DNA from: Alcanivorax sp. DSM 26293
GTDB taxonomy: Bacteria; Pseudomonadota; Gammaproteobacteria; Pseudomonadales; Alcanivoracaceae
DNA: 64,000 nt
Direction of reading: 5' to 3'
Assembly: GCF_900107995.1 (NCBI RefSeq)
Contig: NZ_FNUM01000011.1
Span: 1 to 64,000, forward strand
Shown here: one piece after another, positions 1 to 64,000 of the stretch
Layout: every line of letters begins with the position of its first letter
Numbering within the stretch: position 1 is the stretch's first letter
The notes under the pieces: generated by a model
Told to the model about the DNA's origin: nothing
Databases searched by the model: none
What the model saw: only the letters and a program-made list of their open reading frames with translations
Position numbers and translations under genes: made by a program

Positions 1-1
1 A

Positions 2-319
<318 letters not shown>

Positions 320-448
320 CTACAAACCTCCGAGACTTAAGCCCCACCAGGGCAGCAAGCCCACAGAAACATCCAGGCTAATCACCGCCAGACGACCAGA
401 GAACAGCAAGGGGCCACCAACACAGCCTCCATCACCCTCAACCGAGCA

Positions 449-1807
449 TCATCGCGGCAGACTCAGCTCTGAAATATGGTCAGCCCATCGCTGCAACCAC
501 ACCCGGCACTCAGCCTCATAGCTGTGCAGGTCATAGGTCCCCTCAATACCCTTTCGTGAGTGCCCCAAGACAGCTTCAGCCACCTCGCTGGGGCACCTCA
601 TTCGGGCCAGGCCTGTCCTAACTGTGCGCCGCAGGTCGTGGGGGGACCAGTCAGGAATGGACGTTAGCCAGAGCTGAGCAGCCGTGTAACTCCGACCAGA
701 TTTGAGCTTTTCGGGGTTCTTCAGGTGCCATTTCGTCTCGGTTAGCGACTTTTGCTGGATTGGCTTCCTGGTGCGAGTTGACGGGAAAGGGTACTTATCC
801 GTAGTCAGCTTCAACTGGCTCAGAAATTCGATGGCCTGTGTTGGCAACTGAACGTATCGCTCCGCTCCATTCTTTGAGTCACTCAAATGCCAAGTACCCG
901 CCTCCAGGTCGATATCCTTCCACTCAGCGTTACACACCTCCCCTGTCCGGCAACCAGTCCAAAGAGTAAACCGCATGACATTCTTCTGAGTGGTGGAGTA
1001 GCCCGAGCCTGGCAACCAAGCCAGAACAGCCGCCAACTCTTTATCAGAGAGCACCCGCCGGCCCTTGTTGGGACTCATACGGATCCTGGCCGTCTTCAGA
1101 CTAGCCTTAGCCAACCATGCAGGGTTCGGAAAGTCGTCTGGCAAGCGCTCAAGCCCAATGGCGTACTCATAGGCAGCGACGAACTCCCTGAGTACATTCC
1201 CCGCCTGAACGCGGGCCCCTCGATCCAAGATCTCCTTGATCAGGTCGACCACATCCTTGCGCTTCACCTCCGCCGCCGGCCTCTCCCCGAGCACCCGGAC
1301 GACATCGTTGTACAAGGTTCTGCGGACCTCCCACTGCCCTTTTGGCTTTCTGGCACCAGGAACCCGCTTTTTCTCACCTGTTCTGGAATCAGTCACCGAA
1401 CGGTCCTCGATCACCTCCGTCAGATACTGCTCAACCAGATCCGTCACCGTATAGGCAGCAACGGCTTCAGCCTCTGCCTGTGCAGCCTTGGCTTCTTTCT
1501 CCGCCTGGAGCTGACGGTCCCGTTCGGCTTTGGGGCAAATCCCTTTTGCCCTCAGCTCCTTCATTTTGGAAAGCTCAAGGCGAGCTTCGGCAAGCTTCAC
1601 CCCAGGGAAGTTACCGATCTTGACCTGAACCAGCTTTCCCGTCTCCGGGCTTAGATAGCGATAAGTGAAGGTTTTCAGGCCCGACGAGCCGCAGCTGACC
1701 CGCAGTCCCGCGTTCTCAGCACCATCCGTTTTGACCTTGTCACCTGGCCGCATTGCCTCAATGGCACGGACCGATAGTTGCTTACTGCCTTGTTTGCTAT
1801 GCTCCAT
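449..1807 (-). CDS. P4-type tyrosine integrase
   Basis: Site-specific recombinase that integrates and excises a mobile element. The 452 residues hold an N-terminal DUF4102-type arm-binding domain (about 1-95), a charged linker, a core-binding domain (about 118-225) and the catalytic domain. The catalytic residues are visible: Arg287 (TGCRTGE), His390 and Arg393 (HDLRR), His416 (LGH) and Tyr425 (TYD). The gene is read away from mutS, and the gap on its 5' side (1808-2072) holds repeated motifs that look like integrase arm sites. By analogy with the second integrase of the window, the chromosomal junction should lie in that gap and the element should extend left, out of the window. No tRNA gene is visible at this junction. 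The gene looks intact. Confidence 0.93.
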   Translation of the reverse strand: MEHSKQGSKQLSVRAIEAMRPGDKVKTDGAENAGLRVSCGSSGLKTFTYRYLSPETGKLVQVKIGNFPGVKLAEARLELSKMKELRAKGICPKAERDRQLQAEKEAKAAQAEAEAVAAYTVTDLVEQYLTEVIEDRSVTDSRTGEKKRVPGARKPKGQWEVRRTLYNDVVRVLGERPAAEVKRKDVVDLIKEILDRGARVQAGNVLREFVAAYEYAIGLERLPDDFPNPAWLAKASLKTARIRMSPNKGRRVLSDKELAAVLAWLPGSGYSTTQKNVMRFTLWTGCRTGEVCNAEWKDIDLEAGTWHLSDSKNGAERYVQLPTQAIEFLSQLKLTTDKYPFPSTRTRKPIQQKSLTETKWHLKNPEKLKSGRSYTAAQLWLTSIPDWSPHDLRRTVRTGLARMRCPSEVAEAVLGHSRKGIEGTYDLHSYEAECRVWLQRWADHISELSLPR

Positions 1808-1883
1808 CGCTTTGATCCACCAACACTAACGGTTTCAAGCAAATCCCCGCATCGCAGGCTCCGTCTGGCCTGCAAAGGATTTG

Positions 1884-1951
1884 GTGTAGGTTTTGAGCAG
1901 TATATCACCGGGGAATCGGCCCGGCACGAAAACCTACACTAAAATCTACAC
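1884..1951. promoter_or_regulatory. Candidate integrase arm-type sites
   Basis: The 11-base motif GTGTAGGTTTT occurs at 1884-1894 (+) and 1929-1939 (-), with a one-base variant at 1941-1951 (-), all within 150 bases of the integrase start. Short repeats in mixed orientation beside an integrase are typical arm-binding sites. Further right, 1966-1996 contains GGTGGATT and GGACA blocks that resemble bases beside the other integrase (45782-45814, reverse strand). The role is inferred from position and repetition. Confidence 0.4.
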
Positions 1952-2072
1952 TTATTTTGCGGATTGGGGTGGATTACCATGGACAAGCACGGACACTACC
2001 GGAAATTACACGTTTCGCTAACCACCTGAATTTATAGCGAAATAACAGGAAAAAACGGGCTGAAACGTAGAT

Positions 2073-4649
2073 ATGACGCACAACGATTTATCCGCACACA
2101 CACCTATGATGCAGCAATACCTGGCGATCAAGGCCGAACACCCGGATCAGCTGGTGTTCTACCGCATGGGGGATTTCTACGAGTTGTTCTTTGGCGATGC
2201 CCAGAAGGCCGCGCGGTTGCTGGACATTACCCTGACCCAGCGGGGCCAGAGTGCCGGCAAGCCAATTCCCATGGCCGGGATTCCCTACCATGCAGCAGAG
2301 AACTACCTGGCCAGGCTGGTGAAGCTGGGGGAGTCCGTGGCCATTGCCGAGCAGATCGGTGATCCGGCGCTGGCCAAGGGGCCGGTGGAGCGCAAGGTGG
2401 TGCGCATTGTCACGCCGGGCACGGTCAGCGATGAGGCCCTGCTGGAAGAGCGCCGCGACAACCTGCTTTGTGCCGTCTATGAGGACAAGGGCCAGTATGG
2501 CTGCGCCAGCCTGGATGTGGCGGCCGGACGCTTTGTAGTGACCCAGGTGGAAGGCAGCGAACAGCTGCAGGCGCTGCTGGAGCGCTGGTCACCCGCGGAG
2601 CTGCTCTATAGTGAAGACAAGTCTCTGCCCGGCCGCTGGGGCGAGAAGCCCGGCAGCCGCAAACGTCCGGACTGGGAGTTTGATGGGGAGTCCGCCCGCC
2701 GCCAGTTGTGTCAGCAGTTCCAGGTGCAGGACCTGGCCGGCTTCGGCGAACCGACGCCGGTGGCCATTGCCGCCGCGGGCGCGCTGCTCGGTTATGCCAA
2801 GGAAACCCAGCGCGGTGAATTGCCCCACGTGACCGGGCTGGTGGTGGAAAGCTTCGATGACACCGTGGCCATGGACGCCGCCACCCGCCGGAATCTGGAA
2901 TTGACCGAAACCCTGGATGGCCAGGAGCAGCACACCCTGGCCTGGGTGCTGGACAGCACCAAGACCGCCATGGGCGCCCGCCAGCTGAAGCGCTGGGTGC
3001 ATCAGCCGCTACGCAACCGCACCACCCTCAATCAGCGCCAGGACCAGATCGACGCGTTGCGTCAGGGCTGGTGTTTCGAGTCCACCCGCGATGTGCTCAA
3101 CGACATCGGCGACATGGAGCGGATTCTCGGCCGGGTGGCCCTGCGCTCGGCGCGGCCCCGGGATCTGACTAGACTGCATGCCAGCCTCAAGGCCATGCCC
3201 GCCCTGATCGGCACTTTGCCCGCCTCCGATGCTTTCTATGAACTGATCGAGCGCATCGGCCAGTTCCCGGAGCAGGTGGACCTTCTCGGCCGGGCCGTCA
3301 TCGAGAACCCGCCCATGCTGATCCGCGATGGCGGCGTGATTGCCCCCGGATACAGCGAGGAACTGGACGAGCTGCGCTCCATCAGCGAGAACGCCGGTCA
3401 GGTGCTGGTGGACATTGAAACCCGCGAGCGTGAGCGCACCGGCTTCTCCACCCTGCGGGTGAAGTACAACAAGGTCCACGGCTATTACATCGAGTTGTCC
3501 CGGCGAGAGGCCGATGATGCGCCGGTGGATTACCAGCGCCGCCAGACCCTGAAGAATGCCGAGCGCTTTATTACCCCGGAGCTGAAGGAATTCGAGGACA
3601 AGGCCCTGTCCGCGTCCAGCAAGGCGCTAACCCTGGAAAAGCGTCTCTATGAGGAGCTGCTGGAAAAAGTGGCCGCCGACCTGCACCCCCTGCAACGCTG
3701 CGCCGCTGCCGTGGCCGAACTGGATGTGCTGGCCGCCCTGGCAGAACGCGCCGAGGCATTGAACTGGGTACGCCCGCAACTGGTGGACGAGGAAGCCATC
3801 ATCGAGATTGTCGATGGCCGCCACCCGGTGGTGGAGCAGGTGCTGGATGACGCCTTCGTGCCCAACAGCCTGCATCTGGACGATGCCCGCCGTATGGTGA
3901 TCATCACTGGCCCGAACATGGGCGGTAAATCCACCTACATGCGCCAGACCGCGCTGATTGCCCTGCTCGCCCACCTGGGCAGCTGTGTGCCTGCCGCCAG
4001 CGCCCGCATCGGCAATCTGGACCGGATCTTTACCCGTATCGGTTCGTCTGATGACCTGGCCGGTGGCCGTTCCACCTTCATGGTGGAGATGTCGGAAACC
4101 GCCAACATCCTCAACAACGCCACCGCCCAGAGCCTGGTGTTGATGGACGAGATCGGCCGCGGCACCAGCACCTTCGATGGCCTGAGCCTGGCCTGGGCGG
4201 CGGCAGAGCATCTGGCTCGCAATCTCAAGGCCTTTACCCTGTTCGCTACCCACTACTTCGAGCTGACCCAGCTGCCGGCGCAGTTGCCGGGCATCTACAA
4301 CGCCCATCTCACCGCCAGCGAACACGACAACCGCATCGTGTTCCTGCACCGGGTACAGGAAGGCCCGGCCAGCCGCAGCTATGGTCTGCAGGTGGCACAG
4401 CTGGCCGGGGTGCCGCAGAGTGTGATCCAGCAGGCCGGGGAAAAGCTTCGCGAGCTGGAGGCAGGCAAACCGCTGGCAGCCGCTGATCGCTCAACACCGC
4501 CAGCCGCCACACCGTCACCGGCTCCCGCCCAGGCGAGTCTGTTCGCCGAGCCCAGCGCCGTGGAGCACGCCCTCAAGGAACTGGACCCGGATGATCTGAC
4601 CCCGAAGCAGGCGCTGGAGGCGCTGTATAAGCTGAGAGGGCTGCTTTAG
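2073..4649 (+). CDS. mutS: DNA mismatch repair ATPase MutS
   Basis: MutS recognises mispaired bases and small loops in DNA and recruits MutL. The 858 residues match the usual length (E. coli 853). The mismatch-reading Phe-Tyr-Glu is visible at 35-37 (MGDFYELF), and the C-terminal ABC-type ATPase has its Walker [10 protein letters not shown] at about 613-621, a Walker B in [14 protein letters not shown], and the dimerisation tail. The start fits the family N-terminus. Upstream is the border of an integrated element (1808-2072), so the native promoter region may have been altered by the insertion. Downstream is a long inverted repeat and then fdxA, in the same order as in Pseudomonas. The gene is intact. 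Confidence 0.98.
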
Positions 4650-4653
4650 GCCT

Positions 4654-4803
4654 TGTAGGAGCGCCGCTTGAGGCGCGAACCATTCAGTTATGAGAAGCGA
4701 GTTACGGAAACCACAGCGCCTGTCCATGGTTTTTCGCAACTCGCTTCTCGTGACTCAAGTCTCTGCACAAAGGCCGGTTCGCGCCTCAAGCGGCGCTCCT
4801 ACA
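4654..4803. repeat. Intergenic inverted repeat, nested (TGTAGGAGCG family)
   Basis: The outer arms, beginning TGTAGGAGCGCCGCTTGAGG and its complement, enclose a second inverted repeat built on GAGAAGCGAGTTACG / CGCAACTCGCTTCTC (about 4689-4756). The inner unit resembles the repeat at 16558-16653 and the outer unit that at 25933-25995. It can fold into a long hairpin just after mutS and may act as a transcription end or a REP-like element. Confidence 0.85.
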
Positions 4804-4988
4804 GACTATGGGGACGCCCAGTTGTCCTCCGGTAACACTCTGGGCTATTACCTTATATCAAGGCTTTGTTTGCCTGCCCTTGACCATATCGCTAGACTAG
4901 CGCCACCCCAAGCGAGACCGCACCGGATGCTGCTATAATTGGCAGTCTGGCGCTGTACAAAGATCAAGACACCTGGCGAGGACAGGCT

Positions 4989-5324
4989 ATGACGTTCGTA
5001 GTAGGTGAGAACTGCATTAACTGCAAGCACACCGATTGTGTAGAAGTATGCCCGGTAGACTGTTTCTACGAAGGCCCCAACTTCCTGGTAATCCATCCGG
5101 ACGAGTGCATCGACTGTGCACTGTGTGAGCCGGAGTGTCCGGTCAACGCGATTTTCTCTGAGGACGAGCTCCCCGAGGGCGAGCAGGAGTTCCTGGAAAT
5201 CAATGCGGAACTGGCCGAGAAGTGGCCGAACATTACCGAAATGAAAGACGCCCCGGACGACGCGGAAGAGTGGGACGGTGTGCCCAACAAGCGTGAGAAG
5301 CTGGTGCGCGAGTGGGAAGGCTAA
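4989..5324 (+). CDS. fdxA: Seven-iron ferredoxin FdxA
   Basis: Small soluble electron carrier with one [3Fe-4S] and one [4Fe-4S] cluster. The 111 residues show the cluster ligands Cys9, Cys12, Cys17 and Cys21 followed by Pro, and Cys40, Cys43, Cys46 and Cys50 ([13 protein letters not shown]). The tail is acidic, as in the FdxA/7Fe ferredoxin family. A TATAAT -10 box is present at 4934-4939, with a poor -35. The gene ends at a strong hairpin terminator (5381-5409) shared with the convergent RsmZ-type RNA. The order mutS-fdxA-rsmZ matches Pseudomonas. Confidence 0.97.
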
Positions 5325-5377
5325 CGCCTTTCCGCTGAGCCGGTGAGGCCACTCGCCGGACTCTGTTTTTCAGACAA

Positions 5378-5496
5378 AGAAAAAGGGCGGCATCCTGCCG
5401 CCCTTTTTTGCGTCGAGTCGTCCTGACCCTTTTGCGCTCACCGCAACTTCCCTGTGTGCTGTCCTTGCTTGTCCCTGTGCCCTTGTCCCTGAACAC
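5378..5496 (-). ncRNA. rsmZ: RsmZ-like regulatory RNA (GacS/GacA-Rsm system)
   Basis: On the - strand, a stretch of about 119 bases is dense in GGA motifs: CAGGGACAAGGGCACAGGGA, then AAGGACA, CAGGGAA, TCAGGACG and CAGGATG in the terminator loop. It ends in a strong hairpin with a T-run. RNAs of this kind sequester RsmA/CsrA translational repressors. A TATAGT -10 box lies at 5503-5508 (- strand) with no good -35, as expected for an activated promoter. A perfect GacA-type palindrome sits about 175 bases upstream (5667-5684). In Pseudomonas, rsmZ lies next to fdxA in the same convergent arrangement. The ends are estimated from the promoter and terminator. Confidence 0.85.
5381..5409. terminator. 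Bidirectional Rho-independent terminator
   Basis: A GGGCGG-C-ATCCTG-CCGCCC hairpin (stem about 5385-5403) is flanked by an A-run on the left and a T-run on the right, so it can end transcripts from both sides. It serves fdxA on the + strand and the RsmZ-like RNA on the - strand. Its loop carries one of that RNA's GGA motifs. Confidence 0.92.
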
Positions 5497-5666
5497 AAAT
5501 CCACTATAGCAATGGCTCTCGGCCGTTTGGGTAAAATAAATATCAAAACTCTACTGCCAAAACACCCCGAAAAGCACAAAACCCTTATAAATCATTATCT
5601 TAGGAAAAATAAATCGCCTGAAACGGGTTAAATTCGCCTCAAAAAGACTGTTTTTTCCTACAGCTT

Positions 5667-5684
5667 TGTAAGAGATCTCTTACA
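5667..5684. promoter_or_regulatory. GacA-type upstream activating sequence
   Basis: TGTAAGAGATCTCTTACA is a perfect 18-base palindrome matching the known GacA/UvrY consensus TGTAAGN6CTTACA. It lies about 175 bases upstream of the inferred rsmZ start, a distance known for rsmZ promoters in pseudomonads. The stretch between is AT-rich. Being palindromic it gives no direction; it could also act on the candidate + strand RNA at 5820-5941. Confidence 0.85.
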
Positions 5685-5819
5685 AGCGACCACGGAGCAC
5701 TCATTGATATCCTGGAAATAGCGCTGACCCGCGCAACATGGTGATGCCAAAAGACGCCTACGTTTTTACATTTTCTCACCCGTTTTTACAGCACCCACAG
5801 GCACTTACGGTTAGCATTG

Positions 5820-5941
5820 TTTCCATGAAGTGACGGGCCATTCTTGCCCGGCAGCACTTCAAACAGTATCCCCCCAAGGCGCTAGCAATAGCGCTCACAA
5901 CCCCCCTCTTCCACCCCCTTATTCGGAAGAGGGTTTTTTTT
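5820..5941 (+). ncRNA. Candidate small structured RNA on the + strand
   Basis: No protein is apparent here. Three hairpins follow one another: GAAGTG-A-CGGGC pairing with GCCCG...CACTTC (5827-5860), GCGCT-AGCAAT-AGCGC (about 5879-5894), and CCTCTTCC pairing with GGAAGAGG (5905-5932). The last is followed by a run of T bases, a typical terminator. C-rich single strands lie between them. TTTTTACA repeats near 5764-5790 could be promoter elements, but no convincing promoter was found. It may be only a terminator for an unseen transcript. Confidence 0.3.
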
Positions 5942-5968
5942 GTCTGAAAGTCAGGAAAAGCGCTCGGC

Positions 5969-6307
5969 TCAGACCTTGCGCAGGGCGGTACAGGCTTGTT
6001 CAAACGCCCCCTGGAGTCGTGCCAGCAAGTCAGGCGCTTGTCCCAACTCCCCTTCCCGAGCCAGGCTTTCCAGCTGCATGCACAACTCGAATACCTGCAC
6101 CGCGCCCAGATTCCCGCTACTTCCCTTGAAGCTGTGCGCCTGACGGCGCAGAACCTCCTGATCACCGGCGGCCTGGGCGGCCTGCAAGGCGGCAAGCCGT
6201 TGTGTCCCGTCCCGGTGAAAGGAGTCCACCAGCATCTGGAAATCCTGGCCCATCACGTCCTGTAGTTCCTTAACGACCTCGTCGTCGAGAATCGCTGAAT
6301 TTTGCAT
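5969..6307 (-). CDS. Hpt-domain phosphotransfer protein
   Basis: A single histidine-containing phosphotransfer (Hpt) domain protein of about 112 residues that relays phosphate between a hybrid sensor kinase and a response regulator in the cytoplasm. The phosphorylated His is in the AHSFKGSSGNLGA motif near the middle. The start chosen is the ATG at 6307, which has a GGAG site just upstream; a TTG ten codons earlier is less likely. It is similar in size and motif to Pseudomonas HptB. In Pseudomonas HptB feeds into control of Rsm small RNAs, and here the gene lies beside an rsmZ-like locus; a functional link is inference only. No kinase or receiver gene is adjacent. Confidence 0.85.
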   Translation of the reverse strand: MQNSAILDDEVVKELQDVMGQDFQMLVDSFHRDGTQRLAALQAAQAAGDQEVLRRQAHSFKGSSGNLGAVQVFELCMQLESLAREGELGQAPDLLARLQGAFEQACTALRKV

Positions 6308-6446
6308 ACTGGCTCCGTCGTCCTTTACGGGAGGCAACCCTAACGATTAATCATGAAATCTTATGTGGACTACCACGAAAATCCAGAAGAATTTAGTAGA
6401 GATGCACACTGACTCTACCGGCTTCGCGCCACCGCCAATGCCGCAT

Positions 6447-7094
6447 TCAGTCAACGGCTGGCGGTATCCTGGGCAAAACACCACAGCGCTGGGCACGGAT
6501 TACGTCATCATGGGTATCCACGTCCCACAGGGTCGGCAGGCGTGCCACCCGCTCTCCCGGAAAACAGGCGACGCTGTCGGCCAGGGCATGCTCGCCGCCA
6601 AAACGAACCCCCCGGAAGCGCTGGCGTTGCCACAGATTCTGCCGGGAACTGCCAATTAACACGTAGCCGCCATCCTCGCTGGGACCGAATACCACCGGCG
6701 CCGTCTCCAGGGCAGTCAGCGCCTGTTCGAAATACTCCTGGCCCAGTACCGCGCAGTCACTGCCGATCAGTAACACCCGGTCCGCTTGCGACAAGCCCAT
6801 ATTGAGCGCGAGGGCCATCTTCTCGCCCAGGTCGTCACCCTGTTGCTGATGACAAGACCAGCCATTGCGCTCCGCCAGATTCTGTAGCTCCGTGTCCGGC
6901 TGATCCAGCCACAGCTCCACCCGCCCCGGAAAACGGCAGGCGGCGGCAATGGTGCGGGTCAACAGGAAGCGATACAGCTTCAGCGCGCCCTGTTCGCCGA
7001 ACTGGGGAATCAGGCGGGTCTTTACCCGGCCGGCCTGCAATGCCCGGGCGAAGAGAATCAGCAACGGCTGCGACCGCGGCTCAGGGCTCACCAT
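6447..7094 (-). CDS. TIGR04282-type (DUF2064) glycosyltransferase-like protein
   Basis: A protein of 215 residues of the DUF2064/TIGR04282 family, known as rSAM/selenodomain-associated transferase 1 and linked to arsenosugar synthesis. It shows the nucleotide-sugar transferase-like N-terminus LLILFARALQAGRVKTRL, the GSDCAVLG block and the conserved GPSEDGGYVLIG motif. It is the last gene of a three-gene - strand operon and overlaps the preceding transferase by 14 bases, which suggests translational coupling. Its substrate is not established from sequence. Confidence 0.88.
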   Translation of the reverse strand: MVSPEPRSQPLLILFARALQAGRVKTRLIPQFGEQGALKLYRFLLTRTIAAACRFPGRVELWLDQPDTELQNLAERNGWSCHQQQGDDLGEKMALALNMGLSQADRVLLIGSDCAVLGQEYFEQALTALETAPVVFGPSEDGGYVLIGSSRQNLWQRQRFRGVRFGGEHALADSVACFPGERVARLPTLWDVDTHDDVIRAQRCGVLPRIPPAVD

Positions 7095-7770
7095 AATAAT
7101 CCCGATACAGTTGTTCCGGCGGCGCCCCCCGCCAGTAGCGGTAACGAAGGGACCACATCAGCCAGATGGTCGGCCAGGCTCCCCGGGTATCCCAGCGCCG
7201 ACTGCTGGTGATCAGCGGAGGGCGCAGGCAATGGGGTCGGCCCGTTTGCTGCTTCAACAAACGGCTCAGGGCGATATCTTCCATCAAGGGTTGGTCCGGG
7301 AAGCCACCGGCGGCAGCAAAGAGGTCGCGGCGGACAAAAATACCCTGGTCCCCGGTGGCAATAGCAGTGATCCGGGAACGCAGATTGATCATGGCGCCGA
7401 TGACCCGGTAGAGGAAACGCCGACCGCTCAGACGCACATCAAAGCGGCCCCATCCGGCAGCTGCCGGCACACCTGCCAGTGATTGCCGCTGGGCAGGCCC
7501 CAGCTGGCTATCCGCATGCACAAACCACAGCCAGTGGCCATTGGCCTGTCGGGCACCGGCATTCATTTGCCGGGCCCGGCCCGGTTCACAGAAGACCACC
7601 CGGTCCGCCAGCCCACGGGCAATTTCCACACTGGCATCGGTACTGCCACCGTCTACCACCACCAGCTCATCACCAACCTGCAGGGCATCCCGGAGCATGG
7701 TCAGGGTAGCGGCCAGGCTGCCGGCTTCGTTGCGTACCGGCACGATCACAGTGACAGTGACTCCGGTCAC
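7081..7770 (-). CDS. TIGR04283-type family 2 glycosyltransferase
   Basis: Family 2 (GT-A) glycosyltransferase of the rSAM/selenodomain-associated transferase 2 type. Motifs visible include VIVPVRNEAGSLAATL, VVVDGGSTDAS with its metal/nucleotide Asp residues, WFVHADS, and GDQGIFVRRDLF. The likely start is the GTG at 7770, which overlaps the arsS stop as GTGA; an earlier start at 7821 would place unrelated residues first. It sits between arsS and the TIGR04282 protein, the usual set for arsenosugar-type clusters, and may build the sugar moiety. About 229 residues. Confidence 0.88.
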   Translation of the reverse strand: MTGVTVTVIVPVRNEAGSLAATLTMLRDALQVGDELVVVDGGSTDASVEIARGLADRVVFCEPGRARQMNAGARQANGHWLWFVHADSQLGPAQRQSLAGVPAAAGWGRFDVRLSGRRFLYRVIGAMINLRSRITAIATGDQGIFVRRDLFAAAGGFPDQPLMEDIALSRLLKQQTGRPHCLRPPLITSSRRWDTRGAWPTIWLMWSLRYRYWRGAPPEQLYRDYYGEP

Positions 7771-8726
7771 CCCAGAGCACCACCGCAACTGCTGCCGGCA
7801 CCGGCGGTGCAGCCAAAGCAATGGTCCGCCACATAAATGGGTTCCCCTTCCAGGTCATGGTCCAGCAACACGGAAAGATGTTGATGCCCATCATGATGCC
7901 CCTGGGGCATATCCAGCATCTGGTTGAAGTCGCAGTCGTACAGGTAACCCTGGTAGTCCACACTCACTGTGGCCCGGCACATCACTGCCGGCAGGGTGTC
8001 GCGGTTGAAACTGTCGCGCAGCAATTGCATGTAATCGTTGAACTGATTGTGGGCCAGCAGTACGGCACCGAAACGGCTGATGGGCATATTGGTGATGGTC
8101 AGCAGACTGTTGAAACGCAACCCGAACCGCTCATCCAGTTCCCGCTTGTAATCCGCTTCCAGCACCGCCTGGGGCGGCGGCAAAGAAGGGCCGGTAGGGT
8201 TGTAGACCAGATCCAGCAGCAGCCCATCGCTGCCATAGCCCAGGGCATTGAGCCGGCGAATCGCCTCGATGCTGCCCTGATAGACGCCTTTGCCACGCTG
8301 CTTGTTCACATTCTCTTCCAGGTAACAGGGCAGCGACGCCACCACATGCACCTTGTTGTCCGCCAGAAACTGCGGCAGATCTTCGTAACCCGGCTCCAGC
8401 AAAATGGTGAGATTGCAGCGATCAATGACCTCCACATCCATGGCTCTGGCCTGTTCCACCAGGTAGCGGAAATGGGGGTTCATCTCCGGTGCCCCACCGG
8501 TGAGATCCAGCACCTGGATATGGCGAAGGCGGATCACCTCCAGCACCATGTCCACGGTTTCCCGGTCCATCAATTCCGTGCGAGTGGGGCCCGCGTTCAC
8601 ATGACAATGCACGCAACTGAGGTTGCACAGATACCCCAGGTTCACCTGCAAGATGGACGTGGCATGGCGCCGCAACGCGGGAAAGTCGGTGCTGCTGCGC
8701 ACCAGTAAATCGTGGGTATCCTGCAT
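7767..8726 (-). CDS. arsS: Arsenosugar biosynthesis radical SAM protein ArsS
   Basis: Radical SAM enzyme of 319 residues. The cluster ligands are Cys34, Cys38 and Cys41 (CNLSCVHC), followed by GGAPEMNP. The C-terminal cysteine-rich (DUF3641) part ends in CFGCTAGAGSSCGG. In many relatives the Cys of the GSSCGG motif is selenocysteine; here it is an ordinary Cys codon. The known role is adding a deoxyadenosyl group to methylated arsenic on the way to arsenosugars, after ArsM. No arsM is present in the window. It is first gene of the - strand operon and overlaps the next by GTGA. A four-fold 7-base repeat lies about 90 bases upstream (8816-8843). Confidence 0.9.
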   Translation of the reverse strand: MQDTHDLLVRSSTDFPALRRHATSILQVNLGYLCNLSCVHCHVNAGPTRTELMDRETVDMVLEVIRLRHIQVLDLTGGAPEMNPHFRYLVEQARAMDVEVIDRCNLTILLEPGYEDLPQFLADNKVHVVASLPCYLEENVNKQRGKGVYQGSIEAIRRLNALGYGSDGLLLDLVYNPTGPSLPPPQAVLEADYKRELDERFGLRFNSLLTITNMPISRFGAVLLAHNQFNDYMQLLRDSFNRDTLPAVMCRATVSVDYQGYLYDCDFNQMLDMPQGHHDGHQHLSVLLDHDLEGEPIYVADHCFGCTAGAGSSCGGALG

Positions 8727-8815
8727 ACATCACCTGTCTCAATTTCTTCAATGCTAGCAATTGGATGCGGCGTTGTCGCAAAGGTTACGTGAACGCAGCA
8801 AGCACCACGCGACAT

Positions 8816-8843
8816 GTCAGACGTCAGACGTCAGACGTCTGAC
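8816..8843. repeat. Tandem 7-base repeat, partly palindromic, upstream of arsS
   Basis: GTCAGAC is repeated three times and followed by GTCTGAC, so the last two units form the palindrome GTCAGACGTCTGAC. It lies in the arsS promoter region and could be an operator or a slipped repeat. No binding protein is identified. Confidence 0.6.
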
Positions 8844-8870
8844 GGAATTTTGACTGTTTGCCCCCTCAGG

Positions 8871-8932
8871 ACTGGCACCACGAGTCAAAGTCCTTACAAT
8901 CGTCACTGCTTCAGCCCCGGTAGCTCAGTTGG
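8871..8932 (+). pseudogene. Partial duplicate of the tRNA-Arg 5' end and its upstream region
   Basis: Bases 8871-8932 repeat 9052-9113, 181 bases further right. The copy from TCCTTACAATCGTCACTGC to the first 19 bases of the tRNA (GCCCCGGTAGCTCAGTTGG, 8914-8932) is identical, with a few changes further left. The tRNA then breaks off into unrelated GC-rich sequence, so this copy cannot make a tRNA. The stretch 8933-9051 holds no recognisable gene. Confidence 0.8.
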
Positions 8933-9094
8933 GTGAGGTCGGGGGTTTCCAAAGCGTGCTTTGGCCGAACGAACGCGAAGCGGATATCGCCGCTTTGCCG
9001 GCGCCCGGAGGGCGAGTAAGCGCCGACAAAATAGCCGCTTGCGGCCCGGAAACTGGCACCGCCACTAAAAGTCCTTACAATCGTCACTGCTTCA

Positions 9095-9171
9095 GCCCCG
9101 GTAGCTCAGTTGGATAGAGCAAGCGCCTCCTAAGCGCTAGGTCACAGGTTCGATTCCTGTTCGGGGCGCCA
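9095..9171 (+). tRNA. tRNA-Arg (anticodon CCU)
   Basis: A complete 77-base cloverleaf with encoded CCA. The acceptor stem pairs GCCCCGG with the 3' strand before GCCA, the D-arm reads AGCTCAGTTGGATAGAGC, and the anticodon loop CTCCTAA between AGCGC and GCGCT gives CCU, reading AGG arginine codons. The T-arm is ACAGG-TTCGATT-CCTGT. A partial copy of its 5' end lies 181 bases upstream. Confidence 0.97.
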
Positions 9172-9310
9172 TTTCCTTTCTTTCCTGTTGAATACCGGAT
9201 ATTGCCTGCGTTAAGGGCCATAAGACCCTCTTTTACATATCAGTGATTTACCCGGTGGAACGGCTGCTCTAGATTGAGGGTTCCATTTGGGTACGAGAAG
9301 GATCTTGCTG

Positions 9311-9487
9311 ATGAAACTCCTGGGATTGCTACAACTGGCCCTGGCAATTTATGCCATCGTGATGATCATTCAATCCAGCGCGGAAACCCTGCACAAGGTG
9401 CTGTGGGTGTTGCTGGTACTGATCTTGCCACTGGTCGGGCTGATTATCTGGGCGCTGATGGGGCCCGGTTCGCCGCTGAAGCGTTAG
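9311..9487 (+). CDS. Small PLDc_N-type membrane protein
   Basis: A 58-residue protein with two hydrophobic segments (about 2-20 and 29-50) separated by a short polar loop. It ends in WALMGPGSPLKR, the pattern of stand-alone PLDc_N (phospholipase D N-terminal-like) proteins. The ATG at 9311 follows an AGAAGGA site; a frame opening at 9287 has no good site. The function of such stand-alone proteins is not established. Its last 44 bases overlap the 3' end of the convergent START-domain gene. A cardiolipin synthase with a similar N-terminal module lies further right. Confidence 0.75.
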   Translation: MKLLGLLQLALAIYAIVMIIQSSAETLHKVLWVLLVLILPLVGLIIWALMGPGSPLKR

Positions 9488-10178
9488 CAACTTCCTGCTT
9501 CTCTTCCGGCTCCTGCCAGCTCTTTGGAGTCTGGTAGTAGCCGTGGGAGATGCCCTGGAAACGCGGCAAATTCACCACCCGGCGCAGACGCCGCAGTGAA
9601 AAATACGGAACATCCCGCAAAATGATGTTGGCCAGCCAGGCCGGTATCGCCCCACCCGGATCCAGTATCACTTCAATGGTGACCTTCACTTCCCCCGGCG
9701 ACAGCGGCTCGAACCGGTAATAGCCTTCCATCTGCGGCATACGCACATAATCGGACTGCTCGGGGAACGCCTTGGGATTGAGGGAAAACGGCATCACCAG
9801 GTCATAGCTATCCGGCTCCTGATAGAAGGTGACTCGCAGGGGCGCATCCCGATCCTTCACCGGCCAGGGCAAGCGCGTGGTCACATAGACATCCCGCTGG
9901 TACGGCGATGCCCGGTGCAGGTCGCGAATTTCCGAGACCATGTGCATGAAGGAGGCGACCGCCTGGTAATCATCCATCAGCGCACCAATGGCATTGAAAT
10001 CCGCCACCGGTACGAGACCCACGCCTCGAAAGGTTTTCAGGCGCGAGGTGTCGTCGTCCTGCCGATACACCTGGATACCATCCCGATCGGTGACCAGTAC
10101 CCATTTTGCCGTGTCCGCCATGGACAGGGCAGATCCGCCCAGCAGGAGCAGGCCGAGTAAATACCGTTTTATTATCAT
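9444..10178 (-). CDS. START-domain exported protein
   Basis: A 244-residue protein with an N-terminal signal peptide (MIIKRYLLGLLLLGGSALSM, cleavage near MADTA) and one START (lipid-binding, SRPBCC fold) domain across residues 25-215. Such bacterial proteins are thought to bind a hydrophobic ligand in the periplasm. The start is the ATG at 10178, preceded by an AGGGAAA site; longer frames upstream lack signal-like sequence. Conserved blocks are DGIQVYRQ, PWPVKDRDAPLRV and MEGYYRFEPL. It lies just downstream of the cardiolipin synthase gene on the same strand (190-base gap) and may be co-transcribed. The ligand is unknown. Confidence 0.85.
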   Translation of the reverse strand: MIIKRYLLGLLLLGGSALSMADTAKWVLVTDRDGIQVYRQDDDTSRLKTFRGVGLVPVADFNAIGALMDDYQAVASFMHMVSEIRDLHRASPYQRDVYVTTRLPWPVKDRDAPLRVTFYQEPDSYDLVMPFSLNPKAFPEQSDYVRMPQMEGYYRFEPLSPGEVKVTIEVILDPGGAIPAWLANIILRDVPYFSLRRLRRVVNLPRFQGISHGYYQTPKSWQEPEEKQEVANASAANRAPSAPR

Positions 10179-10369
10179 TCTGTTTCCCTGACGCATCCCC
10201 ACCGCCGCACTTGAGACAGTCCGGCGAGTGATCACTTTATAACCTGCCAGACAGCGCCAGACCTGCCTGACGAAGAAAAATGTGACATAGACAACCCGAA
10301 AATGCGACTTGTCGCACAGCCGGTGCGCTGGAAACGCCGCTGACTGGTGCGTCATGGCACAGGTTCAGA

Positions 10370-11815
10370 TCAAAGATAGGGTTCCATGAGATGCGAGAGG
10401 GCGTTGCGCAAACGACGCCAGGGCGCCATGTCGCGGAAATGCTCCGACTCCATGCGGGTAGACAGCAGGATATGGCGATCCAGCATCTTGTCCACCCGGG
10501 TGGTCAGGGTGGCGCTGTAACACTCCAGATCGAATTCGAAATTCAGGCGCAGGCTGCGCGCATCCCAGTTACCGGACCCGAGCATCAGCCAGTGCTGATC
10601 CACCGTCATCATCTTGCTGTGATCAAACGGCGGCGGCGACAGATACAGCTCGGCCCCCTCGCCCACCAACCACCGCAACGCATGCAGACTCGCCCAGTTC
10701 ACCATGCGCAGGTTGCTCTTGCTCGGTATCACGATCTGCACCTGCACGCCTTTCAATATCGCCATTTGCAGGGTGGCCATAAGGGTCAGGTCCGGGACGA
10801 AATAGGGAGTCACAATGCGGATGCGCCGCTCCGCGCTGCCAATGGCCGCCAGCAAGGTAAGCCGGCGCTTATCAAAATCCGCATCCGGACCGGCGCTGAT
10901 ACCTCTCGCCTGCACATCGCCGACCAGGGCCGGACCACGATAGCTGGTTTCCAGCACTTCCCCGCAGGTGAATACCCAGTCGGCCGCGAAACTGCGCAAC
11001 AGCTGACCCACCACCGGCCCTTCGACCCGGGCATGCAGATCGGTGGTGCGAGCGGGTTTGTGCAGGTAGCCGGCGCGAATATTCATGCCCCCGGTAAAGC
11101 CCAGAGCGCGATCCACAATCATGATCTTGCGGTGGTTTCGCAGATTGATATACGGCATGCGCCAGGGCGCCAGGGAGTACAGAAACCGCTGCACCGGCAC
11201 CCCGCGCCGGCGCAGGCGCCAGACCACCGATGGCAGGGAGTAGTGGGCGCCCACGCCATCGATCAGCACCCGCACCTTTACCCCACGCTGGACGGCGGCA
11301 GCCAGGGCATCCACCAGGGGTTTGCCGGCCGCATCATTGCCGAAAATATAGGTGGCCAGATAGATGCTCTCGGTGGCGTTTTCAATGGCATCCAGCATGG
11401 CCTGATAGGTTTGCGGGGCATCCAGCAACGCCAATTCGTTGCCATCGGTAAGCGGCAGGTGCGTCAGGCGCCCTACCAGACGGCTGAGGACCTGCAGGTG
11501 TGGCACGGTGGGCACCGCCTCTGCGGCCACCCGCCAGCCGTCATCGCTGTCGATCAACCCGCCAGTCAGTTGCCGGGCGCGACGCTGAATACGATTGACC
11601 CCCAGCATGAAATACAGCACCGCACCCAGCACTGGCACCAGCCACACCAGGCCGGTCCAGGCGGCGGCGGCACGGGCATCGCGCTTGTTCTGGGCCACAT
11701 GGGCGGTGACATAAATCGCCAGGAAAAGGCTGATGGCCGCAGCCAGATAGGGCCAGAACGGCTCCAGCACCGCCAGCCCCTGATCCCAACGGCTTTTCCA
11801 GAATGTCAGATCCAA
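10370..11815 (-). CDS. cls: Cardiolipin synthase (phospholipase D family)
   Basis: Inner-membrane enzyme that joins two phosphatidylglycerols into cardiolipin. The 481 residues match the ClsA type: two N-terminal membrane segments (about 23-42 and 52-72, PLDc_N) and two phospholipase D domains. Both HKD motifs are complete: His228-Lys230-Asp235 (NHRKIMIVD, then GFTGGMN) and His399-Lys401-Asp406 (DHSKMMTVD, then GSGNWD). The gene seems intact. The paralogue ClsB/C types lack the membrane segments, so ClsA-like is the better reading. The region upstream (11816-12226) is shared with the divergent KamA gene. Confidence 0.92.
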   Translation of the reverse strand: MDLTFWKSRWDQGLAVLEPFWPYLAAAISLFLAIYVTAHVAQNKRDARAAAAWTGLVWLVPVLGAVLYFMLGVNRIQRRARQLTGGLIDSDDGWRVAAEAVPTVPHLQVLSRLVGRLTHLPLTDGNELALLDAPQTYQAMLDAIENATESIYLATYIFGNDAAGKPLVDALAAAVQRGVKVRVLIDGVGAHYSLPSVVWRLRRRGVPVQRFLYSLAPWRMPYINLRNHRKIMIVDRALGFTGGMNIRAGYLHKPARTTDLHARVEGPVVGQLLRSFAADWVFTCGEVLETSYRGPALVGDVQARGISAGPDADFDKRRLTLLAAIGSAERRIRIVTPYFVPDLTLMATLQMAILKGVQVQIVIPSKSNLRMVNWASLHALRWLVGEGAELYLSPPPFDHSKMMTVDQHWLMLGSGNWDARSLRLNFEFDLECYSATLTTRVDKMLDRHILLSTRMESEHFRDMAPWRRLRNALSHLMEPYL

Positions 11816-12226
11816 AGGTTTTCAGCTCCGTATCCACCCGTAGCCTGCCGGGACCGCATGCCCCCAGGCTGGCAATATTGCGTCAACATAGCATATCCCC
11901 CCGGGCCCCGTTTCCGGGAAAAAACCCAGTCAGATCAGCGGTTTTGCGCTTTGCGGGCCAAGTCACTAAAATACGCCCTCTTTTGGAACGCCGGGTGGCC
12001 TCGCTGGCCCCACGCCTGCCCCGAAAATCGCTGGGTAGCGTCATGTTCCAGGTCCTCCGCGTCACCTCGTGGACGCACGTAACAGCGGGCACATGCCCAA
12101 TTTCAGCGCCAGCCACCGCTGGCCATCAGCAGCAGTAGCACAAAGACAAGTCCTGCTGGTTTAGCAACCAGTGTACCGGTGTTGACGCCAGTGTCGTCAT
12201 GCCGGCGCATGATGAGGAGCGATACC
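11816..12226. other. Intergenic region between divergent cls and KamA genes
   Basis: No coding sequence is supported here. The stretch must hold promoters for both flanking genes; a TAAAAT box near 11968 is a possible -10. A small CTGGTTTAGCAACCAG hairpin lies near 12155. Open frames in this stretch lack ribosome sites and known motifs. Confidence 0.5.
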
Positions 12227-13585
12227 ATGCCCGAAACCAATGCCGTCATTCCGCTGCATCAGAGCACGGAAACGCAGTTTGAAGAGCCGCGCCGTTTCAA
12301 GGTATTCACCGCGCGCCAGCTCGACAAGATCGAGCCACTCAAACGCCTTGACGACGAGACCCGCTTTGCCATGGAAGTCGTTGCCAATGTGCTGCCTTTC
12401 CGGGTCAACGAGTACGTCATCGACGAACTGATCGACTGGGACAAGGTGCCCAATGATCCCATCTACCAGCTTACCTTCCCGCAGAAAGGCATGCTGGCCC
12501 CGGAGCATTTCGACAAGGTGGCCGAGGCCATGCGCGGCGGTGACAAGGCGGAAATCAAGGCCGCCATCGCCGAAGTCCGTGACGCCCTGAACCCGCACCC
12601 CGCCGGGCAGATGGAACACAACATGCCGGAAGTGGACGGCGAGAAAATCGACGGCGTCCAGCACAAGTACAACGAGACCGTGCTGTTCTTCCCCAGCCAG
12701 GGGCAGGTGTGTCACAGCTACTGCACCTTCTGCTTCCGCTGGGCCCAGTTTATTGGTGACAACGATCTGAAAATCGCCACCAAGGAAGCCGGCCAGCTGA
12801 AGAAGTACATCCAGGCGCACCCGGAAATCACCGATGTGCTGATTACCGGTGGCGATCCGCTGGTCATGAAGACCAAGAACCTGCGCGCCCATATCGAGCC
12901 GCTGCTGGAACTGGAACAGATCCGCACCATCCGCATCGGTTCCAAGGCGCTGACCTTCTGGCCGCAACGTGTGGTATCCGACGACGACGCCCAGGATCTT
13001 CTGGATCTGTTCCGGGAAGTGCAGGCCAGCGGCAAACACCTGGCGCTGATGGCTCACTACAACCACTGGCAGGAACTGGAAACCGACATCGCCCGGGAAG
13101 CGGTACGCCGGGTCCGCGCCACCGGCGCCGTGATCCGCGCCCAGGGCCCGCTGCTGGCACACATCAACGACAATGCCGATGACTGGGCCCGCCTTTGGCA
13201 GACCCAGGTCGAGCTGGGCATCATCCCCTACTACATGTTTGTGGAACGGGACACCGGTGCCCGTCGTTACTTTGAAGTCCCGCTGGCCAAGGCCTGGCAG
13301 ATCTACCGTGATGCCATGAAGCAGGTCTCCGGCATCGCCCGTACCGCCCGTGGCCCAAGCATGTCCAGCCACCCGGGCAAGGTGGAAATCCAGGGCGTTA
13401 CCGAAATCAACGGCGAGAAAGTGTTCGCCCTGCGCTTCATCCAGGGGCGTAACCACGACTGGGTTCAGCGTCCCTTCTTCGCCAAGTACAACGAGGACGC
13501 CACGTGGCTGAATCATCTGGAACCGGCCTTCGGCGAAGAGAAATTCTTCTTTGAAGACGAGCTGGCAGAGATGGAAAGCGAGTAA
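12227..13585 (+). CDS. KamA-family radical SAM protein (lysine 2,3-aminomutase-like)
   Basis: A 452-residue radical SAM enzyme with the cluster motif Cys162-Cys166-Cys169 (CHSYCTFCFRW), a LITGGDPLVM SAM-binding block, and a C-terminal RTARGPSMSSHPGKVEI stretch where lysine aminomutases carry the PLP-binding lysine. The family moves the amino group of lysine from carbon 2 to carbon 3. It is longer than EpmB (about 340), so the EF-P modification role is unlikely. The start is the ATG at 12227, with a GAGGAG site. No acetyltransferase (AblB) gene, which would make N-acetyl-beta-lysine, lies nearby. The exact substrate is open. Confidence 0.85.
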   Translation: MPETNAVIPLHQSTETQFEEPRRFKVFTARQLDKIEPLKRLDDETRFAMEVVANVLPFRVNEYVIDELIDWDKVPNDPIYQLTFPQKGMLAPEHFDKVAEAMRGGDKAEIKAAIAEVRDALNPHPAGQMEHNMPEVDGEKIDGVQHKYNETVLFFPSQGQVCHSYCTFCFRWAQFIGDNDLKIATKEAGQLKKYIQAHPEITDVLITGGDPLVMKTKNLRAHIEPLLELEQIRTIRIGSKALTFWPQRVVSDDDAQDLLDLFREVQASGKHLALMAHYNHWQELETDIAREAVRRVRATGAVIRAQGPLLAHINDNADDWARLWQTQVELGIIPYYMFVERDTGARRYFEVPLAKAWQIYRDAMKQVSGIARTARGPSMSSHPGKVEIQGVTEINGEKVFALRFIQGRNHDWVQRPFFAKYNEDATWLNHLEPAFGEEKFFFEDELAEMESE

Positions 13586-13589
13586 CGAT

Positions 13590-13752
13590 CAGTGAATAGT
13601 TAACAATGAACAGTTAACAGCGACGCGGTTGAAGTGTCGTGCTGTTGTAGACGTAAGAGGCCGCGCCCGGACATCTAGCGCGGCCTCTTGCGTTGCGAAA
13701 CAGGAAAGTCAGCGTCGCGAGCTGTTAACTGTTCATTGTTAACTATTCACTG
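13590..13752. repeat. Long inverted repeat with perfect 31-base arms
   Basis: The arm at 13590-13620 (CAGTGAATAGTTAACAATGA...) is exactly complementary to 13722-13752. Inside lies a second stem of GAGGCCGCGC and GCGCGGCCTC (about 13649-13688). The nested hairpins follow the KamA gene and could end its transcript. The arms are AT-rich, unlike the other intergenic repeats of the window. Confidence 0.92.
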
Positions 13753-13810
13753 CTTCCCCTTACCGCTAAATGACAGCAATAATGAATTCACTCAACTCAA
13801 GGAAAGTCCG

Positions 13811-14242
13811 ATGAAAAAAATCTTCGCCAGCGCATCTGCCGCCGCCCTGCTGACCGGCTGTCTTGGTCAGAATGCCCTGTTCGATACCGTGCAGGACTGG
13901 AATGCCACTGCCACCAACAATAAATTCGTCAACCAGGGCATTTCCTTTGTGTTCTGGTGGGTACCGGTTTACGGCCTGTCTCTGCTGGGCGACATCATCA
14001 TTTTCAACTCCATCGAGTTCTGGACCGGCACCAACCCGATCAGCAAGGAAGGCGCCAAGGTCGCCGGCACCACCGAAACCGTGACCGACGGGCTGGGCAA
14101 TGAAGCCGAACTGACCTACCACGCAGACGGCTCCATCACCGTAGTGGCCGCTGAGGAAAGCTACACCCTGATCAAGCAAGGCGACCAGGTCATCAAAGTG
14201 CAGGACGACAAACGCGAAGTGCTTGGCTCGGTGATGATGTAA
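13811..14242 (+). CDS. DUF3332-family lipoprotein
   Basis: A 143-residue probable lipoprotein. The N-terminus MKKIFASASAAALLTGCLGQ has a lipobox with Cys17 (LTGC). The core includes the family's characteristic GDIIIFNSIEFWTGTNPI stretch, with a hydrophobic segment before it. The start is the ATG at 13811, preceded by AAGGAA. Function is unknown for the family. It lies alone between an inverted repeat and the convergent MocR gene. A GGAGCCATG hairpin follows its stop. Confidence 0.82.
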   Translation: MKKIFASASAAALLTGCLGQNALFDTVQDWNATATNNKFVNQGISFVFWWVPVYGLSLLGDIIIFNSIEFWTGTNPISKEGAKVAGTTETVTDGLGNEAELTYHADGSITVVAAEESYTLIKQGDQVIKVQDDKREVLGSVMM

Positions 14243-14250
14243 CCCCCCCA

Positions 14251-14277
14251 CAGGAGCCATGCCCCGCATGGCTCCTG
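14251..14277. terminator. Hairpin between convergent genes, probable terminator
   Basis: CAGGAGCCATG pairs with CATGGCTCCTG around a short CCCCG loop, midway between the convergent DUF3332 and MocR stop codons. No long T-run follows on either strand, so it may need other factors. Confidence 0.5.
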
Positions 14278-14294
14278 ACCTATCCAACACGCGA

Positions 14295-15695
14295 TTAAAG
14301 CAACCGCGACAAGGTCACCAGCGCCTGTTCCACCCGGTTGTCCCACTTCACGGCGCAGTTCAGCCGCAGACAATTGGCGAATTTTCCGGAGGCGGAAAAC
14401 AGCGAACCGGGCGCAAAACTCACCCCGGCTTCCAGTGCCTTTTCCATCAGCTCGGTGGTATCCACCTCCCCCGGCAATTCCACCCACAACACGAACCCTC
14501 CCGCAGGCCGGCTCACCCGGGTCTGCTGCGGAAACAGTTGCGTCACCCGCTCGGTCATTCGCACCACACCCCGGGCGTGCTCAGCGCACAGCTGGCGCAG
14601 GAACCGGTCGTAATGGCCCCGCTCCAGATAGCGTGCCAGCACCAGCTGTGAGGGTGTGGCCACCGATACCGTATTGATGAATTGCAGATGCTGGGCCTTT
14701 TCCCGATGACGCTCCGGCGCCACCAGCCACCCCACCCGCAGGCCCGCAGACAGGGTTTTTGACGAAGATGAACAGTAATACACCAACCCATTCTTGTCCC
14801 AGCTCTTCACCGGGCGGGGCCGGGGTCCGCTCAGCGGCAGATCCCCGTAGATATCATCTTCCACCAACGGCACCTTGTGCTTCGACAACAGCGCCAACAG
14901 GGCCTGTTTGCGTGCGTCGGAAAGCCTGACCCCAAGCGGGTTGGAAAAATTCGACACCACCACACAGGCCGATACCTTCCAGCGCTCCAACGCCAGGGTC
15001 AGGGCTTCTAGGGAAATCCCCTCCACCGGGTCGGTGGGAATTTCCAGTGCCTTCAGGCCCAGCGAATCGATCACCTGCAACAGGCCATAATAGGTGGGCG
15101 ATTCAATCGCCACGGTGTCGCCGGGTTGGGTCGTCAGCTTGAGCGCAATGGCCACGGATTCCTGGCAGCTATTGGTAATCAGCACATCCTCCGGGCTCAC
15201 CTCACACTGCAGCCCCGCCAGTCGCCGGGCAACCTGGGTGCACAGTTCCGGCGCCCCGGGCGGAAAGGCATAGCCCACACAGCGACGTCGCTCCTCGCGC
15301 AGCACGCTGTGAAACATCCTTTCCATGGTGGCCACCGGCATATATTCCGGCGCCGGCACCGCCGCTCCCAGGTTCACCACCGACGGGTTATTCACACTCT
15401 GCAGTATCTGCAGCACCCGCTCCTGGCCGGTAATCCGTCGCGGCCGCCGACTTGCCGTGGTCACCCGGGGGGCCTCGCGCACCACCGGCGGCTGGCGCAC
15501 GTAGTAACCGGATCGTGGACGGGCTTCCAGCACACCACGCTGCTCCAGCTCCCGGCAGGCATTCACCGCCGTGGACACACTGACCTGTTGCTGTTCCGCC
15601 AGCACCCGCACCCCGGGCAGGCGACTGCCCACCGGGTACACCTGATCCCGGATCAGGACCTGCAGACGATCCGCCAGGCTTTGATACAACGTCAT
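14295..15695 (-). CDS. MocR/PdxR-type GntR regulator with aminotransferase domain
   Basis: Transcription regulator with an N-terminal GntR winged helix (about 1-70; LPGVRVLAEQQQVSVSTAVN recognition region) joined to a fold-type I aminotransferase-like domain (about 95-466). The PLP-binding Lys is in SSSKTLSAGLRVGW. Such proteins sense PLP or an amino acid and control a neighbouring gene. It is divergent from a LysE-type exporter, which is the likely target. The start at 15695 has a GGAG site close upstream; the ATG at 15725 is an alternative. A perfect palindrome lies in the shared promoter (15734-15762). About 466 residues. Confidence 0.9.
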   Translation of the reverse strand: MTLYQSLADRLQVLIRDQVYPVGSRLPGVRVLAEQQQVSVSTAVNACRELEQRGVLEARPRSGYYVRQPPVVREAPRVTTASRRPRRITGQERVLQILQSVNNPSVVNLGAAVPAPEYMPVATMERMFHSVLREERRRCVGYAFPPGAPELCTQVARRLAGLQCEVSPEDVLITNSCQESVAIALKLTTQPGDTVAIESPTYYGLLQVIDSLGLKALEIPTDPVEGISLEALTLALERWKVSACVVVSNFSNPLGVRLSDARKQALLALLSKHKVPLVEDDIYGDLPLSGPRPRPVKSWDKNGLVYYCSSSSKTLSAGLRVGWLVAPERHREKAQHLQFINTVSVATPSQLVLARYLERGHYDRFLRQLCAEHARGVVRMTERVTQLFPQQTRVSRPAGGFVLWVELPGEVDTTELMEKALEAGVSFAPGSLFSASGKFANCLRLNCAVKWDNRVEQALVTLSRLL

Positions 15696-15733
15696 GAGCT
15701 CCACACCCGATACAGTTTTTCGCATAACAACCA

Positions 15734-15791
15734 GTACAGATTGCTCTTCTTACAATCTGTACCGCTTCAATATTATTTTCTTATATCTGTA
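15734..15791. promoter_or_regulatory. Probable MocR operator between regulator and exporter
   Basis: GTACAGATTG (15734-15743) and CAATCTGTAC (15753-15762) form a perfect inverted repeat with a 9-base gap. A third half-site, ATCTGTAT, follows at 15784-15791 in direct orientation. MocR regulators often bind such sets of direct and inverted half-sites. It sits in the 154-base divergent promoter. Confidence 0.7.
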
Positions 15792-15849
15792 TTGATATGC
15801 GTTGTCCACCTAGTCTGTTGAACCATCTTCAGAAAAGAAGGATCGCGTC

Positions 15850-16551
15850 ATGTCGACGGAACAGTTAGTGGCACTTATCGGCTTTGTTGCCGTGATGACC
15901 GGCACCCCCGGCCCCAACAACCTGATGCTTATGGCATCCGGTGCCAACGCAGGCTTCCGCCGTTCCTTGCCGCACATTCTGGGGATTGCCATCGGCTGTC
16001 AGGTAATACTGGTGTGCGTGGCGCTGGGACTCGGCCAGCTACTGACCCGCTTCCCGCAGGCCGTTACCGCACTGCGTGTGGGCGGCGCCTTGTACCTGCT
16101 GTATCTGGCCTGGCAGCTAGTGCGCACCCGCGACCTGAAAAGTGATGGCTACAACGCCAAACCGCTCACCTTCATGCAGGCCGCCCTGTTCCAGTGGGTC
16201 AATCCCAAAGCCTGGATGATGATTCTCACCGGGGTAGCCACCTTTACCCAACCACAGGAATTCACCTTGAGCGTGGCCATTGTGGCCGGCACCTTCCTGA
16301 TCGTCGGATTACCGCTGATCAGCAGCTGGAACCTGTTTGGCGCGGTGCTGAAAAACTGGCTGCACCGGGGCCGGCGCCTGCGCGCCTTTAATCAGGCCAT
16401 GGCGGTGCTGCTGGTAGCGTCGCTCTATCCCACTTTTGGCATCAAGCCCAGCCAGGCCAGTGAAGCCGATACCCCGCCAGCGCAAGAAAGACAGGAAACA
16501 CCGCAACCGCAAAAGCGTGAACGACTTAACTGGTGGATGAGCGTGCTGTAG
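15850..16551 (+). CDS. LysE/RhtB-family amino-acid exporter
   Basis: Inner-membrane exporter of the LysE/RhtB superfamily, 233 residues with about six hydrophobic segments. The signature FVAVMTGTPGPNNLMLMASGANAGFRRSLPHILGI is seen near the N-terminus (positions 12-47), and FQWVNPKAWMM in the middle. Relatives export amino acids or small amines; the substrate is not evident. The C-terminal about 30 residues are polar and charged, longer than usual. It is divergent from a MocR regulator with an operator between them, so expression is probably ligand-induced. Confidence 0.9.
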   Translation: MSTEQLVALIGFVAVMTGTPGPNNLMLMASGANAGFRRSLPHILGIAIGCQVILVCVALGLGQLLTRFPQAVTALRVGGALYLLYLAWQLVRTRDLKSDGYNAKPLTFMQAALFQWVNPKAWMMILTGVATFTQPQEFTLSVAIVAGTFLIVGLPLISSWNLFGAVLKNWLHRGRRLRAFNQAMAVLLVASLYPTFGIKPSQASEADTPPAQERQETPQPQKRERLNWWMSVL

Positions 16552-16557
16552 CGATTC

Positions 16558-16653
16558 AGTAGTGAGTGACGAGGAGCGAGTTGCGAAAGTCAAAACCTTC
16601 AACCGAAGAATGGTTTTTGCTTTTCGAGACTCGAAACTCGTTACTCGCCCCTG
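16558..16653. repeat. Imperfect intergenic inverted repeat (GAGCGAGTTGCGAAA family)
   Basis: AGTAGTGAGTGACGAGGAGC... pairs imperfectly with the run ending CGAAACTCGTTACTCGCCCC, around AAAACC...GGTTTT. It is related to the inner unit of the repeat at 4654-4803. It follows the LysE gene. Confidence 0.75.
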
Positions 16654-16808
16654 CCACCCAATTATTTCCCCACAACAAAACCTGGCCACCTTCGTGCTTT
16701 AGCATCCCCTCCTTTACCCCACATGTGGCTAGCTGTTGTAGCACGGCAAGCGCTTCTCCCTTAGGCTAGACCCTTTCGCACAAACGCAATTTCGCGCAAG
16801 GAATGTCC

Positions 16809-19800
16809 ATGCAAAACGGGCTGATGGTGCTGCACGGCAACCGTCTGGAAACCCTCACCGAGCTGGTGGCCGACTGGCTGCAGCGTGAGCCACTGTCACC
16901 ACTGGAAACGGAAACCTTCCTGGTGCAGTCCAACGGCATGGCCCAGTGGCTGAAACTGCAACTGGCGGATGCCCTGGGAATCAGCGCCGGTTTTCAGTTT
17001 CAGATGCCTGCCCGCTTTTTATGGAGTGCCTATCGCACCGTCCTTGGCGAAGACCAGGTGCCGCGCACCTCACCCTTCGATAAATCCCGGCTGCTATGGC
17101 GTCTGTACCGGTTATTGCCCACGCTTCTCAATAACGACCATTTCGGCCCATTGCGGCATTTTCTCGCCGACGATGTGGACGGTCGCAAACGCCATCAGCT
17201 GGCCGAGCGGCTGGCGGATCTGTTCGATGCCTATCAGGTCTATCGGGCGGACTGGCTGGCGGACTGGGAAAACGGCAACGACCGTCTGCGCAAGGCCCAG
17301 GATCGCGACGCTTTTGATGAGTTTCCCAGCAGCCAGCTGTGGCAGGCGCATCTGTGGCGCGCCCTGCTGGCGGACATGGATGACAGCAAACAGGGCCTCA
17401 GCCGCAGCGCCATCCATCGGGATTTTATCGCGGCACTCACGCAACAACAGCAACAGGGCACGCCACCGCCGGGCCTGCCCCGCCGCCTGATCATCTTCGG
17501 TATCAGTGCCCTGCCCCAGCAAGCCCTGGAAGCGTTGGCGGCGCTGAGTCAGCACTGCCAGATCCTGATGCTGGTACAGAACCCCTGCCAGCATTACTGG
17601 GCGGATATTGTCGAAGACAAACAACTGCTGCGCCGTCAACTGGACAACCGCAAACGCCACCTGACCGCCCTGCCGGAAAATCGCGTCAATCCACTGCTGG
17701 CCGCCTGGGGCAAACAGGGCCGGGACTTTATCGGCCTGCTCTACGACCACGACGACCCGGAGAGTTATCGCAGCGCCTTCCAGAATCAGATCGATCTGTT
17801 TGAACACCACGAACCGCAAACCTTGTTGCAACAGTTGCAGCAGGACATTCTCGATCTGGGACCCTTGCCGGCGCCGGACCAGCGCCCCTCTCTGGCGATC
17901 GATGGCTCGCTCAGTTTCCGCATCGGCCACAGCCCCCAGCGGGAAGTGGAAATTCTGCAGGATGAATTGCTGGACCGGTTCAGCAACGACCCGAGCCTGC
18001 AACCCCGGGACGTGATCGTGATGGTGCCGGACATCGAAGCCTATGCGCCGCACATTGATGCAGTGTTCGGCCGACTGGACCGGGACGATCCCCGCTATCT
18101 GCCCTACACCCTCAGCGACCGCAGTGCCGGGGCCGCGTCCCCCCTGGCCCAGGCGGTGGAATCCCTGCTGCACCTGCCCCAGTGGCGCTTCACCGCCACC
18201 GACATTCTCGACCTGCTGGATGTGCCCGCCGTGCGCGAACGTTTCGGCATCGACGAAGGCGACCTGCCGCAACTGGCCCGCTGGATCGACCAGGCGCGCA
18301 TTCGCTGGGGCCTGAACAGCCAGCAGCGCAAGACCCTGGACGTGCCCGGCTTCGAACAGAACAGCTGGGCCTTCGGCCTGAAACGGATGCTGGCCGGCTA
18401 CCTGCTCGGCGACGGCCCGGCCTGGATGGGCATCGAACCCCTGGACGAAGTGGCCGGGCTGGGCGCAGAGCTGGCCGGGCGCCTGTCGCGCCTGCTCGAT
18501 ACCCTGGAACACCACTGGCAACAATCCCGTCAGGACGCCAGCGCCAGGGAGTGGCAACAACGCTTCACCCGGTTACTGGATGACCTGTTCGCCCCGGTGG
18601 ACGAAACCGACCAGACCCTGGATGCGGGCCTGCGCGACGCCCTCAACGACTGGTTGGCGGCCTGCGCCGAAGCGGATTTTGACAGCGTCCTGCCTCTCAC
18701 CGTGGCCCGCCGCCCGCTGCTCGATGCCCTTAACGCGGAAAGCCTGTCGCAACGGTTCATGGCCGGGCGCATCAATGTCTGCACCCTGATGCCCATGCGC
18801 GCCATTCCCTTCCGCCATGTCTGCCTGCTCGGCATGAAGGACGGCGACTACCCCCGTCAGCAGCAGCCCATGGATTTCGATCTGATGCGGCAATGGGGCA
18901 ACTATCGGCCCGGCGACCGATCCCGCCGAGATGACGACCGCTACCTGTTTCTGGAAGCCCTGCTCAGCGCCCGGGACAGCCTCTACATCAGCTGGACCGG
19001 CCGCAACGTGCGCGACAACAGCGAACGGCCGCCCTCGGTGCTGGTGGCGCAACTGCGCGACCACATCAACCAGCGCTGGCAGACCGATCAGGGCGAACCG
19101 GTGGATGCCCTCACCGTGGCCCATCCGCTGCAACCGTTCAGCGCCCGCTATTTCTTTAACACCGACCAGGATGGCGCGAACGATTCGCTACACACCTATG
19201 CCAACGAATGGCGCGCTCTCCACGATGGTCAGGCACCTGCTGTCAGCAATGATCAGCCCCTGCCGCCACTGGACAGCGACGAGCCGATTACCTGCGCCGC
19301 CCTGGGCCGTTTTCTCAAACAGCCGGTGGCGCATTTTTTCGAGCAGCGCCTGAAGGCCCGCCTGAAACAGCAACGCCAGGTACTGGATGACAGCGAACCC
19401 TTTGCCTTCGACAGCCTGCAACGTTTCCAGCTCCAGGACCAGTTGCTCAGCGAGGCCCTGCGTGCCGGTCCGGAGCATGCCGGCGACGCCATGGCCCACA
19501 CCCTGGATCGCCTGTCCGGCAGTGGCGATCTGCCCCTGGCGCCCTTTGACGAAGGCAGCCGTGACAGCCTGCTGATGCCCCTGTCGCAGCCACTGGAACA
19601 CTACTTTGCCCTGCTCGCCGAGTGCGGCACACCGCAACCGCAACAGGAAATCCGTCTTAACGCCGGGCCCCTGCAGATCGAAGACTGGCTCACGGACTTG
19701 CGTGGCTCCGCAGCGAATAGCCAGCGTCTGGTCCTGCACACCGGCAAGCTGAAAGAGCGCTTCGACAAACTCACCCGGGACTGGACTCTGCACCTGGCCG

Positions 19801-20210
19801 CCTGCGCCGCCGGGTTCCCGTTAACCACCCACGTCCAGGGCCAGGATGGCCGCATTACCCTGCCCCACCTGAACCGCAGCGACGCCCAGCACTGCCTGGA
19901 TCAACTGGGCCATGCCTGGCAACAGGCCCTGTGCGAGCCCCTGCCCATCGCCTGTGCCACCGCCTTTGCCTGGCTGAAAGGGGAAGAAAAAGACAACGGC
20001 GACAACGAGGCACGCAAGGTGTTCGAATCCGGTTTCATGCACACCGGCGAACAGGACAAGGAACCGGCCCTTGCCCGCGCCTGGGCCGACTTCGATGACA
20101 TGCTGGCTGTACGCCACGACGACGAGCGCGCTTTCGACTACTGGACCGGGCAACTCTATGCCCCGCTCTACCAGCACGCCCAATGGCGTGAACCGGGAGA
20201 TGACGCATGA
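16809..20210 (+). CDS. recC: RecBCD subunit gamma, RecC
   Basis: RecC scaffolds the RecBCD helicase-nuclease and reads Chi sites during double-strand break repair. The protein of about 1133 residues fits the family (E. coli 1122). It begins LMVLHGNRLETLTELVADWL, and contains the FLVQSNGMAQWLKLQLAD and FHVC-type RHVCLLGMKDGDYPR blocks of the inactivated helicase fold. The start at 16809 has AAGGA six to seven bases upstream; the ATG at 16803 is too close to that site. It overlaps recB by four bases (ATGA), so the two are translationally coupled. Confidence 0.96.
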   Translation: MQNGLMVLHGNRLETLTELVADWLQREPLSPLETETFLVQSNGMAQWLKLQLADALGISAGFQFQMPARFLWSAYRTVLGEDQVPRTSPFDKSRLLWRLYRLLPTLLNNDHFGPLRHFLADDVDGRKRHQLAERLADLFDAYQVYRADWLADWENGNDRLRKAQDRDAFDEFPSSQLWQAHLWRALLADMDDSKQGLSRSAIHRDFIAALTQQQQQGTPPPGLPRRLIIFGISALPQQALEALAALSQHCQILMLVQNPCQHYWADIVEDKQLLRRQLDNRKRHLTALPENRVNPLLAAWGKQGRDFIGLLYDHDDPESYRSAFQNQIDLFEHHEPQTLLQQLQQDILDLGPLPAPDQRPSLAIDGSLSFRIGHSPQREVEILQDELLDRFSNDPSLQPRDVIVMVPDIEAYAPHIDAVFGRLDRDDPRYLPYTLSDRSAGAASPLAQAVESLLHLPQWRFTATDILDLLDVPAVRERFGIDEGDLPQLARWIDQARIRWGLNSQQRKTLDVPGFEQNSWAFGLKRMLAGYLLGDGPAWMGIEPLDEVAGLGAELAGRLSRLLDTLEHHWQQSRQDASAREWQQRFTRLLDDLFAPVDETDQTLDAGLRDALNDWLAACAEADFDSVLPLTVARRPLLDALNAESLSQRFMAGRINVCTLMPMRAIPFRHVCLLGMKDGDYPRQQQPMDFDLMRQWGNYRPGDRSRRDDDRYLFLEALLSARDSLYISWTGRNVRDNSERPPSVLVAQLRDHINQRWQTDQGEPVDALTVAHPLQPFSARYFFNTDQDGANDSLHTYANEWRALHDGQAPAVSNDQPLPPLDSDEPITCAALGRFLKQPVAHFFEQRLKARLKQQRQVLDDSEPFAFDSLQRFQLQDQLLSEALRAGPEHAGDAMAHTLDRLSGSGDLPLAPFDEGSRDSLLMPLSQPLEHYFALLAECGTPQPQQEIRLNAGPLQIEDWLTDLRGSAANSQRLVLHTGKLKERFDKLTRDWTLHLAACAAGFPLTTHVQGQDGRITLPHLNRSDAQHCLDQLGHAWQQALCEPLPIACATAFAWLKGEEKDNGDNEARKVFESGFMHTGEQDKEPALARAWADFDDMLAVRHDDERAFDYWTGQLYAPLYQHAQWREPGDDA

Positions 20211-23200
20211 CCATTGAACGTCCGCTCCCGATTACTTTCCCGCTGCACGGTACCCGGCTGATCGAAGCCAGCGCCGGCACCGGCAAGACCTTTACCCTGG
20301 CCGCGCTGTATCTGCGTCTGGTGCTCGGCCATGGCGACGACAATTCTTTCGCGCGCCCGCTCCTGCCGCCGGAAATTCTGGTGGTGACTTTCACCGAAGC
20401 GGCCACCGAGGAACTGCGCGAACGGATCCGCGATCGCCTGGCCGATGCGGCGCGCATCTTTGCCGATGCCAATGCAAAAGCCGACGACCCGGTACTGGCC
20501 GAATTGCTTAACGACTATAGCGATCCGCAAGACCGGGCCCGTTGTGCCCAGCGTCTGGATGCCGCCGCCCAGTGGATGGACGAAGCCGCCATCTACACCA
20601 TCCACGGCTTCTGCAACCGCATGCTCAAACAGCACGCCTTCGATTCCGGCAGTCTGTTCAGCCTGGAGTTGCAGGAAGACGCCAGCGACGAACAACAAAT
20701 GGCGGCGCGGGATTACTGGCGCTCCGTGATCGCCGATTTTCCGGTGAGCGCCGCCAATGCCCTGCAAAGCGATAACCTGGGCAACCCGGATGCGCTGCTG
20801 GAGGCCTGTCGCCCCCTGCTCGGTTTGAAAGAAGCGGACCCGGAAGCGTTACCGCAAAGCGTCACACACTGGCTGTCACAAACCGGCCCCCAGGCGGACA
20901 AGGACCAACACGCCCGCCAGCAACTGGCCGCCGAACTGCCGGACTTTCTCGAGTGGGTGCGCGCCGCTCGCGACAACAAATGGCTCAACGGCAACAGCTA
21001 CCGCACCACCAGCCTGCCCGGCATGCTGCAAACCCTGCAACGCTACGCCAATGGCGAATGGCTTAACGGCAAGGCCTACGACACCCTGGCAAAGTTTTCC
21101 CATGAAGGCATGAAACTCACCAAGGCCGGCCAGGAACACCGCCCGGACTTTGCCTTCTGCCAGCAGCTGGATGCGGTCATGGAAGGGCGGGCAAATACAC
21201 AGTTGCCCCGCACCGACCTGCTCGCCCATGCCGCCGCCTGGATCGACCGGCGCGTGGATCAGGTCCGTCGCCAGACCGCCACCATGGGCTTCGACGACAT
21301 GCTCAGCCGGCTGCACGATGCCTTGAAAGGCGGCAACGGCGAGCGTCTGGCCCAGGTCATCCGCGACCAGTTCCCGGTGGCATTGATCGACGAATTTCAG
21401 GATACCGATCCGACCCAGTACGGGATTTTTTCCGCGCTTTATGAAGGGCAAGCCGGCACCGGCTGGTTCATGATCGGCGATCCCAAGCAGGCCATCTATG
21501 CCTTCCGTGGTGCCGACGTCTTTACCTATCTGAAAGCCCGCCGGGCCACCGCAGGCAACCACTACACCCTGGATAAAAACTTCCGTAGCGCCGACGCCAT
21601 GGTCAAGGCGGTGAACCATCTGTTCACCTACAGCCAGACTACCTTTGGCGATGTGTTCATGATGGACAACGCCATCCCCTTTGAAGAGGTTGATGCCAAC
21701 GGACGCAAGGACGTTCTGTTAGTCGACAACAACGAAAGATCCGGCATTACCCTGTGGGTAGACGAGCAGGAAAAACCGGTCAGCGCCGGCCAATATCGGG
21801 ACGAGCAGGCGGCACGCTGCGCCAGTGAAATTGCCCATCTGCTTAACGGTGCCGTAAAAGGCGTCACCGGCTTCCAGAAAGCCGACAGCTTCCGGCCCCT
21901 GCATCCCAACGACATTGCCATCCTGGTACGCGATCGCACCGAGGCCAAAGCCATCCGCGATGCGCTGATGGAACGGCAGGTGCGCAGCGTCTATCTGTCT
22001 GACCAGGATTCCGTGTTTGCCCAGCCGGAAGCCCATGACCTGCTGCTGATCCTGCACGCCTGCGCCACCCCGGAATCCGACACCCGAGTGCGCAGCGCCC
22101 TGGCCTGTGCGGTGCTGGACCTGGCCTACGCGGAACTGGATACCCTTAATCAGGATGAAGTGCGCTGGGAAGAAACGGTCGAGCAGTTTCACGGCTATCG
22201 CCAACAATGGCAGACCCAGGGCGTGCTGCCCATGTTGCGCAGCCTGCTGATGGATTTTCATGTACCCGCCCGGCTCAGCCAAAGCCTGGACGGCGAACGG
22301 GCCCTGACCAACCTTCTGCATCTGGCAGAACTGTTGCAGCAGGCCGCCACCCAGCTGGACGGCGAACAATCATTGATTCGTTATCTGGAAGACACGGTTG
22401 AAGAAGGTCGCGGCAGTAGCAAGGAAAGTATCCTGCGACTGGAAAGTGACGACGACCGGGTCAAGGTGATCACCATCCACAAGTCCAAGGGCCTGGAATA
22501 CCCGCTGGTGTACCTGCCCTTTATCTGCAGCTTCCGCCCGGCGGACAAGAACAAGCCGCCGCTGCGCTACCACGAAAACGATCATCTCAATGTGTCGCTG
22601 GAGCCGGATGACGATGTCGAAAACAAGGCGGACCACGAACGACTCGCCGAAGACATGCGTCTGCTCTACGTGGCCCTGACCCGCGCCTGCCACACCTGCA
22701 CCCTGGGAATCGCGCCCTATATCAAGGGCCGCGGCAAACAGAACCAGCTGGAGAAAAGCGCCATCGGCCGTTTGCTGTTCGGCAACGGCGTGGCCAACGA
22801 CGGCCTGCGTGACGCGCTGGTGCCGGTAGCCCATGAGGCGGTGTCCATCATCGCCGCACCGGACAGCAGCACAGAAAGCTATCAACCCCAGGCCGAAGCG
22901 CGGACCCTGCGCACGCCGCTGGTTCCTGTGGCCCGGCAACGGCAACCTTGGTGGATCGCCAGCTACAGTGCGCTCAAACAGGTACAGGAAATCCTGGCCC
23001 CGGCGGATCCGCGCGGCGATCAACTGGCCGAGCAGCAGGATGACACCGTTGTCGATGATGCCGAGCCCCTGCCAGACAGCATCCATGCCTTTCCCCGTGG
23101 CGCCGCACCGGGCACCCTGCTCCACGACATTCTCGAACAGGCCGCCAACCAGCGGTTCACAGAGACCCTGGCCGACCCGGCCGAGTTTGAAGCCAGCGTG

Positions 23201-23800
23201 GAAGAAAAACTGCAGGCCCGGGGCTGGCAGGATTTTGCGGGCGTGATTCGCCACTGGTGGAAGCAGGCAGTCACCACTGCCCTGCCGCTGGAGAACGACA
23301 AGATCGCCCTCAATTCCCTGCACACCTATGTGCCGGAACTGGAATTTCTGTTCCCCGCCCACCAGGTCAACGTGGCCGAGATGGACACCCTGATTCGCCA
23401 GCACATCCACCCACAGCACTCGCGCCCGCGACTGGAAGCGGACACCCTGAACGGCATGCTCAAGGGCTTTATCGATCTGGTGTTCGAACACGACGGCAAG
23501 TACTACGTGCTCGACTACAAATCCAACTGGCTGGGCGTGGATGACAGCGCCTACACCCTGGACGCCATGACCCACGCGGTGCTGGAAAAACGCTATGAAG
23601 TGCAATACGTCCTCTACCTGCTGGCCCTGCACCGCCTGCTGAAAAGCCGCCTGGCGGATTATGATCCCGACCAGCACCTGGGCGGCGCCGTGTATGTGTT
23701 TCTGCGCGGCCTGCAAGGGCCGGCGGCGGGCACGGTGTTTGATCGACCGGACACGGCATTGGTTGAAGCGCTGGATGCGATGTTTGGAGGGAACGAATGA
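20207..23800 (+). CDS. recB: RecBCD subunit beta, RecB
   Basis: RecB is the 3'-5' helicase and only nuclease of RecBCD. The 1197 residues carry the UvrD-type Walker A at about 21-28 (ASAGTGKT), the DEFQDTDPTQYGIF Walker B, the VITIHKSKGLEYPLVYLPF motif, and a C-terminal nuclease domain with FIDLVF and LDYKSNWLG (Asp and Lys near 1103-1105). All look intact. It follows recC with a four-base overlap. A palindromic repeat of about 115 bases separates it from recD, unlike the tight recC-recB joint. Confidence 0.97.
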   Translation: MTIERPLPITFPLHGTRLIEASAGTGKTFTLAALYLRLVLGHGDDNSFARPLLPPEILVVTFTEAATEELRERIRDRLADAARIFADANAKADDPVLAELLNDYSDPQDRARCAQRLDAAAQWMDEAAIYTIHGFCNRMLKQHAFDSGSLFSLELQEDASDEQQMAARDYWRSVIADFPVSAANALQSDNLGNPDALLEACRPLLGLKEADPEALPQSVTHWLSQTGPQADKDQHARQQLAAELPDFLEWVRAARDNKWLNGNSYRTTSLPGMLQTLQRYANGEWLNGKAYDTLAKFSHEGMKLTKAGQEHRPDFAFCQQLDAVMEGRANTQLPRTDLLAHAAAWIDRRVDQVRRQTATMGFDDMLSRLHDALKGGNGERLAQVIRDQFPVALIDEFQDTDPTQYGIFSALYEGQAGTGWFMIGDPKQAIYAFRGADVFTYLKARRATAGNHYTLDKNFRSADAMVKAVNHLFTYSQTTFGDVFMMDNAIPFEEVDANGRKDVLLVDNNERSGITLWVDEQEKPVSAGQYRDEQAARCASEIAHLLNGAVKGVTGFQKADSFRPLHPNDIAILVRDRTEAKAIRDALMERQVRSVYLSDQDSVFAQPEAHDLLLILHACATPESDTRVRSALACAVLDLAYAELDTLNQDEVRWEETVEQFHGYRQQWQTQGVLPMLRSLLMDFHVPARLSQSLDGERALTNLLHLAELLQQAATQLDGEQSLIRYLEDTVEEGRGSSKESILRLESDDDRVKVITIHKSKGLEYPLVYLPFICSFRPADKNKPPLRYHENDHLNVSLEPDDDVENKADHERLAEDMRLLYVALTRACHTCTLGIAPYIKGRGKQNQLEKSAIGRLLFGNGVANDGLRDALVPVAHEAVSIIAAPDSSTESYQPQAEARTLRTPLVPVARQRQPWWIASYSALKQVQEILAPADPRGDQLAEQQDDTVVDDAEPLPDSIHAFPRGAAPGTLLHDILEQAANQRFTETLADPAEFEASVEEKLQARGWQDFAGVIRHWWKQAVTTALPLENDKIALNSLHTYVPELEFLFPAHQVNVAEMDTLIRQHIHPQHSRPRLEADTLNGMLKGFIDLVFEHDGKYYVLDYKSNWLGVDDSAYTLDAMTHAVLEKRYEVQYVLYLLALHRLLKSRLADYDPDQHLGGAVYVFLRGLQGPAAGTVFDRPDTALVEALDAMFGGNE

Positions 23801-23825
23801 GCGCGATGACAAACCATCTCAACGC

Positions 23826-23942
23826 ATGGAGCGTCTCACCCTCTCCCCCAACCCCTCTCCCCTCAAGGGAGAGGGGAGCTAACCATGCCCCCTTCTGGAG
23901 GGTCCCCTCTCCCTTGAGGGGAGAGGGACAGGGAGAGGGTGA
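23826..23942. repeat. Long inverted repeat inside the recBCD operon
   Basis: A pyrimidine-rich arm of CCCTCTCCC blocks with CCCCTCAAGGGAGAGGGGA is mirrored by TCCCCTCTCCCTTGAGGGGA and GGGAGAGGGTGA, around CCCCTTCTGGAGGG. It fills most of the 198-base gap between recB and recD and could fold into a strong hairpin in the mRNA. No coding sequence lies in it. Confidence 0.9.
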
Positions 23943-23998
23943 CGCTACGAAGCGCATTGCTATCCGGCCTCTCAATCGGCCAATCGCCAGGAGAGTTC

Positions 23999-25936
23999 AT
24001 GCAATCTGACCTGTTCTCCGCCCTCACCTGGGAAGACGCTCTTCTCCTGCTGCGCGACAACAATCTGCTGCGCGATCTGGACGTGGCCATTGCCCGTTTC
24101 CTTAAGCAGCAATGCCCGCAGGCAAGCTACGAAGTGCTGCTGCTCGCCGCCTTCACCAGCAATCAACAAGCCAGCGGCCATCTCTGTCTGGACCTGAAAA
24201 ACCGGGAACTGGCCACCCAGCTGTGGGGCACCAGCCCACCGCCGGAGCTGGTCACCCTGCTGCCCGGCAAACCGGACGACTGGCTGCATGATCTGCAACA
24301 CAGTCCGCTGGTCAGCCAGAACGGCAGCACGCCGTTGGTGCTGGATGGCAGCCGCCTTTACCTGCGCCGTAACTGGGCCCGGGAAGTGGCGGTGGCCGAG
24401 GCCATCGGCCAGCGACTGGCCACGGTCAGCCCCTTGCCTGCCGAGCGTCTGCGCGACGCCCTGGCCCGATTATTCCCGAACGCCGGCGAGCAGACCGACT
24501 GGCAACAGGTGGCCTGCGCCCTGGCCAGCCGCAGTGGTATTGGCATCATCACCGGCGGTCCGGGCACCGGCAAAACCACCACCGTGGTTCGCCTGCTGGG
24601 GCTGCTGCAAAGCCTGGCCATGGCGGACAACCAGCGTCTGCGGATCCGCCTTGCCGCTCCCACCGGCAAGGCGGCGGCACGACTCACCGAATCCATCGGC
24701 GAACAGGTGCAACAACTGGACGTGGACGTCGCGGTACGCGACGCCATCCCCACAGACGTGACCACCCTCCACCGCCTGCTCGGCACCCGCCCGGACAGCC
24801 GTCACTTCCGTCACCACGCTGACAATCCGCTGCATGCAGATCTGGTGGTGGTGGACGAAGCCAGCATGATCGACATGGACATGATGGCCAGCCTGCTGGA
24901 AGCCCTGAGCCCGCACACCCGGCTGATCCTGCTGGGCGACAAGGACCAGCTGGCCAGCGTGGAAGCCGGCGCGGTGATGGGCGATCTGTGTCGCCATGCC
25001 CACCAGGGCCGCTATCAACAACGCACCATCGATTTCATCAAGGACACCTGTGGCGCCGACATCAGCGACTATCAGGAAACCGACCAGGCGCCGGGCAACG
25101 CCCTGGCCCAGCAGACCGCCATGCTGCGCACCAACTGGCGCTCCAAGGACAGCCCCGGCATCGGCGAACTGGCGCGGGCGGTGAACGACGAAAACCTGCC
25201 CCAGGTACGCAAGGCGTTTCAAAAATACGGCGACAGCCTGCATCGCCACCCCCTGCGCAGTGATGACCGGCAACTGGAAACCCTGCTGCTGAACGGCAGT
25301 GGCAATCAGGAAGGTCTGCGAGCGCTGTTTCAGGCGGTGGCGACACCACCAGCGCAACGGCCAGCATTCGATGACTGGGCCGCCGGACTGCTCAAGCAAC
25401 TCACCCACCAGCAATTGCTCAGTGGTTTGCGCAGCGGGCCATTCGGGGTGGAACAGTTGAACCAGCGCATCACCCGTCACCTGCAACAACAGGACCTGGC
25501 CCCGGAACGGGAGTGGTATCCGGGCCGCCCGGTAATGATGACCCGCAACGATTATCAGCTGGGGTTGATGAACGGCGATTTGGGTCTGACCCTGCCGCTG
25601 CTGGAAAAGAGAAATGGCAAACCGGAGTTACTGCTGCGCGTCGCCTTCCAGTTACCCGACGGCCGCATCAAGTGGGTTCTGCCCAGCCGCCTGGACGGGG
25701 TGGAAACCGTCTATGCCATGACCGTGCATAAATCCCAGGGCTCGGAATTCCGGCATACCCTGCTGGTGCTGCCTGATGCTCCCCATCCGCTGCTCACCCG
25801 TGAACTGATTTACACCGCCGTCACCCGTGCCCGCGATCGTTTCACCTTGCTGGAATTCGGCAAACCCACAGTGCTGGACAGCGCGGTGAAAAAACGCACC
25901 TGGCGAGCGTCGGGCTTGGCAGAGCGGCTAATGTAG
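23999..25936 (+). CDS. recD: RecBCD subunit alpha, RecD
   Basis: RecD is the 5'-3' helicase of RecBCD. The 645 residues hold an N-terminal domain (1-130), Walker A IITGGPGTGKTTT at about 183-195, Walker B VVVDEASMIDMDMM, and the C-terminal UvrD-like motifs MTVHKSQGSEFRHTL and IYTAVTRARDRF. The ATG at 23999 follows an AGGAGA site. It is separated from recB by an inverted repeat but lies on the same strand. Its stop codon TAG (25934-25936) lies within the left arm of another inverted repeat, so the last residues were probably set by that insertion. Confidence 0.96.
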   Translation: MQSDLFSALTWEDALLLLRDNNLLRDLDVAIARFLKQQCPQASYEVLLLAAFTSNQQASGHLCLDLKNRELATQLWGTSPPPELVTLLPGKPDDWLHDLQHSPLVSQNGSTPLVLDGSRLYLRRNWAREVAVAEAIGQRLATVSPLPAERLRDALARLFPNAGEQTDWQQVACALASRSGIGIITGGPGTGKTTTVVRLLGLLQSLAMADNQRLRIRLAAPTGKAAARLTESIGEQVQQLDVDVAVRDAIPTDVTTLHRLLGTRPDSRHFRHHADNPLHADLVVVDEASMIDMDMMASLLEALSPHTRLILLGDKDQLASVEAGAVMGDLCRHAHQGRYQQRTIDFIKDTCGADISDYQETDQAPGNALAQQTAMLRTNWRSKDSPGIGELARAVNDENLPQVRKAFQKYGDSLHRHPLRSDDRQLETLLLNGSGNQEGLRALFQAVATPPAQRPAFDDWAAGLLKQLTHQQLLSGLRSGPFGVEQLNQRITRHLQQQDLAPEREWYPGRPVMMTRNDYQLGLMNGDLGLTLPLLEKRNGKPELLLRVAFQLPDGRIKWVLPSRLDGVETVYAMTVHKSQGSEFRHTLLVLPDAPHPLLTRELIYTAVTRARDRFTLLEFGKPTVLDSAVKKRTWRASGLAERLM

Positions 25937-25995
25937 GAGCGTCGCTTGCGGCGCGATTAACAACGCTGGAATCGCGCCGCAAGCGACGCTCCTAC
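25933..25995. repeat. Perfect inverted repeat with 26-base arms (TGTAGGAGCG family)
   Basis: GTAGGAGCGTCGCTTGCGGC... at 25933-25958 is perfectly mirrored at 25970-25995 around an 11-base loop. It contains the recD stop codon and can fold into a terminator-like hairpin. A single unpaired arm of the same family occurs at 45199-45223. Confidence 0.92.
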
Positions 25996-26064
25996 GGCAA
26001 ACGACAACATTGGCTCAATGTATTTAATTGCCCGGTGAATAAATGCCTCGGGAGGAATATAGAC

Positions 26065-26168
26065 TGTAGGAGCCATGCTCGTACCCCCAGGGGATCTACG
26101 ACATGCGAACCGAGCCCTAGCGAGGAAAAAAGCAGTTAGCCGTTCGCCATGCAAGCATAGCGCCTACA
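26065..26168. repeat. Degenerate copy of the TGTAGGAGC inverted repeat
   Basis: TGTAGGAGCCATGCTCG at the left and CATGCAAGCATAGCGCCTACA at the right are imperfect complements. They resemble the neighbouring repeat but have diverged. The rest of 25996-26220 shows no gene. Confidence 0.6.
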
Positions 26169-26215
26169 AACAGAACCCTTGGTCGAAGAGTGGGCAGTAA
26201 CCTTCACCGATGACC

Positions 26216-26251
26216 CTAAAAAAAACGGGATGCCGAAGCATCCCGTTTTTT
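26216..26251. terminator. Bidirectional Rho-independent terminator after the OmpA-like gene
   Basis: ACGGGATG-CCGAAG-CATCCCGT (26225-26246) is preceded by eight A bases and followed by a T-run, so it can work on both strands. It ends the - strand porin gene and any read-through from recD. Confidence 0.92.
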
Positions 26252-26269
26252 GTTTCCCGAATCACGCGG

Positions 26270-27376
26270 TTACTTGAACTGCGCTTTCTTCTCTTCGGTT
26301 TCCACGATGATTTCCGCACGACGGTTCTTGGCGCGGCCTTCGCGGGTGCTGTTGTCCGCTACCGGCTTGTTCTCACCATAGCCTTCCGTGCTGATACGAT
26401 CGCCGCTGACGTTGAAATCTTTCATCAGACGGTCTTTCACGGACTGGGCACGACGCTCGGAAAGGCCCTGGTTATAGTCCGCCGGGCCGGTGCTGTCAGC
26501 ATGGCCTTCCACGCGGATATGGCCCTGCTCACCCCCGTTCAAACGCTCTGCCACACCGCGAATCTCATCAGTAAATTGTCCCTGAATCGTATCGCGGTCA
26601 AAACCAAAGTAGATCACCGAGGTTTCGCGCTGCTCCAGGCTCTCATAGACCTGACAACCATCCGCATCCACCACCGCACCGGAGGCGGTGTTCGGGCAAC
26701 GGTCACGGTCATCGTTGACCCCATCACCATCGCTGTCACCGGTTACCACTTCAGCCGGGGTAGCCGCTACCACCTCATCGTCAGCGCTGTCGTCGCTGTC
26801 GTTACTGATACCAAACGCCAGATTAAGGCCCGCATACACCTGACCTTCCCAGTACTCGCGGTCGGTACTGTAGGCGTGACGGGTACCCAGATCCAGAATC
26901 ACATGCTTGAAGAAGGCACGCTGAACACCCAACTCGACCCCCGTCATCAGCTCGTCATTCTTGTCACTGTTGGGGTTATTGAGACTCTCAATGTACTGCT
27001 CCCCCACATTGATACCCGCATAGGGCTCAAAACCGAGGAGACTGGTATCGTTAAAGTGATAACGACCGCTGACAAAGTAGTTGGTCATGTCCACACGACG
27101 ACCGGAATCGTATTGGCTTTCCGCATCGCCTTCGACCTCGTCATACCAACCCTGCACAGACCAGTTGGGATGGAAACGCCAGCCCAGCTGACCGCCATAA
27201 AAAGGCACATCATCCAGACCGTCGACACCATTGCCGATCACGTCGTTATCGTAAAAAGTGTAATAACTGGCATGCCCACCAATATACCCATAACGGTCCG
27301 GAACATTTTCTCCGGCCATGGCGAGGGGGGATAGAAAAAGCGGGATCGCCGCACTAACACGCAAGATCGTTTTCAT
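26270..27376 (-). CDS. OmpA-family outer-membrane protein
   Basis: Outer-membrane porin-like protein of 368 residues. It has a signal peptide (1-21, cleaved after LAMA), an OmpA-type beta-barrel (about 25-190), an acidic linker, one calcium-type thrombospondin type 3 repeat (DSDGDGVNDDRDRCPNT), and a C-terminal OmpA peptidoglycan-binding domain (about 250-365) with the GHADSTGPADYNQGLSERRA and NRRAEI motifs. It likely anchors the outer membrane to the cell wall, as in OprF/OmpA proteins. The start has a GAAGGA site. A strong terminator follows. The 342 bases upstream are AT-rich and probably contain its promoter. Confidence 0.93.
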   Translation of the reverse strand: MKTILRVSAAIPLFLSPLAMAGENVPDRYGYIGGHASYYTFYDNDVIGNGVDGLDDVPFYGGQLGWRFHPNWSVQGWYDEVEGDAESQYDSGRRVDMTNYFVSGRYHFNDTSLLGFEPYAGINVGEQYIESLNNPNSDKNDELMTGVELGVQRAFFKHVILDLGTRHAYSTDREYWEGQVYAGLNLAFGISNDSDDSADDEVVAATPAEVVTGDSDGDGVNDDRDRCPNTASGAVVDADGCQVYESLEQRETSVIYFGFDRDTIQGQFTDEIRGVAERLNGGEQGHIRVEGHADSTGPADYNQGLSERRAQSVKDRLMKDFNVSGDRISTEGYGENKPVADNSTREGRAKNRRAEIIVETEEKKAQFK

Positions 27377-27612
27377 GGCAGAGTTCCTTCAAAGTTGCTC
27401 CCTGTTATTCTGCAAATGTAACCACAAGGTGAAGGAACCCATAGCCCAGAGAGGGCGCTGAGTGCTTGAATTTACTGAAATTTAACCACTCTCAGACAAA
27501 AGATTACCAATGGATTAGGGATTTCGTCTCAGTTAGAACGTTCGCTCCAATGCTGTTTATATAGAAATACTTTTTTATATTTTTATGGGAGATATCAAAA
27601 CATTTCGGGAAG

Positions 27613-27639
27613 GATCCACTCATTCACATTGAGTGGATC
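27613..27639. repeat. Perfect 10-base-arm inverted repeat upstream of the OmpA-like gene
   Basis: GATCCACTCA and TGAGTGGATC flank TTCACAT. It lies about 240 bases before the OmpA-like start and 80 bases after the ydbL stop. With no T-run it may be an operator or a transcript-end hairpin. A second, weaker hairpin (CGGGCTCAC / GAACGAGCCGGG) is at about 27659-27694. The rest of 27377-27718 shows no gene. Confidence 0.55.
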
Positions 27640-27718
27640 ACAATTCTTCCCTCCCGCTCCGGGCTCACTTTTCCGGTGAGAACGAGCCGGGATTCATCCC
27701 CCCGAGGAACACCGGTAT

Positions 27719-28045
27719 TTACTTGGTGACCCACTGGCCATCGGGAGTCCGCACATAATCTCCAGCGTCGGTTTTATCGATGGCTTTCTGCCCGGCCAGT
27801 CGCGCCACCTGATCCAGGGTAATACCGTTCTGTTTGGCGATGCGTTCATAGGCATCACGGCGTTTCTGGTTGATATCCGCCACCAGCTCCACGGCGGCCG
27901 GGGTCGCCTTGACCACGCCCAGATACCCGTCCGGTTGTTCACCAACCATGCCCTGACTTTTCGCCGCATCCAGATCCAGTGCAAACGCTGCCATGCTCAA
28001 CAGCAAGGCCAGGGTGGCCATCAGAGTTTTTACAATTTTCATCAT
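27719..28045 (-). CDS. ydbL: YdbL-family (DUF1318) periplasmic protein
   Basis: A 108-residue exported protein with a signal peptide (about 1-22, ...MAAFA) and the DUF1318 core: AKSQGMVGEQPDGYLGVV, VNxKR-type DINQKRRDAYERIAKQNG, and a terminal DGQWVTK. It is last in the ydbH-ynbE-ydbL operon, 8 bases after ynbE. In E. coli, YdbL is reported as a periplasmic partner that keeps YdbH-YnbE in proper form. The start could be either of two adjacent ATG codons behind a TAGGAG site. Confidence 0.88.
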   Translation of the reverse strand: MMKIVKTLMATLALLLSMAAFALDLDAAKSQGMVGEQPDGYLGVVKATPAAVELVADINQKRRDAYERIAKQNGITLDQVARLAGQKAIDKTDAGDYVRTPDGQWVTK

Positions 28046-28053
28046 CCCTACTC

Positions 28054-28242
28054 CTAAAACAGGTCGCTGTCTTCGCTGAACAACTGATCGATATCCTTTT
28101 CCACCTTGAGGCGGATTTCATGGTCGATCTTCACGTTCAGGTTGATGGTGATGGGTTCCTCCGGGGCTTTCAAAGCCACCGTCGGGGTGCAGGCAGGCAA
28201 CAGGGTCACCGCCAGCAACAAACCCGGCGCGAGTGTTTTCAT
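28054..28242 (-). CDS. ynbE: YnbE-family outer-membrane lipoprotein
   Basis: A 62-residue lipoprotein with a lipobox at LLPACTP (Cys18) and the conserved EPITINLNVKIDHEIRLKVEKDI stretch (positions 29-51). YnbE is known to pair with YdbH through beta-strand addition to complete an intermembrane lipid bridge. It overlaps the ydbH stop by four bases and precedes ydbL. The short length is normal for the family. Confidence 0.88.
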   Translation of the reverse strand: MKTLAPGLLLAVTLLPACTPTVALKAPEEPITINLNVKIDHEIRLKVEKDIDQLFSEDSDLF

Positions 28243-30848
28243 TGTGCATTCTCCGTGCGCAGTTTCTCGGTGATGTCATCGCCAATACGCAGGCTGCGCA
28301 TCAGCACCAGCATGTTTTCCCGATGGGTGTAGTTAAACACCACCGGCAGATTATTTCTCTGTGGATTCACTCCCTTGATGGTCACCGCCGCTTCCAGCCA
28401 GCCCTCCCGGTCCATGTTCATGCGGGCCTGAAAATCCGGGATGGTCAGCACGCTCAGGCTTTCCAGTGCCAGTTTTACGGCCTGGTTGGAGCTGGCCATG
28501 GATTGCACACTGGACGACGGCGGGATACGCAGGGACAGGGTTTCCTCATTGGCCAGCCGGGCTCCGTCCACCACCATAAAATCCGTGCCCAGTTGCAGGG
28601 GCACATAGCCGCCAACACGCCCATCCAGAAACACCGCCGGCGGATTCTGCAAGGCGGCCACCTGCTCCAGATCAATGCGGGTAATCACCACCGGCTGGGG
28701 ACGTGATGATGGCCAGTCCAGCGCCGGCGAACGCAGGGAGCCGCCCAGCAACTCCGCACGGATATCGGTGAACTGCCATTGGCTGAGATCGCTCTCCATC
28801 TGCAAGGACAGGTCGGTAATGGGCGTACCGATATCCAGGATACCCGCCGTCACCGGCCCCGCACTCTTCAGAGACACCGCCCCATCACGATAGTGCCCTT
28901 CCAGGGTGCCCTGAATTCCCCGGGCCGTGACGCTGCCCCAGTCCACTGCCGAATCGGCCAGACGCATTGTGCCCTGTGCAGACAGGGTATCGCCCCATTG
29001 CCAGTGACCTTCACCGGAGAGGGAGCCTTTACGGGGAGTCATGGCCAGGCCTTGGCCCATGGCCGGAATCAGTGGGCTATGGATCTGGAAACGGCCCTGG
29101 GGCGTCTCGCCGGCCAGGGAGGCCTGTGCCGTCAGCTCACTTTGCCAATCGGCAATCGCCAGCCTGGCGGTGACTTTTTTGCCTGTCAGCCGGGCGTTGC
29201 CTGACACCACCGGCAGCCGCCAGCGGGCAGCCAGCAAGCCGCCACTGCGCAGTTGTAACTGCCCATGGGCCCCGGCCGTGTCCACCGTTACCGGGCCACG
29301 GGTAGTCACGGTGAGCGGCCGCAACAGCACCTGCTCCACCAGCCCTTCGCTGATCGAAAGCCGGCTGCCATCCGCCAGCACCACAGCATCCTGCTGCAAA
29401 TGCCACGGCACCTGCAGGGAAACCTGGCCACCCCGGTCGTAGTCGGGAAGGGACGAGGTGGCCGACAGGGTGCCCTGCCAACCGCTTTCCCCTTGCCGGA
29501 ACGACAGGCTGCCATCAAGCGGGTAACCGGCGTACTGACCTTTCAGAGTTGCCCTGGCGCCATAGGGAGCCCGTTGCAGGGTTTTCAGGGGCAGCCGAAA
29601 CGCCAGATGGTCGTCACCGTTCCGCGCGTCGAGGGTGATGGGTTTTCCCTGCAAACCCTTGCTGGCGGCCTGACCCTGCCAGTGGCCCTCCTGCTGAAAC
29701 CCTTGCCATTGCCCCTGCAGTGCCAGCGCGCCCTGCCACTGCCAGTGCTTGCCCTGCCATTGAAGCCGGCTGGGGTTGGCCTGCAGGCGCAGATCCTGAT
29801 AACCCAGCCACAGAGGCAGTTCCACGTCGCCATCCTCCGACATGGGCACTTGCAAGGGTTGCTCCCAGCGGGCGGAAACCTGTTCCGGCAATGTGAGGCT
29901 TGCCGGCGCCAGGGTCAGCCGTCGATCCTTCCACTGGAAATCCACTTGCCCATCCAGCTCTGGCCCCTCCAGCACGACCCGGCCAGCGCCCTGCTCCACG
30001 GAGTCCTCGTCACTGCCAGCGAACACATGAATCTGCCCTGGCGGTCCTTGCAGTTGCAACTGCCCCCGGGCTTGCCACAGATCAATGCCCTGCCCTTGCA
30101 GGGATAACGGTTCCGGGATCGCCAGCTGCCATTGTCCATGGACTGCCAATGGCTCCGTCAGACGCATCTCCGCCTGCCACTGCGCACCGGTAAAACGGGC
30201 CTTCATCGCCAGGTCCGCTTTTTGCGGCTGCGATTGCAGGCCCGCGTCCTCCAGGGTTGCACTCAGTGTGCCGGCGGGTTGTCCCTGCCAGACACCCTCA
30301 CCGTCAAGCCGCCATCTGCCTTTCCCGTCCGCGAGCCATTCATTCAACGCACCGTTGCCGGACACCGACCACTGCCCGTCACCGCGCTCATAGTCCGCCT
30401 GCAGGTGACTGGCCGTGCTCTCCACCGTTAACGACCAGTGCTGTTGTTGCTGCCGGGCCGTTACCTGCAACGGTGGCGGCACCACTCCGCCGATTTCGGG
30501 AGCCTGCATCGCGTCGATGGAAAGCAGGAAGGGGGGCGTCCAGGGCAGGGATTCCGGCAACACAGCACCGTCATCGTCCGCGCCGCTGTCACAGGCGGCG
30601 ACAGTGACCGTGCCCATGTGGACGGTGACAGGAAACAGATCGCTCAGGACCAGATCTGTACCGGCAAGGGGCGCGCAGCCGTCCGGTTGCCAGCGCCACT
30701 GCGCCAGGGTCAGGCCGTTATGCCAGCCCGGTTTCCCCACACGCAAGCCCTGGCTATACAGCCAGCCAGCGACAACCAGTGCCAGAATCAGCACCAGCAG
30801 CAATGCATAACCAAGGCCTCGAAAAACAGGCGGAAAAAATCGAACCAT
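28239..30848 (-). CDS. ydbH: YdbH-family AsmA-like intermembrane transport protein
   Basis: An 869-residue protein with one N-terminal membrane anchor (about 10-30) and a long repetitive beta-rich periplasmic part, as in AsmA-like bridges (YdbH, TamB, YhdP) that move phospholipids between inner and outer membranes. The C-terminal dicarboxylate-transport/YdbH-type domain is present, including the PVVFNYTHRENMLVLMRSL block. It is first of the operon with ynbE and ydbL, the known arrangement, and overlaps ynbE. The sequence is rich in Gln, Trp and Gly. Length matches E. coli YdbH (879). Confidence 0.9.
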   Translation of the reverse strand: MVRFFPPVFRGLGYALLLVLILALVVAGWLYSQGLRVGKPGWHNGLTLAQWRWQPDGCAPLAGTDLVLSDLFPVTVHMGTVTVAACDSGADDDGAVLPESLPWTPPFLLSIDAMQAPEIGGVVPPPLQVTARQQQQHWSLTVESTASHLQADYERGDGQWSVSGNGALNEWLADGKGRWRLDGEGVWQGQPAGTLSATLEDAGLQSQPQKADLAMKARFTGAQWQAEMRLTEPLAVHGQWQLAIPEPLSLQGQGIDLWQARGQLQLQGPPGQIHVFAGSDEDSVEQGAGRVVLEGPELDGQVDFQWKDRRLTLAPASLTLPEQVSARWEQPLQVPMSEDGDVELPLWLGYQDLRLQANPSRLQWQGKHWQWQGALALQGQWQGFQQEGHWQGQAASKGLQGKPITLDARNGDDHLAFRLPLKTLQRAPYGARATLKGQYAGYPLDGSLSFRQGESGWQGTLSATSSLPDYDRGGQVSLQVPWHLQQDAVVLADGSRLSISEGLVEQVLLRPLTVTTRGPVTVDTAGAHGQLQLRSGGLLAARWRLPVVSGNARLTGKKVTARLAIADWQSELTAQASLAGETPQGRFQIHSPLIPAMGQGLAMTPRKGSLSGEGHWQWGDTLSAQGTMRLADSAVDWGSVTARGIQGTLEGHYRDGAVSLKSAGPVTAGILDIGTPITDLSLQMESDLSQWQFTDIRAELLGGSLRSPALDWPSSRPQPVVITRIDLEQVAALQNPPAVFLDGRVGGYVPLQLGTDFMVVDGARLANEETLSLRIPPSSSVQSMASSNQAVKLALESLSVLTIPDFQARMNMDREGWLEAAVTIKGVNPQRNNLPVVFNYTHRENMLVLMRSLRIGDDITEKLRTENAQ

Positions 30849-30925
30849 AACGGTTAGAGCCAGCGCAGCGATAATGGTTCGATAGTGGTGGCTTGGCGAG
30901 GTTGTGGCAACTGCCTACCCCCTCC

Positions 30926-30999
30926 CGTTGGAGTCTTGCTCGCAAGGCGAAGGGGTTGGAGTTGCTTCGGGGCTTCGCCTTGCGAGCAAGGCTCCAACG
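30926..30999. repeat. Inverted repeat (GTTGGAGCCTTGCTCGCAAGG family)
   Basis: CGTTGGAGTCTTGCTCGCAA and its near-perfect complement flank a short centre in the gap before ydbH. The same family occurs at 37939-37966 and 39300-39372. Confidence 0.9.
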
Positions 31000-31013
31000 A
31001 GTGGCGTGCGGGG

Positions 31014-31550
31014 TTATGGTGTTGAAGAGGCGCCTTCCATCACCGCCTGATGCAGCACCAGCGCCATGGCGGCCACGCGACTGGTGGCATCCACGGACAG
31101 TGTGGCACCGGTGATGCCATCCACGTCGCCGGACAGGGTATCGTCATCATTGAGTGTCATGCCTCGATACTGACGACGGAAAAAGGCCTCATGCACTTCG
31201 CCGCCACGGGGCTCCCGGTACACCAGAATTTCCAGATCCACGATGCCCTTCGGCCCCACGGCCACGCCCACCGTCATGGGCATGTCCTTGCTTTTTTCGT
31301 CGATGATCCAGGCACTGGTGGTATCGGTATGCCAGTAGCGCAGGCGCAGGCCCCGGTAGGGGTGGCCCAGCACCTTTGTCACTCGCTGGCGCAGTTCGCC
31401 GCGCAAGGGCAGCAACCCCGGTTGTGGCGAAGCCGAGCCAAACACCTGCTGCAGAAAGTCCGGCTGACTGAGATGACGGATCTGTACCTCATAGGCCGGC
31501 AGAGTTGCCGCCAGCCCGAGCATCAGTAGCAGTGCGATGACTCTTGGCAT
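31014..31550 (-). CDS. FMN-binding-domain exported protein
   Basis: A 178-residue protein with an N-terminal signal peptide (MPRVIALLLMLGLAATLPAY) and an FMN-binding domain (about 70-170) of the NqrC/RnfG type. The flavinylation motif DGITGATLSV is visible, where the Thr of GAT is the usual covalent FMN site. It probably carries electrons on the periplasmic face. Its ATG overlaps the stop of the upstream LolB-MpaB fusion gene by one base (TGATG), so the two are likely made together. That suggests it could supply electrons to the fused protein, but this is inference. Confidence 0.88.
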   Translation of the reverse strand: MPRVIALLLMLGLAATLPAYEVQIRHLSQPDFLQQVFGSASPQPGLLPLRGELRQRVTKVLGHPYRGLRLRYWHTDTTSAWIIDEKSKDMPMTVGVAVGPKGIVDLEILVYREPRGGEVHEAFFRRQYRGMTLNDDDTLSGDVDGITGATLSVDATSRVAAMALVLHQAVMEGASSTP

Positions 31551-33193
31551 CAGTTAACCAAGCGCTCCTTGTCCAGCAACGCTTCAATCAGGAACTGGTT
31601 GTAAGTGCCTACCCGTTTGCCTTCCAGCCGCGCATTGGCCTCGTGATAAAGCGGGTTACGCTCCAGGCTCTTTGGCAGCATCCATTGGGCCACCGTGGCA
31701 CCGCTCATGATCCAGGCGTTGTTGAACTTCTGCCACCAGCCATACTTCATTTCAAATTCATCACGAATGCGCGGCGGCAGATTGGCGGCGGTGACCTGCT
31801 CCTGCACCCATAACGGGAAGATCATCCAGACGGAGCGCGGGTCGAACAGATCTTCCTTCAGGCGAATACCGTTTTCTTCCACGGTAAGCTGGGGGCTGGC
31901 CCACATGGCGCGGTTGTATTCCATGAAGGCATTCCAGTCTGCTGGCAGGGCCGGTTCCGGCACACCGAACAGCATGGCAAACAGCTTGGTTTCTTCGTAG
32001 AACTGGTCCTTCTCTTCCCGGGTCAACTCGCCTTCCATTTTCTCGTACATGTAGGCCAGGGTTTCCCACAGGGTGGCATGGACCCAGATCATGGCCGCCA
32101 CTTCATTGGCCCGGTATTCGCTGCCCCGTTTGAAAGCCCCGGAATCCATGGGCACTTCGCCTTCGATTTCTTCGTGGATATCACGCACCTGATTGGCCGA
32201 CGTCATCACCTGGGGCATGCTGCCGAACACCATGGTGCCCACATGCTGGAAGGTGCGACGGGCGCGGCCCAATGGGTCATCACGGACCACCGAATGTTCG
32301 TCGATACTGGCGGTGACCCAGGGGTGGGCCAGTTGAAGCAACAGCGCCCGGCCCGCACCAAAGGCGCCGGGCATGCCCGCCCGGGACAGTTTCCACATCA
32401 TGGAGTCCGGCCCGTACAGGCCCACCCGGGCATCCGGTATCTTGCCGTGAATCTTCACCAGCTGCCGACAGAAAGCCGCTTCATCCACCCAGCGGGGGAT
32501 GGGTGGGCTACCGTCGCTGGGTACCAGTTGGCGCACCGCGTCCTGTCCGGCGCTATTTTCCGGCTCTGCCTCAAGCTCGGTGGGCGACACATTCTGGCCG
32601 CAGGGATGAGTCAGGTAAGCCGTTTCAGCGCGTACCATGTTCAGCGTGAAGGAACCCGGCTCGCCCTTGAACGTCACTTCTGACGGCAACAGATAATTCT
32701 GCACCGCCATGTATTCCTGGTAGTCGATATCCCAACCGGCTTCCTCAATACGGTCCACCCGGTCCAGGTCTTCCTGATACACCACCGCATCGGCGGTGGC
32801 CGGCAAACCCCGCAACCAGTAAGACAGATTGCCGGCACGAATATGCGCCTGCAGATGTTCGGCCACTTTCATGGCCTCCGCCCCGCCGATCACATCCACC
32901 GTTTCACTGTCCGGCTCGTAGACGTTACCGTGAATGATGACTTTGGGTTCGCCCACCGGCTCATCCATCAGAATGGACAGGGCGTACTCCTCACCGATTT
33001 GCCGAAAGGCGAAATAGCTTTTGCTGACGGTACTGTCTGCCCGCAGAACAAAGCGGCCTTCCACTTCCCACTCGCGCATGTTTTCCGCCGATTCCGGCAC
33101 GAAGTGGGATGCCTTGAACGCCGAGCAGCCCTGTAGGATCAGTAGCATGCCCAGCAGGATCACCTTGCTGTATTGCAGCGTTATTCTTGTCAT
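31550..33193 (-). CDS. Lipoprotein fusing a LolB-like domain to an MpaB-type (DUF2236) oxygenase
   Basis: One uninterrupted frame of 547 residues. The signal ends in a lipobox (LILQGC, Cys23) followed by Ser, which favours outer-membrane sorting. Residues 40-190 read like LolB: EWEVEGRFVL, YWLRGLP (125-131), GWDIDYQEY (153-161) and LLPSEVTF. Residues about 255-520 form a DUF2236 domain of the MpaB/rubber-oxygenase type, with QLAHPWVTASIDEHSVVRDD (287-306) and GRARRTF. The second DUF2236 protein of this window shares that motif. The domain pairing is unusual to my knowledge. It is followed by an overlapping FMN-binding protein gene. The oxidised substrate is unknown; a hydrophobic lipid is plausible. 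Confidence 0.85.
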   Translation of the reverse strand: MTRITLQYSKVILLGMLLILQGCSAFKASHFVPESAENMREWEVEGRFVLRADSTVSKSYFAFRQIGEEYALSILMDEPVGEPKVIIHGNVYEPDSETVDVIGGAEAMKVAEHLQAHIRAGNLSYWLRGLPATADAVVYQEDLDRVDRIEEAGWDIDYQEYMAVQNYLLPSEVTFKGEPGSFTLNMVRAETAYLTHPCGQNVSPTELEAEPENSAGQDAVRQLVPSDGSPPIPRWVDEAAFCRQLVKIHGKIPDARVGLYGPDSMMWKLSRAGMPGAFGAGRALLLQLAHPWVTASIDEHSVVRDDPLGRARRTFQHVGTMVFGSMPQVMTSANQVRDIHEEIEGEVPMDSGAFKRGSEYRANEVAAMIWVHATLWETLAYMYEKMEGELTREEKDQFYEETKLFAMLFGVPEPALPADWNAFMEYNRAMWASPQLTVEENGIRLKEDLFDPRSVWMIFPLWVQEQVTAANLPPRIRDEFEMKYGWWQKFNNAWIMSGATVAQWMLPKSLERNPLYHEANARLEGKRVGTYNQFLIEALLDKERLVN

Positions 33194-33248
33194 GGTCGTG
33201 ACCCTTTATCGTTATTGGTATGGTTTTTAAAAATCCTGCCACTTTTCC

Positions 33249-33332
33249 CGTAGGGTGCACTGAGCCTGAGGCGAACTGCACCATATAGGCTGTAGATCGG
33301 TGCAGTTCGCCTCAGGCTCAGTGCACCCTACG
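33249..33332. repeat. Perfect inverted repeat with 34-base arms
   Basis: CGTAGGGTGCACTGAGCCTG... at 33249-33282 is exactly complementary to 33299-33332 around a 16-base loop. It fills the gap between the acyl-CoA ligase stop and the fusion lipoprotein start. It belongs to a sequence family not seen elsewhere in the window. Confidence 0.95.
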
Positions 33333-33339
33333 TTTCAAG

Positions 33340-35007
33340 CTAGGCGGTTTGTCGCAACGCTTTCTTGTCGATCTTGCCCACCGAGGTGAGCGGAATAGCA
33401 TCCAGGAAGAACACTTCTTTCGGCACCTTGTAGGGCGACAGGTTTTCCCGGCAGAAACGGTCCAGCTCGGTCTTCAGGTCGGTGTCGCTCCTGTCGCAAT
33501 CCGCGCTGCGCTCCACATAAAGCTGCACGATGTCATTCCCTGGCCGGTCGTTATCCGGGCGGCCCACCACCGCGCACATGGCGACCCAGGGCAGGCTCTG
33601 CACCTTGCCTTCCACTTCCACGGAAAACACCTTGTAGCCGCCCACAATCAGCATGTCCTTGCTGCGATCACAAACACGCACAAAGCCGTCGTTATCCATC
33701 ACGCCGATATCGCCGGTGTGCATCCAGCGCTTGCCGCCGATTTCCTCCAGGGCCTTTTCCGTGGCCTCCGGCATGGCCAGATAGCCCTGCATCACCTGGG
33801 GACCGGCCGCGATGATTTCGCCGGGTTCGCCCAGTGGCATTTCCTTACCGGTGTCCACATCCACAATGCGCACCTCGGTGCCCGGCAGGGGAATACCCAC
33901 ATGGCCTTCCTTGAAATGAGAGGCCGGGTTGAGGGTGATCACCGGGCTGGTCTCGGTCATGCCATACACTTCGCAGAACTTGTTTTTGCCGATCACACTT
34001 TCCAGCCGTTGCACTTCTTCTTTGGCAAAAGGCGCAGCACCGGAAATGGCCATGCGCAGGCCGCTGAAATCCAGCCCCCTGAATGTCTCGTTGGCACACA
34101 GCATCTGGTACAGCGCCGGTACTGCCGCCAGCACGGTGGGCGTGCGCGCGGTCATTTCCGCCACGAAGTGATCAATGTCGCGGGGGTCGGGAATCAACAA
34201 AAAGGTGGAGGCGGTGCGCAGGGCGTTGAACACCACCGCCGCGCCGCCGATATGAAACAACGGAAACGCGGAAGCCACGGTTTCCTCGCCGGTGCGATAC
34301 CCGTAAAACACATTGGCCTGCAGGTTATTCATAAACAGGTTGCGCGAAGTCAGCCGGGCCCCCTTGGGCAGGCCCGTGGTGCCGCCGGTGTACTGCAGGT
34401 ACAGCACCGAATCCATATCCACCGGTGTGGTCACCGGTTCGGCGGTGTCCGGCAGATGATCGTGCAGGGAGATCACCGACACGCCTTCGTGTGTCTCTTC
34501 CAGGGCCTCCCCCTGCCCGGTGATCAGGTCCATGGGACCAGAGACGATCACCGTGCTCAGCGTCGCCACCTTGCCCAACACCGGTGGCACCGAGGTCTGC
34601 CAGAACGGCACCAGCGTGAGCAGGATTGTCACCTGGGCATCGTTGGCCTGGTGGATAATTTCCGGCGGCGTCATCAGCGGCGAAATGCTGGTGGTCACCA
34701 TGCCCAGTCGGGCCGCCGCGATAAAGGCCACCACGTACTGGGGGGTGTTGGGCATCTGCAGCCCCAGCACATCCCCGGCCCTGGCGCCCCGGGCCACAAA
34801 TAGCGCGGCCATGCGATCGGCCAGCTGATCCAGTTGCCGATAGGTGATTGCCTTGCCCAGGAACACCAGCGCCTCCCGGTCCGGAAACTGTTGGCCATGG
34901 TCCCGCACATAATCGCACAGGGTTTTCTCGGGCAACGCCGGCAGGGTGTGCCAGTCGTACCCCAGCGAGGCATAGGTGGACAGCCAGGGGCGGTTATCCG
35001 ATGTCAT
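33340..35007 (-). CDS. Long-chain acyl-CoA ligase (AMP-binding)
   Basis: Adenylate-forming enzyme of 555 residues that activates a carboxylic acid to its CoA ester. Visible are the phosphate-binding loop YLQYTGGTTGLPKGARL, the YGMTETSP adenylation motif, HTGDIGVMD, and the C-terminal SVGKIDKKALR with its catalytic Lys. The ATG at 35007 overlaps the stop of the upstream DUF2236 gene by 14 bases, giving an operon. The context (MpaB-type oxygenases, acyl-CoA dehydrogenases) points to activation of an oxidised fatty or branched acid; chain length cannot be read from the sequence. Confidence 0.9.
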   Translation of the reverse strand: MTSDNRPWLSTYASLGYDWHTLPALPEKTLCDYVRDHGQQFPDREALVFLGKAITYRQLDQLADRMAALFVARGARAGDVLGLQMPNTPQYVVAFIAAARLGMVTTSISPLMTPPEIIHQANDAQVTILLTLVPFWQTSVPPVLGKVATLSTVIVSGPMDLITGQGEALEETHEGVSVISLHDHLPDTAEPVTTPVDMDSVLYLQYTGGTTGLPKGARLTSRNLFMNNLQANVFYGYRTGEETVASAFPLFHIGGAAVVFNALRTASTFLLIPDPRDIDHFVAEMTARTPTVLAAVPALYQMLCANETFRGLDFSGLRMAISGAAPFAKEEVQRLESVIGKNKFCEVYGMTETSPVITLNPASHFKEGHVGIPLPGTEVRIVDVDTGKEMPLGEPGEIIAAGPQVMQGYLAMPEATEKALEEIGGKRWMHTGDIGVMDNDGFVRVCDRSKDMLIVGGYKVFSVEVEGKVQSLPWVAMCAVVGRPDNDRPGNDIVQLYVERSADCDRSDTDLKTELDRFCRENLSPYKVPKEVFFLDAIPLTSVGKIDKKALRQTA

Positions 35008-35911
35008 AACGGGCACCTTCGGGAATGGTATTGATGTGATAAGCCTCGGGGTGTTGCCTGGCATCGCGGTAGGCCCGACGGGCCAGCGGAATCAGCCGCA
35101 GGCTTTTGGGCGTCAGGGCATGCAGCACCCGGTAAACGCCACACCAGGCACGGAACAGTCGCTGGTCCGTCTTGCTCCAGGGGATCTGGAATTTTTCCCG
35201 GAACGGATGCGGCAAGGTGGCGCGCAGATTGAAGCGCATGAAACGCCCCATCACCGCCAGAATCAGGCGCCAGACGCCATCGGGGATACGACTGCCCGGC
35301 GGCTTGGGAATGTCCAGATAATGGTCCGGGCGCATCAGGTCCTGCACTACCTCGCCCCACTCCAGGCGGTCGCGGATGATGCCGTGGAAATAATCCCAGT
35401 AATCGCTTTCCGTGGCGGGCAGATCCTGGTCGCGAATGCCCATCATCTTGCCCAGCTGCCGCCACTCCACAAACATGGCGTGGCGTTGTTCGGTGGTGGG
35501 CGACTTGCCCAGCATCTCGTGCATGCGGATGGTGGCGTCGTAACCGGTGATATGCACCCAGCTGTAGGCTTCCGGGTCCAGGGCGAAGTACTTGTTGCCG
35601 TGCTTGTCCACGCCCTTGATGGAACGATGCAGGTCGCGCAGCTTGATGCCCATTTCGATGGCTTTCTGCGGACGGGCATAGACGATGGGCCAGAGCAGTT
35701 CCGTGGAGCGTTTGGCGCGCCCCCAGGGATCCGTCTTGTAGACCGAATGCTCACCCACCCCGGCATCAATGATCGGGTGGGCCACCTGCAGCACGAAGGC
35801 CTGGGGCAGCATCAGGTGGAAACGCCAGGAACCGAAATCCTGCCAGGTATAGGAATCCGGACCCAGGGGTTGGGGGATTTCCCGCTGTGTTTGCGTGGCC
35901 GTCTGTGTCAT
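34994..35911 (-). CDS. MpaB-type (DUF2236) oxygenase
   Basis: A 305-residue DUF2236 protein of the MpaB/rubber-oxygenase (Lcp-like) family, which are heme-dependent oxygenases acting on hydrophobic chains. The motif LQVAHPIIDAGVGEHSVYKT and the WGRAKRS block match the same places in the fusion lipoprotein at 31550-33193. No signal peptide is seen, so it is probably cytoplasmic or membrane-associated. The start at 35911 has an AGGA site; 35932 is possible. It is coupled to the acyl-CoA ligase (14-base overlap), and a TetR regulator gene lies just upstream. The substrate is unknown. Confidence 0.85.
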   Translation of the reverse strand: MTQTATQTQREIPQPLGPDSYTWQDFGSWRFHLMLPQAFVLQVAHPIIDAGVGEHSVYKTDPWGRAKRSTELLWPIVYARPQKAIEMGIKLRDLHRSIKGVDKHGNKYFALDPEAYSWVHITGYDATIRMHEMLGKSPTTEQRHAMFVEWRQLGKMMGIRDQDLPATESDYWDYFHGIIRDRLEWGEVVQDLMRPDHYLDIPKPPGSRIPDGVWRLILAVMGRFMRFNLRATLPHPFREKFQIPWSKTDQRLFRAWCGVYRVLHALTPKSLRLIPLARRAYRDARQHPEAYHINTIPEGARYDIG

Positions 35912-36044
35912 GGCAAATCCTGTCGGTGGCATCCTTTATTGAGTCAAGTAGAAAAATACGTCTCAATCGGTCACACGAACAAGCGCATCACACAGATTTC
36001 GGATTTCTGTTTAGATCATTTTGGTCAGGCGGGGAAAGAAAATG

Positions 36045-36671
36045 TCAGGGGGTGAGCAGCGGCCGCAGGTAGTCATTGGCCCACTGGCGCACCCCGGCTT
36101 CGTTGGCGGGATTCATCAGGCCGTCCGGGGACAGCACCATGGACTGGGTGAGCCGCAGCATCAGCTCGGCCAGGGCCTCGGAGGACTGCTTGCGAATGGC
36201 CCCCTTCTTCTGCTCCTGGTCCAGTATGCCGGCCATATAGACGCGGAAGAATCCCATCATTTGCCACAGGCGCTGGGTGAGAATGGGCAGGATCGTTTCC
36301 GGTTCGGAGGTAAGCAGCCGCTGCAGCAGCGGGTGGCGATGGGCGCGTGTGGTCGCCAACACAAAGGATTCCAGCACCCGCTCCACACCGTTATCGATCT
36401 GCGCCAGGTCTGCTTCGATCCGGGCCAGCTCCCGCTGACACTCACGCAGGATCACCACCTGGATCAACTGGTCCTTGTCGGCAAAGCGGCGATAGGCCGT
36501 GGCCCGGCCGATACCGGCCTTGCTCGCCACGTCTTCCATGGTGGTACGGCGCAGGCCGAACTCAACGAATAACGCCAGCCCCGCATCCAGCACCTTCTCG
36601 TAGGTCTTGTCCCCTTCCGGCACTTGCAGGTTTTGCAGCAAGGTTTTCGATGCGGCGGCTTTGCGTGACAT
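36045..36671 (-). CDS. TetR/AcrR-family regulator
   Basis: A 208-residue regulator with an N-terminal helix-turn-helix (about 22-70; TTMEDVASKAGIGRATAYRRFADKD) and a variable ligand-binding C-terminal part. TetR proteins release DNA when they bind a small molecule. It stands between the acyl-CoA dehydrogenase pair and the DUF2236-ligase operon, all on the - strand, so it likely controls one or both; the inducer could be an acyl-CoA. No clear palindromic operator was found in the short gaps around it. Confidence 0.9.
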   Translation of the reverse strand: MSRKAAASKTLLQNLQVPEGDKTYEKVLDAGLALFVEFGLRRTTMEDVASKAGIGRATAYRRFADKDQLIQVVILRECQRELARIEADLAQIDNGVERVLESFVLATTRAHRHPLLQRLLTSEPETILPILTQRLWQMMGFFRVYMAGILDQEQKKGAIRKQSSEALAELMLRLTQSMVLSPDGLMNPANEAGVRQWANDYLRPLLTP

Positions 36672-36771
36672 TCAGACTCCCGGTGGCTCCGTGGTGATGT
36701 CCATGGCTTATACCGTAAGGCCACCGTGGTGAGCAAATGGGTTTCCGGTTCCTGCCACCGCAACCGGCCCG

Positions 36772-37896
36772 TTAGGCCGAGCGGGCGATGGCCATCAGAT
36801 GCACATCCGCATTGCCGAACAGGCCATCCACGCCGGTCACCCGCTTCACATAGTGGCCCACGCCCAGTTCGTCGGTCATGCCCATGCCGCCGTGGATCTG
36901 GATGGCTTCCTGGGCGATATTGCGCCCGGCCCGGCCCAGTTGCGCTTTCATGGCATGCACCGCCATGGCCGCATCGTCATGGCCTTCCACGGTTTTCAGG
37001 GTGGCGGCCAGCAGCAACGACCGGGTCTGCTCCATGGCGATGAACATGTCCGCCATGCGGAACTGCAGCACCTGGAACTTGCCAATGGGCATGCCGAACT
37101 GCTTGCGGGTCTTGCTGTATTCCACGGTTTCATTGAGCAGCACGGACAGGCTGCCCACGGACTCCGCCGACAGGGCCAGCAGGCCCTCATGGAGCACCTG
37201 CCGGGCGATGGCATAGCCGCCATGCAATGCACCGATGCGGGCCGCCTCGGCCACCTTTACCTGGTTGAAGCGGATCTCCGCACCCTGGCGACCGTCCACA
37301 GTACGGTGGGGCACCCGCTCCACCCCCGGTGCATTGACATCCACCAGAAACAGGCTGAGGCCATCCTGATCACCGGGCTTGCCAGCGGTACGCGCCAGCA
37401 CCACCAGCAGGTCCGCCTGGTCACCGTTCATCACACAGCTCTTGGTGCCATTCAGTATCGCCTCATTGCCTTTCAGGTCGGCGACCATGGCGGTGTTTTC
37501 CAGCGTAAACACCCGCTCGTACTCTTCCGCGGCAAAGGCCACCTGTAGCTTGCCTTCCAGCAAGGCAGGAATTGTCTCCGCCTGCTGGGCCGCGCTGGCC
37601 TGGCGCAGAAAACCGCCGCCCAGCACCACGGTGGCAATATAGGGGGCCATGATCAGACCCTCCCCCAGAGCTTCCAGCAGCACCATGGTTTCCAGCGGCC
37701 CCATGCCCAGGCCGCCGTGCTCTTCCTCGAACGGCACCGCCAGCCAACCCAGGTCGGCAAATTGCTGCCAGGTGGCCGCATCCAGTGGCATCAGTTTCTT
37801 GTTCCGGCGATGGGTTTCCACATCACTGTTGTCACGCACAAACCGCTTGGCGCTGTCCGCCAGCATTTGCTGTTCTTCACTCAACTGAAAATTCAT
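36772..37896 (-). CDS. Acyl-CoA dehydrogenase, subunit-type 2
   Basis: A flavoprotein of 374 residues of the acyl-CoA dehydrogenase family, with the N-terminal helical domain, a SCVMNGDQADLLVVLA beta-domain stretch and the C-terminal EAIQIHGGMGMTDE motif. The family's usual C-terminal catalytic Glu (in YEGT) is not seen; the place reads LFGNADVH. The start at 37896 (MNFQLSEEQQ) has the family N-terminus. It follows a second dehydrogenase gene on the same strand. Such pairs can form mixed tetramers, as in the mycobacterial FadE28-FadE29 enzymes for sterol side chains; whether that holds here is inference. Confidence 0.88.
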   Translation of the reverse strand: MNFQLSEEQQMLADSAKRFVRDNSDVETHRRNKKLMPLDAATWQQFADLGWLAVPFEEEHGGLGMGPLETMVLLEALGEGLIMAPYIATVVLGGGFLRQASAAQQAETIPALLEGKLQVAFAAEEYERVFTLENTAMVADLKGNEAILNGTKSCVMNGDQADLLVVLARTAGKPGDQDGLSLFLVDVNAPGVERVPHRTVDGRQGAEIRFNQVKVAEAARIGALHGGYAIARQVLHEGLLALSAESVGSLSVLLNETVEYSKTRKQFGMPIGKFQVLQFRMADMFIAMEQTRSLLLAATLKTVEGHDDAAMAVHAMKAQLGRAGRNIAQEAIQIHGGMGMTDELGVGHYVKRVTGVDGLFGNADVHLMAIARSA

Positions 37897-37938
37897 CGTT
37901 GTTCTCCATTCCCGGGCGGGGTCATCCCCCCCCTTACC

Positions 37939-37966
37939 GTTGGAGCCTTGCTCGCAAGGCTCCAAC
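37939..37966. repeat. Short palindrome between the two acyl-CoA dehydrogenase genes
   Basis: GTTGGAGCCTTGC-TC-GCAAGGCTCCAAC is a perfect hairpin, of the same family as 30926-30999 and 39300-39372 but without the inner spacer. It lies in the 78-base gap between the genes. Confidence 0.9.
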
Positions 37967-37974
37967 AATATTGT

Positions 37975-39177
37975 TTACAACCCCAATACCGCCTTGGCGA
38001 TAATCCCGCGCTGCACCTCATTGGATCCGCCATAAATGGAACAGGCCCGCGAGTTCAGATAATGGGGCATGGCAGTGAGTGCATACTCCGGCCCGATCAC
38101 CGGCTGTTCCTCGCCGGGCACCAGGGCCTGCGGTTGCCAGATCACACTCTGGCTACCCAGGGTTTCAATGCGCAGCTCGGTGACTTTCTGCAGCAACTCG
38201 GTGCCGAGAATCTTGGTCATGGAGGACAGGGCCCCGGGATCCTTGCCGGCAGACAGGGCGGACTTGATGCGCATCTCGGTGAATTCCAGCGCCAGCACAT
38301 CCGCCTCCAGGGCGGCAAACTTGTGCTTCCATACCGGGTCTTTATTGAGCGGGCCAAAAGCGGTTTGTTGCTTCTCGGCCATCAGGCGGATCTTTTCCAG
38401 CATCACGTTCAGGCCCGGCGCATATTCCTGGCCACCACGCTCGAAGGTGAGCAGGTACTTGGCCACGGTCCAGCCGTCATTTTCCGCGCCCACCCGGTTC
38501 TTCTGCGGTACCCGCACATTGTCGAAGAACACCTGGCACTGCTCCGGCACTTCATCCAGGCCAACAATGGGCTCGATGGTGATGCCCGGCAGGTCCATGT
38601 CCAGCAGCAGGAAAGTAATGCCCTGCTGGGGCTTGCCGTCGCGGTTGGTGCGTACCAGCGCGAACATCTTGTTGGCGTAGTGGGCGTAGGTGGTCCAGAT
38701 CTTGGTACCGTTGAGGATATAGTCGTCGCCATCCTTGTCGGCAAAGGTCTTCAGGGAGGCCAGATCGGAGCCGGAGCCCGGTTCGGAATAGCCCTGGCAC
38801 CAGAAGTGTTCGCCGTTGAGAATCTTCGGCAGGTATTCCTGCTGCTGCTCCTCGGTGCCGCAACCGATCAGGCAGGGGCCACACATGTGCAGGCCCATGG
38901 GCACCAATGGCGGGGTCTCGGCTCGGACCAGCTCCTCCGCGAAGATGGCCCGCTGACTCACACTCCAGCCGGTGCCGCCGAATTCCTTCGGCCAGTGCGG
39001 CGCCGCCCAGCCCTTGTCGTTGAGAATGCGCTGCCAGGCCATGGCTTCCTTCACCGGCGCAAACACCGAGGTCACCAGCCTGCCCGCTTCCCGGATTTCC
39101 GGGGTCAGGCTCTCCTCCAGAAAGGTGCGCACCTCATCCCGAAACGCCTTCTCCTGCTCCGGCACCCGCAGATCCAT
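37975..39177 (-). CDS. Acyl-CoA dehydrogenase, subunit-type 1
   Basis: A 400-residue acyl-CoA dehydrogenase with the FAD-binding WCQGYSEPGSGSDLASL motif, NGTKIWTTYAH, and a C-terminal ACSIYGGSNEVQRGIIAKAV. In simple homotetrameric enzymes that last motif carries the catalytic Glu (YEGT); here it reads YGGS, so the base may lie elsewhere. It is the first gene of a pair; the second (36772-37896) follows after 78 bases with a palindrome between. Together with the acyl-CoA ligase and DUF2236 oxygenases nearby it suggests breakdown of a branched or cyclic acyl chain. The substrate is not known. Confidence 0.9.
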   Translation of the reverse strand: MDLRVPEQEKAFRDEVRTFLEESLTPEIREAGRLVTSVFAPVKEAMAWQRILNDKGWAAPHWPKEFGGTGWSVSQRAIFAEELVRAETPPLVPMGLHMCGPCLIGCGTEEQQQEYLPKILNGEHFWCQGYSEPGSGSDLASLKTFADKDGDDYILNGTKIWTTYAHYANKMFALVRTNRDGKPQQGITFLLLDMDLPGITIEPIVGLDEVPEQCQVFFDNVRVPQKNRVGAENDGWTVAKYLLTFERGGQEYAPGLNVMLEKIRLMAEKQQTAFGPLNKDPVWKHKFAALEADVLALEFTEMRIKSALSAGKDPGALSSMTKILGTELLQKVTELRIETLGSQSVIWQPQALVPGEEQPVIGPEYALTAMPHYLNSRACSIYGGSNEVQRGIIAKAVLGL

Positions 39178-39299
39178 ACCCTACTCCGCTGTTATCAGAT
39201 TCAGTGGACCCAGTGTACGGGAGACAAAATGAGACACTCATGACGATTCGTATCACGCCTCTGGCGAAAAGCGTCAAAGCGTCCAACCTTCCACCAACC

Positions 39300-39372
39300 C
39301 GTTGGAGCCTTGCTCGCAAGGCGAAGCTTGATGCGGAGCACGGACTTTCGCCTTGCGAGCAAGGCTCCAACG
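39300..39372. repeat. Inverted repeat upstream of ylqF (GTTGGAGCCTTGCTCGCAAGG family)
   Basis: CGTTGGAGCCTTGCTCGCAA... at the left is matched by the complement ending GGCTCCAACG at 39372, with a short centre (CTTGATGCGGAGCACGGAC). It separates the divergent acyl-CoA dehydrogenase and ylqF genes. Confidence 0.92.
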
Positions 39373-39426
39373 AGTCAACTCAGCTATAATGCGCCGATAC
39401 TTCATGCAGACAGGCAACACCCGCTT

Positions 39427-40374
39427 ATGAGCATCAACTGGTTCCCCGGCCACATGAACAAGGCCACCCGCGAAATCCGCGACATCCTGCCCAAGGTGGA
39501 CCTGATCATCGAAATCGTCGACGCCCGCCTGCCCTACAGCAGCTCCAACCCGGTGATCGAGAATTTCCGTGCCGACAAGCCCTGCCTGAAACTGCTCAGC
39601 AAAAGCGACCTGGCCGACCCAGACATCACTCAGCAGTGGCTCGACCACCTGCAAAAAGACCCCACCGTCCGCGCCCTGGCCATCACCACCCACAAACCGG
39701 AATCCATCCGCAAGCTGGCGGACCTCTGCCAGCAGATGGTCCACAAAAAGCGGGACCGGGCCACTACCATCACCGCCCTGATCACCGGCATCCCCAACGT
39801 GGGCAAATCCACCTTCATCAACACCCTGGCCGGCCGCCAGGTCGCCCGGGCCGGCAACGAACCGGCGGTGACCCAGCGCCAGCAACGCATCGAACTGGGC
39901 GGCGGCCTGATCCTCATCGACTCCCCCGGCATCCTCTGGCCGAAAATCGAAAACCGTAACAGCGGCTACCGCCTGGCCCTCTCCGGCGCCATCAAAGCCA
40001 CCGCCATGCAGGAAGACGACGTGGCCCTGTTCGCCGCCGAATACTTCATGCAGGCCTACCCGGAACAAATGAAAGAGCGCTTCAAACGCGATGACCTGCC
40101 CGAAGAAGGCGTGCCCTTCCTGGAAACCATCGGCAAACAACGGGGCTGCCTGGGCAGCGGCGGCCACGTGGACTTCGACCGCGCCGCCACCCTGCTGATC
40201 AGCGAATACCGCGGCGGCAGACTGGGCCAGCTCACCCTGGAAACCCCGGCCATGGCGGAGCAGGAGCATGTAAAGGTGGCGGAGATACGCCGGCTGAAAG
40301 AGGAGGAGAAGGAGGCGAAGAAGAGGGCCAGGAAGGCGGCGTATAAGGCGAAGGGGCAGAAGGGAAATCAGTAA
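39427..40374 (+). CDS. ylqF: Ribosome biogenesis GTPase YlqF (RbgA-like)
   Basis: Circularly permuted GTPase of 315 residues that helps late assembly of the large ribosomal subunit. The start is the ATG at 39427 (MSINWFPGHM). Motifs come in permuted order: G4 LLSKSD first (about 56-61), then G1 GIPNVGKST (about 121-129), then G3 DSPG. The C-terminus is rich in Lys, Glu and Ala (EEEKEAKKRARKAAYKAKG), which may bind RNA. It is the last core gene before the AT-richer accessory patch. Confidence 0.93.
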   Translation: MSINWFPGHMNKATREIRDILPKVDLIIEIVDARLPYSSSNPVIENFRADKPCLKLLSKSDLADPDITQQWLDHLQKDPTVRALAITTHKPESIRKLADLCQQMVHKKRDRATTITALITGIPNVGKSTFINTLAGRQVARAGNEPAVTQRQQRIELGGGLILIDSPGILWPKIENRNSGYRLALSGAIKATAMQEDDVALFAAEYFMQAYPEQMKERFKRDDLPEEGVPFLETIGKQRGCLGSGGHVDFDRAATLLISEYRGGRLGQLTLETPAMAEQEHVKVAEIRRLKEEEKEAKKRARKAAYKAKGQKGNQ

Positions 40375-40377
40375 GAG

Positions 40378-40559
40378 AGTGTCACCAATAAACTTGTCGT
40401 AGATAACTTCTAGCCCCGAGCAATCACACACCAGCGCAACAGAAGTAATTGCCCGCTCGGCATCAGACAATGCTTCGTCGTCTTCGATGTTCAGCCGGTT
40501 TTCAGGGCATCACTCTCGGGGTAACAATATCCATTCTGGACAGCCCCGTATTTATCTAT
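40378..40559 (-). pseudogene. Remnant of a Fic toxin gene, frameshifted and truncated
   Basis: Directly after the yhfG stop, the - strand reads DKYGAVQNGYCYPESDALK, then after a frame change NRLNIEDDEALSDAERAITS. This matches the start of Fic proteins (DKYG...DPYCYPGSDVLKNRLNI). The frame lacks a start codon and ends against the 3' end of ylqF, before any catalytic HPFREGN motif. It is therefore a dead 5' fragment of a Fic AMP-transferase. The last residues (about 40378-40430) no longer resemble the family. Confidence 0.75.
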
Positions 40560-40560
40560 T

Positions 40561-40746
40561 TCAGGCTTTCGCTTTAACCGGACGGCTGTGGGCAAGGACT
40601 GCTGCTTTGCGCGACGTAAATCTCACATCACCGTCCTTCACGGTGAAGCCTTCCAGGCGCAAGCTGGCCGCGTAGTTGGCCCGACGGACCCTGGCAAAAT
40701 AAGCTTTTTTTGATTCCAACGAGGGAACAGGCATAAGCACCTTCAA
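40561..40746 (-). CDS. YhfG-family antitoxin (FicA-like)
   Basis: A 61-residue protein with the YhfG/FicA-type core KKAYFARVRRANYAASLRLE (about 13-32). YhfG proteins are small antitoxins that block a Fic AMP-transferase encoded just downstream. Here the downstream fic gene is a remnant (40378-40559), so the antitoxin is an orphan if it is still expressed. The frame is open and undamaged. The 124 bases upstream are AT-rich. The family call is based on the core motif and on the remnant next to it. Confidence 0.7.
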   Translation of the reverse strand: MKVLMPVPSLESKKAYFARVRRANYAASLRLEGFTVKDGDVRFTSRKAAVLAHSRPVKAKA

Positions 40747-40870
40747 CCAATTAAGATACTGAAATTATCGCAAAAACAGACCGCCAGACTAAATTTTAGT
40801 CAAATGAAAGCTGACTTCTAGATTAATCACTAACTTTTATAAATAACGCTCGCTTCTTATCACTCTATTA

Positions 40871-43054
40871 TCAAATAACGCAAACGAACTCCCCAACAAC
40901 TCTGTAACTCAAGACCTCATCATCATTTAATATAATTGGATTAAAGCTTTCATCGTCAGAGTTGGGGCTTAATTCAATCCGTGAGTGTCTCCAACCTTCC
41001 TCATCTTCTACCTTGAAGCTTTCATATACCTTGATGGTGTACCTTGATCCAGTCTCTGCATCAACGCCATCAACACACTCAACCAATACCGTCTTTCCAT
41101 TGCGCGATCCGCCCTGGTCTTGCTGGAACAAGCAGACGGCTCCATTCGGAATAACACGGTTCATGGATTCCCCCATGACTCGGCAGGCAAACATCCCCTC
41201 TTTCAGGATCACTCCATCCGGCACAGGCACCAAACTTTCATGCTGGACATTCTGCAGATCACTGAATTCACCAGCAGCAGCCTGGAGGTCAACTAATGGG
41301 ACAGCATTCTCATAGAGGACAAGCGATTCGACATTATTATCCTGAGCAACAATCTTCCGGGGATAAGTGGGAATATATTGCTTTAAATATTCCTGGAGAC
41401 CGGGATCACATGCATAAACAAATGTACCTCTTATCCCTCTAAGCATCACAGTTCTATAGATATTGATAATATACTGCTTCAGTTCTTCTGGATCCTTAAT
41501 GCCTTGACTACCAGTACGATCAAAATAATTGGTTTTATCAATAACAATTGATTCACTCACCTTGTCATACCGAATCTCTTGACCAAAGATTATGCCTGCG
41601 TAGTTCAGGTCATATCCTTGTGTGGTATGAATACAACCGACCTCCTTGTATGAATCTTTTTTGTTAATCCAATCAGTATTGGTGCTATTCCAACGAAGGC
41701 TTACACCATCAATTTCAATATCAAATGCTTCATTATCTTTCTTTGAAGTCCATGGCCATGAATAACCGGCGACGATCCTGGAAAGCCCTGTCTCAATCTC
41801 CTTCCCCTTTATCACATCGACCATGTCACCTAAAGATTCAAAGAATTCGAACTCATAATTTTTATCGGAAAAGCGCTCCCCATGATCAAGGCGACAGTTA
41901 AGCAAGGCATCAATAAACTCAACATAAGGCTGACCAGCTTTGACTCTAAACTGGGAAAGCAGCTTGTGGGTTACCGACCCCTTAGCAGTTTTGAGGCGAT
42001 CAAAGACAGAAGAATCAGCGTCTGACGGCTTGATGGATTGCCCCTTATCGTAGAAAAAAACCGCTTTATCAGACTGTTGACAAACCCAGTCCACCTCACT
42101 GCAGGCATACTTATCCATACCCAGTGCCTCACAGCTTTTATCAAAAGTGCCAAAATAGGCACCCAGATTCTTTCTTTTCCTCAAGCGATGCGATTCATCG
42201 ACCAAGACGATATCGTAATGTTGTTTGGCAAGTTCAGCAGGACTAATCACCATCTTGGGACTCAAACCAGAGACATGCTTGAAAGCCTTCTTCAAGGTCG
42301 TCCTGAAGGATGTCATCGGAACAACAAGAGCCATACTAGGGTCAGGATTATTATTCTTGAAGTCATCGATAAGAGACTGAATCTCAGCCTCATCATCAGC
42401 AAAGTCACGAAGATCAATCTGTCTGTCGCCTTTGCTCAGTAATTTAAACAGGAATATTGCCAGAACAGACTTTCCTGTTCCCGCTCCGCCCTCAATAACA
42501 ACATTCCTGACTTCAGGGTTAAGTAACTCATACAGGATGGTAAGCAAACCCTGGCGCTGATCAAAGGAGAGAGATTTATAAGGTGAATACTTGAACACAT
42601 CAGAGTTATCGATATGGTTCAACGTTTTCGACGCCACGCCACAAGAGATCAGTGCATCCCAGACGTCCCGGAAAACCTTTTCGTAAAGATCATCTCTCTG
42701 ATAATAGTTATGGTCGGACAACCCCAGATTACCATTGAGAAGTGAGTATTTCCCATCAGCAGCCATGTACTTGATCAGCAACGACTCAACATCCAATGTC
42801 GCTGATTTATTGAAGTATTCACTAGTTATTAAATGGACAGCCGTAAGCAGTTTCTTCTCATCATGTTTTAGGTGCGTACCCATTCTGGATAGCGCATCCG
42901 TTGTCTCTCCAATGTAGGCATGCAGCTTCTTCTCATCACTAAGAACATAAACCAGAGGCCACCCACCTACAGCAAACGCATTGCTACGCAGATCATTCAA
43001 AGATTTTCCGCTGAAAGGGTAGCGTTTTATGTCTACGAGGGAGTCACTACTCAT
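40871..43054 (-). CDS. GIY-YIG / DUF2075 helicase / S24 peptidase fusion, probable defence protein
   Basis: A 727-residue multi-domain protein. N-terminus (about 30-105): a GIY-YIG-like nuclease domain with LVYVL (34-38), YIGET (47-51) and Arg57. Middle (about 155-600): a DUF2075 (Schlafen group 3-like) superfamily 1 helicase with Walker A GGAGTGKS (189-196), Walker B DESH (286-289), SQFRV, HTTQGYDLNYAGI and GIRGTFVYACD. C-terminus (about 605-727): a LexA/UmuD-type S24 peptidase domain with catalytic Ser630 (GESM) and Lys675 (YTIKVY). It is coupled by ATGA to a MazG-like gene upstream. The sequence is visibly AT-richer than its neighbours. I cannot name an established defence system with this set. 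Confidence 0.85.
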   Translation of the reverse strand: MSSDSLVDIKRYPFSGKSLNDLRSNAFAVGGWPLVYVLSDEKKLHAYIGETTDALSRMGTHLKHDEKKLLTAVHLITSEYFNKSATLDVESLLIKYMAADGKYSLLNGNLGLSDHNYYQRDDLYEKVFRDVWDALISCGVASKTLNHIDNSDVFKYSPYKSLSFDQRQGLLTILYELLNPEVRNVVIEGGAGTGKSVLAIFLFKLLSKGDRQIDLRDFADDEAEIQSLIDDFKNNNPDPSMALVVPMTSFRTTLKKAFKHVSGLSPKMVISPAELAKQHYDIVLVDESHRLRKRKNLGAYFGTFDKSCEALGMDKYACSEVDWVCQQSDKAVFFYDKGQSIKPSDADSSVFDRLKTAKGSVTHKLLSQFRVKAGQPYVEFIDALLNCRLDHGERFSDKNYEFEFFESLGDMVDVIKGKEIETGLSRIVAGYSWPWTSKKDNEAFDIEIDGVSLRWNSTNTDWINKKDSYKEVGCIHTTQGYDLNYAGIIFGQEIRYDKVSESIVIDKTNYFDRTGSQGIKDPEELKQYIINIYRTVMLRGIRGTFVYACDPGLQEYLKQYIPTYPRKIVAQDNNVESLVLYENAVPLVDLQAAAGEFSDLQNVQHESLVPVPDGVILKEGMFACRVMGESMNRVIPNGAVCLFQQDQGGSRNGKTVLVECVDGVDAETGSRYTIKVYESFKVEDEEGWRHSRIELSPNSDDESFNPIILNDDEVLSYRVVGEFVCVI

Positions 43055-43371
43055 AGGTCTGTATACTTCTTGGCTGTACCCTTCGCCTTGTTAACAGGGT
43101 ATTTCAACTCATTCTTCCTGATTTTTTCCAACACGATCTCGCTGATGTCCAGGTCATAGCTATCTGCCAGCAGAAAGGCATAGGCCAACACATCTGCCAG
43201 CTCTTCTTTTACTTTCCCAACATCAGCATCTTCGGATGATTTCCATAGAAAAACTTCCAGTAACTCTGAAGCCTCAATACTGAGAGCCAAAGAAAGATCT
43301 TTTGGATTATGAAATTGCTTCCAATCCCTTTCATCACGAAATTGGCGCAGCTTCAAAATTACGTCTTTCAT
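43051..43371 (-). CDS. MazG-like nucleotide pyrophosphohydrolase
   Basis: A 106-residue all-helical MazG/dCTPase-type protein that hydrolyses nucleoside triphosphates to monophosphates. The metal-binding residues are Glu33, Glu36, Glu57 and Asp60 (EASELLE ... EELADVLAY). Its stop overlaps the ATG of the fusion helicase (ATGA), so the two are made together. An AAGGAG-type site precedes the start. The pair resembles defence islands in which nucleotide-degrading enzymes accompany a nucleic-acid sensor, but the joint role is inference. Confidence 0.88.
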   Translation of the reverse strand: MKDVILKLRQFRDERDWKQFHNPKDLSLALSIEASELLEVFLWKSSEDADVGKVKEELADVLAYAFLLADSYDLDISEIVLEKIRKNELKYPVNKAKGTAKKYTDL

Positions 43372-43465
43372 ATTTAGTCCTCAATCTCCTTCGACTGGCC
43401 AAGCAAGTATGCAATCTGTCTTTACCAATCACTTTATGGGAAGCAATTCACAATAATGAACCAAG

Positions 43466-44635
43466 TTAGGTTCTACCTGCCTGCTTTTCACGAAAATGTT
43501 CTCTGTGATGATTTAGATACTGCTGGTGACTATCATCCAACTTGACCACCATATCCTTATGAATACCTAGCTTTCCTGGATCTTCCAGGTGACTGGAGAT
43601 CAGGATGCGACCACCCCTGTCAAAGCTGATTAACTGCCGATCAAATACCTTATCCAAGTTCGGAACCAGCAACAGGCCATTGTAGGGATCCAGGCGCTCC
43701 TTGTTATCTGCCTCTCGCCAGGGCTTTATGTGAGAAGCGATGAGCAGGCGTACATCCGGATATTGGGTGATAGCGCAGCCGCGCCAGTAGCCCACCAGTC
43801 CCTCCCTGAACTTGCCGTGACCGAGACGAGTGGTCCGCAGCGTGCTGCGCTCGGTTTCTGACAAGGTCTTATCGTTATCCAGATCGGCCAGGTCGTTGGT
43901 CAGTTCATAATCCGTGGCGTCTTTCAAAAACTGGCCGTACAGACGCAGGGCAGCACTGTACATACCGTGGCCGGTATCATCTTTGACCTGGAAAGCAGGT
44001 TGGCTTTCGATGTGTTTACTGAGCTGCTGGTATTGTTCCACCGAGCCTACATCAAAGAAGGATTCGATCAGTGCCCCTTCGCTCTGCAGCAACTTCGGCA
44101 GGGTGTTATTCAGTGCCCCGGCGTAGCTTTTGATGGTGCGCTCGCTTTTGCCAATGGAGTCGGCCCAGTGGGAAAAGTGTTTGCGCCGATCCTGGAGATT
44201 GGCAAACAAGGCTGCTTCAATTTGCGGCTGCATGGCAGGATCCCGGAACAGGTTGAATAACGGTGTATCCAGCCACGCATAGTCGATCAACTGCGGTGTT
44301 GACCGGGGGCCCGGGGCTTTATGGTCTCTTACCCGCCGTTCGTACTCTTCTTCCTTTCCGGCGACAGGCTTGTGGTGCCAAAAGCCGGATGAGCGCAAAT
44401 AAAAGTACGGAAACTCTGGGTTGTCCCGGTCATTGTCTTGCTTCAACCGCTCAAAGCGTTTTGTGAATGCCTGCCTGAGGGACTCATTGAAGAGAATCCG
44501 GTTCTCTTTCAGGGTGCCGGCACGGATCAGATCCAGCACCGCCAACAACAGGCACACCTTGTGAGGGCGCGGCCGGTCCTTGGTGCGATCCATACGCAGA
44601 CTGCTGAGCTGGTCCAGGTACTGGGCGGGGGTCAT
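43466..44635 (-). CDS. HNH endonuclease, restriction-like
   Basis: A 389-residue protein with a C-terminal HNH nuclease domain (about 285-345): CAITQYPDVRLLIASHIKPW, then DPYNGLLLVPNLDKVFD. The N-terminal two thirds hold no motif I recognise; RPHKVCLLLAVLDLI near the start occurs in several HNH restriction-type proteins. The ATG overlaps the HIT gene's stop (ATGA). Base use is closer to the core genome than that of the next two genes. It likely cuts foreign DNA; the specificity is unknown. A 94-base gap separates it from the MazG-like gene. Confidence 0.85.
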   Translation of the reverse strand: MTPAQYLDQLSSLRMDRTKDRPRPHKVCLLLAVLDLIRAGTLKENRILFNESLRQAFTKRFERLKQDNDRDNPEFPYFYLRSSGFWHHKPVAGKEEEYERRVRDHKAPGPRSTPQLIDYAWLDTPLFNLFRDPAMQPQIEAALFANLQDRRKHFSHWADSIGKSERTIKSYAGALNNTLPKLLQSEGALIESFFDVGSVEQYQQLSKHIESQPAFQVKDDTGHGMYSAALRLYGQFLKDATDYELTNDLADLDNDKTLSETERSTLRTTRLGHGKFREGLVGYWRGCAITQYPDVRLLIASHIKPWREADNKERLDPYNGLLLVPNLDKVFDRQLISFDRGGRILISSHLEDPGKLGIHKDMVVKLDDSHQQYLNHHREHFREKQAGRT

Positions 44636-45024
44636 TGTTCACTCCAGTAATCTGCCTGATCCGGCTTCACCCAACGCACACCTCCTCTGGGATCGTCGCT
44701 GTCCCCCTGATAGCGGGGAATGATATGGCAGTGCATGTGCGGGACGGTTTGGCCGGCTACTTCGCCGCAATTCATACCGATGTTGTAGGCATCCGGAGAA
44801 TAGCGCTGGTCCAGCCAGGTTTTTGCCTGGTTGATCAGCTGCATGACGGCGGCCTGCTCCTGCTCGGTAAGGCAGAACCAGTCGTTGGCGTGGCGTTTGG
44901 GGATGACCAGCAGGTGGCCGGGGGAGACGGGGAATTTGTCCTCTCGGACATAGGCCAATTCGTTATGCATTGCTGTGCCATTTCCCAGTGCGTCTGGCAC
45001 GGCACAAAATGGGCAATCCGGCAT
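44632..45024 (-). CDS. HIT-family nucleotide hydrolase
   Basis: A 130-residue histidine triad protein with the catalytic HMHCHIIPR motif and the family N-terminus MPDCPFCAVPD. HIT proteins hydrolyse or transfer nucleotides from AMP-linked substrates. The start is the ATG at 45024 with a GGGAG site; a longer frame to 45096 lacks support. It overlaps the HNH endonuclease gene by four bases, so it leads an operon that may run through the MazG-like and helicase genes. HIT proteins are often housekeeping, so its link to the defence-like genes may be accidental. Confidence 0.92.
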   Translation of the reverse strand: MPDCPFCAVPDALGNGTAMHNELAYVREDKFPVSPGHLLVIPKRHANDWFCLTEQEQAAVMQLINQAKTWLDQRYSPDAYNIGMNCGEVAGQTVPHMHCHIIPRYQGDSDDPRGGVRWVKPDQADYWSEQ

Positions 45025-45611
45025 TAAGCTCCCCTGTTCTTTGCCCAGGTACTCCCTACCTGAAAGCTGTTCATTCTTATGTGAGAACCATATCACAAGA
45101 CATAAACGCTACCAGATTATCTTACCCGCTTTTTCGTATTTGGCTGACTTAGATTGTCGCGATTTGCGCATGACAGGGGTGATTAAGGGAGAATGAGATC
45201 GCGCCGCGAGCGACGCTCCTACGACGAGGCTGGAAGCCGGCATGAGAGACACTTCACCCATAAGGCGGCGACCTCAGCAGCAATCAATGTCGAAAGAATG
45301 GCAAAATTTCGACATGGTCAGCCGGTATGTCGATTGAATCAACATCCGCTAAGCGCTTAGCTGTCGCAAATTCTGCGACAACCGGATCGAAGAGTTACGC
45401 ATTTTTTAACGAAAACCGAGGCCTTTGCGGCCGATTTTGAGATTTTGCGGGGGAAATAATGAGGCTTTCTTAACGTGGGCGTTTCGCACCTCGAGAGGTG
45501 TTATTCGCTGCGCTCACCCTGTGGGCCGCACGGAACGACGCGCGTTACTCCGCTACGCTCCGTTCCTACAGCAGGATTAGCCTTTGGCGGAGCCGCCACA
45601 TTTCCAGGCAC
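45025..45611. other. Gene-free stretch rich in small inverted repeats
   Basis: No protein or RNA gene is supported. A lone TGTAGGAGCG-family arm lies at 45199-45223. Small inverted repeats follow: ATGTCGAAA/TTTCGACAT (about 45287-45317), GCTAAGCGCTTAGC (45348-45361) and TGTCGCA-AATTC-TGCGACA (45362-45380). The left part must hold the HIT gene promoter. The right part is the former downstream flank of tRNA-Pro. The inverted repeats could be protein-binding sites. Confidence 0.5.
45199..45223. repeat. Single arm of the TGTAGGAGCG repeat family
   Basis: TCGCGCCGCGAGCGACGCTC (and CTACG) matches the right arm of the repeat at 25970-25995 with one change. No partner arm is seen nearby. Confidence 0.75.
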
Positions 45612-45645
45612 AAAAAAGCCCGGCTGTTTCCAGCCGGGCTTTTTT
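45612..45645. terminator. Bidirectional terminator, originally of tRNA-Pro
   Basis: AGCCCGGCTG-TTTC-CAGCCGGGCT is flanked by six A and six T bases. It lies 11 bases downstream (- strand) of the tRNA-Pro 3' end, where it ended the tRNA transcript before the island was inserted. Confidence 0.92.
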
Positions 45646-45655
45646 GTATCTCGAT

Positions 45656-45700
45656 TGGTCGGGACGGGAGGATTCGAACCTCCTACCCCTTGCACCCCAT
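45656..45700 (-). other. Island attachment site: 3' part of tRNA-Pro (anticodon GGG)
   Basis: On the - strand this reads ATGGGGTGCAAGGGGTAGG, then the T-arm GGAGG-TTCGAAT-CCTCC, the acceptor 3' strand CGTCCCG, A and CCA. It is the 3' part of tRNA-Pro(GGG), from the anticodon loop to CCA. Past 45700 the expected stem bases GCAAG are replaced by AAAGG, so tRNA identity stops at the anticodon loop. That is the classic crossover of tRNA-targeting integrases. The integrase gene starts 175 bases away and reads outward. The full tRNA-Pro should be rebuilt at the island's other end, beyond the window. Confidence 0.88.
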
Positions 45701-45782
45701 AAAGGTTACAGCTTGTCCGTCGCCGTCCAACAGAATCTACAAACCATTAAATATCAGTAAGTTAGTTAAAAATACATCTTTG

Positions 45783-45861
45783 CATTGTCCAACAACGTCC
45801 ACTAGAATCCACCGAAAGCGATTGAGAAACGGTGACGGAACGGTGACGGAACGGTGACGAG
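45783..45861. promoter_or_regulatory. Candidate arm sites of the island integrase
   Basis: The 11-base unit CGGTGACGGAA is repeated in tandem at 45830-45840 and 45841-45851 with a partial third at 45852-45861, just before the integrase start. Upstream, two copies of a GATTCT...TGGAC...GGACA motif occur on the - strand (about 45700-45740 and 45782-45814). Such repeats are typical integrase-binding arms, possibly also repressing its promoter. Confidence 0.5.
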
Positions 45862-45875
45862 ATTTCGGAGCATAC

Positions 45876-47216
45876 ATGGGCATCATCACAGATAGACACC
45901 TCACTCCAAAAGAGCCCAAAGATGCCTGGCTAACCGAAGACGGCCCACGTGGGCATGGTCGATTCATGGTCAGACTTCAGCCAAACGGGAAGCATCTCTT
46001 CTACTTCCGTTACAGTGACCAGACAGGTAAACGCCAGTTTCACCCGCTTGGAGTTTACTCACGCACTGGCACCACCGGGCTCACTCTCAAGCAAGCCCGC
46101 ACCCAAGCCAGCGAGTTATCGCGGCTCTACGTCTCAGGCATCAAGAACATTGGAGAGCACCTTAACTCAGAACGGGCCGCTCGAGAGGCCGCTAGGCAAG
46201 CAGAGCTATCACGCCTTGAGCAAGAAGCGGCACAAAAAGAGGCCGAGGCCGCTGCACTGGCTTCTCGGCAAACCGTTTCCCAGCTCTTTGAGCGATGGAT
46301 GGAAATTGACGTGTCACACCGGAAAGACAAGGGTACAGAAGTCCGGCGCATGTTCGAGAAGGACGTTCTCCCCCTCATTGGCCAAGTCTTTGTCGCAGAC
46401 ATCCGTAAAGGGCACATCACTCAGGTGACAGATGCCATGGCGGCACGGGGTGTCACCCGCATGGTGAAAGTCGTATTCAGCCTGATGCGACAGATGTTCC
46501 GCTTTGCCGTGGACCGAGACATCATTGAATTCGACCCCAGCAGCAGTATTCGGAAAGCCAAAATCGGAGGTAAGGAGACTGAACGTGACCGAGTGCTATC
46601 CGAGGACGAGATTCGACAACTGACAAACGCCCTACCCTCTGCCAACCTGCTGAAAACCTCTGAATTGGCTGTCTGGATAGCACTTTCCACCTGTTGCCGC
46701 ATTGGTGAACTTCTGGCGGCACGCTGGGAGTATATTGACCTAGAGCAAAGAACTTGGCTTATTCCTGCCGAAAACAGCAAGAACGGCAAGCCTCATCAAG
46801 TACACCTGTCAGCCTTTTCTGTCAGTTTCTTCCAACAGCTGCAGGAAATGACAGGCCTGTCCCCATGGTGCTACCCGAACAGAGCGGAAACCGGCCCTCT
46901 CTGCTCAAAAACCATAACCAAGCAGCTTTCTGACCGACAGCGCCCGTCAAATAGTGGCACCATGAGCAATCGCACTAACAACGCGCAAGCTCTTTGTTTA
47001 CCCGGTGGCAAGTGGACACCTCACGACCTTCGCAGAACCGGCGCAACCATGATGACCGCTCTAGGCGTACTTCCTGAAGTCGCAGAACGCTGCCTGAACC
47101 ACACCGAAGAAAATAGGGTTAAAAGGACCTATCAACGCCATAGCTATACCAAGGAATGCAGCGAGGCTTGGGAGAAATTGGGCTCCCGGCTCCAGGATCT
47201 GACAGAACCAAGATGA
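45876..47216 (+). CDS. P4-type tyrosine integrase of the tRNA-Pro island
   Basis: A 446-residue site-specific recombinase. It has a DUF4102-type N-terminal arm-binding domain (1-95), a charged coiled linker (95-130), a core-binding domain and a catalytic domain with Arg275 (CCRIGE), His383 and Arg386 (HDLRR), His409 (LNH) and Tyr419 (TYQRH). The start has a GGAG site. It lies immediately inside the tRNA-Pro attachment site and is read into the island, so it is the enzyme that put the island here. It differs clearly from the integrase at 449-1807, although the architecture is the same. The gene is intact, so excision may still be possible. Confidence 0.95.
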   Translation: MGIITDRHLTPKEPKDAWLTEDGPRGHGRFMVRLQPNGKHLFYFRYSDQTGKRQFHPLGVYSRTGTTGLTLKQARTQASELSRLYVSGIKNIGEHLNSERAAREAARQAELSRLEQEAAQKEAEAAALASRQTVSQLFERWMEIDVSHRKDKGTEVRRMFEKDVLPLIGQVFVADIRKGHITQVTDAMAARGVTRMVKVVFSLMRQMFRFAVDRDIIEFDPSSSIRKAKIGGKETERDRVLSEDEIRQLTNALPSANLLKTSELAVWIALSTCCRIGELLAARWEYIDLEQRTWLIPAENSKNGKPHQVHLSAFSVSFFQQLQEMTGLSPWCYPNRAETGPLCSKTITKQLSDRQRPSNSGTMSNRTNNAQALCLPGGKWTPHDLRRTGATMMTALGVLPEVAERCLNHTEENRVKRTYQRHSYTKECSEAWEKLGSRLQDLTEPR

Positions 47217-47421
47217 TAGCTGATGCGTTAAATGAGAGTTTTCGCTCCAAGTGACATCTAGAGCTCAACTAAGCATTCAGGCTACCTACTCTTTCTATGA
47301 AGAATATACTCACATATTTGACCCACGCCTAAATAACACGCCTATTATTGAATTCTGACAGCCAGCAATCGACATTAGTCTAAACAGGATTGGGCTATTT
47401 TCCGCAAAATAGTCGCTTTCC

Positions 47422-47772
47422 TCACCATAGATCAATTCCCCAGCGTTTTACCAAGAAAGCAAGCAGAGCAAAACAAAACACGGTCAAAAAAGCTGACACT
47501 AATAAAGCCAGCCAAAATCCCCAGCGCTCAAGCATTGCTGGGAATAAGGCGAACATGGGCAGCGTTGGGAGCACATACCAAAAGGTATACCAAGCATGAT
47601 TGGCCAGTTTGGCAGTGGGTTGGCCCTCAAAATAAAGCCACACCAAGACCATTAGTGTAACGACAGGCAGTGACGCCAATAGCGCCCCCACCCTATCACT
47701 CTGCTTAGCCAGCTCGGAAACCAAGACTATAATTGCTGCTGATACTAGGTATTTAATGACTAGCATTGACAT
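47422..47772 (-). CDS. DUF3147-family membrane protein
   Basis: A 116-residue protein with four hydrophobic segments (about 5-20, 30-50, 62-82 and 88-110), matching the DUF3147 family. No function is established. It begins after a GAGGAAAAA site. It lies at the tail of a - strand group with a small exported protein and HupE, a set often carried on metal-resistance elements. Nothing in it marks a metal site. Confidence 0.75.
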   Translation of the reverse strand: MSMLVIKYLVSAAIIVLVSELAKQSDRVGALLASLPVVTLMVLVWLYFEGQPTAKLANHAWYTFWYVLPTLPMFALFPAMLERWGFWLALLVSAFLTVFCFALLAFLVKRWGIDLW

Positions 47773-47802
47773 AATTTTTCCTCTTGATTCCCTAGCTTAA
47801 TA

Positions 47803-48150
47803 TCAATCAATTCCTTTGAACTCACCAGTGAAGTTTACGTCGTACACATTACCCGTGTTGGTCATAAGTATATAAAGCGTTCGCTCCTCATCTTCATGAT
47901 CCATAGCCACAATGTAATATCCGGGGCCAAATTTACTGATACCCACGCTCTCGTCGGGGATCTCTCTCCAGCTTTCGTCCAGTTTGCCAAATCCCATACC
48001 CCGATCTTCCTCGGTGAGCTCGACAGCCACATACCTGGCTACTTCCTCCGCCTGATCGGCGGTTACCGTGGCATGCCCTCCGCCGTGAGAAAACACCGGC
48101 GAGACAAAACTCAAGGCCATCATCGTCATCAAGGTTTTCATCCATCTCAT
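47803..48150 (-). CDS. Small exported protein (DUF6488-like)
   Basis: A protein of about 115 residues with a signal peptide (MRWMKTLMTMMALSFVSPVF), a His-rich mature start (SHGGGHATV), and the acidic conserved stretch EEDRGMGFGKLDESWREIP. It resembles the DUF6488 family; that name is from memory of the pattern. It lies between HupE and DUF3147 genes on the same strand, 32 bases after HupE. The His-rich start suggests metal binding in the periplasm, which is inference. The start at 48150 has a GAGGAAAA site. Confidence 0.6.
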   Translation of the reverse strand: MRWMKTLMTMMALSFVSPVFSHGGGHATVTADQAEEVARYVAVELTEEDRGMGFGKLDESWREIPDESVGISKFGPGYYIVAMDHEDEERTLYILMTNTGNVYDVNFTGEFKGID

Positions 48151-48182
48151 AACATTTTCCTCATAAAAACAGATCAAATTTA

Positions 48183-49076
48183 TTAATGTACATGGGCTTC
48201 GCCGTCACCATGGGCGTGAGGATTAGAGGCACTGTTTGGCAACTCCTCCGGCTCACGACCCTCTGTTTCAACCTCACCGTTAACACTATCCTCTGCATCC
48301 AAATCAAAGCGCTTCTCGTACCCGGACAGCGGAGAATTAGCAACCCCCATGTCTTCATGAGTATGCTGGTGATCATCCTTGTTCAGCGGAAATTCATCAG
48401 GATTGCTTGAGTGTAGATATCCATGCAGCTGCATCAACAGCAACAGCAACCCCAACACCATCAGCAGCCCATTGGTCGCTTGACTGAAGCGTTTGAACGA
48501 TGCCATGCGGCGCCAACCAGACAATAAAAACAACATGATGGCCAGCGCAGCAATCTGCCCCAACTCTACGCCAACATTGAAAGCCAGGATGCGAAAAACC
48601 AAACCATCTTCTGCCAGAGGTAATTGCTGCAATCGCGTCGACAGTCCAAACCCGTGAATAAGACCGAAAGCGAAAACCATCCACATTAAGTTTGGTGACT
48701 TCATCTTCAGATAAGTCTTGAAACCGCCAAGGTTATCAAACGCCTTATAGCAGACAGTCAGAGCGATAACCGCATCCACTAAGTAGTAATTCGCCTGAAT
48801 ACTATAGAGGGTGGCAAACACCAGAGTAATCGAGTGGCCAATGGAAAACGCGGTTATAAAACGAACAATGTCACTGAAGCGGGTCAGAAAGAACACCACG
48901 CCGAACAGAAACAGTAAATGGTCATAGCCTGTGACCATGTGCATCGCTCCAAGCTCAATGTACTCCATGAAACCGGCATTGAGCGCCCTCGCCTTATCCT
49001 CTGCTGACATGCCATGCCCCATGGCGATGCTGCTTGCCAAAATGGATAGAAGACCAATCCAGTATTTCAATTTCAC
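48183..49076 (-). CDS. HupE/UreJ-type metal permease
   Basis: A 297-residue membrane protein with a signal-like N-terminus and about seven hydrophobic segments. The motif LGAMHMVTGYDHLLFLFGVV is the HupE/UreJ_2 signature, whose His and Asp residues are thought to bind nickel or cobalt. The C-terminal 70 residues are acidic and His-rich (HQHTHED, NPHAHGDGEAHVH). The start is a GTG at 49076 with a GGAG site lying in the tail of the truncated RND gene just upstream, so the two were once one operon. It probably moves a divalent metal; direction and metal are not known. Confidence 0.85.
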   Translation of the reverse strand: MKLKYWIGLLSILASSIAMGHGMSAEDKARALNAGFMEYIELGAMHMVTGYDHLLFLFGVVFFLTRFSDIVRFITAFSIGHSITLVFATLYSIQANYYLVDAVIALTVCYKAFDNLGGFKTYLKMKSPNLMWMVFAFGLIHGFGLSTRLQQLPLAEDGLVFRILAFNVGVELGQIAALAIMLFLLSGWRRMASFKRFSQATNGLLMVLGLLLLLMQLHGYLHSSNPDEFPLNKDDHQHTHEDMGVANSPLSGYEKRFDLDAEDSVNGEVETEGREPEELPNSASNPHAHGDGEAHVH

Positions 49077-49079
49077 AAC

Positions 49080-49850
<771 letters not shown>

Positions 49851-50210
49851 GTGGTTAGACGCAGATTCATAATGGCAATGATGCTCCTGATGGCTTTGCA
49901 GTCGGTGGTGTCTGTTGCTGATATGGGTCAGTTTTATAGTCCGGGAGTGGTTCACAACGATGCTGAACTTTTAACTGACCCCTCGGATATTGAGCCAGCC
50001 GACACGACCGGCAATCAGTCTCCCGCCGCGCCGGACGATTCCGGCCATTCATTCGTGCAATGTGATCTGTGCCATGGGCACTGCCATATGCTATCGATGG
50101 GTTACCTGCCGGACGCTTTGGGCAATATGCCGGACAAAAGCCTGACGGGCTACCAGGCCAGTTTTTCCTCTGTCGATCAATCCTCTCCTTTCCGCCCTCC
50201 TATCGTTTGA
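49851..50210 (+). CDS. Small exported CzcI-like protein
   Basis: A protein of about 119 residues with a hydrophobic signal (MAMMLLMALQSVVSVA) and a Cys/His cluster CDLCHGHCHM in the middle, ending SPFRPPIV. Short proteins with these traits (CzcI/CopL/DUF2946-like) precede CzcC genes and may bind metal in the periplasm. The start is uncertain: GTG at 49851, TTG at 49836 and ATG at 49872 are all open and none has a strong ribosome site. It is followed by czcC after 67 bases. Confidence 0.6.
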   Translation: MVRRRFIMAMMLLMALQSVVSVADMGQFYSPGVVHNDAELLTDPSDIEPADTTGNQSPAAPDDSGHSFVQCDLCHGHCHMLSMGYLPDALGNMPDKSLTGYQASFSSVDQSSPFRPPIV

Positions 50211-50277
50211 TCCTGCGAGCAGCACCTTCCCCAGCTTGGGGAACTACTGTCATTTAGACTTTCGTAGGAGTAGTTTC

Positions 50278-51570
50278 ATGCTTTTTGGAATGCCCATAAA
50301 AAATGGGCGGCGGGTAATACCGAGTCAATTTTTTAACACCTTGCTGTGTCTTCTCGTGCTAACCCTGACGGGCACTGTTGCGTACGCCGAGCAGGCACCT
50401 CTCACACTTGCCAATGCCCTCTCGCGGACCGTGGCGCAGAACCCCACCCTGCAGGTTTTCGATTTTCGCCTTCAGGGCCTTGAAGGCCGTCGTTTCACGG
50501 CGGATCAAAATCCTGCCCTGGAAGCCGGCCTGGAGGTGGAAAACGTCCTCGGCAGCGGCAACCGGCAGGGGAGCGACGCGGCAGAGTACACCCTGTCCTT
50601 GTCATCGGTTCTCGAACTTGGCGGCAAGCGTGAGGCCCGCGTCAGCGTCGTCGACTCGCGATACGCTCTGGTCGAGGCCGAGCGCCAGGCCGAAACCCTG
50701 GATGTGCTGGGACAGGTGGCCCAGCGTTTTGTCGCCACCTTGGCCCTGCAGGAAAAACTTGAACTGGCCGCTGACGCTGTGGCGCTGACCGAGGCCACCC
50801 ACGAGATCGTCACCCGTCGCGCCGACCGGGGCGCGGCGCCCCAGGCCGAAGTCATGCGCGCCAGGGCCGCGCTCACCCGGAGTCGTATCGAGCAGTCCCG
50901 CGTGTTAAGCGAATACGAGAGCCGGAAAATAGCTCTGGCTTCGCTCTGGGGTGATACCCGTCCGGACTTTCAGAGTCTGGAGGGCGACCTGTTCCAGTTC
51001 GGGTCCTCCGACAGTTTCGAGATCCTGTACCAGCGGGTCAGTGAGAGCCCGGCCATTCAAATCTATGCCAGCGAGCGGCGCGTCCGTGAGGCGGAAGTCC
51101 AATTGGCACGGAGCCAGTCCGAGAGCGATATCCGCTGGCAGGTGGGTGTCCGGCAGTTCGAGGAGACGGATGACTCGGCGCTGGTCGGCGGGTTTTCCGT
51201 ACCGCTGTTTTCCGGACGGCGCAATCGCGGCGAAGTGCAAGCCGCTCTGGCGGCGCGGGATGAAGTCCGGTACCGCCGGGAGGACACCCTGCTTCGCCTC
51301 CACTCGCGCCTGTTCGAGGCTTACCGACAGCGGCAGCAAAACATCGAGGCGGTTGAGCAGATTCGCGGCCAAGTGCTTCCCGATCTGAGTGATGCCCTCA
51401 GCCAGACCCGCGAGGCCTACGAGAAAGGTCGCTACAGCTATGTGGAGTGGACCGCCGCGCAGCGGGAATTGCTCTCCGCCCGGCAGGCGCTGGTCGACGC
51501 CGCCACCACGGCGCTGCTCAACCAGTCGCTGATCGAACAACTGACGGCGCAGCCTCTGGCTGGCCGCTGA
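50278..51570 (+). CDS. czcC: CzcC-type outer-membrane efflux channel (TolC family)
   Basis: Outer-membrane channel of a CBA-type metal efflux pump, 430 residues, with a signal peptide (to about AYAEQ) and two repeated outer-membrane efflux (OEP) halves rich in coiled coil (about 30-230 and 235-425). The ATG at 50278 follows an AGGAG site; an earlier frame start lacks one. It is the first gene of a tight + strand operon czcC-czcB-czcA (15- and 12-base gaps). The complex exports divalent metals such as cobalt, zinc or cadmium. Confidence 0.9.
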   Translation: MLFGMPIKNGRRVIPSQFFNTLLCLLVLTLTGTVAYAEQAPLTLANALSRTVAQNPTLQVFDFRLQGLEGRRFTADQNPALEAGLEVENVLGSGNRQGSDAAEYTLSLSSVLELGGKREARVSVVDSRYALVEAERQAETLDVLGQVAQRFVATLALQEKLELAADAVALTEATHEIVTRRADRGAAPQAEVMRARAALTRSRIEQSRVLSEYESRKIALASLWGDTRPDFQSLEGDLFQFGSSDSFEILYQRVSESPAIQIYASERRVREAEVQLARSQSESDIRWQVGVRQFEETDDSALVGGFSVPLFSGRRNRGEVQAALAARDEVRYRREDTLLRLHSRLFEAYRQRQQNIEAVEQIRGQVLPDLSDALSQTREAYEKGRYSYVEWTAAQRELLSARQALVDAATTALLNQSLIEQLTAQPLAGR

Positions 51571-51585
51571 ACAAGGATTACTACC

Positions 51586-52539
51586 ATGAAAGTCGTTAAC
51601 TATTTACTCATACTTGCCAGCGTTTATGTGCTGACGGCCGGACCGACTCATGCCGCGGAAGATGATCACAGTGATGATTCGCATGCGCACGGTGACGTCA
51701 ACGAAGAGCGCGGCGAGCACGAGGAGTCGGAGAGCACTCACGCGGAAATCTCCGCCGAGATGGCGGAGCAAGCCGGTATCCGAAGCAAGGCCGCAGGTGC
51801 CGGCATCCTGGAGCGCACCATCAGCAGTTATGGCCGCCTTGTTCCCAATCCCGACGGGATTGCCCTGATCAGGGCACGCTTCCCGGGTCAGGTTACGAAA
51901 ATCAATGCCAGTCTCGGTGACGCGGTCAAGGCTGGCGAGCCACTGGCCAGCATCGAATCCAACGACAGCCTCCAACCCTACACCTTGCGTGCGCCTTTCG
52001 CCGGTACCGTTATCCAGCGCAATATCAACGTCGGCGAGCTGGCCGGGGAGCAGGCGCTGTTCACCATCGCCAAGCTCGACCCGCTATGGGTGGAATTGAA
52101 AATCTTCCCGGGGCAGCGCCGCGAAATCGCACCAGGACAGCTGGTGCGAATTGACACCGGAGATGCCCAGCACGAGTCCAGGATCAGTCATATCGTGCCG
52201 CAGAACAGCGGCTCGCCCTACGTCATTGCCCGGGCAGAAATTGCCAACGCAGAGGAGCTGCTTTCACCGGGCCGGCTGGTTTCGGCGAGCATCGTGGTAG
52301 AGCGTATCGAAGTGCCGCTGGTGATAGAAAATCGGGCCCTGCAGTTGCTCGACGAATCCCAGGTCGTGTTTGTGCAAGAAGGCAATAGCTTTGAGCCCCG
52401 GCCTGTCGAGTTGGGCCGCACGGATGGCCAGTTCACCGAAATACTTTCTGGCCTGAAGCCCGGCGAACGCTACGTGGTGGAGAACAGCTATCTCATCAAG
52501 GCGGATATCGAAAAATCCAGCGTGTCAGACGACGATTAA
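51586..52539 (+). CDS. czcB: CzcB-type periplasmic adaptor (RND membrane fusion protein)
   Basis: Periplasmic adaptor of 317 residues linking CzcA to CzcC. It has a signal peptide (to about THAAE), a metal-binding-like start rich in His, Asp and Glu (DDHSDDSHAHGDVNEERGEH), a barrel-sandwich hybrid domain (IRARFPGQVTKI ... LRAPFAGTVIQRNINVGE) and a beta-barrel part. It is shorter than some CzcB proteins, which have an extra N-terminal domain. It sits between czcC and czcA. Confidence 0.92.
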   Translation: MKVVNYLLILASVYVLTAGPTHAAEDDHSDDSHAHGDVNEERGEHEESESTHAEISAEMAEQAGIRSKAAGAGILERTISSYGRLVPNPDGIALIRARFPGQVTKINASLGDAVKAGEPLASIESNDSLQPYTLRAPFAGTVIQRNINVGELAGEQALFTIAKLDPLWVELKIFPGQRREIAPGQLVRIDTGDAQHESRISHIVPQNSGSPYVIARAEIANAEELLSPGRLVSASIVVERIEVPLVIENRALQLLDESQVVFVQEGNSFEPRPVELGRTDGQFTEILSGLKPGERYVVENSYLIKADIEKSSVSDDD

Positions 52540-55665
<3,126 letters not shown>

Positions 55666-55824
55666 TTGCATCCGGGTAGCCCGCTCTTGGCCGCCATTTG
55701 GCCGGGAGCGGGTCGTTTTCGAGAAACAAGTTCGGCATTGATTGCCGGCCAGGAAATGCAGCCTTACCGACTGGCAAGCACGGTCAAACCGAGCGCATTT
55801 TTAAGGCTTTTTTCCGCTAAGGTT

Positions 55825-56334
55825 TCAGGAAGATCCATCCAACTCGGCATTGGGATTTTCTTTTCGCAGTAAGCCTACGAAAACGAGAAGCAATGCACCG
55901 AGGACAATTGCAATATCGGCAAGGTTGAAGGCTGGCCAGTGCCAGTCTCGCCAATAGAAATCGAAGGCATCTACAACATAGCCGCGAAAGATCCGGTCAA
56001 TCAGATTGCCCATGGCGCCACCGAGGATAAGACTGTAAGCGATGGCGTCTCCATTATGACCTTTTTCACGAATCAGCTTGATCAGCACGACCGAGACCAC
56101 TACCGCGATTCCGATAAAAAAATAGCGCTGCCAGCCCCCAGCATTTGCGAACAGACTGAATGCGGCACCGGTGTTCCATACGTGCACCCAGTTAAAGAAC
56201 GGGGTCACCGCGATCGACTCGCCATAAGCCATTGTTTGTTGAACCAGCCATTTTACAGTTTGGTCCGATGCTGCTATCAGGCCGGATATGGAAAACAGGA
56301 CATACGGCGAGAGATTGTTGCCAATAAAGGGCAT
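55825..56334 (-). CDS. lspA: Lipoprotein signal peptidase (signal peptidase II)
   Basis: Inner-membrane aspartyl protease of 169 residues that removes signal peptides from prolipoproteins. Four hydrophobic segments are present and the catalytic Asp pair lies in GNLIDRIFRGYVVDAFDF and FNLADIAI. Copies of lspA beside CDF/CadR genes are common in metal-resistance elements, so this is likely an extra copy. It follows the CDF gene with a gap of 3 bases, so they share an mRNA under the CadR-type promoter. Confidence 0.93.
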   Translation of the reverse strand: MPFIGNNLSPYVLFSISGLIAASDQTVKWLVQQTMAYGESIAVTPFFNWVHVWNTGAAFSLFANAGGWQRYFFIGIAVVVSVVLIKLIREKGHNGDAIAYSLILGGAMGNLIDRIFRGYVVDAFDFYWRDWHWPAFNLADIAIVLGALLLVFVGLLRKENPNAELDGSS

Positions 56335-56337
56335 GCT

Positions 56338-57234
56338 TTAACCCTTGAGCGCCAGAATGCGCCTGGCACCGTTAAGCACGACGAGCCCCGCGATGCTACC
56401 GATAACCAGATCCGGATAATTGGAGCCGGTCCACGCGACCAGAACGCCGGCGGTAATGACCCCCAGGTTGATCACCACGTCGTTGGCCGAGAATATCCAG
56501 CTTGCCTTCATGTGCGCTCCGCCCTCCCGGTGTTTGGCTATCAGCAGCAGACAACTGGTATTGGCAATCAACGCGACGAATGCGATAGCCATCATCACCA
56601 GCGATTCAGGCTCACTACCGAATACAAAGCGTCTCACCACCTCTATGAGTACGCCAACAGCCAAGATCAGTTGCAGGACACCAGCAAGATGCGCGGCACG
56701 TACCTGCATTTTCACGCTATGTCCAACCGCATAAAGGGCAAGCCCGTACACCGCCGCATCGGCAAAATTGTCCAGGGATTCTCCAATCAGGCCGGTGGAC
56801 TGGGCGATCAGACCGGCAGTCATTTCCACCACGAACAGAAGTGCATTGATGCCGAGCAACCAGCGCAGGGTCCCGGATTCTTGCTTAGCAGAAGCTGCCG
56901 AAAACTCGGCGGCCTTGATGGTCTCCGGATTTGCAGCGACGGTTTCCTGAAGCGAGGCGCCTAGCCCCAAGGTCTTCAGTTTCGAGGTGACGGGCTCGAC
57001 CTCGCCGTCATGCACGACCTTCAGCCGGCGGTTCGACAAGTCGAAGGACAGCGCCCGAATCTCCTCAAAGCCGTTCAGGGCTAGGCGAATCATTCGTTCT
57101 TCTGATGGACAGTCCATCTTCGGCACGGCATAAACACTGACCCATCTCCCTGGCGCCTCGGAGGAGGCCTGTATATCGGTATCCGCTGCGGACGTTGCAT
57201 CACCGCCACAGGCGCCACCACAGGATTTGCTCAT
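56338..57234 (-). CDS. Cation diffusion facilitator (CzcD-like) with N-terminal HMA-like domain
   Basis: Metal exporter of 298 residues. A Cys-rich start (MSKSCGGACGG) is followed by a heavy-metal-associated-like domain (about 28-95; VPKMDCPSEERMIRLAL) and six membrane segments of the CDF family, with metal-site Asp residues in ESLDNFADAAVYG and SANDVVINLGV. The fused domain is seen in CDF proteins of heavy-metal islands. The ATG at 57234 follows a GGAG site. It is divergent from CadR with a MerR-type promoter between. Likely substrates are cadmium, zinc or lead. Confidence 0.9.
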   Translation of the reverse strand: MSKSCGGACGGDATSAADTDIQASSEAPGRWVSVYAVPKMDCPSEERMIRLALNGFEEIRALSFDLSNRRLKVVHDGEVEPVTSKLKTLGLGASLQETVAANPETIKAAEFSAASAKQESGTLRWLLGINALLFVVEMTAGLIAQSTGLIGESLDNFADAAVYGLALYAVGHSVKMQVRAAHLAGVLQLILAVGVLIEVVRRFVFGSEPESLVMMAIAFVALIANTSCLLLIAKHREGGAHMKASWIFSANDVVINLGVITAGVLVAWTGSNYPDLVIGSIAGLVVLNGARRILALKG

Positions 57235-57267
57235 GATACGACTCCACTTGAACAATGTTGTGGTACC

Positions 57268-57298
57268 ATTTAAAACTATAAAGCTACTATAAGGTCAA
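57268..57298 (-). promoter_or_regulatory. MerR-type promoter/operator of the CDF-lspA operon
   Basis: On the - strand: TTGACC (-35, 57293-57298), a 19-base spacer holding the dyad TTATAGTAGCTTTATAG, and TTAAAT (-10, 57268-57273). A spacer of 19 bases is the hallmark of MerR-family controlled promoters. It faces the CDF gene; cadR starts 32 bases to the right. Confidence 0.82.
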
Positions 57299-57329
57299 TA
57301 GAGTAAAGAATCCGTTGGGGAGGAGGCTG

Positions 57330-57737
57330 ATGCGCATTGGTCAGTTGGCGCAGTTGGTAGGGGTCGAAACACAGACGATCCGCTTCTATGAACAGCAGGG
57401 CTTGTTGCCGCCGCCTGATCGGCAGGACAACGGTTACCGTGTCTATACCGAGAAGCATGGTGAGGGGCTGGCCTTCATCCGTCGCTGCAGAATCCTGGGC
57501 CTGTCACTGGCTGAGATTCACGAACTACAGAGCTATCAGGACGACCCTCATCAGCCTTGTACCGCCGTCAACGCCTTGCTCGATGATCACATCTCTCATG
57601 TGCGGTCGCAGATAACCGCTCTGCAAGCGCTTGAGAAACAACTCGTTTCACTGAGAGCGAGTTGCAACGATGACCGGGAAGTTGAGGCGTGTGGGGTTCT
57701 TGCTGGAATTAGCGAAGGAAACATGCACCAGCAGTAG
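57330..57737 (+). CDS. cadR: CadR/PbrR-type MerR-family metal sensor
   Basis: A 135-residue MerR-family activator. The N-terminal winged helix begins MRIGQLAQLVGVETQTIRFYEQQGLL, a dimerisation coiled coil follows, and the metal-sensing cysteines are Cys77, Cys112 and Cys121, close to CadR of Pseudomonas (77, 112, 119). Cadmium or lead binding untwists the promoter and turns on the divergent CDF-lspA genes (operator at 57268-57298). The start has a GGAGG site. The C-terminus has several His and Gln, as in CadR. Confidence 0.92.
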   Translation: MRIGQLAQLVGVETQTIRFYEQQGLLPPPDRQDNGYRVYTEKHGEGLAFIRRCRILGLSLAEIHELQSYQDDPHQPCTAVNALLDDHISHVRSQITALQALEKQLVSLRASCNDDREVEACGVLAGISEGNMHQQ

Positions 57738-57801
57738 GTGAAGCATCAACCAGATAATCCGATGAGATGCCGGTCTGTCTCACTCTCATGCAAAGGTAAG
57801 A

Positions 57802-57972
57802 TCAACCATTTAATCCGCTTACCCTCTTGAACAATTGATCCAGCGTGCTCTGGATAGTATTCAAGGTACCTCCGCGCTGCTTCTCGAAATGCGCATAGAC
57901 AGATTTTGCGTCTGCCGTGCGCCCCTTCCAGAAGTATTGCAAGACTTGCTTTTCTAGTTCACCCAGCTGCAT
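57802..57972 (-). pseudogene. Truncated BlaI/CopY-type repressor
   Basis: MQLGELEKQVLQYFWKGRTADAK... matches the winged-helix start of BlaI/MecI/CopY repressors, but the frame ends after about 56 residues (LDQLFKRVSGLNG); the family is about 120-130 long. The C-terminal dimerisation part is missing. Such repressors control beta-lactamase or copper genes by binding operators. It lies between cadR and cusA, and is probably left over from a cut-down metal-resistance module. Confidence 0.7.
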
Positions 57973-58120
57973 GAATCCTGACCACTTAGAGATTATCAAT
58001 CTGGCAATCAGACTGACACACATAAAACCGATCGTCAATCGGCTTTTGTATGGCTAGCCCCCCCCTCCCAGCATCACACGGAAAAATTTTGTCTTTAACA
58101 CCTGTAACCCCCGCCGATTA

Positions 58121-58152
58121 TTAGTGTCAGATCAGTGCTGATCTGACACTAA
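58121..58152. repeat. Near-perfect palindrome with 15-base arms
   Basis: TTAGTGTCAGATCAG and CTGATCTGACACTAA flank a two-base centre. It lies 86 bases after the cusA stop. Without a T-run it might be a transposon end, a recombination site or a transcript-end hairpin. Between it and cusA are two weaker inverted repeats (TTGCGAT/ATCGCAA and ACCCAAGCTT/AAGCTTGGTT). Confidence 0.65.
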
Positions 58153-58237
58153 GCAGGGTGCCAAGACCAAAAGATTGCGATCCTTATGTGCTCTATTTAC
58201 TTATTCACAATCGCAACCACCCAAGCTTTAAGCTTGG

Positions 58238-61200
58238 TTAACCCGGATTCCTGTTGCGTCGTTGCATCAGCAGATAGGCTGCGGGCAGCACGAAAAGTGA
58301 TAACAAAGGTGCTGTTACCATCCCTCCTACCATGGGCGCAGCAATGCGGCTCATGATCTCGCTACCTGTGCCTCCCCCCCAGAAAATCGGAAGAAGACCG
58401 GCAATAATAACAGCTACAGTCATCGCCTTAGGTCGAACACGTAATACCGCGCCATCACGGATAGCACCCATCAAGGCAGCTTCATCCTTTTGGCCCTGCT
58501 CCTGCCTCTCCTGCCACGCCTGCTTTAGGTACAGCAACATGATCACGCCAAACTCGGCAGCGACACCCGCCAGGGCGATGAAGCCGACACCAGTAGCCAC
58601 TGACAGGTTGTAGTCCAGCAGATACAAGAACCAGATACCACCGGTCACCGCGAACGGTAACGTCGCCATAATCAGCAAGGCTTCACCGACACGGCGAAAG
58701 GTCAGGAATAACAGTACGAAAATAATCAGTAAGGTCGCCGGCACCACCACTTTCAGTCTCGCATTGGCCCGCTCCAGGAACTCAAACTGACCGGCAAAGG
58801 ACAAGCTGACGCCCTCTGGCAGCCTGACTCCATCATTCACTGAGGCACGTAGATCATCCACTACCGAGGCTAGGTCACGCCCCCGAACATCGATATACAC
58901 CCACCCAGACAGTCGGCCATTCTCACTTTTCAACATCGGTGGCCCATCGGTAATCTTGATATCCGCCACGGTTCCGAGGGTAATTTGTTTTCCTTCGGGA
59001 GTGACTATGGGCAAATCGCGTAAGCGATGCACCGTGTCGCGCCACTCGCGAGGATATCGAAGGCTGATCGGGTAACGCTCCAGCCCTTCCACTGTCTCAC
59101 CGATGTTTTCACCACCAATCAAACCACTGACAACCGACTGAATATCCGCGATGTTGAGGCCATACTGAGCCGCAATGCCACGCCGAATATCGATATCCAC
59201 ATAACGACCACCAGTCAACCGTTCAGCCAATGCTGAGGAAACACCGGGTACTTGTTTGGCTACCTGTTCGATTTGACGACTCACCTGGTCAATGATCTCT
59301 AGGTCATTACCCGCTACTTTGATGCCAATTGGGCTCTTGATGCCAGTGGCAAGCATGTCGATACGATTGCGTATCGGAGGAATCCAGATATTTGCCAGTC
59401 CAGGCACGCGTACAATACGGTCCAGCTCCTCGACAAGCTTCTCCGTTGTCATGCCTTCACGCCATTGGTCCTTGGGTTTGAAACGGATGGTGGTTTCAAA
59501 CATCGTCAATGGTGCAGGGTCAGTCGCTGTCCGCGCACGCCCCGCCTTGCCGAACACCTGCTCCACCTCAGGCACCGTTTTGATCAACCTATCGGTCTGC
59601 TGTAGAAGCTCGGTAGCTTTTTGTGCTGACAAGCCTGGTAAGGCACTTGGCATATACAGCAAATCGCCCTCATCCAGCGGTGGCAAAAATTCACCACCAA
59701 GCTGACTTAGCGGCCAAAAGGCGGTAACAAAAACTAAACCGGCAACCAGCAAGGTGGTTTTCGGCCACGCCAAGACTCGCTCTAGTACGGGTTGATAACA
59801 ACTAATCAAAAAGCGACTGATTGGATTACTTTCCTCGGAAGGTATCTTTCCCCGAATCCAGTACCCCATTAACAGTGGAACCAATGTCACCGATAGGCCG
59901 GCTGCCGCCGCCATAGCCCAGGTTTTGGTAAATGCCAGTGGGCCAAATAGCCGCCCTTCCTGTGCTTCCAAGGTAAAGACAGGAATAAACGACAAGGTAA
60001 TAATTAGCAACGAGAAGAACAGCGCTGGCCCCACTTCGACAGCTGCTTGCTCTATGACTCGCCAATGCGCATTACCAGTCAGAGATTGCCCTGGGTTATC
60101 CCGATGCCAAATCTCAATTTTCTTGTGAGCGTTCTCGATTAACACCACTGCTGCATCCACCATAGCGCCGATAGCGATAGCAATGCCGCCAAGCGACATG
60201 ATATTGGCATTGATGCCCTGGTAACGCATCACAATAAAGGCAGCAAGGATTCCCAGCGGTAGGGAAATGATGGCCACCAGTGACGAACGCAAATGGCCAA
60301 GAAACAATACGCACACCAGTGCAACTACAATGAACTCTTCAATCAATTTGTAACTGAGGTTTGTTACCGCTCGATCAATCAGCTCACTTCGATCATAGGT
60401 GGTGACGATCTCAACCCCTTCCGGCAAGCTTTCCCGCAGTGTCTCAAGTCGCTCATGCACGGCAGATAGCACGGCGCGGGCGTTCTTGCCTGAACGCAGA
60501 ATGACGACCCCGCCGACGACTTCCCCTTCACCGTCCAGCTCGGCAATACCACGCCGCATCTCCGGACCAAGGCGAATCTGCGCCACATCTCCAAGCTGTA
60601 CTGGCACTCCATCAACCAGTTTTAGTGGGATTTTTCGGAAATCCTCGAGTGACTGAAGGTAGCCACTGGAGCGCACCATGAACTCCGCTTCGCCCAGCGT
60701 CAGCACTGCTCCCCCGGTTTCCTGGTTAGCTTGTTCTATCGCCTTGCGTACTTGTTGATGACTGATCCCATGGCTGGCGAGTTTGACCGGGTCAGGGACT
60801 ACCTGATACTCACGTACCATGCCGCCTATGGTTGCCACTTCTGCAACGTCAGGCAGAGTCTGCAGCTCGTATTTTAGAAACCAGTCCTGTATCGAGGTTA
60901 GCTGCGATAGATCATGCTGGCCGGTGCGATCGATCAATGCGTACTGATAAATCCAGCCGACACCGGTAGCGTCTGGCCCAAGTGATGGTCGTGCTGTACG
61001 CGGCAATTCAGACTGGACCTGACTAAGGTATTCCAACACCCGTGAGCGTGCCCAATACAAGTCGGTACCATCTTCAAACAACACGTAAACATAACTATCA
61101 CCGAAGAACGAGTAACCACGTACTGTGCGCGCACCTGGCACGGCCAGCATGGTGGTGGCAAGTGGATAGGTAACCTGTTTTTCCACCAGCTGCGGTGCCT

Positions 61201-61366
61201 GACCTGGGTAACTGGTGCGGATAATCACCTGTACATCGGACAGATCCGGTAAAGCATCTACGGGGGTATTGTTGATAGACCAGATTCCCCACGCACTCAT
61301 GAACAGCGTCGCCAGCAGCACCAAAAATCGGTTAGCCAACGACCAGCGAATCAGGGTAGCGATCAT
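58238..61366 (-). CDS. cusA: CusA-type copper/silver RND efflux pump
   Basis: Inner-membrane RND pump of 1042 residues for monovalent copper and silver. The membrane motif [17 protein letters not shown] is the CusA form of the heavy-metal RND signature. The three metal-site Met of CusA are in place: [18 protein letters not shown] and [12 protein letters not shown]. The pump is full-length from [18 protein letters not shown]. It overlaps the cusB stop by four bases. No cusC outer-membrane gene lies in the window, and its cusB is truncated, so function is doubtful unless another channel and adaptor serve it. Confidence 0.95.
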
Positions 61367-62898
61367 GGTGCAACCTCCTGTTTGTCGAGAGACACCACAG
61401 TCAAGCCATTATCGGTATCTTTGACGCCGACGCGCACACGATCGCCCACTGCTATATCGCTGGCCACCTGTTCGCTGGCAAGACGAAAGCGCATGGTCAT
61501 GCCAGGCATACCGAGCGTCTTAAAAGGACCGTGTTTAAGCTTGACCTTGCCGTCGGATAGCCCCTCGATAACCCCCTCGGCGTAATGCAACGAATTCACT
61601 TGGGTGTCTTTTTGTTCCGCCACCTGCTTTTCTAGGCGCTCCACAATCAACCCTTTGTCTGTATCACGAATGCCAATGCGCACGCGATCACCTACCGATA
61701 TCCCTTTGCCTACTTGTTCATTCGCCAGGTTAAAACGCATGGTCATGGCAGGCATGGACAAGCTCTTGAAAGGGCCATGGTCCAGCATTATTTTGCTGCC
61801 ATTCAGTTGCTCGACAACACCTTCGGCATAGTGCAGTGCGTTCATCATTTCCGTCTCATCTGACATAGCCAGCTCCTGAACGGCAATGCCTTGCAGGCTG
61901 GCTTCGGAATCGAGCAGGAACTGACCACTGACAACCACCTTCTGGTCTTCCTTCAGCCCTGCCAGGATCAGCGTTTGGTCTCCCAGCTCGCCCCCCGGCA
62001 ACACTGCCTGCGGACGATATCGACCCTCCCCCTCATCAAGCATCACCAGGCTGCGCTTTCCTGTATGCAATAAGGCTGCGGTTGGTACGGCCAATGCTTT
62101 CTGTGTGGCTTCGCCATGAATGCGTACCTGAGCGCTCATGCCCGGACGCAGATCACCCTCGTCATTGGACAAGGTCACTCGCACCGGCACAGTTCGGCTG
62201 GACTGATCCACCAGAGGCAGAATGTCGGCAACTTGCCCCTCACGCAGTGCTGGCTTCACTCCTTGAACGGTCACGTCAACAGCGTTACCACTACTGACTT
62301 GCCCCAATTGGCGTTCCGGGACTGCTATCTCCACCCACACGGGGTTGAGTGACTGAATCTCCGCCACGGGAGCACCGGCCGACAGCGTCATGCCAGCACG
62401 AGCATTGAGACTGCGTATCACGCCATCATGCGGAGCTGTCACCGTCCAGGTTTCCAGCGGTTTACGTTGGCGTTCAATACTTCGGATCAGGGATGCAGGC
62501 ATGCCCAATGACAACAGGCGCTCCCGCCCGGCGACGATCAGTTCGTTGTTGCCGCTGCCGAGCACGGCCAGCCATTCATGCTGAGCTCCAGTCCAGGCCG
62601 GAACTCTCAATTGCATCAGCGGCTGACCACTGGAGATGGTGTCGCCCTCAGCCAGAGGCCAGACCTTGTCTACGAAGGAAGGCGCGGGGCTTTGCAGGCG
62701 TGTCAGGGCGCGGTCGTTGTAAGCAATCAACCCCGTGACATCAAGCTGAGATTGTGACTGAGCCACGACCACCGAGGCACTGCGAATTCCCAGATTTTGT
62801 ACCATGGCTGCATCAATACGGACCGTTGGCTGATCGCTATCATTCTCTGGATGAAATCTATTCCATACCCAGTCGTGTTGTGCAAGGGGCTCCGGCAT
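61363..62898 (-). CDS. cusB: CusB-type adaptor, 5'-truncated, with two C-terminal CusF-like domains
   Basis: A 511-codon frame. Native CusB sequence starts near codon 20 ([20 protein letters not shown]); the first codons ([15 protein letters not shown]) are antisense to a PRPP synthetase fragment. The usual signal peptide and the N-terminal Met-rich or YHS metal-binding part are missing. The barrel-sandwich and beta-barrel parts (to about 340) remain. Then two CusF-like copper domains follow: 355-411 (His374, Met382, Met385, Met387) and 437-492 (His456, Met464, Met467, Met469). The Trp of E. coli CusF is Met in both. Without a signal it should not reach the periplasm. Confidence 0.82.
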
Positions 62899-63350
62899 TG
62901 GCGCACTGGCTCAAAACGCAAAGCAACCTACTGTTGGTAGGGCCCGACAGCGAAAGCGAGCAATGGGTTGATGAGATTGCTGCCTTTAGTCAACATCCTT
63001 TTGTGATTGGAGAAAAGCAGCGCTTCGGGGATCGCCAAGTCGAAGTGATGCTGCCCGACATCAACGAATTCAGGGATAGAACGGCAGTGATTATCGACGA
63101 CGTTATTTCCAGCGGGCAAACAATCCTGGAATGCGTTAAAACACTTCGGTCCAAAGGTATCGACAACATTCAGTGCGTGGCGGTGCACGGCATATTTGCC
63201 GATCACTCCGATAAAACCTTACTGGCCTCAGGCCTGAGCCAACTGGTCACATCCAATACCATCCCCCATCCTTCCAACGCTATTGATATTACGTCGCAAC
63301 TGATTGCGCCCGTTATAAGCATGCTTAAATTGCCAGGAAAATCATTATGA
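62836..63350 (+). pseudogene. C-terminal remnant of a PRPP synthetase (ribose-phosphate diphosphokinase)
   Basis: The frame carries the C-terminal half of a PRPP synthetase: [33 protein letters not shown], the phosphoribosyl-binding loop AVIIDDVISSGQT, and CVAVHGIFADHSD. The N-terminal half with the ATP-binding region is replaced by antisense cusB sequence to the left of about 62836. The remaining frame opens at 62754 but its first about 27 codons are not native. Its stop overlaps the next gene's ATG (ATGA). Related enzymes sit with an AMP phosphorylase and this kind of metallo-hydrolase in other bacteria. Confidence 0.8.
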
Positions 63351-64000
63351 AAATTACCTTTGTCGGCGGCACCGAGACCGTTACCGGCTCAAAATTTCTG
63401 CTGGAAACTGAAACGACAACCGTATTAGTCGATTGCGGTTTGTTCCAGGGCTACAAGTGGCTGCGGGAACGCAACTGGCAAACCTTGCCCCTGGACATCG
63501 ACAAACTGGATGCGGTGCTGCTCACTCACGCACATCTGGATCACTCCGGTTATATCCCGGTGCTATACAAGCGCGGCTTTCGCGGCCCGGTGTTCACCCA
63601 TCACGCCACTAAGGCCCTGTGTCAGATTTTATTGGCCGACAGCGGCCATATCCAGGAGGAAGACGCTAAGTATTACAGCAAACATAAATTGGGCAAGCAC
63701 GCGCACCCTGAGCCGCTTTACGACCGTCAAACGGCGGAAGCCAGCATGAGGCTATTTCAGTCTGTGGAGTTTGATGAACAGATCGAGGTCGGGGATATCC
63801 GTTTTTATTTACAGCCTGCCGGTCATATTCTCGGCGCCGCCAGCATTATCGTTGAAGCGGAAGGGAAACGAATCGGCTTTTCTGGTGATGTCGGTCGCTT
63901 CGATGATGTGCTGATGACCCCCCCTCGACCATTGCCGGAGCTGGATCTGCTGTTGATGGAGTCCACCTACGGCAACCGCCGGCACGACACCCAAGATCCG
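63347..64000 (+). CDS. MBL-fold beta-CASP-type hydrolase, N-terminal part
   Basis: The first 218 residues are in the window and the gene runs off its right edge. MKITFVGGTETVTGSKFLLE starts a metallo-beta-lactamase fold; the zinc motif HAHLDH is at 61-66, followed by GYIPVLYKRGF, AGHILGAASI with a further His, and SGDVGR. This pattern matches the CPSF73/RNase J-like (beta-CASP) branch, usually RNA exonucleases or endonucleases. It overlaps the PRPP synthetase remnant by four bases. Which RNA it acts on is unknown. Confidence 0.85.
   Translation, partial: MKITFVGGTETVTGSKFLLETETTTVLVDCGLFQGYKWLRERNWQTLPLDIDKLDAVLLTHAHLDHSGYIPVLYKRGFRGPVFTHHATKALCQILLADSGHIQEEDAKYYSKHKLGKHAHPEPLYDRQTAEASMRLFQSVEFDEQIEVGDIRFYLQPAGHILGAASIIVEAEGKRIGFSGDVGRFDDVLMTPPRPLPELDLLLMESTYGNRRHDTQDP

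Follow-up and report, generated by a model that had tools for sequence, protein, structure and literature searches.

Why a nuclease-helicase should end in a LexA-type domain is the question raised by one gene in the window analysed here, a stretch of 64,000 nucleotides from Alcanivorax sp. DSM 26293, and it touches on a long-standing one: how restriction systems spare their own host upon DNA damage. The gene (positions 40871..43054, minus strand; defined by its ORF, Pfam and homologues) encodes a 727-aa fusion in which an N-terminal GIY-YIG nuclease domain is followed by a Schlafen group 3 helicase and, at the C-terminus, by an S24/LexA domain. The helicase (residues 185-550; 41405..42502, minus strand) matches SLFN-g3_helicase (PF09848, also called DUF2075) with E 7e-60, and Walker A residues G192, G194 and K195 and Walker B residues D286 and E287 are present in 25/25 aligned homologues. 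The S24 module (residues 576-727; 40874..41329, minus strand), predicted to be self-cleaving from Pfam, alignments and Foldseek matches to LexA, exceeds the Pfam cut-off (Peptidase_S24, E 4e-6). At 21.4 bits against a curated cut-off of 22.6 (E 3e-4), the GIY-YIG domain (residues ~32-110; 42725..42961, minus strand) falls slightly below its own, which two distant homologues pass (L036 and L038). The catalytic constellation of GIY-YIG nucleases is Tyr, Tyr, Gly, Arg, His, Glu and Asn; we hold the assignment secure because these residues are conserved, Y36, Y47, G49, R57, H61 and E90 without exception among 25 aligned homologues, N107 in all but one (24/25). Thus, the earlier note on this DNA, which had read a GIY-YIG domain, a DUF2075 helicase with intact Walker motifs and an S24 domain in one 727-residue protein, was right on each count. 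A PDB sequence search with the whole-fusion profile gave no match at 0.01, and a viral scan with the whole-fusion alignment returned 95 pattern stretches and zero relatives. The full-length AlphaFold model, built from a 9-sequence alignment, has a mean pLDDT of 51.2, with the GIY-YIG and S24 parts below 50; being poor and drawn from a shallow alignment, it bears neither way on the folds of those two domains.

The fusion does not stand alone. Its start overlaps, by ATGA, the stop of a gene for a 106-aa MazG-like nucleotide pyrophosphohydrolase of the DCTPP1 family (43051..43371, minus strand; assigned by Pfam, PDB sequence search and conservation), as had been read from the letters. The family assignment proposed at that time also stands: the protein matches PF12643 with E 1e-19, and among solved structures it comes nearest in sequence to a pyrophosphatase (4qgp) and to dCTP pyrophosphatase 1 (6sqw). 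MazG-like enzymes of this kind carry an ExxE...ExxD acid motif, and the four acids E33, E36, E57 and D60 are found in 33/33 aligned ORFs, duplicates L126 and L127 among them. A count of co-occurrence, suggested in the earlier note, identifies the pair as a conserved unit, with a MazG gene adjoining the S24-helicase in 30 of 32 loci, in varying gene order and with some loci near-identical. To judge from its sequence, the partner may as likely clean the nucleotide pool as deplete it.

The two genes lie in a variable slot bounded by the YlqF gene on one side and a tRNA-like 3' end on the other (40362..45610, no strand assigned), and the block is absent from L169 and L170. Across seven sibling regions the slot holds the same block once, nothing twice, type I restriction genes three times and unclear content once. 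GC content is 43-47% at 41-44 kb vs 57-66% across 28-40 kb, in agreement with the pair having been described as AT-richer than its neighbours. The HNH nuclease reported next to it is likewise real (HNH_2, 389 aa; 43466..44635, minus strand; Pfam), and beyond it lies a HIT-family protein (44632..45096, minus strand; Pfam). Both fall outside the unit: tblastn found no match to either in flanks of up to 10 kb around L002-L009, and L164 alone of the seven sibling regions carries both. A four-gene operon of HIT, HNH, MazG and fusion was rejected on these grounds. Remnants of yhfG/fic at 40.4-40.75 kb look plausible by eye. No HsdM or HsdS was seen among the immediate neighbours scanned (HNH_2, HIT, YlqF and an integrase). 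More widely, a scan of 123 neighbour proteins (124 listed ORFs less one dropped antisense ORF) matched 173 PADLOC families, none in more than 3 of the 123 and with no control set, so that defence genes are few nearby and the defence-island signal around S24-helicase loci is weak.

A broader view emerges from the distribution of the S24 subfamily, which also occurs on HsdR, Res, a DruE-family helicase and an HNH nuclease. It sits at the C-terminus of type I HsdR proteins (L028, L080 and L242), on a DruE-family helicase (L145), on a type III Res with an adjacent methylase (L186) and on an HNH protein (L243), and in L146 it is inserted within the HSDR_N domain of an EcoEI-type HsdR flanked by HsdM and HsdS. 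Comparison with S24-less homologues indicates clean grafts. For the C-terminal type, an HsdR homologue that is 77% identical ends at the start of the S24 part. For the L146 insert, two HsdR-like proteins read through the loop uninterrupted: a plasmid copy, 75% identical over 235-563 and itself truncated ahead of an IS element, and an intact protein of 39% identity. Plasmid searches with three S24 queries each returned the same single record, a Halomonas megaplasmid. Because the module is common to HsdR, Res, DruE-family and HNH proteins, the question becomes one about a portable switch of restriction enzymes and no longer about a new system of two genes. The earlier reading of a new two-gene defence system therefore survives only partly: the pair is conserved and has no PADLOC model, but its S24 domain is not peculiar to the fusion. 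In the open-access papers searched we found no description of an S24 self-cleavage switch on restriction motors.

This distribution also bears on whether the pair serves defence at all. A damage-controlled housekeeping pair, for DNA repair or nucleotide pools, would suit the loci that adjoin housekeeping genes, such as that for the glycyl-tRNA synthetase beta subunit (5/123 neighbour proteins), and the low PADLOC counts. We consider it very unlikely, given the patchy occurrence of the S24 module (in 24 of 390 genomes from the order), the AT-rich, variable slot used elsewhere by type I genes, the fact that some relatives adjoin HsdM/HsdS or MrcB_N genes on plasmids, and the presence of the same module on HsdR and Res.

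The predicted scissile bond of the S24 module, Ala594-Gly595 (41270..41275, minus strand), aligns with the Ala-Gly of phage repressors, and its Ala is kept in 41 and its Gly in 40 of 41 aligned copies. Self-cleaving S24/LexA proteins use a Ser-Lys dyad, and by alignment Ser630 (41165..41167, minus strand) and Lys675 (41030..41032, minus strand) supply it in 41/41 copies; both had been noted as in place before, when the Ala594-Gly595 bond was not given. The bond precedes Ser630 by 35-36 residues, a spacing that fits such proteins. These 41 copies come from host proteins of six kinds, with one further protein cut off by a contig end, and include L164, L186, L242 and L243; left out were L126 and L127 (duplicates of L002 and L007), L033 (a weak repressor-like match of 235 aa) and L244 (degenerate, with an internal stop and Ser lost). 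Neither the 32 nor the 41 loci are all independent, since several are near-identical relatives of one another. The Ala-Gly, Ser and Lys columns are also invariant in a 34-row alignment that includes phage repressors. Modelled separately, as had been advised, the S24 domain reaches a pLDDT of 80.8 and finds LexA as its top PDB match (Foldseek probability 1.00, E 5e-6), with LexA on the RecA filament and UmuD among further matches. The likeness came from this fold search, the S24 profile having matched no PDB sequence at 0.01. The S24 subfamily of restriction proteins forms one clade (support 99/99), separate from 14 phage repressors. Judged by alignment and predicted model, then, the S24 domain of the fusion has the residues and fold required for LexA-type self-cleavage.

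One copy may point to a different role. In the type III Res of L186 the cleavage Gly is replaced, leaving Ala-Thr, so at least one intact-looking S24 copy may be unable to self-cleave. Since this protein retains the domain nonetheless, and since the C-terminal domains of LexA and CI dimerise, the module could be a dimerisation or docking domain, or a sensor of a phage protein instead of RecA, with self-cleavage incidental. Such strict retention of Ala, Gly, Ser and Lys (40-41/41) would be unexpected for docking alone, and we regard this explanation as quite unlikely.

We propose that the nuclease-helicase and its pyrophosphohydrolase form a restriction-type defence cassette whose portable, damage-triggered module turns the motor off, a built-in restriction alleviation to which we give an even chance. 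DNA damage would produce RecA filaments, on which the S24 module would cut its own chain at Ala594-Gly595 and part the motor, now ending in ...Ala-Ala, from the S24 domain. The LexA fragment that ClpXP destroys ends alike, in ...Ala-Ala, and a motor resembling it would leave the enzyme off during host DNA repair. The genome encodes RecA and ClpX. Two observations count against the proposal: defence genes are few near the loci, and LexA boxes show no excess upstream, where 18 regions from a subset of loci held 24 near-matches (at most 2 mismatches) vs 22.2 expected from base shuffles.

An off-switch is the most likely direction. The predicted cut in L146, Ala86-Gly87, would split the nuclease domain before its catalytic motif, and the residue preceding the cleavage Ala is itself Ala in 39 of 41 module copies vs 17 of 45 phage repressor records that are not independent of one another. 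The conserved Ala-Ala may nevertheless be mere ancestry within one clade. Cleavage could equally free an active enzyme, since the products of C-terminal grafts resemble natural S24-less homologues that end near the predicted cut (L009, of 577 aa, and L173). S24 would then hold the nuclease-helicase inactive or dimeric until phage-raised RecA filaments triggered a freeing cut, while MazG starved the phage of dNTPs. UmuD, one of the fold matches, is activated by self-cleavage, and S24 looks like an add-on to already complete enzymes. We find this reading rather unlikely, because it leaves the insertion within the L146 nuclease domain unexplained, the Ala-Ala end better suits destruction, and type I enzymes, from which methylation normally protects host DNA, need no activation. 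The off-switch also has precedents: the available text of PMC4231737 and PMC11109961 describes type I restriction alleviation as destruction of HsdR by ClpXP, and that of PMC10584840 and PMC5742171 places the ClpXP degrons of LexA-like proteins hidden next to the cleavage site.

A mobile LexA-like cassette in unrelated motors (HsdR, Res, DruE-family, HNH and Schlafen-type) would let restriction itself respond to DNA damage directly, through the protein and with no transcriptional step, a view whose chances we put a little short of even. If true, restriction alleviation would be hard-wired, a new regulatory layer in bacterial immunity, and the self-cleaving graft would be a direct answer to the host-protection question, reached several times. 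Two further gains would be a candidate two-gene system for defence in which the partner is of DCTPP1 type, and an instance from nature of large enzymes under a damage-controlled switch. For EcoKI, alleviation depends on ClpXP and a degron, for which a published search was unsuccessful (PMC4231737, as far as its available text goes).

Among known defence systems, no PADLOC-DB 2.0.0 model covers the pair that the earlier note had wanted searched there, the fusion being matched only in part and MazG not at all. Nhi and AbiO match its helicase part (E ~1e-11) over positions 192-373 of 470 and 131-370 of 468, partial matches short of full length that leave the GIY-YIG and S24 parts unmatched. The candidate PDC-S14 partially matches the GIY-YIG part (1.5e-7), and PDC-S41 partially matches residues 4-295 of relative L032 (2.9e-17). 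Both are listed in the PADLOC library as candidates without description. DCTPP1/RS21-C6 dCTP pyrophosphatase resembles the MazG partner (E 5e-19), which differs in being operon-paired with a nuclease-helicase, on an assignment made from sequence. Type I restriction enzymes, like the fusion, join a DNA motor to a nuclease and use the same genomic slot, and true HsdR proteins carry S24 in L028, L080, L146 and L242; HsdM and HsdS lie beside the motor in L146, whereas the fusion's scanned immediate neighbours include neither. EcoKI alleviation uses ClpXP and, unlike the fusion, comes with no mention of an S24 domain in the available text of PMC4231737. LexA, UmuD and phage CI are alike with the module in fold, Ala-Gly bond, Ser and Lys; LexA and CI bear it on a DNA-binding repressor, whereas here it is borne by a nuclease-helicase, for which we infer the same dependence on RecA.

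The earlier note on this sequence had described a MazG-like enzyme coupled to a helicase-nuclease that carries an S24 domain, and that observation is confirmed. The fusion gene (727 aa) occupies 40871-43054 on the minus strand, with Pfam matches to SLFN-g3_helicase (7e-60) and S24 (4e-6) and a GIY-YIG match just below the cut-off; its 106-aa partner, at 43051-43371 on the same strand, is MazG-like by its Pfam match. The two ORFs bear out the positions and the start/stop overlap first reported, sharing the ATGA, and the AT-richness of the pair is evident in a GC content that falls to 43-47%. In an alignment of 25 homologues that takes in plasmid-borne Bacillota relatives, the Walker residues G192, G194, K195, D286, and E287 are kept throughout, the GIY-YIG residues Y36, Y47, G49, R57, H61, and E90 are invariant, and N107 is present in 24. 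The solved structures nearest to MazG are a pyrophosphatase (4qgp, 3e-21) and dCTP pyrophosphatase 1 (6sqw, 5e-19), and all 33 aligned ORFs, which include two duplicates, keep its acidic residues E33, E36, E57, and D60. The interpretation put forward for the pair, in which self-cleavage restrains or releases a helicase-nuclease upon DNA damage or infection while MazG depletes nucleotides, is partly supported.

The self-cleavage machinery is strongly conserved. Ser630 and Lys675, which had been noted as in place, are each found in all 41 aligned S24 copies, as is Ala594; Gly595 is found in 40, the exception being L186, a viral-contig locus that may lack self-cleavage because its cleavage Gly is Thr. 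These four columns stay invariant when viral-contig phage repressors are added (34 rows). LexA is the best Foldseek match in the PDB to an AlphaFold model of the fusion's S24 domain (34-row alignment, pLDDT 80.8, with the cleavage loop, model residues 17-24, below 50), followed by lambda repressor and UmuD. The comparison with LexA predicts that self-cleavage of the module would be stimulated by the RecA filament.

A profile of the fusion's C-terminal S24 domain (A1) matches in 6 of 398 genomes of a phylum sample (G352 contributes a weak, repressor-like match to these six), in 24 of 390 genomes of the order, and in 2 of 78 in the order of genome G299, both known already, while a broader profile (A5) matches in 9 of 369 genomes of the class, including one with a degenerate copy; the phylum, order, and class samples overlap, and the window genome is counted in each. 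On viral contigs, L080 is the sole strong A1 match of 46 loci, the others being weak, and A5 gives one further strong match, L186, among the matches listed (at least 57 loci). The module lies at the C-terminus of type I HsdR in L028, L080, and L242, and interrupts HSDR_N (S24 at residues 68-225) in the EcoEI-type HsdR of L146, with HsdM and HsdS adjoining. It is also fused to a type III Res with Mod adjoining (L186, 1574-6432), to a 1981-aa helicase whose best PADLOC match is DruE3 (1e-117), two genes away from a type IIG/DrmMI-like methylase (L145), and to an HNH_4 protein (L243, 7283-8956) encoded directly after an ORF resembling an IS30 transposase. The host protein in L029 is cut off by the contig end, and a degenerate copy at L244 (3531-3860) has a stop within the match and has lost the catalytic Ser. 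In a tree without L186, L242, and L243, 37 module domains form a single clade apart from 14 phage repressors (support 99/99), within which L028, L080, L145, L146, and L029 group together (100/99).

The strongest evidence that S24 is an add-on to complete restriction enzymes comes from sequence comparisons of individual grafts. A 1012-aa HsdR from a Ketogulonicigenium plasmid shares 77% identity with L080 across residues 14-1022 and ends there; the S24 part of L080 begins about residue 1045, past the end of this match. One protein from a cyanobacterial plasmid shares 75% identity with L146 over 235-563 and reads TEVSAQMADGGRGRADYVLLD at the insertion point, where L146 has TEVLAP, about 170 extra residues with S24, and then GRADYVLLD; the plasmid gene is short in its own right (378 aa) and stops at an IS element. 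The insert is likewise missing from an intact homologue in Methylococcus, at 39% identity over 236-744. Because insert-less homologues read through, S24 must have entered a loop ahead of the nuclease catalytic motif in L146. At L173 (1069-6051), an AAA ATPase and a gene carrying the annotation 'retron system putative HNH endonuclease' lie ahead of the HsdR of a conjugative plasmid.

Self-cleavage might disable the restriction motor after DNA damage, a direction to which we give about an even chance. Because Ala precedes the cleavage Ala in 39 of 41 copies (the exceptions are L146 and L186), a cleaved motor would end in Ala-Ala. The LexA fragment likewise ends in Ala-Ala, and among phage repressors Ala stands before the cleavage residue in 17 of 45 records, which are not independent. 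In L146 the cut would release an N-terminal fragment of merely 86 aa and split the nuclease domain, which we count in favor of disabling and against the alternative that self-cleavage frees an active enzyme. Such release seems unlikely to us; in its favor, a C-terminal cut would leave a product much like natural S24-less enzymes. LexA boxes show no excess in 18 upstream regions, which fits protein-level over transcriptional control and is equally expected without any SOS link. As for disabling by cleavage, excerpts of published work place ClpXP degrons next to the cleavage site in LexA-like proteins (PMC10584840, PMC5742171) and describe type I restriction alleviation as destruction of HsdR by ClpXP (PMC4231737, PMC11109961).

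MazG directly precedes the helicase gene in all eight close-relative loci, from Marinobacter and Nitrincola (71-75% identity) and an uncultured bacterium (54%, without the S24 part). The coupling recurs on the same strand within 200 nt at 30 of 32 loci of S24-bearing Schlafen-group-3 helicases, several of which are near-identical relatives; the 30 include short MazG ORFs in L031 (65 aa) and L035 (87 aa, with the S24 part in a different frame). The other two, L139 and L140, are near-identical, come from a single genus, and encode a PD-type helicase-S24 protein with no MazG in the fetched stretch. Because MazG lies before or after the helicase gene depending on the locus, the varying order argues for a functional tie, not shared operon descent alone. 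The helicase N-terminus carries either GIY-YIG (about 730 aa) or a PD-(D/E)XK-like nuclease (about 795 aa), the latter called by eye, a domain for which Pfam gives no match in L011, L032, or L035. Some relatives lack S24. Of these, L009 has MazG and L027 just a 44-residue MazG-like stretch; among eight plasmid or gut-contig relatives, MazG is adjacent in L038, L040, and L042 and not in L034, L036, L037, L039, and L041. Within the class, the ordinary SLFN-g3 proteins L046-L053 and L056-L058 have no MazG or S24 match within about 1.5-kb flanks. On the Ligilactobacillus plasmid L038 (3391-7928), the genes annotated HsdS and HsdM and, beyond a small ORF, those of the GIY-YIG/helicase protein and MazG lie in succession, as if the helicase-nuclease took HsdR's place, and L042 is flanked by an MrcB_N protein on one side and genes annotated HsdM and HsdS on the other. 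The DCTPP1-type MazG could remove dCTP or modified dCTP, which could either starve phage synthesis or prevent modified cytosine from entering the host's DNA; the latter idea is worth testing because MrcB_N neighbors occur on two plasmids, L034 and L042.

The slot holding the pair is bordered by YlqF, whose gene is present in all 17 genomes of the genus, and at its far end by a tRNA-like 3' end (45610-45700) recognized by eye, where ARAGORN gives no complete tRNA. In seven of 16 sibling regions compared (L164-L170), the slot holds the same block in L164 (89% nucleotide identity), is empty in L169 and L170 (about 120 nt between borders), and holds type I restriction genes in L165, L166, and L167; the content of L168 is ambiguous. 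PADLOC matches are REase_I (4e-272), MTase_I, and Specificity_I in L166, the same three kinds in L167, and MTase_I and Specificity_I in L165, where the fetched stretch covers the YlqF side only; the far border is visible in L166 (tRNA side) and L167 (related integrase). At 43466-45096 lie an HNH_2 nuclease gene, whose ATG overlaps the stop of a HIT-family gene, and that gene itself; the HNH_2 N-terminal part has a weak match (9e-11), well short of the cut-off, to NF045808, a model for restriction of phosphorothioate DNA, and the HIT-family gene weakly matches PADLOC ThsC2 (8e-13). Beside the fusion gene, at 40400-40746, inspection by eye shows what is left of a decayed fic gene and a YhfG-type small ORF (40561-40746). 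The tRNA-like end and the tyrosine integrase (446 aa) that follows it span 45610-47216, and a second island probably starts at that tRNA. An intergenic string repeated at 37900-39390 (LARKA...SPCEQGSN, recurring in several overlapping ORFs) may be a REP-like element.

Among the open-access papers listed, judged by title and abstract start and with most subscription papers and bioRxiv outside that scope, none concerns the MazG-helicase pair or S24-fused restriction enzymes; the PADLOC-DB release used dates from 2023. Excerpts of a paper on Schlafen RNases in BREX (PMC12839542) leave S24, MazG, GIY-YIG, and DUF2075 unmentioned, and a paper on the LexA superfamily (PMC12984324) yields none of the words helicase, restriction, fusion, fused, or nuclease. 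The more general finding, and the first that merits specialist attention, is that restriction motors of several classes carry a LexA-type self-cleavage module.
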